Part shown: one piece after another, positions 1 to 64,000 of the stretch
Layout: every line of letters begins with the position of its first letter
How positions within the stretch are numbered: position 1 is the first letter of the stretch
Assembly: GCA_036172665.1 (NCBI GenBank)
Contig: CM069872.1
Location: 39,666,101 to 39,730,100 of the forward strand
Length of the DNA: 64,000 bases
Reading direction: 5' to 3'
Source of the DNA: Prosopocoilus inquinatus
Taxonomy: Eukaryota; Arthropoda; Insecta; Coleoptera; Lucanidae
Program-made: the position numbers and the translations under genes
Notes under the pieces: model-generated
Databases searched by the model: none
Told to the model about the DNA's origin: nothing
The model's input: only the letters and a program-made list of their open reading frames with translations

Positions 1-268
1 ATCTGTTTTCCACAACGAATAATTAATTAAATGGCGATGCAAACTAGACGAGACGTAGTGTGTGATTGATTGGAAATTTCATTCTCTTTAAACCTGCTGG
101 ACGTGACACCTTATCAAGCCGAAACGTAAAGGCGAGTTGCAACAAACGCCGCGCCACCCGCCCGCCGCCCCCAGCTTCTTTTTTTGTTTAATAATTAAGC
201 ATGGTCACGGACAAAGCCGGCGTCCGACGATGGAAACTAATTGGAAAAGTTTTAATTGTTCACTCTAA

Positions 269-754
269 ATATGCCAGTGTTCCCTCTTTTTTTTATTAGG
301 GGCGAAACAAACTCTCGAAAACGAGGAAAGAGTTGGACTGTGACTCTGTCACTAATAATGAGTGAGTGAGTGAGTGGTTCTGCGCGCAAATTACTACGTG
401 AGATGGAAAAAAACATGTTCTCGACGTTTACTAATGAAGGATAAAATTAGAATGCAAAAAGAGTTTAAGTACTTTAAAATTCACCGCACAAAATAATTAT
501 TGAAATTAATTTACAGTTGGCCAACTGAAGGTAAAATATTGTGTAAGGGACACTGATAAACCGAAATTGGAACGAATTGAATAACTAAGTTGCTGCGAAT
601 GAAACAATGTTTATTTTTCAGTAAAATATGCCGGAATTCTTTTTTTATTGGGGGCGATACAAACTCTCGAAAACGAAGAAAGAGTTGGACGGTGACTGTA
701 TCACTAACAATGAGTGGGTGAGAGGTTTTGCGTACAAATTGCTACGCGAGATGG
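269..754 (+). repeat. Direct duplication of a ~130-bp segment
   Basis: The stretches 269-404 and 627-754 are similar copies about 357 bp apart. Both start near ATATGCC and run through a shared block containing AAACTCTCGAAAACGA, AAAGAGTTGGAC and a TGAGTG motif, ending at GAGATGG. The second copy lies in an open frame of 79 codons (628-867) just after a TTTTTCAG acceptor-like tract; the first copy has a (GAGT)n expansion and no matching frame. No protein family is recognised. It may be a decayed repeat or a duplicated exon remnant; I favour a repeat. Confidence 0.5.
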
Positions 755-867
755 TAATGTTCGTGATTTCAAGTTATACAAACTTGAAGAAGACCGTGGA
801 CTGTTACTGTGAAACCTCGATAACTGAACAGTTTGAAAGATATCCACCAAAGTACGTTAAACCTTGA

Positions 868-1349
868 TACAATAAACAAGAAACTAATTCAATTAGAACT
901 TACGACGAAATTCAAATTAAATTCCAAGCGTGTGGGTTATTGAAAATCAACATAATCTAATCTACATGGATTGTAATACTGCATTGCTCGCTTCACTTTC
1001 TTTTAATGTTTTCTTTTATGAGATTTAAATACGTTATAATAATAATAATTAACGAAAAACGGAGGCAAATTAGCGCTGAAGCAGACAATCAGCTGTCCCG
1101 AGCTGGTTTTCAGAAGGAGATGGGCGAGGTCAAAGGTCATGGGCGCCAGAAGAAGTGACACTGACTGATTTCCTGGACACTGCGGGAACGTCCTCCAAAG
1201 ATTGCAGTGTGCGCCAAAATTTCAACAAATTCCCAAACTCTTGCATCCAAAGTAATTGTTCGTCTCAACAAAACCACGGATCGTACTTAAAACGCATATT
1301 AAACACAAGTTAACAATGACAGTGTAGCGTTATTTACCAAACTTTTGGC
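868..1349. other. Non-coding stretch, nothing recognised
   Basis: AT-rich DNA with no open frame of note and no recognisable repeat boundary. A GC-richer patch near 1100-1210 has no identifiable function. Confidence 0.5.
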
Positions 1350-1525
1350 TGAAATACTTAAATTCAAGATTCCAATTTATTGGTTTTATTTGACAGTCTC
1401 TTTTTGTACATAAAAACAACAAGTAATCACATAACGACATATGTACTCAAAGCCTACTAACAATGTATATACAACAGATATCTATTCCACTATATAATTC
1501 CATATCATCTTCCCCAGCCAATTAG

Positions 1526-2734
1526 CTATGCGGTTTTGGCTTCTGGTTTCGAATTGAAATCGTGGCCTAGTTGGTTGTAGCCATAACGAATGTCTGGTTT
1601 TCTTTGTCGTTCACTGCGCCGTAAAGTAAACTGAGGAGTTTCGAATTTCTGTTTGTCTAAATTTTCTATTGGTTGAATTTGTACTGGCCGGTCTTCAAAA
1701 ATGGACGTTGTTGTCGAATTTTCAACATTTTTTCCAATTTCCAATTTCTCAGGTACTTTTGCTAATGACACGCGTAGTTGATCAGCGTGTTTCTGTTTTG
1801 TTTCACCATTAATTTATACTGGGTAGGAATGCGCCTCTGTTTGTCGGTGAAGAATGCCTTCTCGGCATCCAGTTGTCCTTTCATTTTGTACCCAAACAGG
1901 TGCTCCAGATTGAAATGATCTTTCAACTGTCTTCTTTTCATGAGCAACATTTTGTTTTGTAATTTCTTTTTCCATATGATGTCTTGGATCTGATTTTAAA
2001 CGGTCCAATAAATTAGGTAGACGACGTTTTAGAAACATTTCTGCTGGTGATTGCCCAGTAGTTTTCTGTGTTGACATTCTATAAGCCATCAACACCAACT
2101 GTAATCTTTCATCTAAGGTACCTTTTTCCGTAGCTGTCAATCGATGTTTGAGAATCTGAATAAGTTTTTCCGCTAATCCATTGGTCATTGGATGGTACGG
2201 AGTTCTCTGAATATGTGTAATGTCCCGTGTCTTACAAAACTGACTAAATTCCGCAGATATAAACTGAGGCCCATTGTCACTAACAATTTGAATTGGATTT
2301 CCAAATCTCGAAAACCATTCCGTTAGTACATTTATTACCTTAGTTGCTGTAGCCTTTGTCATACCTTTAACTTCTGCTCATTTAGAATAGGCATCGATTA
2401 AAACAAACAGCATTCGATTTTCAAAAGGGCCTGCGAAATCAATATGAACACGCTCCCAAGGAGCGTTGGGTACATTCCACGAATATAAAGGTACTTCCAT
2501 TGGCCAGTTTCGATTTTGCTGACCTGCTGTGCAAAATTTCACAAATCGTTCAATATCTTCGTCAATTTTCGGCCACCATACGTAATGATGAGCTAATGAA
2601 CGAGTGGCTGCTATTCCCAAATGTCCTGCATGAAGAATTTCTAAAATACGCTGCTGACAAGCTATAGGCACCACGACTCGTCCATACCAATTATTATTTG
2701 GCATGGTTAATAGATAATTCATTACGTTTTTCAT
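1526..2734 (-). pseudogene. Integrase region of the minus-strand gypsy element
   Basis: Three overlapping or abutting frames (2734-2378, 2362-1814, 1771-1526) encode an integrase in pieces. The first has the zinc-binding end (HAGHLG, then YVWWPK) and the first catalytic Asp in HIDFAGP. The second has VSDNGPQF with the second Asp and TNGLAEKLIQ with the Glu, so the DDE triad is still readable. In the zinc finger the usual CxxC reads CTAG, so the last Cys is lost. The third frame is a low-complexity tail ending in a basic RRSERQRKP stretch, as in other gypsy integrases. Frame changes at about 2370 and 1800 show it is non-functional. Confidence 0.85.
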
Positions 2735-3170
2735 AAAATGAAGTTAATTCCTCGGGCAACCGTTTTCTTATAGGCCACTCAGTCGTCATAAAATTCAAAA
2801 CTTTCGATAATTTCGAATCCGCCCCAGTTTTCATTTTAAGTTCTTTGCTATCTACAGGTAAACCCTCTAGTTTTTGATGATGAAGATGACGTAAATCACT
2901 TGCGATTTTCGCTTCTACCGCTGACCTGTTCGTTTGCAGTAATGGTAATCGGCTCAATACATCTGCAATGGTAACTTCCTTGGCAGGTCGGTATTCAATT
3001 TCGTAGGAATATCCACTCAGCAAAATAGCCCATCGAGCCAACCGATTCGCTGCAGTTTTAGGTAGTTCCTTATTGGGTCCAAAAATATACCGCAACGGTT
3101 TGTGGTCACTTTCTAGGGTAAATTTTCGACCATAGGTATACTGATGAAACTTTGTAACTCCGAATACCAA
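2694..3170 (-). pseudogene. RNase H domain of the minus-strand gypsy element
   Basis: The 158-codon frame contains the C-terminal half of a gypsy RNase H: FGVTKFHQYTYGRKF, SDHKPLRYIFG and ARWAILLSGYSYEIEY followed by DVLSRLPL, the usual end of the domain. It then runs into the linker before integrase. The N-terminal part with the first acidic residue is disrupted near 3170-3240. It overlaps the integrase frame by about 40 bp in another frame, a sign of indels. Confidence 0.85.
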
Positions 3171-3172
3171 AG

Positions 3173-4349
3173 CTAAAGCCTCACGGTCAATAGAAGCATA
3201 ATTTCTTTCCGGTTTTGATAAAGTTCTAAATTTTCGTCATAATGTTCTAAACATGAATCCTTCGTAAATAAAGTTTTCACTTTTTTAAAAATTCCATCAA
3301 ACTCCTTCATCCATTGCCATTTCGTCCCCTTTTCGAAAAGTTGATACAAGGAAGCACATATCGGTTGTAAATAAGGAATGAATTTGGCATAAAAATTTAC
3401 AAATGATAAAAGCGAACATAACTGATGAAGGTTCTGAGGTGATGATTCTGTTGGATGTACACAAAATCTATTGATTTTATGTCCCATATAAGTTATAGAT
3501 TCTTGCATAAGTTTGCACTTGTCTGGGCGCGTACTAATACCAGATCTTTCTAATCGTTCGAATGTAGCTCGCAAATTCTGAAGACACTCCTCATCTGTTT
3601 TGCCTGTTACGATAATACCATCGATGAACCATGCAGTTGAAGGTAAGTTGTGCAAAATTTGGTCCATTACATACTGAAATAACTGGGGTGTCGATGAAAT
3701 GCCAAAAGGACAACGTTTGTAAGCGTAAAATCATTTGTGAGTCGCAATAAAGAGATAACGTCTCGATTCCTTGGACACCGGAAGTTGAAGATAAGCATCC
3801 TTTAAATCAATAATTGGAAATTATGTGAGTCGCAATAAAGAGATAACGTCTCGATTCCTTGGACACCGAAAGTTGAAGATAAGCATCCTTTAAATCAATA
3901 ATTGGAAATTTCTTGCCTCCGTTCAGCTTTGTCGCAATTTCTTCAAAAGTGGGCATTGGATGTTCGTCAATGATTATGAACGGGTTTATGGTCACTTTGA
4001 AATCACCACATATCCGGATTTCTCCTGTTTTCTTCTCAACATTAACTGTAGGTGATATTCACTCCATTTGTGTAGATGCAGGGTCAATTTTCTCTAAAAC
4101 ATCGGCTTTTTCTAATCTGTCGAGTTCCTCGTCGACTCGTTTTCTCAGAGCAAAAGGTACTGGTCGAGCTCGAAATCGTTTTGGTATCGCTCCTTCTCGC
4201 AAACGTATAACTGCTTTGTGTTCTCTAATTAAACCTCCCTCATCTGAAAATAACTTCGGAAAATCTCTCATTAAAATTTTGGCTTCTTCACCAGCCAAAA
4301 CTTCTTTCGCAGTCACTGTAGACTGTCTCTCTTTATTTACGCCATACAA
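3173..4349 (-). pseudogene. Reverse transcriptase region of the minus-strand gypsy element
   Basis: Frames 4349-4059, 3995-3807 and 3667-3173 carry successive RT segments. The first has the entry region (RPVPFALRKRVDEELDRLE), the second the palm motif PIIDLKDAYLQL, the third the catalytic loop and thumb. The catalytic loop reads FIDGIIVTG, where active gypsy elements have YxDD: the second Asp is Gly and the Tyr is Phe. A tandem duplication at 3737-3910 also interrupts the palm. Either lesion alone should abolish activity. Confidence 0.85.
3737..3910. repeat. Tandem duplication (88-bp period) inside the RT pseudogene
   Basis: The block starting GTGAGTCGCAATAAAGAG occurs at 3737-3822 and again at 3825-3910, with only one clear difference (ACCGG versus ACCGA). 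The near-identity means the duplication is recent relative to the decay of the host element. Confidence 0.9.
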
Positions 4350-4402
4350 GAAAAAGATAACAAATCATTCGCACGAACGCGGCGTTGAAAATATACGACC
4401 TA

Positions 4403-4608
4403 TGCCCGGTTTCTGAAACGATACATAACTTTATGTAGATATAAACTCAAGATAAATTCACCATAACTTCTAAAAACCGTTTCTCAAAACTTTATCAGTA
4501 GATAAGGGGTATACGTAGCAACGTAAATAATTAATACTTTTCATAAAGTTATCTGTCAAGAAAAATTTATGTTTACCTAAAGTTATTTATCGTTTCAGAA
4601 ACCGGGCA
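4403..4608. mobile_element. 206-bp MITE, Harbinger-like termini
   Basis: Terminal inverted repeats read TGCCCGGTTTCTGAAACGAT at the left and the reverse complement ATCGTTTCAGAAACCGGGCA at the right, with weaker inversion continuing through ATAACTTTA. Flanking bases are CTA and GTA, compatible with a TA-centred 3-bp target. There is no coding capacity. It marks the 5' break of the gypsy element. Confidence 0.8.
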
Positions 4609-7600
4609 GTAATCTCTTAATAAACTTCAATAACAGTAAATATTAATCTACACAAAATATGAATCCGTACTCTATCAGACTTAAATATACCGCAGCTTAA
4701 TTTAACATTAAACAACATTAAACGAAATCCATACACAAGTGTCGGTATATATGCGTTATATACAAACATGCATTAAATACATAACATAATTAAAACGGTA
4801 CGTTTGGCGAAGGTCATAAAAGTTTCGTGCGTGTCGATGGTTGCCAACTGTCGGACATCTGTGACTTTAGCGATGTCCTCCTATATTCGCCCTTGGTTGC
4901 ACTAATTCGCTTCCGAGATACGACGAGCGATGAAGAAGTATCAGCGAAATATAACAGAGCCAGAAAAAGGGCTCAAAATGAGAAACCGCAAACGAAAAAC
5001 GGATTTCTTGTTCAAACAAATAAATCGTATAAAAACATGGATAGCCAAAAGTATCAATTTATCGGGAAAAGAACGGGCCAGCTACTTTGGTAAAAGTTGT
5101 TTAAAACAAATCAACAGGTTCATGAGGCGCAAATAATTCCAGTAAACACTATAGTTAATTAGAATTTTGCATAAAATTAGCAACGATAACTCGTTAACAC
5201 GTCTGCATCTTGTAACGTCGAAATGCAAAGTAAAGCGAGCAGTACAAACCGGAAGAACTTATGAACGGGTAGCCAGTTAGAATTCAGAAATGGGTCACAT
5301 GACCTTTACTACTCAACAGAAGCTGTGATATCAAAGAGCTCAAACGGAAACAGCAATGTGGCCAGCTGACAACCACTGTGTCGCACCACAAATGAATGTT
5401 AAAAAAAGAACCAGGGAATCTATACTGTAACAACGTAAAATATCAAGAAAATTATATTTATTATATACAATATTGATTAAATTTTCTCTTCCTGTTTGAG
5501 AAAGTAGTAGCTATTTGGTTTTCACTGTATGGTGATAACTAAAGTAAGGATCATCGAGCTACTCTTTGACTCTATCACAGCGAATATAGCGAAGTTGAGC
5601 AAACTTTCTGAGTTTTGAAAATTATTCAAAAGCGATAGAGGAGGCCGGCAATCCCCAGTTTAATGATAACGTTAATTTAGAGGAAATGAAGAAGAAAGAG
5701 GCCCGAAAGATTAATTTGATAGAAAGAATTTTTAATTAATATAAAACGGGTAGACACAATTTCTGAGGAAGTGAAAAGTTGTTCCCTATCACTGTTAGTT
5801 TAAATAATTAGTTAGGTTTCATTAAGAATGGAAGAAAGTTTTGAATAATTATAATTACGCTGCCACCAGATGTTTCCTGAAGAGAAACACCAAACAAAAA
5901 AATATGTAGAACGTGTTTCGTAGCCACTCAGTAAATAAAAAAAGACAAAAAATAAACGGAAGCTGTGGAAGTCCTTCCAGGCGCGAAACTGTGTACGCAA
6001 ATTAAAACCCTGTCTTAAGCCAAACAGGGTGTACTAAAAAGTAAACTTTTACAGACAACTTTAGTTCAAAAAGACGTTTCTCCAAGTAGTTTTTCTTTTT
6101 CCGGACTCTGGGATTCTTGACGAATTTTGAAAAAAAGTGGGTTCACTTTTGGTCCAAATAAGTTATATGGTGTAAGGAATTCATTTCGTAGCAAAATCTT
6201 TCCGTAATTCCTTTCTTAAAAACTGTTTCTATAGGCCCCGGACTTGTCCTGAATCCGTCTCTGTCCATCGCTTTTGTAAGCATTGTACTAAAATTTTTAA
6301 TTTGTCTGAACCGTTTTCTTTCTAAGTACTCTTAACGTGCCTCCCTGGTACATTCCTTACGTTTGTTTTTTTTTTGTTTCGGTTCGATTTGTTTCAGCCA
6401 TATTTAATTTCAGAATTGACACCTTAGCTTCATATTTTGGCTAGCGAATTGATCATAACGGTTTACTGTTTACTGTTTACTCCATTTAATAGCGTGTTCC
6501 GCTGGTATGCACTGAGAGCCCACTGAGGCTTTTGATGTTCGACAGTAGTACAAATTGGCACTCGTTTCAGGCAAATAAACTGTACTCCCAGCGGAATACA
6601 ATTTTACGATATCGGTTTAATATCTAACCTCAAAAGGAAACAAATGTGAATTTAAATGTTTTAAATGCAGTTCATAAATAACTTCGAGACTGAGAATTTG
6701 TTTAGTAGGATTTTATGTGAATTTATTTATCATTAAATTGCTTTTGTACTACAAAGAACATAATAAAGTCCAATAAAATTTGTCTCGTCATATTTGGTGC
6801 GCCGAGGTTTATAGCGAGGACAACTTTTTGTACACTCAATGCGATGTTTATGAGTGAAATTAACATGAACAATGTAATATGACTGTAATAAGTATGACGA
6901 ACGCGACAAAACTCCTCTGTCTACGTTGTCCAACAAACAGCGCACCCCTCGTCGCTAAAGTCGTTACTCCTGCTGCTGCACGTGGTTGGAAGGAGACAAA
7001 TACTCAACGTCGAACTGTTAGTGAAAATCTGCCCCAGACTATTTGCTGTAAGGGGGTTAAACGAGTAATTAGCAAACGCGAGCAATAAACGTACGTGGAA
7101 ACAAGCAGGTAACAAGATGAAAAAACAAAATGGTGCTTAGTTTGTTTTTTAATTTGTCTGAACCGTTTTCTTTCTAAGTACTCTTAACGTGCCGCCCTGA
7201 TATATTCGTTACGTTTTTCTTTTTGGTTCGATTTCGAATTGATCATGAAGTGAGTACATCCGTACAGGACGGTAGGGTCACAGATCTCAACGAAAACCTT
7301 AATTTCCAATACACTCCTAAACTCACTACGTCTTACAGACATGAACACAACTGCACCGTTTCGTTGCTGGCAGACAAAGAAAGAAACGTCACTTCCGAAC
7401 GAGAGGCTGTCCGAAAACGAACAACCACACATCTAATGTGCGTGCACAAAGGGAAGCCTACTCGACAACAACAACAACAGTGAAAAATGATTGTAACAAA
7501 AATTAGTCATTATTCAAAATTTCGTACAAAATGATGATGATGGCTTTAATTTTTATATTTTTATAAAATTCTGGATAATGACTTCAATTTTAATATTTTA

Positions 7601-8190
7601 TTTAACTTTATTGGAGCTCTTTAAGAACCTGTCAAGAGAAAATAAATACCTGATATCATAATTAAGACACCCAAAACAGGTACACGCTCTTTTACCACCT
7701 AAACGTCTGGCATTCACTTATTACCTTCGAAATAAGGATAGGAAGCGGATAGAGACAGAATAAAAAAAGGAAGCGGATAGAAACAGAATAAATAAAGAAA
7801 TTTTCAATAGCACGATGCAACTGAAGTTGGCAAGTGAGTAAGAGACAAGAAATGAGAAGATGCCTACGACTTACGCATGAGAATAAACGAGAAAAGATAG
7901 TGATAAATGAGTAGTGGGGAGAAAAATATTGCAGTGGCAGGGTCATGTAAACTGTTGATGAAACTAGATGGCTAAAACGAATACTCAAATAGCAACTAAG
8001 GAAATAGAATACAAGAATTGAGTAACACTGACGAAATATGCAGCTACATCTAAAAAGCTATGAAAGATAAAAATTTGAAAGGCGAAGACTGGAATAATAA
8101 AAAGTTGTAGAGAAGGTGAACGAAAAACGAAAGAACTTATCATTTCTTTCTGGTTAAGTACAGAGTGAAATATTTATTCCTGTTGGACAA
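4609..8190. other. Non-coding region with dispersed-repeat fragments
   Basis: No convincing exon was found. A block at about 6295-6382 (AATTTGTCTGAACCG, then CTTAACGTGCC) is repeated at about 7145-7232. A segment near 5905-6003 (GTAGAACGTGTTT, then GTGTACGCAAAT) recurs near 39760-39860. A CAGGGTGT end near 6025 resembles a mariner terminus. Open frames at 6879-7088 and 7223-7483 show no family features and are left out. Confidence 0.5.
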
Positions 8191-8194
8191 TTAT

Positions 8195-8607
8195 TGTAAC
8201 GTTGGCTTATTGGTAATCCGGTTTTTACCAAGAAGTAACGTATTAGGGGTTGCGTAGCTGAACTAATATAGGACAAAAAACATCAAGTACATTTATTAAA
8301 AGTACAAGATACACTTACATGTCAGAAGCACTCTTACGGACGACATACATAGTTCTCGCACTATAATCAGATATCGATGACTTCTCTCTTGCTATCGGAA
8401 AATCTCTCGGTATATATGCCTGGAGTTGAGCTACCTTCTGCTGCGTGGGCGATTGACGTGTAGCTCTGTGTTCTTGAAGTTTTCGATGATTCATTTTTCT
8501 CTATTGCCGGATTATTATGTAATCACGTGCAAAGTTATCGATCAAGGTTTTTGTTTACACTGTATGGATCTCAAATAATTATTTAGATAATTATTTCTTC
8601 TGTTACA
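8195..8607. mobile_element. Solo LTR, 413 bp
   Basis: The segment begins TGTAAC and ends GTTACA, perfect inverted ends of the TG...CA type, and is flanked on both sides by TTAT (8191-8194 and 8608-8611), a 4-bp target duplication. A TATA-like GGTATATATGCC lies near 8410. No internal retroviral-type sequence is present, as expected after LTR-LTR recombination. A 4-bp duplication suits Ty3/gypsy better than BEL/Pao. Strand is not certain; the TATA position favours plus. Confidence 0.6.
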
Positions 8608-8611
8608 TTAT

Positions 8612-11600
8612 TATCTCTGGAGCCCTTAAACAAATTATCGGTGAAGTTCGACCCACCTCGACGTCACCATCTAAGCTAAGGAATTCCACGCATAGCTATG
8701 CACATTTCTTGGATGTTGCTAAAGTTTTCAAGTAAATCAGAGAGGGTGTAGTATTTTATGTGAAATTAGATTTGTCCCTTCTTCAATATAAAAAAAGACG
8801 AGACAGGCGTCTGCCATCTTAATTAATTTATCTCTGAATTCTTTTTTTATTTTGTTAGAAAATAAAAACCATTTAAGAGAACACACGGCACTTATTAATC
8901 CCCTCTTCTGTTTCCTTAACCTTTCTTAAATTAATTCTAATTCTTATTTACACTGAAATCAAAAATTCAATTTAGAATCAAGGAGTAATAACAAGACTTT
9001 AACTGATTTTTAAAATAATTTAAAATTATAAACACTGTATAATATCTGAATTGCTTTTCGCGTTTCAAGTTCAATTTTGAACCGAAGACAGACAGAAAAA
9101 CATAAACAATGAGGTTAAAAGCGCACACCGTTCATTTTTATGGGTTTCAATAATCACAGAGTGAGAGTGCGCTTGCTTCGAAAAGAAATGAGGTGAGTCC
9201 TGATTACAACAATTTCAGGAAATACGAATATTCCCCGACGCCGCCGCCCGAGGAGGAAGCACAAAACACGTTTTCCTGGGGAAAACGATCCCGGGGCAAA
9301 TTTAATTCCTGAGGACGTGATCATCGTTAATAGAGTTGCTCTTCGCTTTCGATTTCGCGCCGCTCTCGACGGGACTTTTAAATTGCTTTTTTTTTCCTGG
9401 AACGAAACGTTTAGCAAATTAAGCGACCCCGAGGCGTGCTGTCTTCATCGAAACTTTATTAATAAATAATTCACGGTAGAAGTGATAAATATTTTATTAA
9501 CTGTATCTGACTTTACATGGGGATATTAAAAAAGTTTCCTGAAAAAGGAATATCGCCAGAGAGTGCACTCGCCTTAGGCAGTTACATTTTAATTAGTCCA
9601 GCAGAGGAAACGGCACGAAGTCACATATTTTGCCGTCGTTGAGCTTGTTGTGTAATTGTAACAGAGACTTTGTCGTTTTCCGGTCCATTTATTACATACA
9701 ACTGATACAGAGTGTAACACTTACGGTGGCTTCCTTCAGAACTCTTTAGTTACTAATTTCACGAATTGCTAGCACGTTTCTATAGTTGCGTTATCCTCCT
9801 GGTTACTTACGATACTTGGTGGCAAGTCCTTCTTTCTCAGTTGACTCTTGAACCCTTCACGTCGTCGGTGGTCTAAATAAACGTCGAACTTCAACACCGC
9901 TTCTTCAAGCGCCAATGTCGGCGACCTTCAATTAAGGTATGATATAAGCAAACTTAAAGCAGCGCCCCCACACTCACCTTCAACTCCAGAAAATTGTAGG
10001 TTGGGTCAGGGATACCACCCAAAACTTCCCCATGTGCATCTTCGCTGAAAACCTCGTCCTAGTTACTTTCTCCATCCACTGGAGCTCGGATATCGTCGTT
10101 CGCTGGCTGAGGTTAAATTAAAACGCGTCTCCGAAGAATTGAGACAACCACAAAGCGAGATCTGCCTTATTCGCAACGATCACGATCCATAGAGTATTTA
10201 GTCATACACCCTTGGATGAAACGAATTCTGTTTCAAAAACAAAGAAAACGCTCAGCAACCGTGCCACATATCTCTTACCTTCATGAATCTAGAAAATTCG
10301 ATAGCAAAAATGCCTATACAACACCAAAAGCAGACACGTAGAGCTTAATTCTTTCCAGTCAAACTACCTTGTTGAATTTTGTAACACAATCTTACACGAA
10401 CTCCCACAATTTACGAGAAACGTGTCAGCTATAGTACCAGACGGTACAGTGAGGTCGCCAAGATGGTTGCCGGAAGCGACTTTTCGAGCCAACACGGCGA
10501 GCCAATTGGAACTCAGGATGCGAAGCGGCGCATGAACCAGAAAATGTTACCATCTTAATAAACCAAGTAGATGCAACGCGTTGTTGCCGAAATCCAACCA
10601 CATACACAACAGGCTTTTAGTATGTTTTTAAAATACAGGAGCTTTCAAAATTGAAATTAAAAGAAATCAAATACGCAGATGTTTTTTTATTTACCACAGT
10701 TTTGCTCCAGCAGGCAAATTTCTAGCTGACAAATTTTACTATTTTTTGGGGTTTTGCAATAAAAATGATACATAATTCGTATTCGTATTCAAAAATATTT
10801 ATTTACCAGTTAATAGGTACTATACCAATTCGCCGTTTACGGCCAAATAATGTCCCCGCCTGTCACAGAAATTTCTACGAACATTATAGCTGCTTTCTTT
10901 TCAAGAACGTGACGCCCTTGGGGCTTGACAAACGGAGCTGTTAGGAAACGATCCTGAAAAGAACTTAAAATTCTTAACTTGGGCAATAAATGTGACAAGA
11001 TAACCTCAAAAAATACGTCGCTGCGTTTGTAACGACTGTAACACTGGCACTTTAAATTAAATGGAAATTATTTTAAATTTATAATTAGTTAGTAAGTATT
11101 ATTTGTCTCACCATTCACAAGCAATAACTAAAGCGAATTTTCCATTTCTTTTTGTTAAATCTAACCTCAATTTGACACAAAGGGTGTCACGCTCGAAAGG
11201 AATAGATGGTGCTCGAGGGGAAAGGGGAAACGGCTCATTAGAATTACTCAGAACTTCAGGAGCTCGACGCATCTCCTGAAAAGGACAATGCAAATGTTAA
11301 CTTTGAACTCTTCCGAGCAGCTCAAGCTCTGAAAAGAAAGCGGCATCTATGATGTTATGATGGTACGAGTTTGAAATTAGGCTTCCCAACCCAACCAAAA
11401 GAAAAAAAAAACTGTGGCAGCGACAATAACTGAAATAATTAGAATACATTGCAGGGCTGGAAAAGCTGAGCTTTTTAATGTTAGGAAAATGTTATGAGAT
11501 AGATATTTCCTGTGTTAAAGGAAACGGAATCTGCAGCAGAGGGCTTCCAAATATGCGGTAACTTTCTAAGATCACAGGTGCCGCCTATCGGATATATGTT

Positions 11601-14600
11601 GATCCTCCTTTGATCTTCAGGAGGACGGGGACGTTTCTTCTCTGCGGGATCTGCTATATAGGTATCAAAGATACGTGGCATGATTTCATTCTTTCCTTTA
11701 CTCCAAATAATAAAAAGGAATTTCAGCTTCAAGAAAAAAAAAAGGAAGAAACAATAATACATGTTTAATCTGGTTTATTTACTATGGTGGTATATTACTT
11801 ATACGTACCCCTAAAATTAGTTATTGCAGTTTGAATATTCTCAAGTATACTATTTTGTTTGTAAGAAATTATGACACTTGAAATTTTGGAATTGGTGGTG
11901 TAACTGAAAACGCGTTTCACGCTGAAACTTTTGCAAAAAAAACTACAAGTCTGTAATGTCATTTGTTCAGAAGATATTTACATTTATTTGAAGTACTGCA
12001 ATAGAGATAATTTATTTTAAAAGTTGTGAATACCGCGAAAACGGTTTAGATTAGACTCTATGTGTGGTATACAAAGACACACTACACTAAAATTCAGTAA
12101 AAATATATAGAGTATTCCATTTAAAATAATGAAGTGACATAATGCCCAGAGCAAACGGAACACTCTGTATACACCAAACTAATTTTGTATTATACTTACT
12201 CCATATGAAACAAGATACTTTTCATGTGAAACATTTTTTGGTAAAATGAGTAAGAGAGAGAGATATGAAGACTCGCCTGAGGTGAAACACCCTGTATAGA
12301 TTTCAAAATTTTCGACTGTTTACACAGCGTCAACTGCAGAAACTCCTTTTAAAAACGCTTACTAAAACAAATTCAACTCTCTTGTAGATCAAACTACGCG
12401 AATTTACTTGTAAATAAAATTGTGTTTTTGCTTGTTTTTGGGATTCGCTTAATTGTTAAGACATGTTAGCTTAAAAAAATATCATATTACATGCAGCCAA
12501 TGGAAAATTTTATTTAGTTTTTAAAATTTAGAAAACAGTAAAGACGTCAGTCAGACTCGAAGAGTTTGATTTATTAAAGGTAAGTAGTTTCGAAAACTGA
12601 CAGGACCACCAAATACGTAAGTGTCAGCTTAACGGGGGGTTTGGTTGTAATTTACGTGTACATGAAAAGAAGTTAAGAGGGCGCTTTAAATGGCACTGCT
12701 GTCTGGTAAGCTGAAATGCATAAAGCGGCCAATGCGAACACATTCGGGTGTCATCGCAATTATACGCTGTAGCAAGTCAGCCGAATTTATTCGTTTCTAG
12801 AAAATAACCGCTATTAAAACAATCAGTAGATCCGATACCTCCACATTCAAATTACTCCTTGAACGTTTTTTAAAATAAAATAGAGTTCAAATTTTCATTA
12901 TGACAGTATAGCCTGGCCGTTAGGAAGTGTACTCTCACCACACTAGACGTTAATTCTCGTTTCCCCGAAACAATCAAGAGCGGGGGTAGTTCTTTCGTAT
13001 CGTTCTAGAAGATTAAACAAAATTGCAAGTCATACTTAATGAAAACGTTCAGCATTCGATTCGAAAACATTTCTTAACGAGAAAAGATTCAATTAAATTA
13101 CCGAACAAAAATTAAAACATCAAAATTATAATTCGCAGATTAACGTCCACGGCAATTATCTTAATTAACCCAAGAGGTATTTAAAATACATGTAGTTATA
13201 AACATGTCGATGAAATAAATTGGATCGAAAAACGTAATCGTCATTGATTTCTGTATTTTCATGGTTGTTTGTTGCATATTTTGCTGGCGAGCCGCATTTC
13301 GCGTGCAAATTGAATGCGAAAAATCAGCAATTATTTGTGCGGATCCCGAATTCGAAACAATAAAAACGCACGTCATGCGAACGAACGTAATTGAAAAAAC
13401 GAATCAAATGCGAGAGCGAAGAATGAAAACGAATTTATCGAGGCAATAAAATAGCGGACGGCGTGTCATCCGAGAGCCTTCCTGAAAAAGCAAAATCTGA
13501 ATTCTGCTGTGCACGCGACTTGAAAAAAAAATTGCAAAATTGTTTAAAGTTTAACAAACATAGTTTTATGGTTGTTCTAATAACATGCACAATAAAATGT
13601 TTGGTCTTATCTTAGAAAATTATGAAGAAAGCTTGGACACGTCATTTTTTCATGTCTTTGAAAATGAAATTTAAATATAGAGGACGATCCATGTATTTGT
13701 ATGCAGCAACAACATTTCCGCATTTCTGCTAATCACTGGTTAACTGCTCGAATGAATTATGAATATGACTCTCTAATAATGAATGAGTTGATATACTAAT
13801 TTCTCTCTTTAAACTATACGTACAGGATGTGACAAAGTGCATTTTTTAAAAGTTCGGGTTCAAAAGTCGACGTATCAAAACTGTCAGCGCTGCGTCTCGT
13901 TAAAACATAATTAATAAATTTGCCTGCGTTGCAAAAACCGAAAAGGACTTTGATCTGCAAGCAAAGCAAACGTCGGGAATTCACGTAGATAGTAACCACA
14001 GCAATTAAGCCGGTGTCCCTGACCGTACTTGCGAAATGCTAACTAAACAATTTTATGCCAGTTTAAACCAACGATACACGCGTTTAATTTTATGTAAAAC
14101 CAAAAGTAAAATACGAATTTAGAATACGATTTTTCAAATGTGATAACATTAGCTGTAGCATGTTATGAGTCCGACGTGCACTCTTTGGGAAATCCCATCA
14201 TTTTTCACAATTAGACCCTGAGCTACGCCCAAGGGTTTGAAATGCATTTTCACTTGGACGCAGGTGGTATGGAAAAACTAACAAAATACATGAATTTTTA
14301 AAGGTTAAAAGTTAAATTAGATTGCATAGTATGTCGGCCCTATGTAATTAATCCTCGGTGAAATTTTTGTTCCATATTTCTACGTCAGCCTAGCGATAAT
14401 TTTGGTATTCCAATAATCCCGGACGGCGTTTATAAATTGCTCCCGTCATATCCGCAATTATAGCCGAGCGGCAATTTTTGAAAATAATACCAACACGCAT
14501 CGTGCAAACAAACGATAATAAAAGAAAAACCGAGCGTGCGAGCGGAAAATGTGGAAAAAAAAGAGGCTAATGGATATTTGTTTTGCCAGCGCTGATCAAA

Positions 14601-14611
14601 TCAGCGGCAAG
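8612..14611. other. Long non-coding stretch
   Basis: I see no exon with homology here. Short open frames (9154-9417, 10425-10607, 11108-11293, 11481-11762, 13161-13376, 13814-13999) lack recognisable domains or splice context. A block near 10430-10600 ending GCAACGCGTTGTTGCCGAAAT resembles 16285-16480 (ending GCAACACGTGGTTGCCGAAAT), a diverged dispersed repeat. Mariner-like CACCCTGTATA ends occur near 12290. Confidence 0.5.
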
Positions 14612-14629
14612 CCCCCCCCCCCCCCCCCC
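14612..14629. repeat. Homopolymer C18 tract
   Basis: Eighteen consecutive C residues between AAG and GGGCCG. This is a strong composition outlier in AT-rich DNA and could vary in length between individuals or reads. Confidence 0.9.
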
Positions 14630-15788
14630 GGGCCGAACAAAACGCGAGCGCAACTAATTCCGATCAAATAATAAATCTGCTCTTAATTAATGGCAATAAT
14701 TTGTTGTTATATGGCCTGTCCTCTGCAATTATTATTAACGACCGAAACTGAGAATTGAGGCTGAGCTATTTCTTGCGCTCCGCTCGGGGAAATTGAATTA
14801 CACGCCCGACTGGAAGCTCCAATCAAAACAGTGCGAACTTTATTAACTGTAGATTTATCTTGTGTTAGATTAATTACTTAAATATTGGTTTTAGAATTAG
14901 TTCGGTCCGCTTCAATTCGAATGGTGAACTGTTATGTAGTAGTCTGCTTTAAGCCCTGAAGGCCAAGTGAATATTCAACGTTGTTTACTTCATCTGACTA
15001 TTCCCAAAAAGGTGTTTATCCGGGAAAGTACCACAAACAATTATTATTAAAACAACAGCAATTTCCAACGGTTAATAAAACTATAAAGCACTCGCGTTAA
15101 ACAGAAATTAATTTGGGTTTGATGGTTCTTAAGAGGAAATAGAACTTTACATTCGAATTTTTATTAGAAGTTTACTTCAACATCTGGAACTGGAAATTGT
15201 AAAGCATCATCAACTATCAGATATCAGGGGCCGATTTAACACAGTGCAAATCAAAAGAAAAATTAAAAATGTGCTGCCACTTAAGTATACCTGATACCAA
15301 ACTAGCAAATTCTCGGAGAGCAGCAAGAAAAGTGCGTAGTTATACACGGAATTCCCTAGCTCGAATGGAGAATTGGGTCGTGAGTCGAACTGCGACGATA
15401 TAGGTTCACGGGCGCTAGAGATAACTTGTCCAACGGGATTCCTTATCAATCCAAAACGCTTATATCTACGAACGCCTTTGTCTTTGCTTTTACCATCGTG
15501 CAACGAGGTGGTGGGTGACATAAATTCAACAAGAAAACTAAAAGACTGGCCAATTATTGCTCAAACAAAGTCAAAATAGCGTTTGAATTATTGATATCAA
15601 CTATTTACAGTAACTCAAATGAACAAGATTTAAATTGTAGTTATTCGAGGACTTCGATTAACCTAACAGCAATTCAGTAACAGTTAAAATGCGTAAAATT
15701 AAATTTTTCAACGTTAGTTAATGATTATTCGAATTTTCGGAACTGCCTGTACATGGTAATTACGACGATTCCCGAAAATAAAGTGTAA

Positions 15789-15934
15789 GGGCCGATTTCA
15801 TAATCGAACTGAAGGAGACTTTCAAATAAAAGCCACAGTCTAATGTATACATAACTACATTAACGAATCTTTCTGAACATATGACTGTGACTTTTATTTT
15901 AAAGTATCCTTTAGTGCGATTATGAAATCGGGCC
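15789..15934. mobile_element. 146-bp MITE with TAA target duplication
   Basis: Ends are GGGCCGATTTCATAATCG and its inverted partner CGATTATGAAATCGGGCC; inversion continues inward through AAAAGCCACAGT. TAA flanks both sides (15786-15788, 15935-15937). The 3-bp T(A/T)A target and GG..CC ends fit PIF/Harbinger-type MITEs. Confidence 0.85.
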
Positions 15935-16013
15935 TAAGGGTACGAACATGCCGAAGATGCCTCGCTGTTAACCCTCGATGCTATTATTAAATTCTACGCA
16001 ATTATATAACTTA

Positions 16014-16144
16014 GGTCCGGTATTATAAGCGTAAAATTAAATTTACTATGCAGTTTAATGCCTTAGTAACAATTGTAAAAGCAAAGATTCCTAAGGCATT
16101 AAACTGTAGAATAAATTTAACTTGCGTTTATAATACCGAGCTCC
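16014..16144. mobile_element. 131-bp MITE-like inverted repeat
   Basis: The left arm CCGGTATTATAAGCG and onward through CAGTTTAATGCCTTAG is mirrored by CTAAGGCATTAAACTG through CGTTTATAATACCG. Arms of about 50 bp enclose a loop of about 20 bp. Flanks TTA and CTA suggest the same kind of target as its neighbour at 15789. Confidence 0.8.
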
Positions 16145-16634
16145 TACGTTCCGGATTGAAAATGATCACCCGGTATAAGTCTAGATAAACTGTTCCATAG
16201 CATTTTGCAAGTCAATTTTCCACAAATTCACGCAAATAACGAAGCGTGTGTTTCCCTCAACATGCCAAACACTAATTTCCGGTCAAGATGGAAGTCGCCG
16301 GCCAATGCTGGATTCGACTACCTACGAACGAAAATGGCGAACCAATCCAAACACAGGGCGCGAAGAGCGTGATTGCTTGAGACCAATGAAAGCCTTGATT
16401 TCAAACGGCGCGGCGTAACGACGTAATTTCCGGGACGAAATGTTGCCAAGTGCATGCAACACGTGGTTGCCGAAATGTAAAAAGAAATTAACGCTTAAGA
16501 AATAATAACAATAAATTAGGACCTTTTCTTTAGGTCAGGTCTATATTTAATGTCGTGACCTACACAGTATCAAACCAAGTAATCGGTTTGATACACTTGC
16601 GTTAAGACGACTACTCTTTGTCATAACCAGGGAA

Positions 16635-17168
16635 AAGAATTTATTATTTGGACTGTATTAGTCCCGCCCATTTCTACGAATTGTGAACACTCGCACTGTA
16701 CCTCTTCGCCTCCTAGTCAATAATAATTTTGATGTATCGAAAGAGTAACACATTCAGCGTAAAAAAAGTGTCCAACACCAAGTGGGCTGAATTCTTTTCC
16801 CTGATCATAACTTAATGGTAGAGCAGCTTCGAATGAAATTATACTATGCGAGTTCAAGTCTTATTCGATAGTTGTCCGTCTTACATTCGTCCCACTTGTT
16901 CCACAAGCAGCACGAAAATTTATTATTTGGACTATAATAGTCCTGCCCATTTCAACGAATTGTGAACACTCTCACTGTACCCCTTCGCCTCCTGGTCAAT
17001 AATAATTTTGATGTATCGAAAGAGTAAGTAACACATTCAGCGTAAAAAAGTGTCCAACACCACATGGGCTGAATTCTTTTCCCTGGTCATAACTTAATGG
17101 TAGAGCAGCTTGGCATGAAATGATACTATGCGAGGTCAAGTCTTATTCGACAGTTGTCCCTCTTGCAT
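16635..17168 (+). repeat. Tandem pair of ~255-bp units containing tRNA-like sequence
   Basis: Copy 1 (about 16635-16885) and copy 2 (about 16913-17168) are near-identical, from TTTATTATTTGGACT to GTTGTCC. Each ends with a stretch having Pol III internal promoter matches: box A-like AATGGTAGAGCAG and, 20-30 bases on, box B-like GAGTTCAAGTC (GAGGTCAAGTC in copy 2). The tRNA-like parts are about 16806-16880 and 17085-17160. Folding is poor, so this is not a functional tRNA; it is probably a tRNA-derived SINE head or tRNA pseudogene caught in a local duplication. Confidence 0.6.
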
Positions 17169-18654
17169 TAAACTATATATTTCATTTCATAATCCACAAC
17201 AGTTTATTTCCACTTAATTTTTTTTTAAAATATTGACGTTAGGTTAATAAATGAAGCCCTGGTTTTCACTTTAATTAATTCTTCTTTTGAACCATTTCCA
17301 CAAGTTAACAATTTTCGGACGTTTTTCTTCCATACATTTGCCTCGATTAACTGTGTCTGATTGTCTGTTCTAATTCAACAAAAAAATTCAGGTCGCCTCT
17401 CGAGTCACGTCCCAATCAAATTTTTTTGCGTTCACGTTTAAACGAAGTAAAAAGCCACAGCTTAACCTGAGGGGGGTGAGAATCAATTTGGCGGCGTAAC
17501 CTTTTTCGGCGACGAGAAAAAAAAATGCTCGGGCTCGTGTGATTTAAGCCGAATGCCTCGAAGTTGTTACAATAACAGCTGCGTTTAGAAGTCACGAAAT
17601 TACATTTACGCTTAATGTGAACGAGCGAGTTTGTAATATTGTGAATTTTCGGCGAGCTCCAGTTCACGATTATCTCTGATATTAAAAGCGTCATATGTTA
17701 GGAAATGGGGAGAATGAAATTCGTATAACGCAGTAGTAAGAATGAGGAGCGCTTCTTAAGATGCGCACAATTATTACAATCTTGAAAGTAATTTCAACAA
17801 CGTACTCTATTATTCAGCGTACATTAAACGCCGACGTTATATTAAAGCAGGCTGCACGGGTTTGGTATAAAAGGAGCTTACCCACGCTGGATTCCTTCGG
17901 TTGAGATAACTCGGTTTTCCAACAGCATGTTACGCTATTATTAAAAGCTGAGCGCAGTATAAATAACCCACCTCTGATATTATCATCGTCTTTCCAAGCT
18001 TACCTAAATGCACTAGTCAAATAACCGGCGACTTTCTAAGTCGACGAAGTTCAAGCAACTCATAAATAAATTAAAGTTATCCGGCGCCTCCACCTTTTCG
18101 TTTGTTTTATGCTTGAGCGGAAAAGACGCAAGTTAGACAAAGAACAAGTCGACTGGAAGTTTCTTTCAGAATAAGCAGCAGACTGGATTAAATAAACAAT
18201 TTTCTTGCAACAAATTCATAAAGAAATAACCACCTCAAACGGCAGGCAAAACATCTAGAAAATGAAAGGTTTTCGAGACTAAAGTCTAATATTCTAGTGT
18301 GTAAACAGCTCTAAATTATTTTCTTACAGTATAAAATCATCTTCGCGGATTCTTTTTTAGCGTCGCATAAAAAATTCAAGGGCAGACGGTTAGCCGAATC
18401 TTTTTTTAGCAGTTTATGTAAAGCTTGAACCACGAATTTCCTTTTTTGTATCCTGGTTCTCCAAAATAAAGCCAGAAATCGATCTCTACTTTGTTTCTCA
18501 CAGATTGCAGGACGGCACCTTACTTACTTAACTACATTTTAAGAATTGTCGAAATTGGTTCACCCTTTGTTCTTACTCTGTTTAGGTAATCGTCCTTTCT
18601 TATTATATTATAGTTATAAATCTTATAAAAAATAATAAAATAAAATAATCTTTC
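17169..18654. other. Non-coding stretch, nothing recognised
   Basis: AT-rich DNA without recognised exons or clear repeat borders. The 92-codon minus-strand frame at 17416-17694 has no family features. Confidence 0.45.
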
Positions 18655-21600
18655 AATAACAAATTTCGTACAATAGCTAATTATTAAAGGAAAGTTTATA
18701 ATTTCATTATAAAAATTTTTTCGGATAAAAGGAAATGGTATATTAATATTAAAAAAATGTATAGATTATTAAAAAATTAACAATTAAAATAAAATGGAAA
18801 CTAAAGTGTGGAAGAGAGAAGGATGGAACGAAGAAATCTGTACATTTTCTAGGTCATTGTTAGATGTTAAACAGCAACAGCGTTTCTATTTTATTCAAAC
18901 TTACCCTCGTTGATCGTGAATATGTCTTAGGACTAGAATTAGAAGAAAGCTAGAAAATTGACTGTAAGAAAATAAGAATTAGGAAAATTTTGTATTTAAA
19001 TTAGAACAGAGCCAGAAAATTTTATGACGAGAGACATTAAGATCCCGATATCGGATAACAAAATCATGTTCAAAACTGCATATCTTTTACTCGTTGCAGT
19101 ATTCAAAGAATATCGCTTTATATTATATGGGGGCCTATGTCAGCTAGTGTAAAAATTCTAAAACTTCAATAGGTATAATGGAAAAGTATTCAATTTTATT
19201 TTAGTTTCAAGCGGTTGTCTTTTTCAATTACGTGCGTTCGATATAATATGATATTGAGAAAAATCCTTATTTTTCATTTTCTGATGAATCGTGAAGTACT
19301 GACGCGACGATTCTGAGACACCTGTCTGAAAGCGCGTGAAGTTCGAGAAAAGCAACCCAAACGATATCATCGCGCCATCTACCGAGCAAAGATTTAGTTC
19401 GAAAAGCGTCTCGGTGGAAAGACGGGGCGAGGTAGTGAGACAGGTAATAAAAAACATTAACATTTAGATTGAGAGTTAGTTAATCCGCGGATTTTGTTTG
19501 AGCTTCAGAGAAAAGCACCGGTTTTTCTCGTGCCAGGTAATTCTAAGTTGAAATCCAAATTCAGTCTTCTTTTGTTTAAATTTAGAAATTTTCTAGAAGT
19601 TTAATTCTTCAGTTGAGTGGAAAAGACGCAAGTAATAATCAGGAACAGAAGCGAAAGTATTCCCAGCGCAGAGTTATTTTCTTTTTCTACTTAAACCGAC
19701 CGAAATAAATTCTCATTTGTTCTTGTCAGAAATTATTGTGCCCCTTAAATAACGAATACGGAAAGATTAATTTAGACTCCGATTGGTAAGTCGGTTCAAT
19801 ACCGCTTAAAGAACTAATCAAAGCAAAAGATCTAAAATCCGTGACTCTCTCTCTCTCTTCATTATATCATTATATTTTCTAGAATTTCATTTTTCTGTGT
19901 TAATGTTATTAGAATTTAAAAGATTTATTTTGTAAACTATCTACTAGTCAGATGTTGTTTTGTTATTTTTGTATTATTTTCCTTGGTCGTTTCTTTCAAT
20001 ATATTTGTTAAAATTACCATTCTCTTTTATTTCATTAATTTTTAATACATTCATTCAATTACCTTCGGCAAGTTATTTCGGAGAGGAAATTTTTCTTAAG
20101 GAAAGAGACAACAAGAGTGGAAAATTTTACAAACTTCAGGCCACCAACGGCACTGTTTCGACTTTTCGAGGAAAACATCGGCCCGAGAGCATTTTTGGCT
20201 TTATCAACTCAAACTACCTACCGAACAAAAAATTGCTTTCCAACGGTGGCACGTGGGTTAAACGAGCAGATTGGGCTTTCTTTAAAACGGGGTAGTTTTT
20301 CTTGTATTGTTCAGGATGAAAGAATTTCGAGTTAGTAATAAGGTTGACCACCTCTAAATTTAGTAGAAAAATAACTTGCGTCCGTTACACTAGGATCAAA
20401 TAAAAATCGGAACCTCTCAATATCAAAATATGTTCAGATGTAAGAGGGAAAAGAGAAGAAGAGAGAAAATTTCACACAGCAGACCTGAACAGCTAATTAT
20501 TATAATTCAAGAAATGTTTATAACTTTAATATTATATACATTTTCGGGACAAATAGAAATAATGCACAAATATTAATAAAATATCTAGATTATTAAAAAT
20601 TCAACAATTAAAATAAGATAGATAGATAGAGTGTGAAAAAAAGAAGGGAAGAATGAAAAAAATTGTACATTTTTAAGGCTTTATTACATACTAAAGTTTA
20701 AACAACGACGTTTATATTTCATTCAAACACCCTTGCCAGCAGGGATATCTTTTAGGTACACTATATTTAAATTTGAACGTTAGAACGAAAGGGGTCCAAG
20801 GCCCGTACAACCACCATTGCTTATTGACTCGAAAACTACCGACACGAAGCGCGTTGCAGATTAATAAAGCGAAACCATCCATGCCTCCAAATGTTCAGAA
20901 GGAGGATTTGCACGAATCAAAACCATCATGACATCAGCAGGGACCAACGAGTATTAATCTGACGAAGAAAGACTCCAATAGCGTCAAAGATCAATGGTAA
21001 AATCAATTAAACTAACCGTCGAAATGTTAGCTTGCAAAAACCTGTAGTTCACATAAACTGATCTAATAAAAAAAACAGACGGCGCCGGAAATGGAAATAA
21101 TAATAATAATAAGAGTTTTATTAGATCAACAGCGAATAAAGAAACAAAACAATAAACGTTACAAGAAAAAAAAGTCAAAATACGCTATGATCTAAATGGA
21201 AGGCCATCAGTTGTGCTACACAAGTAGTACACTGCTCTACCCGGCCTCCCAGACTAGTAAACTAGCTTAAAATTAAATTAAATACTAGAAAATAAATAAA
21301 AGGAAAGAAGATAAAGAAAAAAAATAAAAGAAAATAAGAAGAAAATGAAAAGAAAATGAAAATGTAAAAGAAAATGGAAAAAAAATGAAAAAGAGAAATC
21401 ATCAAATGAAGGTCAGAATGCGTGAAATAATGATTTCGTCACAAATCTCTCAAGCCAGAACAAAAGACGCGCTTGCAATCATTTGAAAAGATGATGCAAT
21501 CCTACCTAATCTCTGAACGACATTATTTATTTAAAGTACAAAGGAGTGCCGAGGCCTCGAGGATTTTATAAGGTCAGAACGCGTAGAATAACAATTTTGT

Positions 21601-23660
21601 GACAAATCTCACAAGACGAGATGCGCTTGCAATTGTTTGAAAAGATGGTGTAATCCCACCTAAAAAGATTACAACCTCTAGGATTTCATACTAATTCATG
21701 GCCGGAGCGTTTCAAAACGAGAGCCCAAACAAGCGTCTAAAATAAAACTCAAAAGCGTAAAATGATTTGCAATTCGCCTAAAATTAATCATTCCAGCGAC
21801 GACGAAAGCGATACTAAATCGAAATGAAATTCCGAAGAAGTAGGTGCGGTAAATGAATCGTTTTAAATAAAAAATAAATGCGAGTTGAACGGATTCCCTG
21901 AAAGCGGATTCCGTAACACGTTATTAAAGGAAAGTTTATAATTTTATTATAATTTTTTTTCTTCAAATAGAAATAATACATGAATATTAAATTAAAATGG
22001 AAATTAGAGTGTGAAAGAGAGAAGGGACGAACGAAGAATCTGCACATTTTTAAGGCTTCATTATATGCTAAATTTTAAGTAACAACGTTTGTAATTTTAT
22101 TCAATGAAATATTTCTTAGGTACACTATATTTAAATTTAGTTTTATCGACGAGGTAAGTTAAGATCGCGGTATTGAGACTCTAATAGCGTCAAAGACTAA
22201 GGATGAGATAAATTAAGCTAACCGTCGAAGTATTTGCTCACAAAAACCTACATTTCACATAAAATGATCTGATAAAAAAAAACAGACAACACCGGAAATG
22301 GAAATGAAGATTAGAACGCGTGAAATAATGATTTCGTCACAAATCTTACGAGGTAGAACAAAAGACGCGCTTGCAATCATTTGAAAAGACGATGCAATCC
22401 TACCTAACCTCCGAAGGATATTATTTATTTAAAACTACAGAGGAGTGCCGAGGCCTCGACGATTTTATACTAATTCATGACCGGAGTATTTCAAAACGAA
22501 AGCCCAAATAAGCGTCTGAAATAAAATGCAAAGCCTAAAATGCGAGTTGAACGGAATATGCAGATGGTTCTCTGATGGCGGTTTCCACACTGTAACACGT
22601 TATGAAAGGAAATTTTATAATTTCATTATATTTCTTTTTGTACAAATAGAAGTAATACATGAATATTAAAATAAAATGGAAATTAGAGTGTGAAAGAGAG
22701 AAGGGATGAACGAAGGAATCGGTACATCTTTTTAAGGCCTTGTTAGGTGCTAGATATTAAGCAACAACGTTTCTATTTTATTCGATAAAATGTTTCTTAA
22801 GTACACTATATTTAAATTAGAATTAGGAAAGTTTAATCGACGAGGAAAATTAAGATCGCGGTATTGAGTACCGAAGTCTTTTATCTCTCCTGTATTTAAA
22901 GAATATCGCTTTAAATCACGTCAGTAGGGATCAACGAGTATTAATCTGACGTAAGAAGACTCCAATAGCGTCAAAGACCAAGGGTGAGATCAATTAAAAT
23001 AAAAGATGGTGCAATCCTATCTAAAGAGATTAGAATCTTTGAACGATATTATTTATTTGAAACCACTAAAGAGTGCCGAAGTCTCGACAATTTTATACTA
23101 ATTCATAGCCGGAGTATTTCAAAATTTCTTAAATAAAACACTAAGAGTGAAATTATTTGCAATTCGCCTAATTAATCGTTCCAGAAGCAACGAAGCGATA
23201 ATAAATCGCAATAAAATTTCGATGAACTGGGTGCGGTAAATGAAACGTTTTAAACACAAAAAAAATCTTAATATTATGAAATCGGAAATAAATGCGAGCC
23301 GAACGGAATACGCAGGTCGTTTCCCTAAAAGCAGTTTCCACATCATAACACGTTATTAAAGGTTTATCATTTAATTATATTTATTTTTTAACAAATAGAA
23401 ATGCATGCATATTAAAATAAAATGGAAATTAGAATGTGGAAGAGAGAAGGGACGAACGAAGGAATCTGTTTGTATATTTTTAAAGGCTTTGTTAGATTTT
23501 AGTTAGATTTTATTCAGTGAAACATTTCTTAAGCACACTATATTTAAATTAAAATTAGGAAGCTTTATCGACGAGGAAAATTAAGATCGCGGTATCGTAT
23601 AACAAAGTGACGTTAGTCTTTTATCGCTGCCTGTATTTAAATAATGTCACGTGGTGGCAA
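18655..23660. repeat. Degenerate complex tandem array, units ~0.7 kb
   Basis: The same ordered markers recur: TTATTAAAGGAAAGTTTATA (about 18681 and 21921, with variants near 22601 and 23351), AAAATGGAAATTAGAGTG, a TACACTATATTTAAATT block, GACGAGGAAAATTAAGATCG, CGCTTGCAATCATTTGAAAAG and GTGCCGAGGCCTCGA (about 21547, 22446, 23072). Successive starts at 21921, 22606 and 23355 give periods of about 685 and 749 bp; earlier units are more rearranged. There is no coding capacity. It could be a local satellite or a repeatedly duplicated non-coding segment. Confidence 0.75.
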
Positions 23661-24243
23661 TTGGTACATCGTATATATATTTTTTTAATAAATGCTGTGA
23701 TTAAACAATGTTGTACTGAATACGAAGACCTTTTTATAGTGTGCTTAATTGAAAGTAATTATTTTCGAACCTAGCTTTACACGAGATTATGTTGTGCTAG
23801 ATAAATGATGGCATTAAGGATTCAGACAATGTTTGTTTTCGATTCGCTTACTGAACGTGTTCGTTCTTTGATCGCTTCTCTCTTTCTCTTGCCAAGCAAA
23901 CAAATCCGTTAAATTGCTTTAGTCTTTTACTAGCGCATGGCATACATGTTCGTATTTTAAATTTATTTGCTGAATTAAAGTGGTTAGAAAGTTGCAAAGT
24001 ATTTTTCAATTACTCAAGAGAACTTGAAAAGAAAAATGGTGTCTGCGCCGGTTGCGTAAAGCAGATGCAGACAGAAAGTGGAACGGAATGAGTCAGATCG
24101 TTTTGATAAATCTTTAAAAGAAGAGCGTGTTCAGTTCGGCGAAGATTTGTTGAAATGACAGCCGTTGTATACAAGCTTGAAGTTAATAAGTTTGAAGAGG
24201 CCCTTTTCAACCAGCTCGCAGATGATAAATTGAGGAAGTCGAA

Positions 24244-24980
24244 TGTAAACATCCACTTACGTTTCAGTTTTATGAAGCTTTTCACAGACAAACGCGAGCT
24301 TTAGCACATTCATCATTTACAGCATTTTCAAGTGTATCTACAGCAAAGAAAAGAAAATTTGTCGTCGCTCTTAATAATAGGTGAAAAGCAAAAACACTTC
24401 GGGATTTTTTTTTCTCAAACAGTTTCTTTTCACTCGAATATAAATTTTAGTTTGCAAAGAATGAAAACCTCACGTAGGATAAGAAGACCATCGATCTGTC
24501 GTTCTCCTCGCATCGTGCGTTTATAGAGAAAGCAAACATTTGCCGAGCAAGTTTATTTATGCAAATATCGAGCATTCTCATTCAATATGGAAAGCACAGA
24601 AGCTGAGAGTGTTTCATTTCGAGAGAAATTGTGAGATGCTTCAGAATACTGTTTCAGTTTATTGCGGACTTTGAATGTAGTAAACAATACGTGAATCAAT
24701 ACATGGAAACGATACATTGTTTTATTTACAGAGCACAATGGTTCAATAATAATAATTTGCATGCAATTTGATTAAATGCCAATTCGAAGAGGAATTACTG
24801 ATTGCGATTGATACTCTGCCTCTGTCTGCTTTAACTGAATTGATTAATTGACGAAGGAATTCAATCATAAAAGCAAAAGTAAGTGCGAGCTTTAAACAGT
24901 TTATGAGTGAAAGCTTTCACTTAAATAACGAACCAACTATTTTAAAAATTGTTCTATTATTAAAACTGTGTCCGTTTACA
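24244..24980 (+). mobile_element. Relic 5' LTR of another gypsy-type element
   Basis: A candidate LTR starts TGTAAAC at 24244 and ends GTTTACA at 24980, a 7-bp perfect inverted pair. Two bases later a primer-binding-like site follows, which argues for a 5' LTR rather than chance. No gag or pol of this element remains nearby; the sequence after it is interrupted by the Mag element at 25048. The left border rests only on the inverted end and could be wrong. Confidence 0.45.
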
Positions 24981-24982
24981 AT

Positions 24983-25002
24983 TTGGTGGCAGCGGTGGGA
25001 TC
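24983..25002 (+). other. Primer-binding site matching tRNA-Leu
   Basis: TGGTGGCAGCGGTGGGAT is, from memory of eukaryotic tRNA sequences, complementary to the CCA-tailed 3' end of a tRNA-Leu (AAG type). Its position two bases after the TTTACA end of the preceding block is the standard layout for minus-strand cDNA priming in LTR retrotransposons. Confidence 0.6.
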
Positions 25003-25047
25003 GTGAGGGTAGGTATTAACGTTTAATGAAATATCTCACATCAGTGT

Positions 25048-25202
25048 TGTTACGTATGTATGTGTGTTTTGAGTAGGCGAGTATGTGCATGAACAATTGA
25101 TAATAACATTACTGAAGTTTCCAAAAGTTTGTTCTAATTAATTTTGTAAATGGAAAGCCGAATTTAATAAAAGTTAATCGCTTAATGATCTAATACATAA
25201 TA
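25048..25202 (+). repeat. 5' LTR of the Mag element
   Basis: It starts TGTTACGTATG and ends TAATACATAATA. It matches the 3' LTR over its whole length, with a few substitutions and small indels (for example an extra AATAAA-containing stretch near the end). Confidence 0.9.
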
Positions 25203-25285
25203 TAAATTTGGCGACGAGGAATACGATTATTAGGATTACCTAATTAAACGCATTGAAGATATTACGGCGGTGTACGAGAACTTAC

Positions 25286-26317
25286 ATGGCAAACGAAGCT
25301 GGAAATGCAATACAATTTCAAAATTACACTCCAACGGTTGGACAATTTGGACCTTTTGACATCAACGCTTCTTGGACAAATTATCAAGAACGACTGGAAT
25401 TTTTCTTTGAAGCAAATAACATAACGAATACAAGCAAGAAACGAGCTATTCTGCTAGCACAATTTGGCGCTTCGGCGTATAAAATTTTGAGATCATTGGT
25501 GACGCCACAAACACCACGTGATTTCACGTATGCGGAAATAGTTATTAAGTTAAAAGGTTATTTCAACCCAACACCAAATGAAATCGTCGAGAGGTTTAAT
25601 TTCAACAAGCGAATACAAAGAAAAAGTGAATCCATTGCAGATTTTGTCGCAGATCTTCGTAAACTCAGTAAATTTTGCAAGTTTATTGAAGTAAATAACA
25701 TGCTCAGAGATCGAATCGTATGTGGAGTCGCAGACGAAGGATTACAAAAGAAATTGTTTTCGGAACCTAAACTTACATTTGAGCGCGCATTGGAATTAGC
25801 TATTGCAGCCGAAACTGCACCGAAAAATGTGGAAGACGTCAGAATTTTGACAGGAAATTCAATATCGATGATTAATAGCCAAAAATCTGGACTAAAAGAG
25901 CCAAGAAAATTTAAGCCCTGTCATCATTGTGACAGATTACATGACGGAAAAAAATGCAAATTCAGAGACGCTGTCTGCTACTACTGCAACAAGAAAGGAC
26001 ATATACAAAAAGCTTGTTTTAAAAAGAAATATGAACAAAGGAAACAAGAACAACATACAGCAATAAATAGAAAACCGAATAAGTCAAAGAACTGTAACTG
26101 GGTTGAAGATGACGAGTGTGATTTGTATACACGTAATTCGATCCATGCAGCTGAGAAGAATGAAAAAATTATGGCGAATGTCAAGTTCAATGGAATGCCA
26201 GTTCTGATGGAGGTGGATTCTGGTGCAGTATGTACTATTGTTAAAAAAGGGACTTCGGAAAATATTCGAATGAAATCAAGGAAATTACAAAAAGTGACAT
26301 GGAATTTGCAGACATAA
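25286..26317 (+). pseudogene. gag and start of protease, Mag element
   Basis: The frame opens at 25253, but the Met at 25286 (MANEAG) is the better start by comparison with gag proteins of this clade. The first 230 residues form the capsid-like part (WTNYQERLEFFFEANNI, FNPTPNEIVERF, SIADFVADLRKLSKFC). Two zinc knuckles follow: a variant CHHC...H...C with three residues before the His, then a canonical CYYCNKKGHIQKAC. Near the end DSGA marks the aspartic protease active site. The frame stops at a TAA at 26315; the protease continues in the same frame beyond it, so this is a nonsense mutation within a gag-pol fusion frame. Confidence 0.9.
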
Positions 26318-26665
26318 ACTCAACAAAGAATTAACATTTTGGGCGAGACTGTTGTTGAAGTTCAATACAAAAAAGTAAATAAAAACTTAAAAGTTGTTGT
26401 TTCGGATGGTGGAGGTTGTGATCTGCTGGGAAGAAACTGGTTTGGAGAATTGGGTATCACAATAAAAGGGGGGTGCAGCATCAATAAAGACTCGCGCATT
26501 TTACCGCAACTATTATTCCAACAATACCCTACAGTTTTTGGAGAGAAACTGGGCAAATTTTTCGGAGATCCAATTAAGCTAGAGTTGAAGGAAGATGTAT
26601 CACCTGTTTTCCTGAAAAGCAGACAAGTTCCTTTCGCCCTTAAGTCAGCAGTAGAAAAACAATAG
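26318..26665 (+). pseudogene. Protease end and RT entry, Mag element
   Basis: After the stop the same frame continues with protease residues (DLLGRNWFGELGI, with the GRNW typical of gypsy proteases) and the RT entry segment (VFLKSRQVPFALKSAVEK). It ends at a stop caused by a one-base deletion in an A run near 26655; the RT resumes in another frame about 60 bp on. Confidence 0.88.
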
Positions 26666-27870
26666 ACAAGTTAGTTGAACAGGGAGTTCTGGAAGCAACC
26701 AATTATTCCGAATGGGCCACACCGTTGGTCATTTCAAGAAAACACGATAGGAAAATAAGATTGTGTGGAGATTACCGCAGTACGGTGAACAAGGCAATTA
26801 AAAAAAACTCGTATCCTTTACCTACAATTACGGAAATGATAACCTTATTAACACCCGCTACGATGTTTTCGAAACTGGATTTATCACAAGCTTATCAACA
26901 ACTTCGTGTTGATAATGAGGCAGCAAAGATTCTTACACTTAATACTCATAAAGGACTGTTCCGAGTGAACCGTCTTCCTTTTGGAATTTCAATCGCACCA
27001 GGCCTTTTTCAAAGAATTATGGATTCGTTAATAGCTTCTATTCCGGGAGCAAAAGCATATTTGGATGATATCATTGTATTCGGAAGAAATCAAGAACAAC
27101 AGGACAGTAACTTAAGAAAAGTCTTGGATAAATTACCAGATGCGGGACTTACTTTAAAACAATCTAAATGCGAATTTGGACTGAAGAACATAAGATATTT
27201 AGGATATGTCATAGGAGAAGAAGGAGTACGCCCTACAGATGAACGTATCAAGGCAATTAAAGAAGCTCCAAGGCCTACAAATAAAGAAGAACTACAGTCA
27301 TTTTTAGGAATGGTAAACTTCTACAACCGTTTTCTAATAGATAAATCGAGTATAATCGAACCACTGCACAGACTATTGGATAATAAACCATGGCGATGGA
27401 CTAAACTATATGAAAAAGCTTTCTGCAAGTTGAAAGATCTGTTGAGATCAGATTTAATTTTAACACACTATGAAGAACACAAGGAACTAGTTGTCAATTG
27501 CGACGCGTCACCATATGGGATTGGCGTAGTCTTAGCTCACAGGAACAATGATATAGAGAAACCAAAATCTGAAAGAAATTACGCCCAAATAGACAAAGAA
27601 GCTTTAGCCATTGTTGAGGGAATTAAACATTTTCATCAATATGTCGCTGGAAGAGAATTTACAATTACAACGGATCATCGACCCCTTCTAGGACTATTAA
27701 CACCAAAGAAACCAATTCCGACGGTTTTGTCACCAAGAAGGTTAAGATGGTGTTTGATTTTGAGTGCTTATAATTACAATCTTGAATACAGAAAAGGAAA
27801 AGAGAATGCTAATGCTGATGCCTTAGTCGATTGCCGTAACTTTCAGATGATGACGAAGTGGTACCTCTAG
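26666..27870 (+). pseudogene. Reverse transcriptase and RNase H, Mag element
   Basis: The open part starts at 26725. It has the RT palm (FSKLDLSQAYQQL), the intact catalytic YLDDIIVFG, the thumb (FLGMVNFYNRFL) and RNase H with its first catalytic Asp in VNCDASPYGIG, then DHRPLLGLL and the ENANADAL end. A frameshift near 27825 changes frame just after the RNase H domain; the first ATG at 26725 lies inside the RT and is not a true start. Catalytic residues of both enzymes look intact. Confidence 0.9.
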
Positions 27871-29333
27871 GAGACATACTACTGATGGAATCTCAGAACA
27901 AGCCTATTCCAGTCAAGGAAATTCAGAAATATACTCTGAAAGATGAAGTTTTGAAGAAAGTTCTTTATTGGACATGGCATCAGTGGCCGAGTACAGAAAT
28001 TTCTGAAAAATATAAACCATTTCACTGCAGAAAAAATGAAATTTCGGTACATAAAGACTGTCTACTTTGGGGAAATCGATTAATAGCACCTGAAGTTACA
28101 CGCAAAAGATTATTAGAATTATTACATGCAAATCATCCGGGAATCGTAGCTATGAAAGCGTGTGCTAGAAGCTATGTATGGTGGCCAAATATAGACAAGG
28201 ACATCGAAGAATGTGTGGCGAAAAGTGAAGTATGTCAAACTCATGAAAATAATCCACCAAAAGCACCGCGACAAATCTTGGAACGTCCATTAAATCCATG
28301 GTCTACTTTGCATGTAGACTTCGCAAGTCCTTATAAAGACAAAATTTTCTTAATTGTTGTCGACGCAATGTCAAAATGGCTTGAAGTAGACATTATGAAA
28401 TCAATGGCATCAGGCGAAGTCATTAAGAGTTTCAGAAAAATATTTGCCAGATTGGGAATTTCAGACCTTGTTGTCTCGGATAACGGACGTTCTCTTGATT
28501 CGAAAGAGCTTCACGAATTCTACGAGAAAAATTTAATTGAATATAGTACGATATCGCCATACCATCCATCCAGTAACGGGCAAGCTGAACATATGGTACA
28601 GACTACGAAGAAAATTCTGTCTAAATTATATGAAGGAAATATTGAATTACAAGTTCAAAGAATGCTTTTTCGTCAGCATACGACTGTACATGCAAGAACT
28701 AAAAAGACACCAGCGGAACTGCTGATGGGAAGGAAATTGAGAACTGTGTTGGATAAAATGCATCCATACAAACTACAAACTAACAAGAAATTATCAGAAG
28801 AGTCCAAAAGAAAACTCCGCATTTTTGATTTCGGAGATTTGGTTTATTTTCGTAACTACAATCCGTCAGGACCTAAATGGTTAAAAGGACAGATACAGGA
28901 TTGCACAGGACAAGTTTCTTATAAAGTTCAAATATCGAATGGGAATATTGTTAAACGACATATAGACCTTCTACGACGGAGAGTAGCTGAAGATGTTGAA
29001 CAAACTACAAAACAGTCATCAGGATTCGAATTACGAGAAACACAGTCAGCTGCGTTTACTCCTAATGTTGTTATGCAAGAAACGTCTCCAACACCGTCTT
29101 TTAATTCTGACTCCGATATTTCAAATCCAGTACAGCGAAGAAATGATACACAGGAGGAGTTAATTAATCAACCTGTAGTTCCTTCTAACAAAGAACATGG
29201 AGCAGTCGTACCAGGTCAAGAAAATAGGGATCTTCCTTCTCCTGTGCTGTCACATAATCACGAAAAAATGTCTCTGAGACCACGAAGACTTTGTAAACAA
29301 CCGTTGCGCTACAAGGACTTTGTGCTCAAATAA
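27858..29333 (+). pseudogene. Integrase, Mag element
   Basis: A 491-codon open frame covers the RNase H-integrase linker, zinc-binding domain, catalytic core and C-terminal tail. The core keeps the DDE triad: Asp in HVDFASP, Asp in VSDNGRS and Glu in NGQAEHM. The zinc finger has LLHANHPG for its histidines, but the usual CxxC reads SEVC, so the first Cys is Ser. A GDLVYFRNY patch begins the C-terminal domain, and the tail ends with SLRPRRLCKQPLRYKDFV before the polypurine tract. The frame belongs to pol upstream, so it has no start of its own. Confidence 0.9.
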
Positions 29334-29346
29334 AAAAGGGAAGGGA

Positions 29347-29496
29347 TGTTATGTATGTATGTGTGTTTTGAGTAGGCGAGTATGTGCATGAACAATTGAT
29401 AATAACATTACTGAAGTTTCCAAAAGTTTGTTCGAATTAATTTTGTAATTGGAAAGCCGAATTTAAGTTAATTGCTTAATGATCTAATACATAATA
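29347..29496 (+). repeat. 3' LTR of the Mag element
   Basis: A 150-bp copy of the 5' LTR, beginning TGTTATGTATG directly after the polypurine tract and ending CATAATA before the AGTGT target duplication. Confidence 0.9.
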
Positions 29497-29501
29497 AGTG
29501 T

Positions 29502-32370
29502 TATTTGTATTGTATTAGCGAAACTTCTGGTCTAAATGTTTTCAAAATATTGATCAACCTAAACACAAATTGATCTAATATTAATCACTCACGACAATCA
29601 AATAGGTATTATTTTAAGTTCCTCACTCGAATTCGATATTCATTAATTTTCTAACACAAACAGATTAGTATTCCAGGGAGAGAGTTTTGCGCTTTGAAAC
29701 AATTTTAACGGCTTTCTACCTCATCTACATGTATAATAAATTGCTAGGATGGGATTTCTTTGTATGTCTTAGTTTGTAAATAAATAAATAAATAGTCGTT
29801 TGAATGAACGAACGAACGTGATTCTCTAAAAAACTAACTGCCAAATTATAACTACAGTTGATTGTCCTTTACGAAAATTTGTTTCTAATTATACTTTCAC
29901 ACGTTGTCTTGATCTGCATCCTTTCAAAGTTAATTTTTGGAAATTTATTTATTTATGTTGCAATAAATATTTTATGATATTCAAATTAGATGTAATTACG
30001 TAAGATATTATCTCACATCTGCAAGCTTAATCAGAGTTGATCGTCGCAGACAGAACGGTTACACAAGGCACAAATTAACGTCGTTATCCTGCGCGAAATG
30101 TAACGCCGCAGCTCGCAGGATAATTGCGTTAATTAGACTGCGAATACGTAATTCGCAGTTTAATCAAACGGATAGAGCGCAAACTTCCTGTCTCTTCGTT
30201 CATCAAAAGCAATGCAGACGAGGCTCCCCAATTCAATTATGCCCAATACCAATACTGGTGGACGGGGGGATCACGATGAGTTCGATTTTTATTCATGTGT
30301 GTGCACTTTCGAAAAGCTCTGCACAGTTTCAGCAAAACGATCATGAACGAATATTAATTTTTAATCTTGTTTGTTATCGTGTAATGAAATTTCGAGCTGC
30401 GAAGGATTTAATCAAAACATAAATAGTTCGTGAAATCGCAAGTTCAGAATTTAATTTTGCAGAAGCGTCCAGATTTTAAACGAAACACGAACGCTTTAAA
30501 AGCGATTAGTGAGCGAACGAATCTACTTCGTTGATTTGACGTTTGTTTCAACACAATTCGTTTTCTAAAATTAGCTTGACTGAAATCTTTTGGTTTAGGA
30601 GTTGCATGGCGTTTGCTAAATCAAACTGAGATCATGGAAATTTAATGAAGCACAAATTAAGAGATAATTGAAAATTAAAATTTATTAAGTGCGAAGTGGA
30701 TAGCAGTAACGACCGAGGGTCATTATTTATTTAGCTAGTTTAGAAGTGGTCAGGCTATAGTAAACTCACGCTAAAACTTTTTTTGCTCTGACTGATAACG
30801 AAACTACACCCCGCCTTGCTGATCACCCAACCTACTCTAGTACTTTTTTTTTAAGTAACGAGCCACCCCTTGAAGATGATTTTCTTGTTCGGAAGCTGGG
30901 TTTGAAATTGTATAGCCGAAAATACGCTCCCAGAAGTTTTGGCTCGAATGCCAGACTAGTTGTCTAAAAGTTAAACTTTTCTCCTTCGCTGTCTCTCTCC
31001 TTATGAGGATTTCCTCGATTAACTTTTTGAAGCCGTTGACAGCACTTAATTTAATAAAATAAAAGAAATATATTGACTAAAAAAGAGAACAAAAGGGAAC
31101 AACTCTGACAGTTATTTTACAAAATATAATTCTACTACTGCAAAAACTTTAACACAAAAAAAAATAGATTAAGACGACAGACAAGGGCGAATTTTTCTTC
31201 TGCTGTATAGATTTAGTTTTTTAAGTTTTATTAAAACGCTTACCGACAGTAAAAAGTTCAAACACTTCCGGTATCCAATTTTATGGAAGACAATGATTTT
31301 ATTTGATAAAAGAAATAACATGTTTCTCGGATCGTTTTAAGTAGAAATACAGCACACCGCAGAAAAGCAACTGCTTTCCTCTGCGAGTATCAAACTTGGG
31401 GAAAAATTACTGAATTTTATTAAATAGAAATTAAGTGTTAATTTTAAGTGTTACGTATTAATTTCAGTTACTTTCTTCAATCACGAGTGGTATGGATTTG
31501 CTATTGTAATGTGGTAACATTGGTTCCGCATCTAACGTTGTTGAGTATTAGATTGGTTCTGGAGGATCGCGCGATGCATTACTGTATTCTGATTGGTCGA
31601 CATTTTGAGCCGTTGAAGCGTTCGATTCCGGCAATAGCTTACAGCGTTCGCTACCACAAAGTACACATGTGTACGTTTCTGGTGAATTGTTGCTAATTAG
31701 AGCAATATTCTCATTTGAGTAGAGTGTGACTAGAATCCTCAGTGCATTGTGTACCATTTGATTTGTAAATAGCATCTTTTACCGAATGGATAACCCGTTT
31801 CTACTACAAATAGAAATTTAATTAATGACCCATGCTTATATTCGATTTCTTTGTATCAACAGAGGAATCCGCTTTTTTGCTTTATTTTTTCTTCTGGTTG
31901 TGTTTCTTTTTCTGCAATACTACTACTTTCCTGTTTGATGTTCAGCCGCTCTGGCGTGAATACGATTTCAAATACGCCATGGACAGAGGTCGGAGAAAGA
32001 TAAACTCCTGGCAACGTGTCCTTTTAGAAGGTTATCACCTCTTAACTTTGGGGGATGGTTCCGTAATGGCGTAGCAGTCTGCTGAGGTCTTTCTCCCTTT
32101 TTTATAGAGGTTAAGAGATTCTTCCAAAGACACCTCCGAGCATATCAACCTCAGAGGCGTGTTGGATTCACCCCGTAATTTAAGTATGGGTCGCCTACAA
32201 CTAAACTCCTTTCCTCTCTTTCCACTCGGCACAGATGGTGCCGCGTCCCGGCTTTTCTTCTTCTGCGCCTGTTGTCTTCTACAGTTTTATCGCTTGCCTT
32301 CCCGGGCTTTCCTCTTCCACTTTTCTCTCTTCCTTCTTTTTCTACTTCTTACATCCTCTTTTTCCTCTTC
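29502..32370. other. Non-coding stretch
   Basis: No recognisable exon. A patch at 30060-30250 is less AT-rich and holds a short palindrome (ACTGCGAA...TTCGCAGT, 30139-30161), which could be regulatory. The open frames at 31448-32530 are pyrimidine-rich shadows without domains. Confidence 0.45.
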
Positions 32371-33245
32371 TCATCTTCCTCCTTCCTCTTCTTCCTCTGT
32401 TCCCTTTTCTCTCTCAGCTTTCCTTTCATCCTTGCATTTACTGCTCATAATTTCTCGCAACATATCTAACATAAGGTTCAAACTATTTGTATCTCTTAGC
32501 ATAATGTGGCCTTTCTGTTGGTAACCCCGCTCTCCGCCGAATCCCATTTTGGACATTTAAAAATTGTGTGGTTAGGAAAATTCACTTCCCGCCCCCACAA
32601 TACTGACATCGGTCTGACTCTCTCATTCTGATTTTTTGAGATACTCTCCGAAACACCCGTGTCCGGTCAGCGCCTGCGTACTAAAATAGTCCACCTCCCC
32701 ATCATCTCTCGTACACCATTTCTCAATGTCCTTTATGGCCCATCCGTCGTACTGGCTTCATTTTCTTTGCTTAACAGCTATTTCCGTGCCAAGGTCTTTA
32801 TTTGATGCCCTCCTGAGTACACTTTCATACGCTCTTCTATTTGTAATTTGATGGGGAGGATTCCGGTTACGACCAAGACGGCATCAGTAGATACCATCCT
32901 GTACGCAGACACCACCCTGTTGGCAGACAGCCTGTTCACCCTTTTGAGCATCATCTCCAGGTGCCTGTATTTCATCGAACATGAGGACATGATTACCATA
33001 ATTCAGTCCAGTATCGGGGCAGCATACAAGATCACCGAAGAGATCGCCGCAGTGAGCAGCTTCTTCTTCTTCGAACCAGGTCCATCCACGTTTGGCATGA
33101 GCCTGGCTAGGGCCGTGTATGTTTTTTAGGCTTTGTTTTGTGGTTGGTCATACGCATATTTCTGTCCAGGTGGACCCTAAGGTAATTCAGATGTTTACTA
33201 GACACGATTTCTGCGTTCTAGACTTTGACCACCAACCGCGTCAGG
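32371..33245 (-). pseudogene. R1-clade non-LTR retrotransposon, RT C-terminal fragment
   Basis: Reading the minus strand from 33245, fragments in shifting frames match the end of an R1-type ORF2: HLNYLRVHLDRNMRM, LARLMPNVDGPGSKKKKLL, ISSVILYAAPI, then RVNRLSANRVVSAYRMVST and GILPIKLQIEERMKVY. Further on QALTGHGCFGEYLKK matches the segment before the Cys/His-rich tail of such proteins. Stops and frameshifts are frequent and no 5' part is present, so this is a 5'-truncated, old insertion, as is typical of target-primed retrotransposition. Confidence 0.82.
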
Positions 33246-33439
33246 TTTCTTTCTTTGAGTTCATTTCTTGTATTGGCTATGTTCTCACTTTATAGCAACG
33301 CCTGTATGCGTAGCTGATTGTGAAAACTACAAGATTTATTTCAGTTCTTTTAAGGCAACAATTTTCTTTTCCTTCCTTCCAATTTTGCTTTCTGTATTAA
33401 AGAGAGATTAATAATATAATCTTCTACGCTGTTTGGCAT

Positions 33440-33910
33440 TATTATTATAATAAAATAAAGGAAATGTTTTCAGGCAAAAAGTCTTTTTTAATTCACCTCA
33501 ATCGATTTCGCTCTTAAAAACCTGATATGCCAGGTGGTACGTACAAATAAATAAATATATGATAAATTGGTTTAAGAAGATTGTGAGCTGCTTGCGTATA
33601 AAATTTCTGCTGTATTTGTACCATTCCCGCCAAAAAAGAAAAAAAAAAAACTTAGACATGTAATAGTAATATGTCTTGCAGTAAATATGATGAAGTGTTT
33701 TTTACATTATCATAGAAACAAGCTCTAAATAGCAAGATGAATAATTTAAAGCTGCATTCAAACTAATAAAATAACTCAAAATTGTATGCAGAGAGTTGTC
33801 CCTGATTTCTGTGGCGAATATAGTACGTACCACTTGATAATGTGTTTTTAAGGGCGAAACCGGTTGTGGTGAATTTAAAAAAAATTGCCCGATCCTTCAT
33901 TTTATTACGA
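33440..33910. mobile_element. Non-autonomous inverted-repeat element, ~470 bp
   Basis: The left arm contains AATTCACC, TTTCGCTCTTAAAAAC and GGTGGTACGTAC; the right arm mirrors it with GTACGTACCAC, GTTTTTAAGGGCGAAA and GGTGAATT. Arms are about 70-100 bp and imperfect; outer limits near TAATAAAAT are approximate. No coding capacity. Confidence 0.6.
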
Positions 33911-34439
33911 TAAGATTTGTGCGGTTCTGTCCGTCACCTAGCAACTGAAGAAGTTACGTCAAGGTGTCAGATGTCAAAATAACAGCTGTCAGAAACTGAT
34001 AGATGTCAATAGACGCAAAAACAGAAGTCTAAATATGTCATAGTGACGGCTACCTCGGAAACGTTACTTTGACAGCTACCGCAGTAACGTCACGTCGTCG
34101 ATGGCAACAGAATAATGTCATGATTCTTTCGCTTAAAAGTTTGAATCGTGTTTCGAATAGTTTGGATCTGAATTTCGTTGTTGTTGCAACAGAACACCTG
34201 ACTTGAATTTTTGATTGACAGTTCATTTGTAAATTACCGTAATTCAGTCCAAACAAGTATTAAAAATAGAGAGATTCAAAGAAAAGAATGTCTGTTTTTG
34301 AATCAAAACGCGTTTGGATTACGATTTTGTGAGCGAAAGAAAGCACTTGATGGTGACCTCGATACAAACACGAAATCGGGCCTCACCTTAATTAATTAAG
34401 ACGCACTTCCATTCGATTTCCAATTGATTAGCGAACGGT

Positions 34440-35160
34440 ATTGCTTATCTCATCTAGTCACTACGGCAACAGTCGGAGCAAACAGAATAAAGACTACCCA
34501 CGACGAATAAGGATAATAAGGATACGGAATTACCAATTCTCCACCGGATCCGATGGATATAAAAGCCGGCGCAGAAGCCGATTCAAATCGGTGTTTGCCG
34601 GAGCATTTCTCGTGGCAAATCATACATACATACGTCGCGCGCTCTCTATTGTGGTCCGACGTTCAAACAGGCAAGTACGATAACCCAGCGCTCTGTTCGT
34701 GTAGTCAGGCTTATCGTGTACAGGCATTTGTCCAGCGGACTCTCAGAGTATGTGGGCAACTCCACCTTCTTGGATTCCGCCGCCTCCCTAGGAGTTACGA
34801 TCTCTCAGAGTCTATGAGCAATTCTATCTTCTTGTATTCCGCCGCCTTCATAGGAGTTACGACCGAATCAGACAGACGAGTCAGAGATTATGTTTCTCCA
34901 CGTCCCATAACTCATCAACCACTTCGTTAGACAGCAGACTGAGAGCGGCGAGTAGACAAGATCTACTCGTGGTCAAGGCGCCACTACGTCCGACGAATCT
35001 GCCAATAGCTGCATCCCTTCATTATTTGTTATTGGTTATATGTTCCCACGTTTATTACAGTTCTTTGATTGTTATTATTGTAACTATAAATAAATTATAT
35101 GCCCATAGATTTTTTGTATTACTTAAATTAAATCGCCACTGCACAAATGCAGGCGTGCTT
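34440..35160 (+). other. LTR-like or promoter-like block
   Basis: GGATATAAAAGCCGGCGC near 34554 is a strong TATA-type core, unusual in this DNA, and AATAAATTA near 35088 could be a poly(A) signal. Between them 34740-34802 and 34803-34864 are tandem copies of a 62-bp unit containing TCTCAGAGT and ATTCCGCCGCC. The arrangement suggests a solo LTR, but no TG...CA ends or target duplication were found. The 125-codon frame at 34553-34930 crosses the repeat and is not believed. Confidence 0.4.
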
Positions 35161-35679
35161 TCCCGTCGAAGGCAAAACTAAAATAACCAAAGATGCAGAG
35201 AATAAATAAATGTCGGCGCGCAGAAGTTTCTGAGGCGGATGCGAAGAATCGCGTTGACGTGAATCTTGTATATCTGGCGGCAAATTCGGGTCGCTCTCGC
35301 AAATGAAATTTTAACGAAATGGGTTTCCGAAATCGCATTTGTCGAATGTAACGGCAAACTTTTATTCTTCTTCTTCCTCTTATATTTCGCCAGCTTTTTA
35401 ACTTTTAATGAGGGTGGGTGCGAGCGCTGAAAGTTTTTGTCTGTCTTTCGTTTAGCCCGCGCAGGATTTAAAACGTTTCGATTTGAGCGCTTCATACAGA
35501 CGACACAAACTGAAAATATGTATGAGAAGCCATTACTGAATAATTTTTGAATATGTACGAGAATCCATAAGTAAACAATTTGGAATCATCATTTAGGCGG
35601 TTCTTCAAATTAATTACTCCTAATGACCCATTAAATTTTCCTGCATCTTCTTCTATAAGTTGAAATTGAATATGAATAT

Positions 35680-35890
35680 GAATTATTAAAATAATTGGGT
35701 AATGATAGAGAAAATGGAAGATCGCAGATGAAATCGTACACCTTTATAGCCCTTACACCGTTGCCGGTCGCGGTTTCTTCTTAAGTACACTACATTTAAA
35801 TTAAACTACGAAAAATGACTCATAGAAATATTTTGAATTTGGAAGAATTTCTCGGCGAGGAAAATTAAGACGCGCTGACATGCAAACGAA
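35680..35890. repeat. Diverged outlying copy of the 18.6-23.7 kb array unit
   Basis: Several array markers appear in the same order: AATATGAATTATTAAAATAA, AAAATGGAAGATCG, TTCTTAAGTACACTACATTT and GGCGAGGAAAATTAAGACGC. The copy lies 12 kb from the array. Confidence 0.55.
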
Positions 35891-36228
35891 ACTAAAACTA
35901 TTTTCTTTTGTGTTGGCTAGCTATCTGCTGGTTTTCTTTAAAAAAAGTTCAAACAAAAGCATTTGCTTCGTTTACTCATCTGACTAAATACTTAAAATTC
36001 AGAAAAAAAGGCTTCTTATATGTCGGAGGTGTTACCTGCAATGAGATACGGTCGTCAATTTATCTCAACTTGATAAATTCTTGTATTAATCTTCATAAGA
36101 TATTTTTGTCACATGTATATGAATGCATGGAGATGGAAATTATTCGTCCCTAAAATAACTAAGGACGCTTGTGAGGAGAAGTCCAAATCATACAACCTTT
36201 CAAAATTAATTCCTAACTTACTCTAAAT

Positions 36229-38147
36229 TAGTGGTTCCCAAAGTGTTTCCTACGGATCCCTTAGGGTCCATAGCAAGTACCCCAGGGGGTCAGCTGTGGG
36301 GGTCCGCGGCAAATTAAAATTAATTTGGAGGTACACCAAGACATCAAAGATAAATCTATAATTTCACTCTTATTAGGGCCGGAGGATGAGTTGAACACGG
36401 CCAGCTGAAGTGAATTCGGTCAGTCCAAAGAGAAATAAAAATGTTTTCGTAAAAAATGAAAAGCGTACGTCAAGTGGCTCCCTCAAATTCAAAACTAATG
36501 TCAAATTTAAACTCTTGGTTATGAGTATTGTCACTTATCTTTGTTCGGGTTGATAAGCGTCGGTACCGTAACCATGGTAACATCTAATTAATGGTGTAAT
36601 GAGTGTTAGAGAGGGCGTTAGTTAACACACTCCATGGCTTACTTTACTGGGACACGCTTTTAGGCGAATTAAACTGGCCGTATATGACAAATTATCAATT
36701 CAGCTGTCCTTGGGTTGAATAGAGCTAAGTCGGGTTATGCGGATATTGAGAGTGGTTGAGTTTCATTTTAATCAACTTTTAACTTTTAACAATTTTTATA
36801 TTTTTAATTTTTCTTGCAATTTTCAATTTTTATTTGTGTTAAATGAAATTAGGGAGATAAGTTTAGATTGATATTACGACGTCATTTTAATTGATTTAAT
36901 TTTTTTTAAATATCTACACTTTAATTTTTTTTGTAATTTTTAATCTTTTACTTGTGCTGGACCTTGAGATTTGTTGAACTTAACTTTAATCCACGTATAA
37001 ATTTCTTCTTCGTTCTTTTTACATTAATTTTTCTCCGGACAACTCGTATTTTAGTTTAAATTCATGTTACCTTTTTGATTCTCTTGATAACTTGTTTGTT
37101 CACTTTTTTTCATTCCTGACGATGCTATCAATCGATAATAAAACGTTAAGGGCTTTTCCAATCATAATTCCGTCCGGTTTAAGATTAACAACTGTTTACG
37201 TTAATTTTTGACTTATATAGAATAGAAATTAATATCAAATAAGCTGGGTGAATTCAGTTGACGTTGAGATTTGCTGATGTTCATTTTAATTTGTTTTACA
37301 TTTTTACTAGGTTTAAATGGAGTTAGGTTGAGTGCAATTGGGTTGAATTAACATGGAACACAAGTTTTTCATTCAATTTTTTTATTGTTTTTTGATTTTT
37401 AATTTTCTTGCTTGGGTTGGATAGAGTCGAGTTCAATTGTTGAGTTGACCTTGACTTTGACAATGGTCGAACTTCAATTTAATCATTTTTAATTTTTTTA
37501 GATTTTTTACTTTTCATTTTTTGCATTTTAAATGTTTTGCTTCAATTGAATATAGTTAGGTTGACTTTGGTTGACCTTGAGATTTGTTGAGCTTCATTTT
37601 CACATTTCATTTTTATTTTTTTAAATTCTTTTCTTTCTTAATTTTTTACTTGGCTTGGATTTTTTATTGTTTTTTATTTTTAATTTATTGCTTAGGTTAA
37701 ATAAGGTTAATCTCAGCTATTGGATCGAGTTTAGTTGACCTTGAGATTGTTCAAGGTGCGCTTTGATCGTTTTTTAATTAACATATGAAATGAAAACCAG
37801 ACAATAGGTCTGATTCTACACCAATTGGTTATTTATCTTACTTTATTATTATTGTTATCATTATTATTATTATTTTCTTTAATGTTTCACTTAAGTATTG
37901 GTGCTCGTTTTGATTTATATATATATATATATATATGTTAATAATTAATTTCATCGTTATTGTATGGAGCTGAGAACCAATAAAGACACTTTATTATTAT
38001 TATATTTTGGGGCCCCTCTTGCATCGGCGTCCTCATTGCCTTGCTTACCGCCTTCCGCTGGCCCTGACTCTTATGCAGTTGCGTAGAGTTATTTCACTTG
38101 CAGGCTCATGGGTCAGGTTTTCGCTATAAGAAGTTTGGAAACCGCTG
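36229..38147. mobile_element. 1.92-kb non-autonomous hAT-type element, T-rich interior
   Basis: The ends read TAGTGGTTCCCAAA and, inverted, CAGCGGTTTCCAAA, typical of hAT termini. The flanks CTCTAAAT and CTCTAATG share six of eight bases, compatible with an aged 8-bp target duplication. The interior is a T-rich degenerate array in which phrases such as TTGACCTTGAGATTTGTTGA recur, plus a (TA)n tract near 37920. There is no transposase frame. Confidence 0.65.
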
Positions 38148-38923
38148 CTCTAATGGTTATTTATGATGCAAATGTATGAAGTAAGGCTTTTATGTACGAA
38201 TTGCGAAGTTTAATTTTTTTTTCCTTTAATCGCAAGGAGTGCATAAAAGCATTTCACACACGTATGTCATATATTTTAACTAAGACTTCATTTTGTTGTA
38301 TTTGTTGTCGCTTCGCGTCGTTGTCAACAATGTCAACAGAAATAATTTAACAATGATAGTCCCATTTGATTTACATTGGCTTTTTACACACGATTTAACT
38401 CATTTACGCACGATTTATTTAATGTAGCTCCTCACACAAAATTATTTATTAAATAATTTGTTCATTATAGGGTGGGACTGGATAAATGTAATTATGCTCA
38501 TGAATGTCAGTTGGAACATTTTGCAAAGTAATGCGTTTGACTAAGAGAATGGTTCGAGAAAACCAACGAAAGTTAATGCAAAATGCAAAAAGAAAATTTG
38601 TACTTTAGAAACAAACATACTTTGGGAAACAATTTAAACTTCCAAATCTCTCTGCCTGTGGTCAAGCGCAGGGCCTTTATTTGTCTGGGGTAACGAATAA
38701 TTCCGAGTCAGGGCAAAGGAAAACGTTAAGTTTCCGCAAGTTCGTTTTGTATTATGCATGTGTTTCCTGCAATGAAAGATACGGCATTTAAATTAACGTT
38801 GGAAGGTGAAAACGATGTGCAATGTGCAATATCCAGTTCCTCCGCGAAACTCGTACACATTTATATCAACTTGTAATAATATACTTAACATTTTCTTTGT
38901 ATTTCCGTTAACACACCAAAATG

Positions 38924-39475
38924 TGTCACGCTTTGGGTGGTGCCTCCTTAGGGTGGTGTCTCCACTCTGTCGCGGTAAGAGGGTAGCGTAGGGTTTTCAG
39001 AGGGTAGGGTTTTAAAAACAAATATTTTACAAAAGTTGGTAGCTTTTATTAATGTTAAATTTAAATAGTTGGGGGTTTTTCGTAAGTCAAGACGGGGTGG
39101 TTGCGGTCCTGATCGTCCGTGCGGGCGGCTGTGGTTAGCGTTGGCCTGGCCGGTGGTGACGTACTTTTCGTCCGAGCAGTAGCTACGATGTCAAGGTCGG
39201 CTCATTGCGGCTTTTATGCTATCGGTGGCGGATGACCACGGTCGATCTTGTGGTCCTAGACGAAGTGGTGTGTCCCTGATACGACAAGCAGGGGTGCGGT
39301 GATGGGTAAGCTGCTTTGGCTCACCGTCACTGGGGTTGACCGGGCTTCTGACTGGGGTTGACGGGCGGTGATGGAGGCGTCCTACGATCGACGTCAGGAT
39401 GCTGGTGATCTTGGGAACAGCGTCCTTGGTCTTGGAATGGCTCCGGACGGCTCCCCTTCTTAACAGTTAGCATGA
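38924..39475 (-). mobile_element. Possible GC-rich solo LTR
   Basis: On the minus strand this ~550-bp block begins TGTTAAGAAGGGG and ends GTGACA. It carries a TATA-like CATAAAAGCC about halfway and AATAAAAG further on, in LTR promoter-to-poly(A) order. It is much richer in GC than its surroundings. No clean target duplication was found: with these borders the flanks do not match, while extending to 38911 gives GTTA on both sides but a non-canonical end. The call is therefore tentative. Confidence 0.45.
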
Positions 39476-39739
39476 TACCAATCGGAGTCACTTCTGGTTC
39501 GACTGTCCTCCAAATTTTAATTCACACATTTTATACGCAATTTTTGTAGATTCGCGCATTGCGTTATTCGTAAGTTGCCGCCATTCTGGCGATGTTTTAT
39601 TATGAAACATGAACCGTGTTATATCGGGTTACCTCACGTATTGTTATGACACTGTTGAAATTGCCCTCGATTTCACAAACCCGTGCTTTAATAATTTCTT
39701 TTTATTATTTTTTTACGAAAACCTACCACCGTGACAATA

Positions 39740-39860
39740 GTAATAGAAAAAAAGAAAATAAATAGAACGTGTTTGTTTGCTACGTTAATAAATAAAAGAC
39801 AAAAAATGAGCGGTGGCTGTGGAAATTCTTCCAGGTTTGGAACTGTGTACGCAAATATAG
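39740..39860. repeat. Dispersed repeat copy (partner near 5890-6003)
   Basis: AGAACGTGTTT, AAATAAAAGACAAAAAAT, GGCTGTGGAAATTCTTCCAGG and AACTGTGTACGCAAAT match the segment near 5890-6003 with modest divergence. Identity of the family is unknown. Confidence 0.6.
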
Positions 39861-40814
39861 TGCAAGGAAGAACTCAGTCACGGAAATCTCTTTTAGTCGT
39901 CAACTCTAGGCTCTCCCTAGGGTAATAAACGCAACACAATTAATTTTACTGCGATGGATAATGTGAAGATGGAATGGGACCTATCGCCGCAGCCGTCTCG
40001 CCTCGGCCATTTCGTCGAGGGCGTTTCGACGCTGAACCGTTTCGCCACCGGTTATAGTTATTTGGGGGACATTTCGCCACCGGTTATAGTTATTTGGGAA
40101 AAGGTGAACCTAGTTTGCTTTTTCGTATGCTAGTTTTAAGTACGCATTTAACATCCACTTGATTTTTTTTAATGTGTTTCTCCATGGTTTCTCCTGTCAT
40201 ATGCCTTTATTAAACTAATGGCAAACGTGTGGCAGAGTAATCAATCTAATCATGTTTGGAGTTATTTAGGAAATTATATTTCCGGTTCATAATAAAGAAG
40301 AACGTGTAATGTAAATGTAATACAATATGTTTTAAAAAGATAAAATCAACCAATTTTAAAAGCTACTTTAAATTTGACGTAACGTAATGCAATGCTTAAT
40401 GCTTTACCAGTGCATGTAGGATTCCTTTCAAGATTTCAGATTGCACTGCAAATAGTGCTGGAATTATGTCCTCTTTGAGAATTCTTCTTTTAAATCAAAC
40501 AACCATTACATTACGTCCCAAAATATTAAATTTACAAACGGCGTCTTCAATTCATTATACTGACAAATTTTATTATGTCTTATCCAAATACCTATTAATT
40601 TGAAATGTTTCTGAAGACATACAAAATGAAAAACCTTTATTTCTTCACTTTTTACAATTAAATACCGAAATATCTATGCAATATCTAATCGTAATGTCAA
40701 AATTAATTGCCAAATTGTATAAAATCATATACTCCTTGAAAATGGGTCCAACCAATCAAAATGGATATCACACATGGATCAACTCTTATCCTAAATTATG
40801 AACAGGAACTTTAA

Positions 40815-40942
40815 GGCCCGGTTTTTCCATCACAGTTTAACTTTAAGCTTCGTTTTATTCCCGTGGTAACGATTGTAAGAACAATTGTTTCCATAGGAAT
40901 AAAACGGAGTTTAAACTTAAACCCCAATTGAAAAACTGGCCC
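40815..40942. mobile_element. 128-bp MITE with TAA target duplication
   Basis: Ends GGCCCGGTTTTTCCATC and GAAAAACTGGCC are inverted, and the inner arms repeat GTTTAACTTTAAGCTTCGTT in inverted form. TAA flanks both sides (40812-40814 and 40943-40945). Same general type as the MITEs at 15789 and 50812. Confidence 0.85.
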
Positions 40943-41845
40943 TAAGGGGTCGGTGCAAAGCTCGAATCCATACTTTTCAAAACGGCTGCCGCGGAACGTC
41001 ATAGACCCTGTGAAGATGACCGGGTTTTAGGACTATCTTATTTTTAGACAGTTAGGATCTAGGATCACGTGGGGTAAATATGCAGCTAGCAAAAATTAGG
41101 GTAAAAGTAAAACAAGCCTGTAATTGCTTAATGAATTTATTGTAAAACTGGAAGTGCTCTTATTGAACTTGTACTTTTATAAAGAAGATATAAAGATATG
41201 AAGTAATTGTTATAAACTTTGTACTGTCCATGAAGTATTTTCGAAATCCGTGTGAAAATATATGAATTAAATTTCACATTTTGTTGTACAATTTTCCTGT
41301 AACTGCAAAACAAATTGTAATTTCACATATTTATATTGATTATGCATAGAGCTAAAAGGTCTCTGGTCATAATGCCCTTTTCGTTTTATTTTGCTGGTAA
41401 TTAGTTTTTTTGTAATAGTGATTTAAATTTTTCGGAAAAAGTGAAACACCCTTTATTATTATTTATTTTAATAAATTAGAATTTCTATGTCCGACCACCG
41501 AAAGAATATTTCACGAATCGAATCGATCCCATAGGGATCGTTTACTTTCGTATCGTGTTTCTTTTCTTCACCAATTCACCCGATGGAATTCATATTGCCT
41601 CAGGAATCATCTGCAAATCCGAAAGAATAAAACTCCGAACTGAAAGGTAAATCATGTCCAGACGGGCGGAACACATGCATAATGCATTCCGGCATCGAAT
41701 CGTGGAGATGAATTGCTTGGAACACTTCGGAACATTATGGAGCAAGGAGCAAAGAATAATCAGATTTTCTCTACAAAAAAAAAAAAAAAAATTACTTTAC
41801 AACGCGTTGCTTTTTTTTCTAAATTAATTGCAAAATTTGTTGCAG

Positions 41846-41933
41846 AAGAAGCGTTAACATGCAACGTCTGCGATCGATCTTTCGCCTGCCCGAAGCAACT
41901 GTCTTCACACAAGCAAAAGAAGAGGCATTTTGG
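41846..41933 (+). CDS. C2H2 zinc-finger gene, penultimate coding exon
   Basis: The 88-bp exon lies between TTGTTGCAG and GTTAGTA. It encodes one classical finger, CNVCDRSFACPKQLSSHK and on to the second His, spacing C-x2-C-x12-H-x5-H. Two leading bases finish a codon from an upstream exon I could not find, and two trailing bases join the next exon at 49697 to give a Gly codon, so phases agree. Such fingers bind nucleic acid or protein partners; the specific family is not recognised. The upstream gene structure is unresolved. Confidence 0.8.
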
Positions 41934-43141
41934 GTTAGTACTAATTCATAATACAGCATGTAGAGTAAGTTGTATTTTATTTTATTTTATTAAGTCGCAG
42001 TTCCACATTGAAATTGCAGTATGAGAAAGTATTTTTACAAAGAAATCGAAGCATCCATTCAATCTGTAGATATTTTCGAGTTCACGTGGACTGATTTGTA
42101 TATCGTCGTGTGTAACAGAAAGAGAAATATTATTAGCCAATCACATATAATAAGGAGGTTATAATTTTTTTGTTGGCCACCTCTTTTCTTTGTGAAGCCA
42201 GAAATTGTGAAACTACTACTTGATAAAATACATCGATGTATAACTCCATGTATAATAATAACTAACAACGTCGACTAATTCCATTTTACTTAATTAAATT
42301 CCTGAAACGTCCAAATAAATTTCTCATGTAACTTAACGTCTGAAACGATGAAAATTCGGCCCGCATTCCCCCTAACTTAATAAACCTTCCTTTTATAAAG
42401 TTGTGAACGAACTGAAACATACGTATCAAAGTTTCGCGCGTCGTTTTCTCTGAGTGCAGATTGCAATCTTTGGGAAAGCCGGCGAAAATCATAAAAGTTT
42501 TCCGCGCTGAAACTGAAAAGGTCTCGGCATTCTTTTCGCTTGGAAAAGTTAAAAAAGAATTTTTTATTTAATTGCATCTGAAAATGAGTTTTCTATTTTC
42601 AAAAGTTCTCGGTTGCTGATTTATACAGAACTAAAAATTTAAAAAAAAAATCGTAGGATGTCGCTGTTTTATCTGTTTATAAAATTTTAATAACATTGTT
42701 ATAATAAAATCTTCATTTAACCCTTAAGTAGTATGGCTTGGATTCCAAACACTTAAGGTATGGCAGGGTCAAAAGTGACCCTCAATTTTTTTGGCATAGT
42801 ACAGTTTTTGTAACTGGTTATTTAACTTAAGACAATGGAGATATACACTTTACTAACTCTTTTAAGAATACAGAAAGAAAAAACATAAGTATTTAAAAGT
42901 CATTTTAGTGATAAAAATAGGACAAAGGAAAAATTCTCCGAAATCAACAATAACTCCTGAAATCAATAAAAACTTGCGAACAACATTTTTTTTCCGTAAC
43001 TCAGTGTATGAATCTTAACTTTAGAGTAACTCAGTTTAAGCATAATATCAAAAAATTTAAACAACAACATAAATTTATTGGTAAAAGAGAACGCATGGAC
43101 TATACAATAACTGATTCCGAACCGTTCGTTATAATTACTGA

Positions 43142-43351
43142 ACGGATCTTGGTACATGTACCGGTGGAAGGGAGGAGTAGGAGCGGTCAGTGGCGCCTTC
43201 GCGTTGATTTGAATCACAATCCTATTTAATAGGTTTACTGGATTGTGACGTTGATTTGAATCACAATCCTATTTAATAGGATTACAGGACGTGAAGGCGT
43301 GACCGCCCGCTCCTACTCCTCTTTTGCACCGGTACATGTACCAAAATCCGT
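43142..43351. mobile_element. 210-bp foldback element with palindromic GGTACATGTACC ends
   Basis: The left end ACGGATCTTGGTACATGTAC and the right end, its near-perfect inverse, enclose arms sharing GAGGAGTAGGAGCGG and CGCCTTC. The centre has two direct copies of GTTGATTTGAATCACAATCC. No coding capacity or clear target duplication. Confidence 0.75.
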
Positions 43352-43387
43352 GGTATAGTTATAATACATTGCCGTCCCCGCTTCCTT

Positions 43388-43506
43388 GATATCCAAAGCG
43401 AGGATTAAAAAGTCCCTGCCCCTGCAGTGTTTCTCGACGCGATCGATCGAAATTGGATCGTGGGCGCCGCGACGGTACTATTTCATCCTCGCTTTATTGA
43501 TATCGT
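43388..43506. repeat. Imperfect inverted repeat
   Basis: CTTGATATCCAAAGCGAGGA at the left is mirrored by TCCTCGCTTTATTGATATCG at the right, with a GC-rich centre containing CGATCGATCG. Possibly another small foldback element. Confidence 0.5.
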
Positions 43507-43732
43507 AAGAACAGGAAAGCACCGTGACGAGGTCAGGGCAGCCAACTCATATTCATTTAAGTTACCGTTCACTGCATCAACTGGTTCGTGAATTTTTGAT
43601 GTATAACTCTAATATTATTGATCTGATCAATATTAATTGATAAATAACATAATAAAATAAAATAACTACATCTTAAAATTTTCAGATTAGAAGTGTGATG
43701 ATAAAAATAAACATTAATTGATCACTGAATTG

Positions 43733-44042
43733 ATTGAATTCTTGACTTACAGTTGGAACCTCGTGTCTCGGATTTTTTCTACTGCCGACGTTCCCTTCTT
43801 CCTTGCAGAAGAACTTCCTCAGGGCTGCTGCTACTGGTCGTGGTGATGGTGCTGCTGTTGCTGGTGGTTTTGCTGCTGTTTCTTGCAACACAAGAAAAGA
43901 AGCAGCAGTACCACCAGCAGCAGCAGCCATACCATCACCAGCAGCAGCAGCAGCAGCAGCCCTGAGGAAGTTCTTCTACAATGAAGAACGAAACGTCGGC
44001 AGTAGAAGAAATCGGAGAGAACCTGAAGCCAAGAATTCAACC
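43733..44042. mobile_element. 310-bp foldback with CTG/CAG-rich arms
   Basis: The left arm (TTGAATTCTTG, TTTTTTCTACTGCCGACG, AGAAGAACTTCCTCAGGGC, then CTG triplets) is mirrored on the right (CAG triplets, GCCCTGAGGAAGTTCTTCT, CGTCGGCAGTAGAAGAAA, CAAGAATTCAA). The triplet tracts lie at the tip of the hairpin. The frames here (poly-Gln, poly-Ala or poly-Leu in different registers on both strands) are by-products of the repeat. Confidence 0.75.
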
Positions 44043-44119
44043 ATGAACGACGGCTGCGGAAGCCTTCAAGTTAAACTAATCATACAATTGTAATTAATTT
44101 GACAGTTGTCAAAATGTTT

Positions 44120-45010
44120 TTGTTTTTGGTAAAAATAGGAGCACAAAAAAAACAAAAACAAATAAAAAAACGCCGATTTACAATATCAAAAATCTGAACA
44201 AATAAGAAAAAAAAAACAAATTAACCTGCAAAAAAAATAGAAAACAAAGGAGAAATCAAAGACACAGTAAGAAAATAAAATACATAAAAAGCGAAAAAAC
44301 AACAAAAGAAGATCAACAACACTAAGCTGAATGAAAAAGCAACAGTTTTCCGAATGACTCAAAAAATTCGCAGAAAATAAAAACAAAATCAATAAATCAA
44401 TAAAAAAAGAAGACGAAAAATTATGCGAATGTCAAAATACAGTGCATAAAACAAAAGATCACAACTGTGATGGACACAAAAGAAATGAAAAACGATGAAC
44501 TATGAAAAAGCGCCAATAAATTGCAAAAAGAAGAATTCCATAAGATAAGTAAAAGAGAAATCCACAGTACAAAAGCATAAATAACGAAAAAAACACAAAA
44601 GAAAATTGATGACTAAGCTGAAAAAAAACAAATGAATTTCTAGACGAAAAACAAAATATAATTGGTAAGAAAGCGTTGGTCAACAAAAAAATAAATCAAA
44701 GAGAAATATGAGAGTATAAAATGAATTTAAAAGAAAAACTGATGTACTAAGATGGACAAAAAATAAAAATCCACGAAAATTCTGAGAAGAGACGAATGTG
44801 GAAAACAGGAAAGAAAAACAATATAAAAATGGATAGCTAACAAAATAAATGAAAAAATGGCCGAAAACTTTGCAAGTAAAGAAACTAACAGAAAACAAAA
44901 GGAAAAACAAAATAAACGAACCTTGAATAAAATGCAAAACTTCATCTCCTTAAAAGAAAAAATAAAAGAGAAAGAAAAAATATGAAATGAACAAAAAATA
45001 AAATAAAAGT
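44120..45010. repeat. A-rich, strand-skewed low-complexity block
   Basis: About 890 bp with nearly no T runs on the plus strand, rich in AAAAAACAAAAAC-like and GAAAA words. It is the mirror of the T-rich interiors at 36.8-37.8 and 47.8-48.9 kb. The minus-strand Phe-rich frames are composition artefacts. Confidence 0.6.
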
Positions 45011-45033
45011 ACATATTATCGTCACATAATACT

Positions 45034-45153
45034 TGTACTACGATGCTCAACTTAAATGATACTAATGCATGCGAACCACACTCTTAAGAACATTCAGCTA
45101 CGAAAGGGCTACGAAACTGTTAAATGGTATCATTTATGGTGAGCATCGTTGTA
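45034..45153. mobile_element. 120-bp MITE-like inverted repeat
   Basis: GTACTACGATGCTCAAC with TAAATGATAC is mirrored by GTATCATTTA and GTGAGCATCGTTGTAC. It abuts the A-rich block. Target duplication unclear. Confidence 0.65.
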
Positions 45154-45947
45154 CCTATATTAAAGCAGAAGCGTAGACAGTCGCTACTGATCGCATATAT
45201 TTTTTCTTTTCAGTTTCAAATTTTTGGTCGGTGGTGTACTCTTGCTACGAGGATTACACCGAGTGACTATCATTGACTGAGAATTATTTTATTAGATTGG
45301 CAACACTTCTCAATATTCATGTTGGTATACTTCTATAAAACTCTCACAATCTGACGTTTTCATCCTTGTTTTTACCAATATCTACAATGAAAGGGAGTTA
45401 ATGTCGGTATAAAAGGCAAAGAAAGTAATTATCGACGTATGTACATTTCAGTCTTATTAGACCTCATCAGGACAGTATAACTAAGATATAAGGTGTTGAC
45501 ACCTGAAGACTTTTCACTGCGGGCTTATGCTGACGATAACCTTTTTCTCTAATATCTTAATTTCACGATAACTAACCTAAAAACTTAACTAGCTATCACG
45601 TAAAAGTAACAAACTAAGAAAATTATGAGGAGCAGCAAGTACTGCCAATTCCCCAGGGTTCCCAACCTACTTAATTTTGCTGTCATAGTTTAAAGTCACT
45701 TGATATTAAAATGTAGAATTTTGTTGAGTGCAATGAAAAAGTAGCTCAAATCAAGCGCCAGGCGTCAAGTAAGATTTTCAAACGCCAAAAAAATGGCGGA
45801 ATTTCACCCAATCTGGCAACTCTGAGCGCCGCAGTAAGGGTGGGACGGAGGGGACGACGGCCCCAGACGCAACAATATTTTTTTAGAGCTCATTTTGATG
45901 AATAAATATCTTGCAAGATAGATGAAAAGTCTCGACGTGTGGAGGTC

Positions 45948-46325
45948 GAAAATCGTACCGGTTCGATTTTTCGATCCAAGATGGCGACGCGGTCTCGACG
46001 AGCGACGGCGACAGTCGAAAATCGTGCCGATTCGATTTTCCAATCCAAGATAGCAGTATAAGGCCGATGGATTATTTAAAGGATTGAAGACGTTTGCTTT
46101 CTTTTTGAAATCCGGATCTGGGCGCGTTTGCATCCAGATTTTGATGCAAGCATCGGATTATTGGGAATTTTTTAGAGGCAGTTTCGTGTTCTGATGCCGT
46201 TTAGGGATCGAAAAAAATTAACGAGTTTACTGGGAATCGGTTAGTACACTTCGTCGTATATTAGATGAAACGTCTCGATGGGCGTAGGTTGAAAATCGTG
46301 TCGGTTCGATTTTTCGATCCTAGAT
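45948..46325. repeat. Three dispersed copies of a 35-bp motif
   Basis: GTCGAAAATCGTACCGGTTC followed by GATTTTTCGATCC occurs near 45948, 46013 and 46289 with small changes. The motif is itself partly self-complementary (GAAAATCG...CGATTTTTC). A neighbouring segment near 46070 resembles 49405-49480, so the area is a mosaic of repeats. Confidence 0.6.
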
Positions 46326-47461
46326 AGCCGAGGGATTTATAGCACCTAAAATAAGAGCGTGGCCATATAGACGCTGCGTTTGTGTTAACATGGAGAGACC
46401 AGTTCGAAATTAGGTAGTCGTCTGTCCGTTTATATTTGTACGCTATTTTTTGCTTGTGATGATTACCTCGACCGCATTTGAGTAAAGACTTTATTTTTAA
46501 GTAGACTGTAACGACCTGACATTTATGTACAAAAGTAATTTTTTATAGGAATTCATTTTGCGAGAAACGTGTTATGAAACAATGCATGTGTAATCGGACA
46601 GTACAACTGCTACCGGTATTATGTAAGAACGATCACCCAAAGAGTAGATGAATCATAAATAAGTTGCCCACACATTAATTAAATTAAATTAAATAAATAA
46701 AATCTATTAAAATGAAAGAATTTTCTTGGAAAAACAAAATGCATAACAAGCCAAGCTGAATCTCTATCCGTGGTAATGACGTCCACTGGTGAAAAGACGA
46801 GTGAGGCTTAAATTGTTTACTTAAAACTGTGATCTCTCTCGCGTAACCTCGCAGGCGTTACAAAGATTGCCTAAATCAGGGGGCAACTTTAAAATGCCTT
46901 TAACATTAATTTGGCATGGCGGGAAAGGAGGGTATACATTCCTTTGTATTCTGTTTTGAATTTGTGGTAAATTGTTTTGTAAAATTGTTGAATTTAATCT
47001 TTTGTCGGCAACTATAAACATTTGTGTAAATTCAATTGTGTATTTGGAATTTGCTTAAAAGTGTTTTAAGTTTGTTAGAAATTTGTCTAATTTAGTATAA
47101 TTTCTTTAAAGTTTCGGTGATTTATTTACTTATATAATTTTTTTTGAAACACGACGAGCGCCTTGTAAGTGATCATTCTCTTTTACCATTTAATCCCCGT
47201 CCTCACAATACTTATAGTACGTATTTATACAATATTAGTCATCTTTGTTGTTATGTTTAAAAAGCGATGCCAAAAACAATAATCTCAACAACGCATATAT
47301 TATTTAAAAAATACGGATTTGTACAAACAAATTGGCATTCTAGAAATCGTCACAATTTAATATTTTTAAGCAAGGAGCACATTTACCACAAACATGGCTA
47401 CCGATCCTGGTATATAAAACCGAAAATCGTTCGCGACCATTGAAATCGACTTCACTTATGG

Positions 47462-49384
47462 CAGCGTTTCTCAAACTTTTAGGTTTCGCGACCCCATTTT
47501 GAGCTGTATTACGATTCACGCCCCCCTCCCTCTTCGAATTTCGAACTTGAACACTGATGCTAAGCGATTACAGATAAAATGCTTTCATAGTATTTATTAA
47601 ATATTTGAGACTCGTCCTTGTGTATCAAAACTGACAATAATAGCACATTTGCTTTATTGAAGCTTGTTTGCATATCCTGAGACGTTTTTTTTTTCAAATA
47701 AAAATTTCCGTCGACCCCATTCAGATTTAAATAAAATTGAAAAAAAACAGCAAGTGTAGATATACTAATATTGTTTTATGCAATTTTGTTAAATCGTGAC
47801 AATTTTTATTCTATTTGACTTTATTTTATTTTTTAATAATACCTCGATCGTCTTTTTCTTTTCTTGATTCAATTTCAGTTTGATTCTCTTTTAATCAAAC
47901 TCAATTAAAAATTCGCCAATGTCTTGATTCGATTTAATTTTATTTTAATTTTATAGAATTTTTCCTTTAGTCTTATCTTCGTCAACGATCATCTTTTTTT
48001 AAATGCCTTATTCGACTTCATTTCATTTAATTTTCAATATGATCAATTGATCGTGTTTTGTTTTTCCTTTTAATATATTTTCTCGTTTTGTTTTTACTTT
48101 TTAACTACTCTTTACCATTATTTTTTCGCTGATTTGTTTTGGTTTTCACTTATTGAGTGTGAATTTATTTTACACTTTAATCCCGTCGATTGATCGCCAT
48201 TTTATTTCCTCTTTTATTCGATTTGGCTTTATTTTGTTTTTAAATCAATCACTGATCGCTTTGTCTTGTTAAAATTTGCGACGAAGTTTCTCAATTTTTA
48301 AATCAATTTGACTTATTGCTAGTTCTATATAATTTTTATTTTGGTCCTAACTTTATTATCTTTATTTTTATACAATCCCCATTTGACTCTATTTTGTTTA
48401 AGTTTTAATATAATCAATCGATGGAACTCTGTTTTTTCTTTTAATCGATTTCATTCGTTTTGTTTTTTACTTTTAAAATTAACAATTAATCATCTTGTTT
48501 TTCGTTTTCTCGCCACGATTTACACGATTTAAGATTATTTTATTTTACATTTTCATTCCGCCGAATGATCGCCATTTTTGGCGAATTTATTTTATTTTTA
48601 ATCACTAAATTGGATTCAATTTTTGGTTCTGATGAAAGTCGGTTTATGTCGATTTGATTCAATGAGTTTCACAAAATTTTTATTGTCGTCCTGTTCCGTT
48701 TCACGTTCGTCTTTTGTTTTTATTTCATTCGATTTTATTCGTATTTTAGGAGTGTTTTGATTTTGATAATTAATTTAACGTCTTTTTTTTTCTCTTTTAT
48801 TCGTGCTAACTCAAGTTCATTTAATATTATATGTGAATTTTTTACTTTTTTTATAAACTATTCAGCAAGATGATCTTCATTATACAAGACTTAACAACTC
48901 CGACACCCTGAAAGACCCCTAATAAAGGTTCATTGACCCCTTTCAAGTTTTCATCGACCTCCTCGGTCGATACCGATTCCACCGTCTTAGACAAAATATT
49001 AGGTTTTGATTAAACAAAGTTTTAAAAAATAAAATTTGTTTAGGAAAAAGAAAAGCGATTATTATTGCAGATTTCAAATAAGTATAAAGATACCAAGTGT
49101 TCCGTTTAAAAAATTAAAATTTCAGTTTATATCTCAGTTACGTGATGTTCAATTGTTTTTCTGTAAACATCAGCAAAAATTTTGAATCAGTCTATATAAG
49201 TTTTATAATGAAGACTTCTTTCTAAAGTCAAAAATAAAGAAATTAAAGAGGGTAGGAATTCTCGCGTGTAGTCACCCTGTATAAGCAATTTCTCTTAACA
49301 AAATAAGATGATAAATTAGTTGCAATTTGTGTTCAATTTTTTTATATTTATTCTGTTGCGCCCCTCATAATTTGGGAAACGCTG
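47462..49384. mobile_element. 1.92-kb non-autonomous hAT element, T-rich interior
   Basis: Ends CAGCGTTTCTCAAACTTTT and, inverted, CAGCGTTTCCCAAATTATG are hAT-type. ACTTATGG flanks both sides exactly (47454-47461 and 49385-49392), an 8-bp target duplication. The interior is a degenerate T-rich array with recurring ATCGATCG-TTTTGTTTT-like phrases and no transposase. Its length (1923 bp) is almost the same as that of the element at 36229 (1919 bp). Confidence 0.88.
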
Positions 49385-49696
49385 ACTTATGGCCACCCTA
49401 GGTGGATTATTTAAAAGGGTCAAAGAAATACTTTTTTTTTAATCAAGACTTGCTGCGCGTGTGCATTCAGAATTCGTTTTTTGTTTTTTTTTTTTTTTGA
49501 GGTGGAACAAATTATTAGATGTTTGGCTCCAAGCGTAAGGTTTTTTTTACTCTACATTGCATTTAATGCTCCAATCATGTGTATTGTTGTTTAACGATCA
49601 GCCCGAACCCACTGGTCACGTGGGATACTAATAGTTATGAAGATCTTTTAGTGAGTATATAAAGAATAAGAATTATTTTCTTTTTTGTATTTATAG

Positions 49697-49853
49697 GTGT
49701 TCGGCATGTGATAGCTTATTTCCTTCTCTGATGGCATTGGAGCATCATAAGGAGGAATTCGAGCATTGGTCAGGCGACGACGATCTCTGCACAGATTCTG
49801 AAGAAGACGACGACGAAACTGTCATCACCGAAGAACGCGAGCGATTGCTTTAG
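49697..49853 (+). CDS. C2H2 zinc-finger gene, last coding exon
   Basis: The exon follows a TATTTATAG acceptor. Its first base completes the Gly codon from 41933; then comes a second finger, CSACDSLFPSLMALEHHKEE, with the final His in FEHW (C-x2-C-x12-H-x5-H). An acidic tail (SGDDD, SEEDDDE) ends at ERERLL and a TAG at 49851. Two adjacent C-terminal fingers plus an acidic tail suggest a nucleic-acid-binding or scaffold protein, but I cannot name the orthologue. Confidence 0.82.
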
Positions 49854-50375
49854 TAACAGCAACGGAAACTTCCTCGTAAACTTCCAGGAAGCCTAAAGCC
49901 ATTGTATTATGTTTTCCATGTACACACTCACTGATGCATTGTTTGTTGGTAGTCTTAAAGAGAAAACTGTTAGATGTCACCAAGACGACAAGAACGAACC
50001 TAAACTTTAGCTCTGTGCACATACCAAATTGATTTATTTTTGTAAATGTGTGAGAATATCCTCAATGTACTACTTTAATAAGTGTTTCCCCCCTCAAAAA
50101 AAAAAAAAGAAATAAGATTTCGTTCTACTGTTTTTTAATGTTTAAGAAAATTCCCGTACTTTTGTTTTTTCTTTTGCAGAGAAATTGAATATATTACATA
50201 TCGGAAAAGGTAAGTCCAAATTTGAATGTGGTCAAGTAAAGTGATATGTGCTAAAAAGATTATTCCATTATTATTAATGTATAGATAACCGATATATTTT
50301 AAATTATTTGTAATAATGAAAAGGATGAAAATGATTGTATTTATTTTATAGTACAAATAAACCATGTAAAAAAAA
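49854..50375 (+). other. Probable 3' UTR of the zinc-finger gene
   Basis: It follows the stop codon. AATAAA at 50356-50361 is a canonical poly(A) signal shortly before an A tract. No frame competes on this strand. Confidence 0.5.
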
Positions 50376-50749
50376 AACATCTGGCCGTCTCTTTATTACC
50401 GTCGCTCGTCGTGTTGCTCCCTACCTGAGTATAAACAAGATCTTGCTGAGGAAATAAACTTAGAACACAGCCAGCAGCTCAGTCGTGACGCGCGTGCAGG
50501 TTTACTCAAACGCGAAAATAATTGAGCACCTCCTCATCTAAACCGCAGACGAGGAGAGAATAAAAGGAGAATGACTCAATCTACGCAACAGTTTAATGTC
50601 AGAAAGAACAAAGTGTTGTTAAACAAAGATCAAAACACTAGATGGTTTTGTGCGCACCTTAATATTTAACTTAATATTTTCACTTAAAATTTTAAGCCCT
50701 ACTTAAGTGGTTAAGTGACACTTTCTGTTATTGAAAAAGTGTCACTTAC

Positions 50750-51024
50750 GGCCAGTTACACCAAACACTTAAGGTCAACTTAACTTTAACCACCGCTTAG
50801 AATGTGACTTATGTCCGATTTCTTCACCTCCTGATAAATGTATCTGCTTGATATTTTCCTTGGAAACCATTATATCGATAATAGTATCCGAGGATATTAC
50901 CTGGTAAATAAATTTATCAGTAGGTGAAAAAATCGGGCATTACTGAATGTTGTATTACATCAAATATCAGATTATAAGCAGTACCTAAATTTAAGCTTGA
51001 CTTAAGTGTTTGGTGTAACTGGCC
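50750..51024. mobile_element. Middle MITE of the nest
   Basis: Ends GGCCAGTTACACCAAACACT and AGTGTTTGGTGTAACTGGCC are perfect inverted repeats, continuing through TTAAG. TTA lies one base outside each end, compatible with a TTA target. Without the inner insertion it would be about 144 bp. Confidence 0.85.
50812..50939. mobile_element. Inner MITE of the nest, 128 bp
   Basis: Ends TGTCCGATTTCTTCACCT and AGGTGAAAAAATCGGGCA are inverted, with CTGATAAAT/ATTTATCAG further in. TTA flanks both sides exactly (50809-50811, 50940-50942). Its TG(C/T)CCG terminus resembles the MITE at 4403. Confidence 0.88.
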
Positions 51025-51353
51025 ATTAACTTTTAAGTGGAACTTAAAGTTTTAAGTGAAAATGGTGCAAACGGACATTAATGAAATGTTACTAAATAAT
51101 CTAAATATCAAAATTAGTATATTGGGACGTACGTAAATTCAGATCAAAATAAGTAATAGCGGATCCGTCACTGGCTTTACATACATAGTAAACAAATTTT
51201 AAAATCAAATATTTAATATAATATATTAAAAATATTTAAATCTGGCGTTAGAACATGAAATACTTCAATATGCCGGGGAAGTCAGCCTAAATCCGCAGTT
51301 ACGAAAAACATAGTTACTCCCCACATTCAGGGGAGCTGCCCAAATCTACTGTA

Positions 51354-52719
51354 CAGGGTGGATTAATTTCGATGTCTCTTATGGGCATCTCCGTAACTAT
51401 AAGAGATAGAAAAAAACTAGTGCCCAAGTCTGGGTCTCTTTTTTAGGGATTAAGTCAATAGCGTAAACAAAAATTGGCTGTCTTCTTTGTTTTCAAGTTA
51501 TAGGCAAAAATTGCCATTTTCGACTTTTCGTTTTTCGGTCATATCTCAATTCTTCAAGGTAGATATGGTTTTAATGTTTGGTGTGCACTGATGGGAAATA
51601 GTGTTGTAGCCTATCATATTTTTCGAGAAAATTTAAATTCCGTGCAGTATTTAGGAATTTTAGAAACATACATTGAAGAATTTGTTGATAGCGTGCCAGT
51701 AAATCAGAGACGAAATTTGTTTTTTCAACATGACGGATGTCCGGCTCATAAAGCTAGAAACGTTACAGACTTTTTAAATAGAAATTTTGGCAATAACTGG
51801 CTCGGAGTGAATGGACTAAACAAATGGCCGCCTAGATCGCCCGACTTAACGCCCCTAGATTTTTTTTTGTGGGGGTACACACAAATAAATTGTATACAAT
51901 GGAACATAATAATATAGATGATTTAATACAAAATTTTGAAATATGTCTGTACTCTGTATCAAATATTCATATTTACAACGCTGTGAGGGGGGTTAGAAAA
52001 CGAAGTCAATTATGTTTAGAAAACAATGGACGGCAATTCGAAAATTTAGTTTAAACGTTTAGTATTATATATATTTAACAACTTTTGTTTATTTAATAAA
52101 ATATAATTCAGCTGCGAGAAAAATTTATTTATTTAAATATATTTCATCATACCATATCTCATGTCTTAAACGATCTGGAATATTTCAACTGCCGGCTGAA
52201 AATTAATAAAAACAAAAAAAAATGCAGAACTGTATCGAAACTAACTTACTAAGAATAGAATGAATACACGCAATAATAAAAAAGCAATTTATCTCATTAA
52301 TTGTAAAAAATAAACCCAATAAAGTATATATTTTTGAAAACAGAAAAAAAATTTCTATTTAATGAGGGAATTACCAACTATAATTTCTATTTAAAAAAAC
52401 ATAAGTTTATGTTATAATTCGAAAATTTAAGTAAATGTTAAAAAATTAACTACGCCACTGAATTGTATTCCAAAATGTGTCCTAATAATGTTCAAACAGT
52501 TTTTTAATATCTCTAGAAATAAACGAAATATGACCGAAAAACGAAAAGTCGAAAATGGCAATTTTTGCCTATAACTTGAAAACAAAAGAAGACAGCCAAT
52601 TTTTGTTTACGCTATTGACTTAATCCCTAAAAAAGAGATCGAGACTTGGCAACTAGTTTTTTTCTATCTCTTATAGTTACGGAAATGCCCATAAGAGACA
52701 TCGAAAGTAATCCACCCTG
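51354..52719 (+). mobile_element. Internally deleted mariner-like transposon with ~190-bp TIRs
   Basis: Inverted repeats run from CAGGGTGGATTA (51354) inward to about 51544 and from about 52528 to TAATCC...CACCCTG (52719), flanked by TA on both sides. Both arms share AAAAATTGGCTGTCTTCTTT and ACGAAAAGTCGAAAATGGCA (in inverse orientation). Between them lies half a transposase. TA target, CAGGGTG ends and transposase type place it in the Tc1/mariner superfamily. Confidence 0.92.
51567..52054 (+). pseudogene. Mariner-like transposase, C-terminal part
   Basis: The frame resumes near FNVWCALMGN and continues with the second catalytic Asp in FFQHDGCPAH and the third in WPPRSPDLTPLDFFLWG; I count 36 residues between those two. 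The N-terminal half (DNA-binding domain and first Asp) is missing: the sequence passes almost directly from the left TIR into the middle of the protein. A frameshift near 51890 moves the tail into another frame (51869-52054). Not functional. Confidence 0.88.
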
Positions 52720-52721
52720 TA

Positions 52722-53224
52722 CAATGCTAGGAGCCATCGGGTTACCTTGCGAAACGATGTTTGTTGACATCGCTTGCTACGTGGTAACAAAAGAAGCGCG
52801 TTGTGCGTATTTGAGCCAGTTTCTTCAGCTGCGCCAACTGTAACTTACCACGCCTCTTGAAGCAAGGTCGGTCGTTCCTTCGAGAATTACGATGTGCTGG
52901 AAAGGTGCGTAAAAGTGTCCACTTAGTGGAGTCGGCGTGGGGGATTCAACAGGTATTACGTTAAGGACGCCACCCATCAGATATTACGCAACCCAGAAGT
53001 AAAGGAAGATACACATCCACTTCAGTTCTACATTTTATGAAAGATCGTTTTCTTATAATATTACCAAATATTGTATAATGGCATCGCTCCAGATTACAAA
53101 TTGCTTCCCAGTTTTAGTTTCAAAAAGAAAGTTCGCTTACTTTTAACTGATGGACAGAAAAAGTGTAAAGGAAAAGAGACGGAAAGATGCTCCATTGATG
53201 CATGTGCTTTATAATTTATAAATT
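52722..53224. other. Non-coding stretch, nothing recognised
   Basis: A less AT-rich patch near 52730-53000 has no domain-bearing frame; one open frame (52646-52843) starts inside the mariner TIR and is rejected. Confidence 0.4.
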
Positions 53225-53395
53225 TACTTTAAAGGTCGAATGGAAGAGCAGATTGGCACTTGTGCCTATTCTGAACCCGACCCCCCTGATTCCCAAATGC
53301 TTTACTGCTGGTTCTATTGTGTTTTTGTAATAATTATCAAATTTGGTGGGAATAAAGGCTATTATTATTATTATTATACTTATATGGCCGGGAGT
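53225..53395 (+). mobile_element. Probable LINE 3' end with (TTA)n tail
   Basis: GAACCCGACCCCCCTGATTC, then GTTTTTGTAATAATTATCAA and GGGAATAAAGGC lead directly into a TATTATTATTATTAT tract. A short 3' UTR with AATAAA followed by a trinucleotide tail is typical of non-LTR elements truncated at the 5' end. Clade not identified. Confidence 0.5.
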
Positions 53396-55311
53396 ATATC
53401 CATGAATGACCCCAGAAAGTACAACACCCCAGGACCCACTTCCCCAATAGTATGCCACAGGTGAAGGCAAAGTAAACAAAAATGATATTTGAATTCCCTC
53501 CCACAAGCGTAAATATCGTAAGATGAAAGATATTCAAATTCAGTAAAAATAGTACGTTTATTTACTGCAATTAGGGCGTTTCGAGTTAACAAGCAATACC
53601 GTAAGCAAAAAGGCATCGGCGAATTAGCGGGAGTACTCTGGTTCAGCTTACAGTTTTTAGTCTTAGCATCTACAAAAAATAATTATGGTTTGAAGCGCGC
53701 AAGACAAATATTCGAGAGAGGCAAAAAAAGGAAGTGGAGAAAAACTTCAATATTTTAAAGTTGTGCTCTCTGAATTTAAGCTAAAGGAAATTGACAGGTG
53801 CGAACAAACAAAATAGCAATAATAGGTATACAAGACGTAAACAGTATAAATAGACTTAAATTTAACGAAAAAAAAAAAAAAAATTAAACCCCTAGTCAAT
53901 ATTAAAGCAGCAAAAATTGAGAAATTATAAAATATAATCAAATCTTATTGTCCCAAAAGTGCACCTAATTTGTCCACGTTGCCAGTTCGCGACAAACCCC
54001 GGTAGTAGACTCCAAAGTGTGACGTCATGCAGAACGATCCCAAAAAAAAGAAGGGATGGAAAAATCTTTCGTCACCAGGTTTTACACAAACCGCTTCTTC
54101 CCAGAAGAGTGACGTCGAAAGGGGAGTCCGGGTGGTTCCGGAGTTAAAACTGCTTGCCCGGAAAATCACTCTCTGCGACGCTCACACGACGGTCGTTGCA
54201 GTGTCAGTTAGAAAGGAACAGCGTCTTTCGGCAGATGGGTCGTTGACGACTGAACCAGTTTGCTAATCCGGATCTTTCAAGAGATCCATGTGAGCCGGAT
54301 CCAAAAATTTTAGGATCCGGCTCACGACTTACTGTTACCGTAGGACTCGCGGAATGATCGAACGACTGACTGGCGACTGATTGAAACATACACGACTCAA
54401 CACTGTGTTCGGGGTTTGAGTACTTAGTGTCAGTTTATATTAATTCTTTGATTTAAGCTATTTTTTGTGACAAACACTTTAAATCCGTCAATTTAAAATA
54501 AAGTAAAAAAACATATAGATCACAGAATATTAAGGAATTATCCACATAAGTTCAATAATTATTATAGTACCGTATAATACAGCATTCTGTCTTTTAATAC
54601 GATGTGGCCAGAATCATTTTATTAGATTTTAACTTTATCGTAAGGTGGCATATGTAAAACCGGCTAATCCTACGAGCGAACGGCTTAATTTCTGTTCAGA
54701 ATCTTCGAATCCGAGATACATCCGGATCATTGACCCTGATCTTTATACTGATCCAGATTCACTGAGTCGGATTTTGAAAATGAACCGGATTGCCCATCTC
54801 ATGTCCCATATGCAGGGCGAAAACCCGGGTCAGCACGAATTCAGCGTCACGAACTGCCAGCGACTACTTACTATAAGAGAGAAAACGTGGAAATAAAACA
54901 ACCGTAAACGGTAAACGCCTGTGAAAATCAAGTGAGCTTCGAAATGGACGGAACAAACGTGACGCTTACTTTGCCAAAGAAAAATACAAGCTTTGACTGC
55001 GGGGCACACTCCCCAGAATCGTGAAACGATCACCTAAACACGTGGGCAAAACTAAGACGATGCGGCCTACAAATCCGTTAGAAACGGTTGACTTAAACTC
55101 TGCGTTAAAAACTTCAACACAGAACACGCATCGTCTAAAGCGATGCACACACCGACTGTCTTCTCTGATAGTCAACAACGAAAAGGATCGACATTTGGGT
55201 AACAACCGCGTGCGTAGGATGTGACTAGGATCCTTAGATTTGATTGACGTTTATCTTATACGGTATGCTGGGTTTCCAGCTGGTTGTTTTAAAATTCCTG
55301 AACGTTAATAT
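53396..55311. other. Non-coding stretch with a perfect hairpin
   Basis: No supported exon. The sequence GTGAGCCGGATCC at 54290-54302 is mirrored by GGATCCGGCTCAC at 54313-54325 around a 10-base loop. Several GGATCCGG or ATCCGGATC words occur around 54260-54790, suggesting a repeat family. Open frames between 53940 and 55230 have no domains. Confidence 0.5.
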
Positions 55312-55365
55312 TTTAGAAAAATTTTGTGCAAATCGTTTTTGATTGCAGTGAAAACCTCGAGCAGC

Positions 55366-55410
55366 CTCTGGACAGCTGTTTCAGCCCTGCTTGGGGCTTC
55401 TTCAGCAGAG
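55366..55410 (-). ncRNA. Second hammerhead core, opposite strand
   Basis: Because the arms are perfect inverses, the minus strand of the left arm holds the same CTGAAGA, stem II, GAAA, GTC core (CTGAAGA at 55405-55399, cleavage between 55371 and 55370) with the inner stem I pairing CTCTG/CAGAG. The outer stem I is absent on this side, because its partner strand is the loop. Activity is therefore less certain than for the plus-strand copy. Confidence 0.6.
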
Positions 55411-55449
55411 AATAAATTGGACAAGTCGTTTTTGTTTGCAGTGGAAATG

Positions 55450-55514
55450 TCGAGCTACGTCTCTGCTGAAGAAGCCCCAAGCAGGGCTGAAACAGCTGTC
55501 CAGAGGCTGCTCGA
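55450..55514 (+). ncRNA. Hammerhead ribozyme, type I with short stem III
   Basis: The core reads CTGAAGA (55466-55472, fits CUGANGA), stem II AGCCC/GGGCT with a CAAGCA loop (55473-55488), GAA (55489-55491), then ACAGCTGT and C at 55500, giving the GUC cleavage triplet. Stem I pairs CTCTG (55461-55465) with CAGAG (55501-55505) and, across an internal loop, TCGAGC (55450-55455) with GCTCGA (55509-55514); pairing continues outward to about 55422 and 55542. Stem III is a self-complementary octamer too short for a good loop, as in ribozymes of Penelope-like elements and retrozymes, which cleave best as dimers. The first stem II pair is A-U where G-C is usual, which could lower activity. Confidence 0.8.
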
Positions 55515-55713
55515 GGTTTTCACTGCAATCAAAAACGATTTGCACAAAATTTTTCTAAACATTTTCATTATGCTTTGACAGCAAGCATGGCTGCCTTGCA
55601 TGGGGGACTTATTAGGAGCAAATCCCGCTTCAATTTGTCTATCCTACTGCAATGTCAGGTCAAAAAGCGATAGTAAGATGTCGCTATTTTATCTGTTAAT
55701 ATTTTAAATCAAT

Positions 55714-55829
55714 GGGCGCGTTCAGCGGATGCGTTGCTTACTCATCAGTCGTTTGTGATTGGCTATTACCTTCATGTGAGCCAATCACAATCGATTTCTG
55801 AGTAAGCAACGCATCCGCTGAACGCGCCC
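55714..55829. mobile_element. 116-bp MITE flanked by AATCAAT
   Basis: GGGCGCGTTCAGCGGATGCG is mirrored exactly by CGCATCCGCTGAACGCGCCC, and inversion continues through GTTGCTTACTCA and TGTGATTGGCT. AATCAAT flanks both ends (55707-55713, 55830-55836), a 7-bp duplication. Superfamily not assigned. Confidence 0.85.
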
Positions 55830-55836
55830 AATCAAT

Positions 55837-57263
55837 CACGAATAGAATTCCGAATGTCGGCAATGCGGAAACCCAGCTGTAGGATTCAGAAACAAATTGT
55901 CCAACATGTTAAATGTCAATCAGATCTAGGGAACCTAGTTGTGGCTAACCTATAGCAACGCGCACGACACATAAGTCAGAAAAGCAGCTTATCCAAACCG
56001 AGCGGCTAATCTCTATAACACGGAGAAAACCGGAAGTCTGCTACCGAAAGAGTCGTAATAGGAGAAACCAAATTAAATCAGAGCCAAAACGTAAAGTTAC
56101 ACTTTAACCATCACGTAAATAAACCCGGTACGAAAAGCCTGTAAAGGAAGAAAAACACGACATTAATAATTTGAGTGGAAAGAGCAACAATCGCAAACAT
56201 ACCCATCCGTGTCAAAAGAGACAAGTTAGGATAAATTTCAATGAGCTTTTGGATCCATCAGGCACCACGTTACCGAAATTGCAAGTAGCTTCCCTGAAGC
56301 CGTTGCCGATATGAAACCAACGATGCCTTATTCGCCATAGAAGAGACACTGTTGTGCCATAGGGATATCAAAACAACGACTAAACGCTACATGCTTGCCA
56401 AATAAAGCCAAATTTGTTTTCGTCTCAAAATGCGAAAGGAGGTTGAACGAATCAAAACCGACGTGACAAACCAAAACCAACCGAGTAAAAAATAATGTCA
56501 CTAGGATTCAATGGCATTAAATGCCAAGTGTCAGTTGATAAATAGCGTATTTCGATTTCGCAAGAAATAAATATTTAATTCTAACGAAATATCAAGGTAA
56601 ATGCAATTGTAGACTCTTGTGGATAGTGGTGAAATCAATGCAAACAGAACGCAGACTCCAGGCCGGTAGAATATAACGTAAGGCAGTTACAATGTCGAAA
56701 CGGCGAAGTCGTAAAAGGATTTATTGCCGGAGCATTCTGGGCTATATAAAATAGTATCTGCAAATTGTACCACAAAATTAAATAGTAGTATAGAAAAGTA
56801 CCTGCGAATTATACCACAAAATTACATCGAGGACGTGGGACGCAATTGGCATTATAACTTATGCACATCAATGCAACGACGAAGATAGTAATAAAAGTTA
56901 TTTCTAGCATAATAAATGGAAGCGAAGAACCACGCAGCTATAGACGTTCACACAATATCTATGTCGTCATCCGATTATGGCGTTATTGTAAATAAAAAAC
57001 ACACAACTCGGTATATACGGATCATTTTTGAAAGCGGTTTTCCAAACCGTAACAGCGTCTTCTAAATAATCTCAAGAAATATTTTGATTATTGCTATTAT
57101 ATTTATCTTCTATTTACATGATCCGTTAACAACAAAGTATAAAATAATTTAATAAATCACAATCTTCGCAAAATAATACAATCAATAAAATACTATACTC
57201 CTTAAACCAGTACATTCATGGCGTTTAAAAAAATATCAGCTATCAAGCGTTAAATTTTGACGA
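55837..57263. other. Non-coding stretch, including the WDR44 3' flank
   Basis: No exon was recognised. The part just below 57264 should hold the WDR44 3' UTR (minus strand); an ATTAAA variant signal lies near 57150 on that strand. Confidence 0.45.
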
Positions 57264-57407
57264 CTAAACCAACGCAGATGCCGGTAAAGAGCTGTGCTTT
57301 GGTTTCATTTTGTTGATGAATATTTTAATACATCCATTAAAGTCAGCCGAGACTAACACATACCCACCACAACCCTTAGTGCGTTGTTCAACCATCGGAT
57401 CTTTCTC
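57264..57407 (-). CDS. WDR44: WDR44 last coding exon
   Basis: Acceptor TTTTCATTTCAG precedes GAGAAA at 57407. Encodes the final WD repeat segment (GGYVLVSADFNGCIKIFINK) and ends KHSSLPASALV with TAG at 57264-57266. It is too short to stand out as an open frame, but phase and similarity to the end of WDR44 support it. Confidence 0.88.
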   Translation of the reverse strand, partial: EKDPMVEQRTKGCGGYVLVSADFNGCIKIFINKMKPKHSSLPASALV

Positions 57408-60400
57408 CTGAAATGAAAACAAATTTCATTTCAATTAAGGCACGGATAACTTTTTATTTTTGACGCTAACATGCACAATACTAATTTTTTTTTGTTTAGC
57501 GAGAACAAGAAGCCAGGTCAAGTTTACTTCTTAAATTATGAAGCTAACAAAAGGCAAAAAGAAATCTTTAACTTGGGCTTTTATGCTTTAATTACCTTTT
57601 CATTCGATTCTTGTTCCTTATCTCCGTTCTTTTCCTCAATCATTTTAATAATACTTTCTGGATTAGGAGCAAAAATGGCACAAGTCACAACAGCATTATG
57701 AGCTTTAATAGCTTCCCAAAAGTCGTTTCTATCACGACGCACCGACGAAAACTTGGAGTAATCGTGATTGGTCTTCCAAATGTAGATATCACGATTTTCT
57801 GAGCCGCTTACTATGTATTTGCCATCATGACTGAAACTGGCCTTAATCTGACTGCTCACGTTGACGTAGCCTTTATACTTGCAAGACAAATTTAAATCAC
57901 GTAAATCATAGAGCCTAATTCGACTGTCGTTCGAAGTCACCAGGATTTTGTCTTCTCCTGGCATGGGTTCGATTCCGCTGATTTTCCTTCCGGTGGCATT
58001 TCGCCCTCTCGTTGACCTCACATGTATCTGGGTGTGATATTTTAATTGGTCTGTATTGTAGAATATGCATCGGCCATCGTAGGAACCGACGACAGCAAAT
58101 TTCCCATTTTGGCAAAAATTCGCTGCGGTTATTAACTTGGTGGTTCCTTCCAATTCATTCCATACGGCCACCTGTGAGTATGAAAACACTTCTACATTTA
58201 GAAAGATTAATCACCAGCTATGAGAAGATACATACTTTTTTATCCGGTATATTCCACAGTCTTATTTTACCATCCAAAGATCCGCTCAAAAAATATCTGT
58301 CATCTCTCGGATGGAAAACTATCGCGGTGACGAAGTCGATGTGCTGGAAGCAACACAGGCATTCCTTTCTGGATATATGCCACAAACGCACAGTTTTATC
58401 CATGGAAGAAGACAGTATGAAGTAATTTTTTGACCAGGACACGTCGAGGAGATCGGAAGTGTGCCCCGAGTAAGTGCAAAATGGCTTCGGCATAAAAATA
58501 TATTTATTTCCTTCCTCTGAGTTCATGGCTTCTAAAGTAATCAAACTGGCATTCTCTGAGGAATGATGGGAGACAAGTGATTCCTGAGATGGTGTTGGAG
58601 ATACTTTCTCAGCATTGTACTTCGTTCTCATGTCCTAAAATTAGATTAGAAAATATCTTCTTAATGAATTGATTAAACCCAGGGGTTCCCAATCATTGTT
58701 AAGCATCGATCCCTTCCAAGAAAATAAAAAAATTTCCAACAACCCTCTTTCAATTTTTTTTAAATTTTGTTACACACATAAGTGCCAAATAAAGCTGAGT
58801 ACTATCTAGGAAAAATTATGTCCCATTATCTATGTTCGTCACTGTACAATGATTAATTGAAATCTATTTAATAAAACTACTTTTTTATATAAACTCTTCA
58901 GACAGGCCTCCACTAAAAAAAAATCATAACTCCGACCCCTTAAAATACTTCTAGAGGTTTGTCGACCCCAGTCGACCCCTTTCAACTCTTCATCGACGCC
59001 GTTAGGGATCCCTAGATTAGACTTACTTGAAAAAATGGAAACGCGTCCTTTATAATCCAAATTCTCAGCACTTTATCTTGCCCTGCCGTCGCTAGTAATC
59101 GACCGCAACATGAAAACTTCATGCACCAAATTGGACCTTCGTGTTCATTAAATTCTTGAACGTGTTGCACCTTTTCGAATTCATACGGACCTTTGTGGGA
59201 GTTAGCAGCCTGTAAACGTGGTTTTAATTAACCGATTCAAGATTGGTTTTAATGAGCACCTTCAATTTAATGTTTTGTTCTCCGGGATGGACCTCATCGA
59301 CCAAATCCATGACGTCTTCTTTATGGCGAGCGTGTGATACTTCCTGCGCAATACTTTTAGCCTTGTCCATTGTTTTTCGCACCGTGGTTCCGAGGAACCT
59401 TTTTATTTTGGCCGTTTTCTTCCGAACACTGCTGGTATCCGCGTCGTTTTCTTCACCGATTGGTAACTCGGATTTTTTCGTTCCCCCCACCACACTCTCC
59501 TCATCAGATTCTTTGTCTTTCTCCATGCTGGAGCTGCTTACGTATTCTGAGGTCAACCTCATAATATGCAGGGACAGTGGATTTATGCACTGTGGCAATT
59601 TATCCTCGGCTACGCTGAGTGGAATACGTTCTCCTGTATCTAGGTTTAATACGGTGACTTGTTCCAGGATTTCCAAGTCCGTGAGTTGTTTGCCTGAATC
59701 TGTGCGGGTTCTCACGCAAATGTTCAGTTGTTTCAACATGTTTTCATCACCGGCGGAGCGTCTTCTTTCTTTCGACCCCTTCTTCTCCAGGCGATGTGTG
59801 CTCCTAGTTACAATACATTCATAGCCAGAAGTGGCTAATTTTTAAAATGAGTTACTTACCTGTGAGGTCCTAAGCTATAATGACCCACACTACTTCTACT
59901 TGCCGAGCCCCTGGGGCTGGTTTTACTTGCCACGCTGGTTGCCTTGAGCAACTCATTTTTGACCTTGTCGACGCTACCCTCTGGAGACCGATCCATTTCT
60001 GATTTATCATAATCTTGCGGTTTCACAACAAACTGGCCCTTGGATATTTGCCTGATGTCTAAAGAATGACCTGAACGCAGCGAGCTGGATTTCTTAACTT
60101 CCGATGCGTGCAAGTTTTTATCAGGCTGAACAGATTTAGTTGATGGAAGCCGATCCAAAGAATGCTCAAATTCTCTGGTCAAAGATTCTATGGTACTCGA
60201 TGGACTAGAGAGAGCCAAAGTGGTAAATGATTCAGTGGAGAAGGAAGTCTAAAATGAAACCAAAATTACAAAAAAGGAAATTGTTCTTGCACGGACAAAA
60301 TATCCCTTTTATTAAATAAGTCTAATTGAAGCAGTGAGGTGAAAAACAAAGGCGCCAGTGCTTCAGTCACCTAATTTTTTTTTTCTTTTGAAAGATGAGT

Positions 60401-61347
60401 CAGAGTGTTTCTTAAAATAATAAAATTCCTTCTCACTATAGGCATCAGTGTATCAAAGCGTTAAAGGATCTCAACCGCATATAATAAACAAATACTGTGG
60501 TAAAAAGTTCACTCTTTTAAACAATGCAAACACTCACCGTTGTTAAAATGTATTCAAGTACAATGCCTTGCACCTGAGAATTTAAAGAAAGAATCAAGCA
60601 GACGTTTCGATTATACAACAGATATTGAATTTATGGCAACCTCTTAATTTTCTTTTGCAGAAGTAACCACAAACTCAACTCAATTAATTTAATTACTGAA
60701 ACACAAACGTACATTAAGAGACAGAGATGAACCCATTTTCTTGATTTTCTTCTTACGTCTTGGAGGGGCGACCGGCACATCCGGCTTTACGGTAGACTGA
60801 GTTTCAGGGAAATTATTTTTTTGTGTACTCGATGATTTAGTGCTGGCAATTACATCCGGTTCCTGTAGAGGAAGACACTTACTACCACCAACATTCGCAA
60901 CAGCAGCATAAGAGGTGACCATCGCAAGAGTAACAGTGCTAGGATATTGAGATGTATTCTTGGAGCTCGTGGTGGATGAATCATGCGAACTATTGGACAG
61001 AGCCGAAACGGAAGTCGTTCTTTTGCTGTCTTGGAAATTCGGAACTGCAATAAGTTCATTTAAAAAATCTGGATTAGATTAATCCAAGTGCAAGCACCTT
61101 CTGATGGACCTATACGTCCAGATCTTATTAGCGAGTTATAACTTTGCAAACTTAAGGCGTCATGTTCGATTACTCTGAAAGGATGTGAAGGTCGGGCAGC
61201 CGCAAACATGCCGTCAACTGAGGGTGTTTGGCTGTTTGGGGGGGTGACGTTCACATTTTGACCGTCCTCATCATCAGCCTGTAGCTTATGTCGAATTTCT
61301 TTGAACTTTCTTCGGCCACTTTGTGTGGGGAAAGGTTCGGGCTCCGT
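57264..61347 (-). CDS. WDR44: WDR44 homologue, nine 3' coding exons (gene-level entry)
   Basis: Spliced from 61347 down to 57264 the exons give about 950 residues of a WD-repeat protein closely resembling animal WDR44. WDR44 is known as a Rab11-GTP effector on recycling endosomes and tubules. The order seen is: a low-complexity Ser/Thr-rich part with a PPRRKKKIKK patch, a conserved segment (RTRTDSGK, EILEQ, CINPLSLHIMR), then WD40 repeats (WCMKFSCCGRLLATAGQDKV, GHTSDLLDVSWSKNYFILSS, FHPRDDRYFLSGSLDGKIRL, FSHDGKYIVSGSENRDIYIW). All junctions have GT/AG ends and matching phases; most introns are 48-64 bp. The stop is at 57264-57266. The N-terminus and promoter lie beyond 61347 and were not found. 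Confidence 0.93.
57596..58171 (-). CDS. WDR44: WDR44 exon g, distal WD40 repeats
   Basis: Acceptor ATACTCACAG; 192 codons, phase 0. Encodes VAVWNELEGTTKLITAANFC, RSTRGRNATGRKISGIEPMP, ILVTSNDSRIRLYDLRDL and SVRRDRNDFWEAIKAHNAVV, all hallmark WDR44 segments. Ends at NEK before GTAATT; reading through the donor would add a few residues and stop at 57581. Confidence 0.94.
58236..58634 (-). CDS. WDR44: WDR44 exon f, central WD40 repeats
   Basis: Acceptor TAATTTTAG; 133 codons, phase 0. Encodes MRTKYNAEKVSPTPSQES, an acidic/Ser linker, then GHTSDLLDVSWSKNYF, the repeat around KECLCCFQHIDFVTAI and NIPDKK before a GTATGT donor. Confidence 0.94.
58679..59014. mobile_element. 336-bp hAT-type MITE in a WDR44 intron
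   Basis: Ends CCAGGGGTTCCC and, inverted, TAGGGATCCC; flanks GATTAAAC (58671-58678) and GATTAGAC (59015-59022) form an 8-bp duplication with one mismatch. It occupies most of the 392-bp intron 58635-59026, which without it would be about 48 bp. The distal target copy overlaps the donor GTAAGTC. Confidence 0.8.
59027..59209 (-). CDS. WDR44: WDR44 exon e, first WD40 repeat
   Basis: After a 50-bp intron; encodes AANSHKGPYEFEKVQHVQEF and the first WD repeat (EGPIWCMKFS, LLATAGQDKVLRIW), ending at Gln before GTAAGT. Exact multiple of three (61 codons), phase 0. The following intron contains a hAT-type MITE almost touching the donor. Confidence 0.92.
59260..59803 (-). CDS. WDR44: WDR44 exon d
   Basis: A 56-bp intron ends in GTAACTAG; the first base completes an Arg codon. 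The exon holds the conserved block RTRTDSGKQLTDLEILEQ, KLPQCINPLSLHIMRLTSEY and a basic KIKRFLGTTVRKTMDKAKS region, ending IKLK before a weak GTGCTC donor. Confidence 0.9.
59860..60248 (-). CDS. WDR44: WDR44 exon c
   Basis: Acceptor GTTTCATTTTAG; encodes TSFSTESFTTLALSSPSS, the REFEHSLDRLPS stretch and GHYSLGPH, ending with two bases before GTAAGT. Low-complexity, Ser-rich and probably disordered. Confidence 0.85.
60538..60573 (-). CDS. WDR44: WDR44 candidate 36-bp microexon
   Basis: Inside the gap between exons b and c, 36 bases encode VQGIVLEYILTT in phase 0, bounded by AAATTCTCAG and GTGAGT. Both neighbours are in phase 0, so inclusion or skipping keeps frame. Support is from splice signals and phase only. 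Confidence 0.6.
60713..61044 (-). CDS. WDR44: WDR44 exon b
   Basis: Acceptor TTATTGCAG; the two leading bases complete a Val codon with exon a. Encodes a Ser/Thr-rich stretch (VPNFQDSKRTTSVSALSNSS onward) and the PVAPPRRKKKIKKMGSSLSL patch, ending in phase 0 before a GTACGT donor. Confidence 0.82.
61098..61347 (-). CDS. WDR44: WDR44 exon a (most 5' in window)
   Basis: Acceptor CTAATTTCAG precedes ACGGAG at 61347; the exon encodes TEPEPFPTQSGRRKFKEIRH through RSGRIGPSE and ends after one base of a codon at 61098, before a GTGCTT donor. The 48-bp intron 61045-61097 region leads to exon b. Confidence 0.8.
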
Positions 61348-61625
61348 CTGAAATTAGGTAATAAAAGCACTTGCATATTTAATTTAAAACTAATTCAAAT
61401 ATACAAGAAAAAAGATTCTACTTTCTGAAATTATTACCAACCAAACTTTAATTGAATTGAAAAGGAAAGTGGGGGGTAAACTATTATAATTATAATTATT
61501 TGATCTTTGAGAACAGAGCGAAAACGTGCGTGAAATTGAGGCCGAGAAGTCCAAGTTTGGTGGTGGCTGGAAACTTTTAAGGAGTTTTTATTATTCATTC
61601 TTTGAGCTTTATGAATATGTACTTC

Positions 61626-62441
61626 CAGGGCCCCCGTAACTATGTGTGCAAAGCGTGCAATGCACGCGGGCGCCATGTTTAAGGGGCGCCAATTAGCCTC
61701 TCGGCCACTGGACATGTTTTGTCATTTTCTTCGACAAAAAAATTAACGGGAAACAGTTTCTTGTCTCGTAAAAATTATTCGAAAAAACTGTCCACAAGAC
61801 TGAACGGTCTTGATAAAGCCGTCAACCTCACGGCAAAACGTTGACTAAAATAGAACTGTTAACTGTGGCAATTAAGAGTAGGAAAGTTAAATTTTTGTGC
61901 AAAATTTTTCATAAAACATTTAATTTACTTAATAATTTTATTATGTGAAAAAAATAATTTGTAAGTTGTTACGATTTGACTAAAAAAAAGTACATTTTAC
62001 CTTTTAAGTTTTTAGAAATTTAAGTTCCTTTTGCTTTTGTGATTTTGTTTCTTTTTTTCTATTATTAATAACAAGTGGATTTACCCACTTGCTTTCTGGG
62101 GGGGGGCTCTTTGGGTAGAGGCCGCTAGCATCTATCTCCGCTGTCATTGCACTCTGTGGCCCTCGAAGAGAAGATGTAAAGAGCCGTTGGCCTTTGGTGG
62201 TTTGGAAAAACGTGAAGGAAAATGTTTAAAACAAGTGAAGGAAAATGCTTGGAAAACGTTTGAAAAAAGTTGAAAATTTTCCCTAATGTGTAAATCTTTT
62301 GTTTTTTCAATTTTTTTTATTTCTTTAAATTTTTTAAATAATTTCGATAATTGACCATTTTCGCGTGCTCCAATTCATCAGTCAGAGGGCGCCAAAATAT
62401 GAAGTGGCACGCGGGCGGCTTTTGGTCTCGCGGGGTCCCTG
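61626..62441. mobile_element. 816-bp hAT-type element upstream of WDR44 exon a
   Basis: Ends CAGGGCCCCCG and, inverted, CAGGGACCCCG; subterminal GGGCGCC and GCACGCGGGCG motifs are mirrored near the other end (GGGCGCC, GCACGCGGGCGGC). Flanks TGTACTTC and TGTACTTA match at seven of eight positions. No transposase. On the minus strand it lies in an intron or 5' flank of WDR44. Confidence 0.75.
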
Positions 62442-62628
62442 TGTACTTACATTAAAAATACAACACAAAAATTGTTCAGGACGAAATAAACGTAAATCAT
62501 CCCTACGATAACTCGAGTAATAAGCAGAGAGAAGAGATTTTAATTATTGTCAATAAAAAATTCATATTTTGTTTAAAAAAATACGTTGTATGATCATTGT
62601 ACAGATCAGCTCAAATTGTCTGCTTATA

Positions 62629-63197
62629 CTGAGTGTCTCACAACCTACGGAGAAGATTGAAAGGGCAGCCGCGGGACATCAAAATAAAGCTTTTTTCTTA
62701 ATTCGCTTTTGACCAAAACCCAATAATAAAAAAGTTACAGCAGCTTAACTTTCTTAATTTCTTCTTTAATTTAAACCTGTAGCTTCTTAATTAATAAAAA
62801 TTATTTCACAAAATGCAACTTTATTATTAAATAAACTCAAAATTTATCAAAACCACCATTCATAAAATGTCCATGTTAATCTGCTTCCTAGATTTGTTTT
62901 TAATTAGGGACATTAGAAGAAAAAATGAAATAGCGATAACTTTAACGTGATTACATTTTTTAAAATAGTTGTTTATTGTAAAGCAGTGTTCAATTAACTC
63001 ATAAATGCCTCAAATTTGATTTTAGAACGTAAAATATTACTACAGGGAGTAACTTTTGGTTGTTAATTAATTTCGCTTTAAACTTTTGTAACTTTTTTGT
63101 TATTGCGTTTTTACCAGAAATTTATTAAGAAAAACTCTTTAATTTGATCAACCCTAGCTACCCTATTAATCTCCTCCGTAGGTTATGAGACACCCAG
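62629..63197. mobile_element. ~570-bp element with ~150-bp TIRs
   Basis: The left end CTGAGTGTCTCACAACCTAC and the right end, inverse of CTGGGTGTCTCATAACCTAC, continue inverted through AAAAAAGTTAC. TA precedes the left end; the right flank is less clear. The CTGGGTGTC ends suggest a Tc1/mariner-related MITE. No frame. Confidence 0.75.
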
Positions 63198-63202
63198 TCT
63201 AA

Positions 63203-63500
63203 TGCCTGAACAGTACAGTGGTAAGAGACCGACCTTGCAAACGCAAGGTCATGGGTTTGCACCCCGCTTGAGATATTTCTCGGGGGTGGACGTTACTCAC
63301 TTCAGGCACCCTTCAGTATTGGGGATATAATTCGACACTGCTTCTCCTTCAACGGCGAGGTTTGGAAGTAACAAAGCCATGGAATACACACAAAAATACA
63401 CTCCCGCTCCTGAGGTCCTGACAAGTTTATGACTTAGGACCCCATTGGGCAAACACCACAGATCTATTGCAATGAGATTATCCTTGTTTTTTTTTTTTTA
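63203..63500 (+). mobile_element. tRNA-derived SINE
   Basis: A tRNA-like head has box A-like TACAGTGGTAAGAGACC (about 63213-63229), an anticodon-stem pair GACCTTG/CAAGGTC and box B-like GGGTTTGCACCCC (63253-63265). A ~200-bp non-tRNA body and a T-run end (63486-63499) follow. The outer bases TGCCTGAA and TTCAGGCA (near 63300) pair. It starts within a few bases of the preceding TIR element. Confidence 0.7.
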
Positions 63501-64000
63501 TGAATGAATCGATAATTATTTGCAAAAGTAAAAACAGAAGTTTTAATGTTATGAAAGTTATTTTTCTTGCCTTTTATCTTTTGCTAAAGAAAATGCTAGT
63601 TTTCTTTGCGCTGGATGCGCCACTGGAAAATTGTCAATATTTTTCTTCATAAATGAGCCAATTTTTTTGATTATTTCTTTGCACAAAGTGAGCATTTGGG
63701 AACCAAAGCCACGTGATCAGTTACGTATTTGTTACTAGTAAATACTGTTTTCTACCGTTGGCAATACAGAGTAATTTTTAATGGTTAGTTTTTGAGCACT
63801 GGTTCAATTATACGTAAATGTTTGTTATTTATCAGTTCTTTTTTACCAAATCGTGTGACTTATAAAAATGCTACTTAGTATAGAAATTGAATTATTGCAA
63901 GTTAACCAACTGTGTAGAGTGTGTTGCCTATACGGACAGATCACCTGGTTTTGAATTCCACATCCGCAGTCTGTACACCGTCTATTTGATTATAAAGGCC
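63501..64000. other. Non-coding stretch, nothing recognised
   Basis: AT-rich DNA with no exon on either strand. If WDR44 extends this way, its next upstream exon is beyond the window or too short to recognise. Confidence 0.45.

Follow-up and report, generated by a model that had tools for sequence, protein, structure and literature searches.

A hammerhead-like sequence on a long hairpin, in the genome of the beetle Prosopocoilus inquinatus, raises the question of what kind of element carries it and how that element came to be inserted there. The window, the whole stretch of DNA that was analysed, comprises 64,000 nucleotides of contig CM069872.1 (39,666,101 to 39,730,100). The first-pass annotation had described a hammerhead ribozyme here, capping a hairpin of more than 40 bp, and had offered two readings, a retrozyme-like non-coding element or an orphaned pseudo-LTR fragment. 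The hammerhead motif at 55466–55500 is confirmed as real on sequence criteria. The 'long hairpin' is two things, the 41-pair stem I of the ribozyme and the fold-back of an insertion that spans 55316–55694 and is flanked by a 12-bp target-site duplication. The features are as follows, where Y (~57) and X (~197) are positions in the repeating unit:

55304–55315, no strand: left target-site duplication, GTTAATATTTTA (inverted-repeat and end analysis)
55316–55411, minus strand: putatively Y-primed arm, antisense, from unit ~57 back to ~271, with the minus-strand core; 100% complementary to 55460–55555
55371–55405, minus strand: mirror hammerhead core (descriptor scan); proximal stem I has only 6 pairs here
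55410–55694, plus strand: putatively X-primed arm, sense, from unit ~220 via the hammerhead, beyond Y, to X (unit ~197)
55417–55465, plus strand: stem I, 5' strand, distal rod and proximal GTCTCTG (folding, stem I alignment)
55466–55500, plus strand: hammerhead core, CTGAAGA-AGCCC-CAAGCA-GGGCT-GAA-ACAGCTGT-C, comprising CTGAAGA, stem II AGCCC/GGGCT (5 bp), GAA, the self-complementary stem III ACAGCTGT and C17; predicted cleavage after 55500 (descriptor scan)
55501–55547, plus strand: stem I, 3' strand (folding, stem I alignment)
55695–55706, no strand: right target-site duplication, GTTAATATTTTA (inverted-repeat and end analysis)

A hammerhead descriptor matched the window three times, against 0.007 matches expected per window (150 first-order Markov simulations, loosest setting): at 55466–55500 on the plus strand, at its minus-strand mirror 55371–55405, and at 45470 on the minus strand. 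The second core owes its presence to a perfect inverted repeat of 100 bp at this locus (55312–55411/55460–55559). The 131-nt hairpin has a folding energy of −71.7 kcal/mol (z −12), the long hairpin of the whole locus is predicted at −203.6 kcal/mol and would be expected to sequester the core in a full-length transcript, and in the drawn structure stem I consists of 7 proximal pairs and 34 more as a rod. The first-pass annotation was thus right about the hammerhead and its self-complementary ACAGCUGU stem III, and its hairpin of more than 40 bp holds as stem I; the far longer hairpin is the fold-back insertion, and the annotation had overlooked the 100-bp inverted repeat, the minus-strand core, the 12-bp duplication and the extent of the insertion out to 55694. 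The covariance-model search that it had proposed came out against it, with no family reaching its gathering score in the Rfam scan and Hammerhead_HH9 aligning to the core at 16.6 bits (E 0.83, relaxed threshold). MicroRNA families that matched the hairpins at relaxed Rfam thresholds were dismissed as palindrome artefacts.

The third descriptor match is part of another hammerhead repeat family, which is more diverged (45411–45485, minus strand, core at 45470) and scores 24.8 bits against HH9 (gathering score 52; E 9e-4 for a search space of 701 bases). It has 45 matches including itself, with the best 40 of 370 candidates scored and the others 77–84% alike, and four minus-then-plus pairs occur among the matches listed; two copies (L127 and L128) are fold-backs with arms 74% and 86% complementary. 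Elsewhere in the window lie a Gypsy-type LTR element (25043–29466; RT, RNase H and integrase frames, 125-bp terminal direct repeats 96% alike), Gypsy-type pol pieces in separate frames (1817–3730, minus strand; RNase H, integrase) with an 88-bp tandem duplication, 98% alike, beside them (3736–3910), and a pair of 144-nt inverted arms, 94% complementary, with 1,086 nt between them (51350–52723). Just past the hammerhead insertion is a separate MITE-like 52-nt inverted repeat with a 14-nt loop (55713–55830; 92% complementary), followed by a WDR44 gene on the minus strand (57.6–61.1 kb; 70% and 69% identity to the proteins of the scarab beetles Trypoxylus and Popillia, at most 67% to those of other beetles).

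Stem I was aligned for the window together with 76 of 87 loci, giving 51 distinct rows. The filter required core length and the 5'-strand motifs, which accounts for part of the conservation seen in those motifs. Paired cells amount to 95.0%, against 94.6% in shuffles, and 23 cells change on both sides, where shuffles give 2.9 and slid controls no more than 4. Pair 44–118 is GC in 19 rows, AU in 17, GU in 14 and unpaired in 1. Two counts speak against covariation: 52 of 500 shuffles had at least as many pairs changed on both sides (4), and 153 of 500 at least as many further pair types (24). The shuffle control leaves relatedness in, so support comes from the slid control and pair 44–118, and we read the stem I changes across copies as partly compensated.

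The first-pass annotation had named the lack of other genomic copies preserving the core as evidence against itself, and that possibility fails outright. In the genome from which the window comes (650 Mb, 173 contigs) the core pattern has 6,359 and 6,457 matches on the two strands, 12,816 in all, and a reversed control has 0; insertions are fewer than matches, since one insertion can hold several cores. Same-strand cores within one insertion are spaced at 304–312 nt, once at 624 (7 distinct pairs, 7 loci), which gives a unit of ~312 nt. Long tandem arrays were not seen in the 67 loci of the first sample described below. The unit, putatively non-coding, has a GC content of 41–44% (6 copies), and stop-free runs in its circle are 88–115 aa. 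Part of the family is young, as 9 other genomic places are identical (100%) to window 55410–55559 (similarity search, best 40 of 1,042 candidates scored). At 42642–42680 the window also has 39 nt that match the retrozyme at 85% as far as X, perhaps a short or decayed insertion. Two real units folded as circles give predicted rods of −104.9 and −110.4 kcal/mol (z −5.4 and −7.3; 60 base shuffles each), and in these predicted minimum-energy circles Y and X lie mostly in unpaired stretches of the central multiloop. A loose core pattern found 12 stretches in viral contigs, near a rough estimate of chance.

These properties can be set beside those of animal non-LTR retrozymes (Cervera and de la Pena, 2020; PMC7229834). 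As far as the available portion of that paper goes, the beetle element has in common with them a type I hammerhead (here by descriptor and stem I changes, below the Rfam gathering score), a ~150–450-bp unit in tandem copies, a GC content below 45% (within a general limit of 45–50%), target duplications longer than 4 bp (11–15 bp in 47 insertions), a highly self-paired predicted circle and coexistence with hammerhead-carrying Penelope-like elements. By these sequence features, we assign it to a known kind, as a new family of animal-type, non-autonomous, non-LTR retrozyme. The retrozyme-like reading thus stands, with a ~312-nt unit, partial tandem copies and thousands of core matches. The other reading, an orphaned pseudo-LTR fragment, is not supported: the window shows no similarity to the resident Penelope-like element (BLASTN, no match at E 1e-3), and the unit is complete on its own. 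Two differences from the published retrozymes stand out. The beetle retrozyme runs to at most ~2.3 units in the fetched loci, unlike those in the portion of PMC7229834 available, and the main text of that paper does not contain the word 'inverted', whereas beetle copies with clear ends are mostly fold-backs with two fixed ends.

How general is the fold-back arrangement? We drew two samples, selected by core or by similarity, in which structure played no part. For the first, 100 core places were listed, all on a single contig (C1); the first 91 were taken and the last nine left out. They correspond to 67 loci (L041–L108 minus the duplicate L047), which were aligned to a real unit and yielded 76 chains of at least 90 nt, 47 of them with a target duplication of at least 11 bp. 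The duplication is exactly 12 bp in 28 of the 47 (range 11–15 bp) and has an AT content of 83%, and the insertions with a duplication are 128 to 920 bp long. Their outer ends are X and Y in 43 of 47 by script; L058 is also clear on reading, and L107 probable (6 nt only). In these 44–45 insertions both outer ends are antisense to the ribozyme strand and the inner turn is variable. The exceptions are L073 (X+X) and the first chain of L074 (Y only). If each strand had picked X or Y freely, the chance of at least 45 X+Y insertions among 47 would be 8e-12. The 29 chains without a clear duplication comprise 11 X+Y and 18 others, which are incomplete, nested or irregular; among these are a YY (L049), an XX (L068) and a chain carrying X twice, in mixed sense. 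The second sample consisted of 21 similarity-chosen loci including the window, giving 22 chains; all 9 chains with a duplication of at least 11 bp are X+Y, and the 13 without a clear one include 5 X+Y and 8 that are not, among them one XX (L029) and one YY (L030). At duplications of exactly 12 bp, microhomology between target and RNA is 1.28 for Y against 0.55 permuted (n=18) and 1.41 for X against 0.45 (n=22), an excess to which we give no weight because the calling of the duplication edge can inflate it.

Inverted arms could arise if each strand of a target cut primed its own cDNA, or if one cDNA folded back and copied itself. Such self-priming, or snap-back, is the favoured explanation of inverted Penelope structures in rotifers (PMC3846280, in the part available). 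We compared the arms of 42 of the 47 insertions, dropping L055, L058, the first chain of L074, L078 and L107. The arms overlap in 32 of the 42 and are near-identical where compared (100% over the window's 100 bp), and short microhomology occurs at many inner turns, all of which speaks for snap-back. It is hard to apply to the 10 insertions whose arms share at most 8 unit positions, since these offer no complementary stretch to fold onto, and it should return to the end from which it started, whereas the outer ends here are two different fixed sites. We therefore consider snap-back unlikely. Arm lengths are uncorrelated (r 0.11). Identity between arms is 98.5% within one insertion (35 pairs) and 95.9% between insertions (163 pairs), which would suit a common template, though repair of palindromic arms could add to the likeness. 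One arm is longer than the unit in 13 of 42 insertions (maximum 730 nt, copies of up to ~2.3 units), and of the 84 arm ends a single one comes within 5 nt of the predicted cleavage site. Runs beyond one unit that do not stop at the cleavage site point to a circular or multimeric template; the circular RNA suggested in the first-pass annotation is compatible with these copies, and multimeric linear RNA equally so. The script also had Y arms crossing the cleavage site in 42 of 42 insertions, a count without weight because the loci were picked for an intact core and one arm of L073 (X+X) was miscounted as Y.

Which enzyme might make such insertions? RT and GIY-YIG domains do not fit into a ~312-nt unit whose longest stop-free run is 115 aa, and the retrozyme unit has no such frame. 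A GIY-YIG search of the genome (best 150 of 2,232 candidates scored) listed many places that are minus-then-plus pairs with long open frames. One locus, L117, has an intact 787-aa frame with RVT_1 and GIY-YIG domains; a Tribolium protein matches it at 52% identity across 56% of the frame. Nine loci of this Penelope-like element (L109–L117) were picked as inverted pairs, so that inversion is by choice and the end types are free. In 9 of 9 one end reads ...CACTATTTATT and the other, ~38 nt further on, ...TTTGTGATTA, the positions varying by a few bases (X'+Y'), with duplications of 11–15 bp. Just upstream lies a hammerhead-like motif, CTGAAGATGGTAACTTCGTTACCGAAATACGTAT, with a self-complementary AUACGUAU; as we read it, a single unpaired base precedes its stem II, and the descriptor missed it. 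This core occurs 377 and 364 times on the two strands (741 in all; reversed control 0), with many minus-then-plus pairs among the first listed places. In the fold-back at L117:292–7430, with two 787-aa frames facing outwards, one arm exceeds the full ~2.6-kb unit, which indicates that the Penelope-like template, too, is circular or multimeric. The retrozyme shares the insertion geometry of this element (two start sites, inverted ends, short duplication). By eye, no clear sequence resemblance links its X and Y to X' and Y', so the mobilising partner may be another Penelope-like family. A partner search took in nine more GIY-YIG loci (L118–L126, one flank each): CAGCTGT was absent on the strand searched, four (L119, L122–L124) are further loci of the L117 family, with one side fetched each and left out of the end analysis, and five have no BLASTN match to L117.

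LINE-1 twin priming makes inversions, and target duplications of similar size are common for LINEs, so a different RT, a LINE-type protein, might mobilise the retrozyme by twin priming. We think this still less probable than snap-back, since the listed insertion ends show no poly-A tract and the two-end signature recurs in the resident Penelope-like element. A fold-back DNA transposon (MITE) that picked up a hammerhead by chance would account for inverted arms and target duplications, and an assembly artefact of palindromic reads for the 100% arm identity in the window, but the first is hardly credible given that the outer ends Y and X differ and are not mutual inverses, that insertions range from 128 to 920 bp and that some arms exceed one round of the unit, and the second equally so with a 12-bp duplication in the flanks, core matches by the thousand, and arms that are not identical in 28 of the 35 insertions compared.

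We consider it probable that Penelope-like machinery copies retrozyme RNA, in circular or multimeric form, into cDNA from the two strands of a staggered cut, starting at two fixed sites. This account builds on what is read directly from the genome: the unit, the number of cores, the ends, the duplications, the independence of the arms and the geometry in common with the Penelope-like element. In an order of steps that we infer, genomic copies would be transcribed, and the type I hammerhead would cut the RNA, probably as a dimer because its self-complementary stem III has no loop; a loop-less stem III of this kind is expected to need a dimer. Ligation would then give ~312-nt circles, circularity being our supposition, and a Penelope-like RT/GIY-YIG protein, the presumed enzyme, would make a staggered cut at AT-rich DNA, leaving the 12-bp duplication. 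Each freed 3' end would prime its own cDNA on RNA of the hammerhead strand, one at X and the other at Y, and the two cDNAs, joined end to end, would form an inverted insertion whose outer ends are fixed at two sites while its inner turn varies. Work by Lunse et al. in 2017 reportedly concerned, going by its title, dimer-cleaving small hammerheads in Penelope-like elements; dimer action is likely common to both, and the beetle motif differs in having a 41-pair stem I rod and sitting in a retrozyme.

Known Penelope-like elements bear on this model from both sides. In the accessible part of the lizard study (PMC11167929), a purified Penelope-like protein cuts AT-rich target DNA on both strands and extends each of them, with internal starts; counting against the model, no difference in start site was seen between the strands, and hammerhead cleavage is unnecessary in vitro. 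The Anolis element, Poseidon, has in common with the beetle retrozyme an AT-rich target, a hammerhead and internal RT starts with a tail between two of these, and Penelope of A. vaga (PMC3846280) has inverted outer repeats, an optional one-sided 'tail' and short target duplications, again in the portions available. Set against these sources as far as they go, the beetle retrozyme is unlike Penelope-like elements in having no RT/endonuclease frame, an X–Y distance of ~140 nt as against a 30–40-nt tail, and duplications of 12 bp as against 8–10 bp in the rotifer. By analogy, the ~38-nt X'–Y' interval looks like the 'tail' of the two papers, within their available parts. In the literature searched, with most subscription journals outside its reach, we found no description of fold-back retrozyme insertions, and for hammerhead ribozymes with Coleoptera and retrotransposons only virus-derived elements.

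A role for Penelope-like elements in the movement of animal retrozymes has been proposed from shared hammerheads, tandem copies and coexistence (PMC7229834, available portion), and the beetle insertion signature appears to support that published guess. These insertions bear on the route by which animal retrozymes return to the genome: many short, young copies record the reaction, with X and Y once each, a 12-bp stagger and independent arms. The interest centres on this signature and its match to Penelope-like insertion. The model is concrete and testable, and would explain both the inverted repeats and the one-sided 'tail' of Penelope elements. A further step, on which we are evenly divided, is that one circular RNA sits in a two-site RT complex, for instance a Penelope-like dimer, which would oblige each strand of the single staggered cut to prime at a fixed site of its own, different from that of the other strand. 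If so, the X+Y pairing would be the imprint of the symmetry of that complex, and retrozyme and autonomous element alike would move by simultaneous reverse transcription on two strands, with no order of one strand and then the second.
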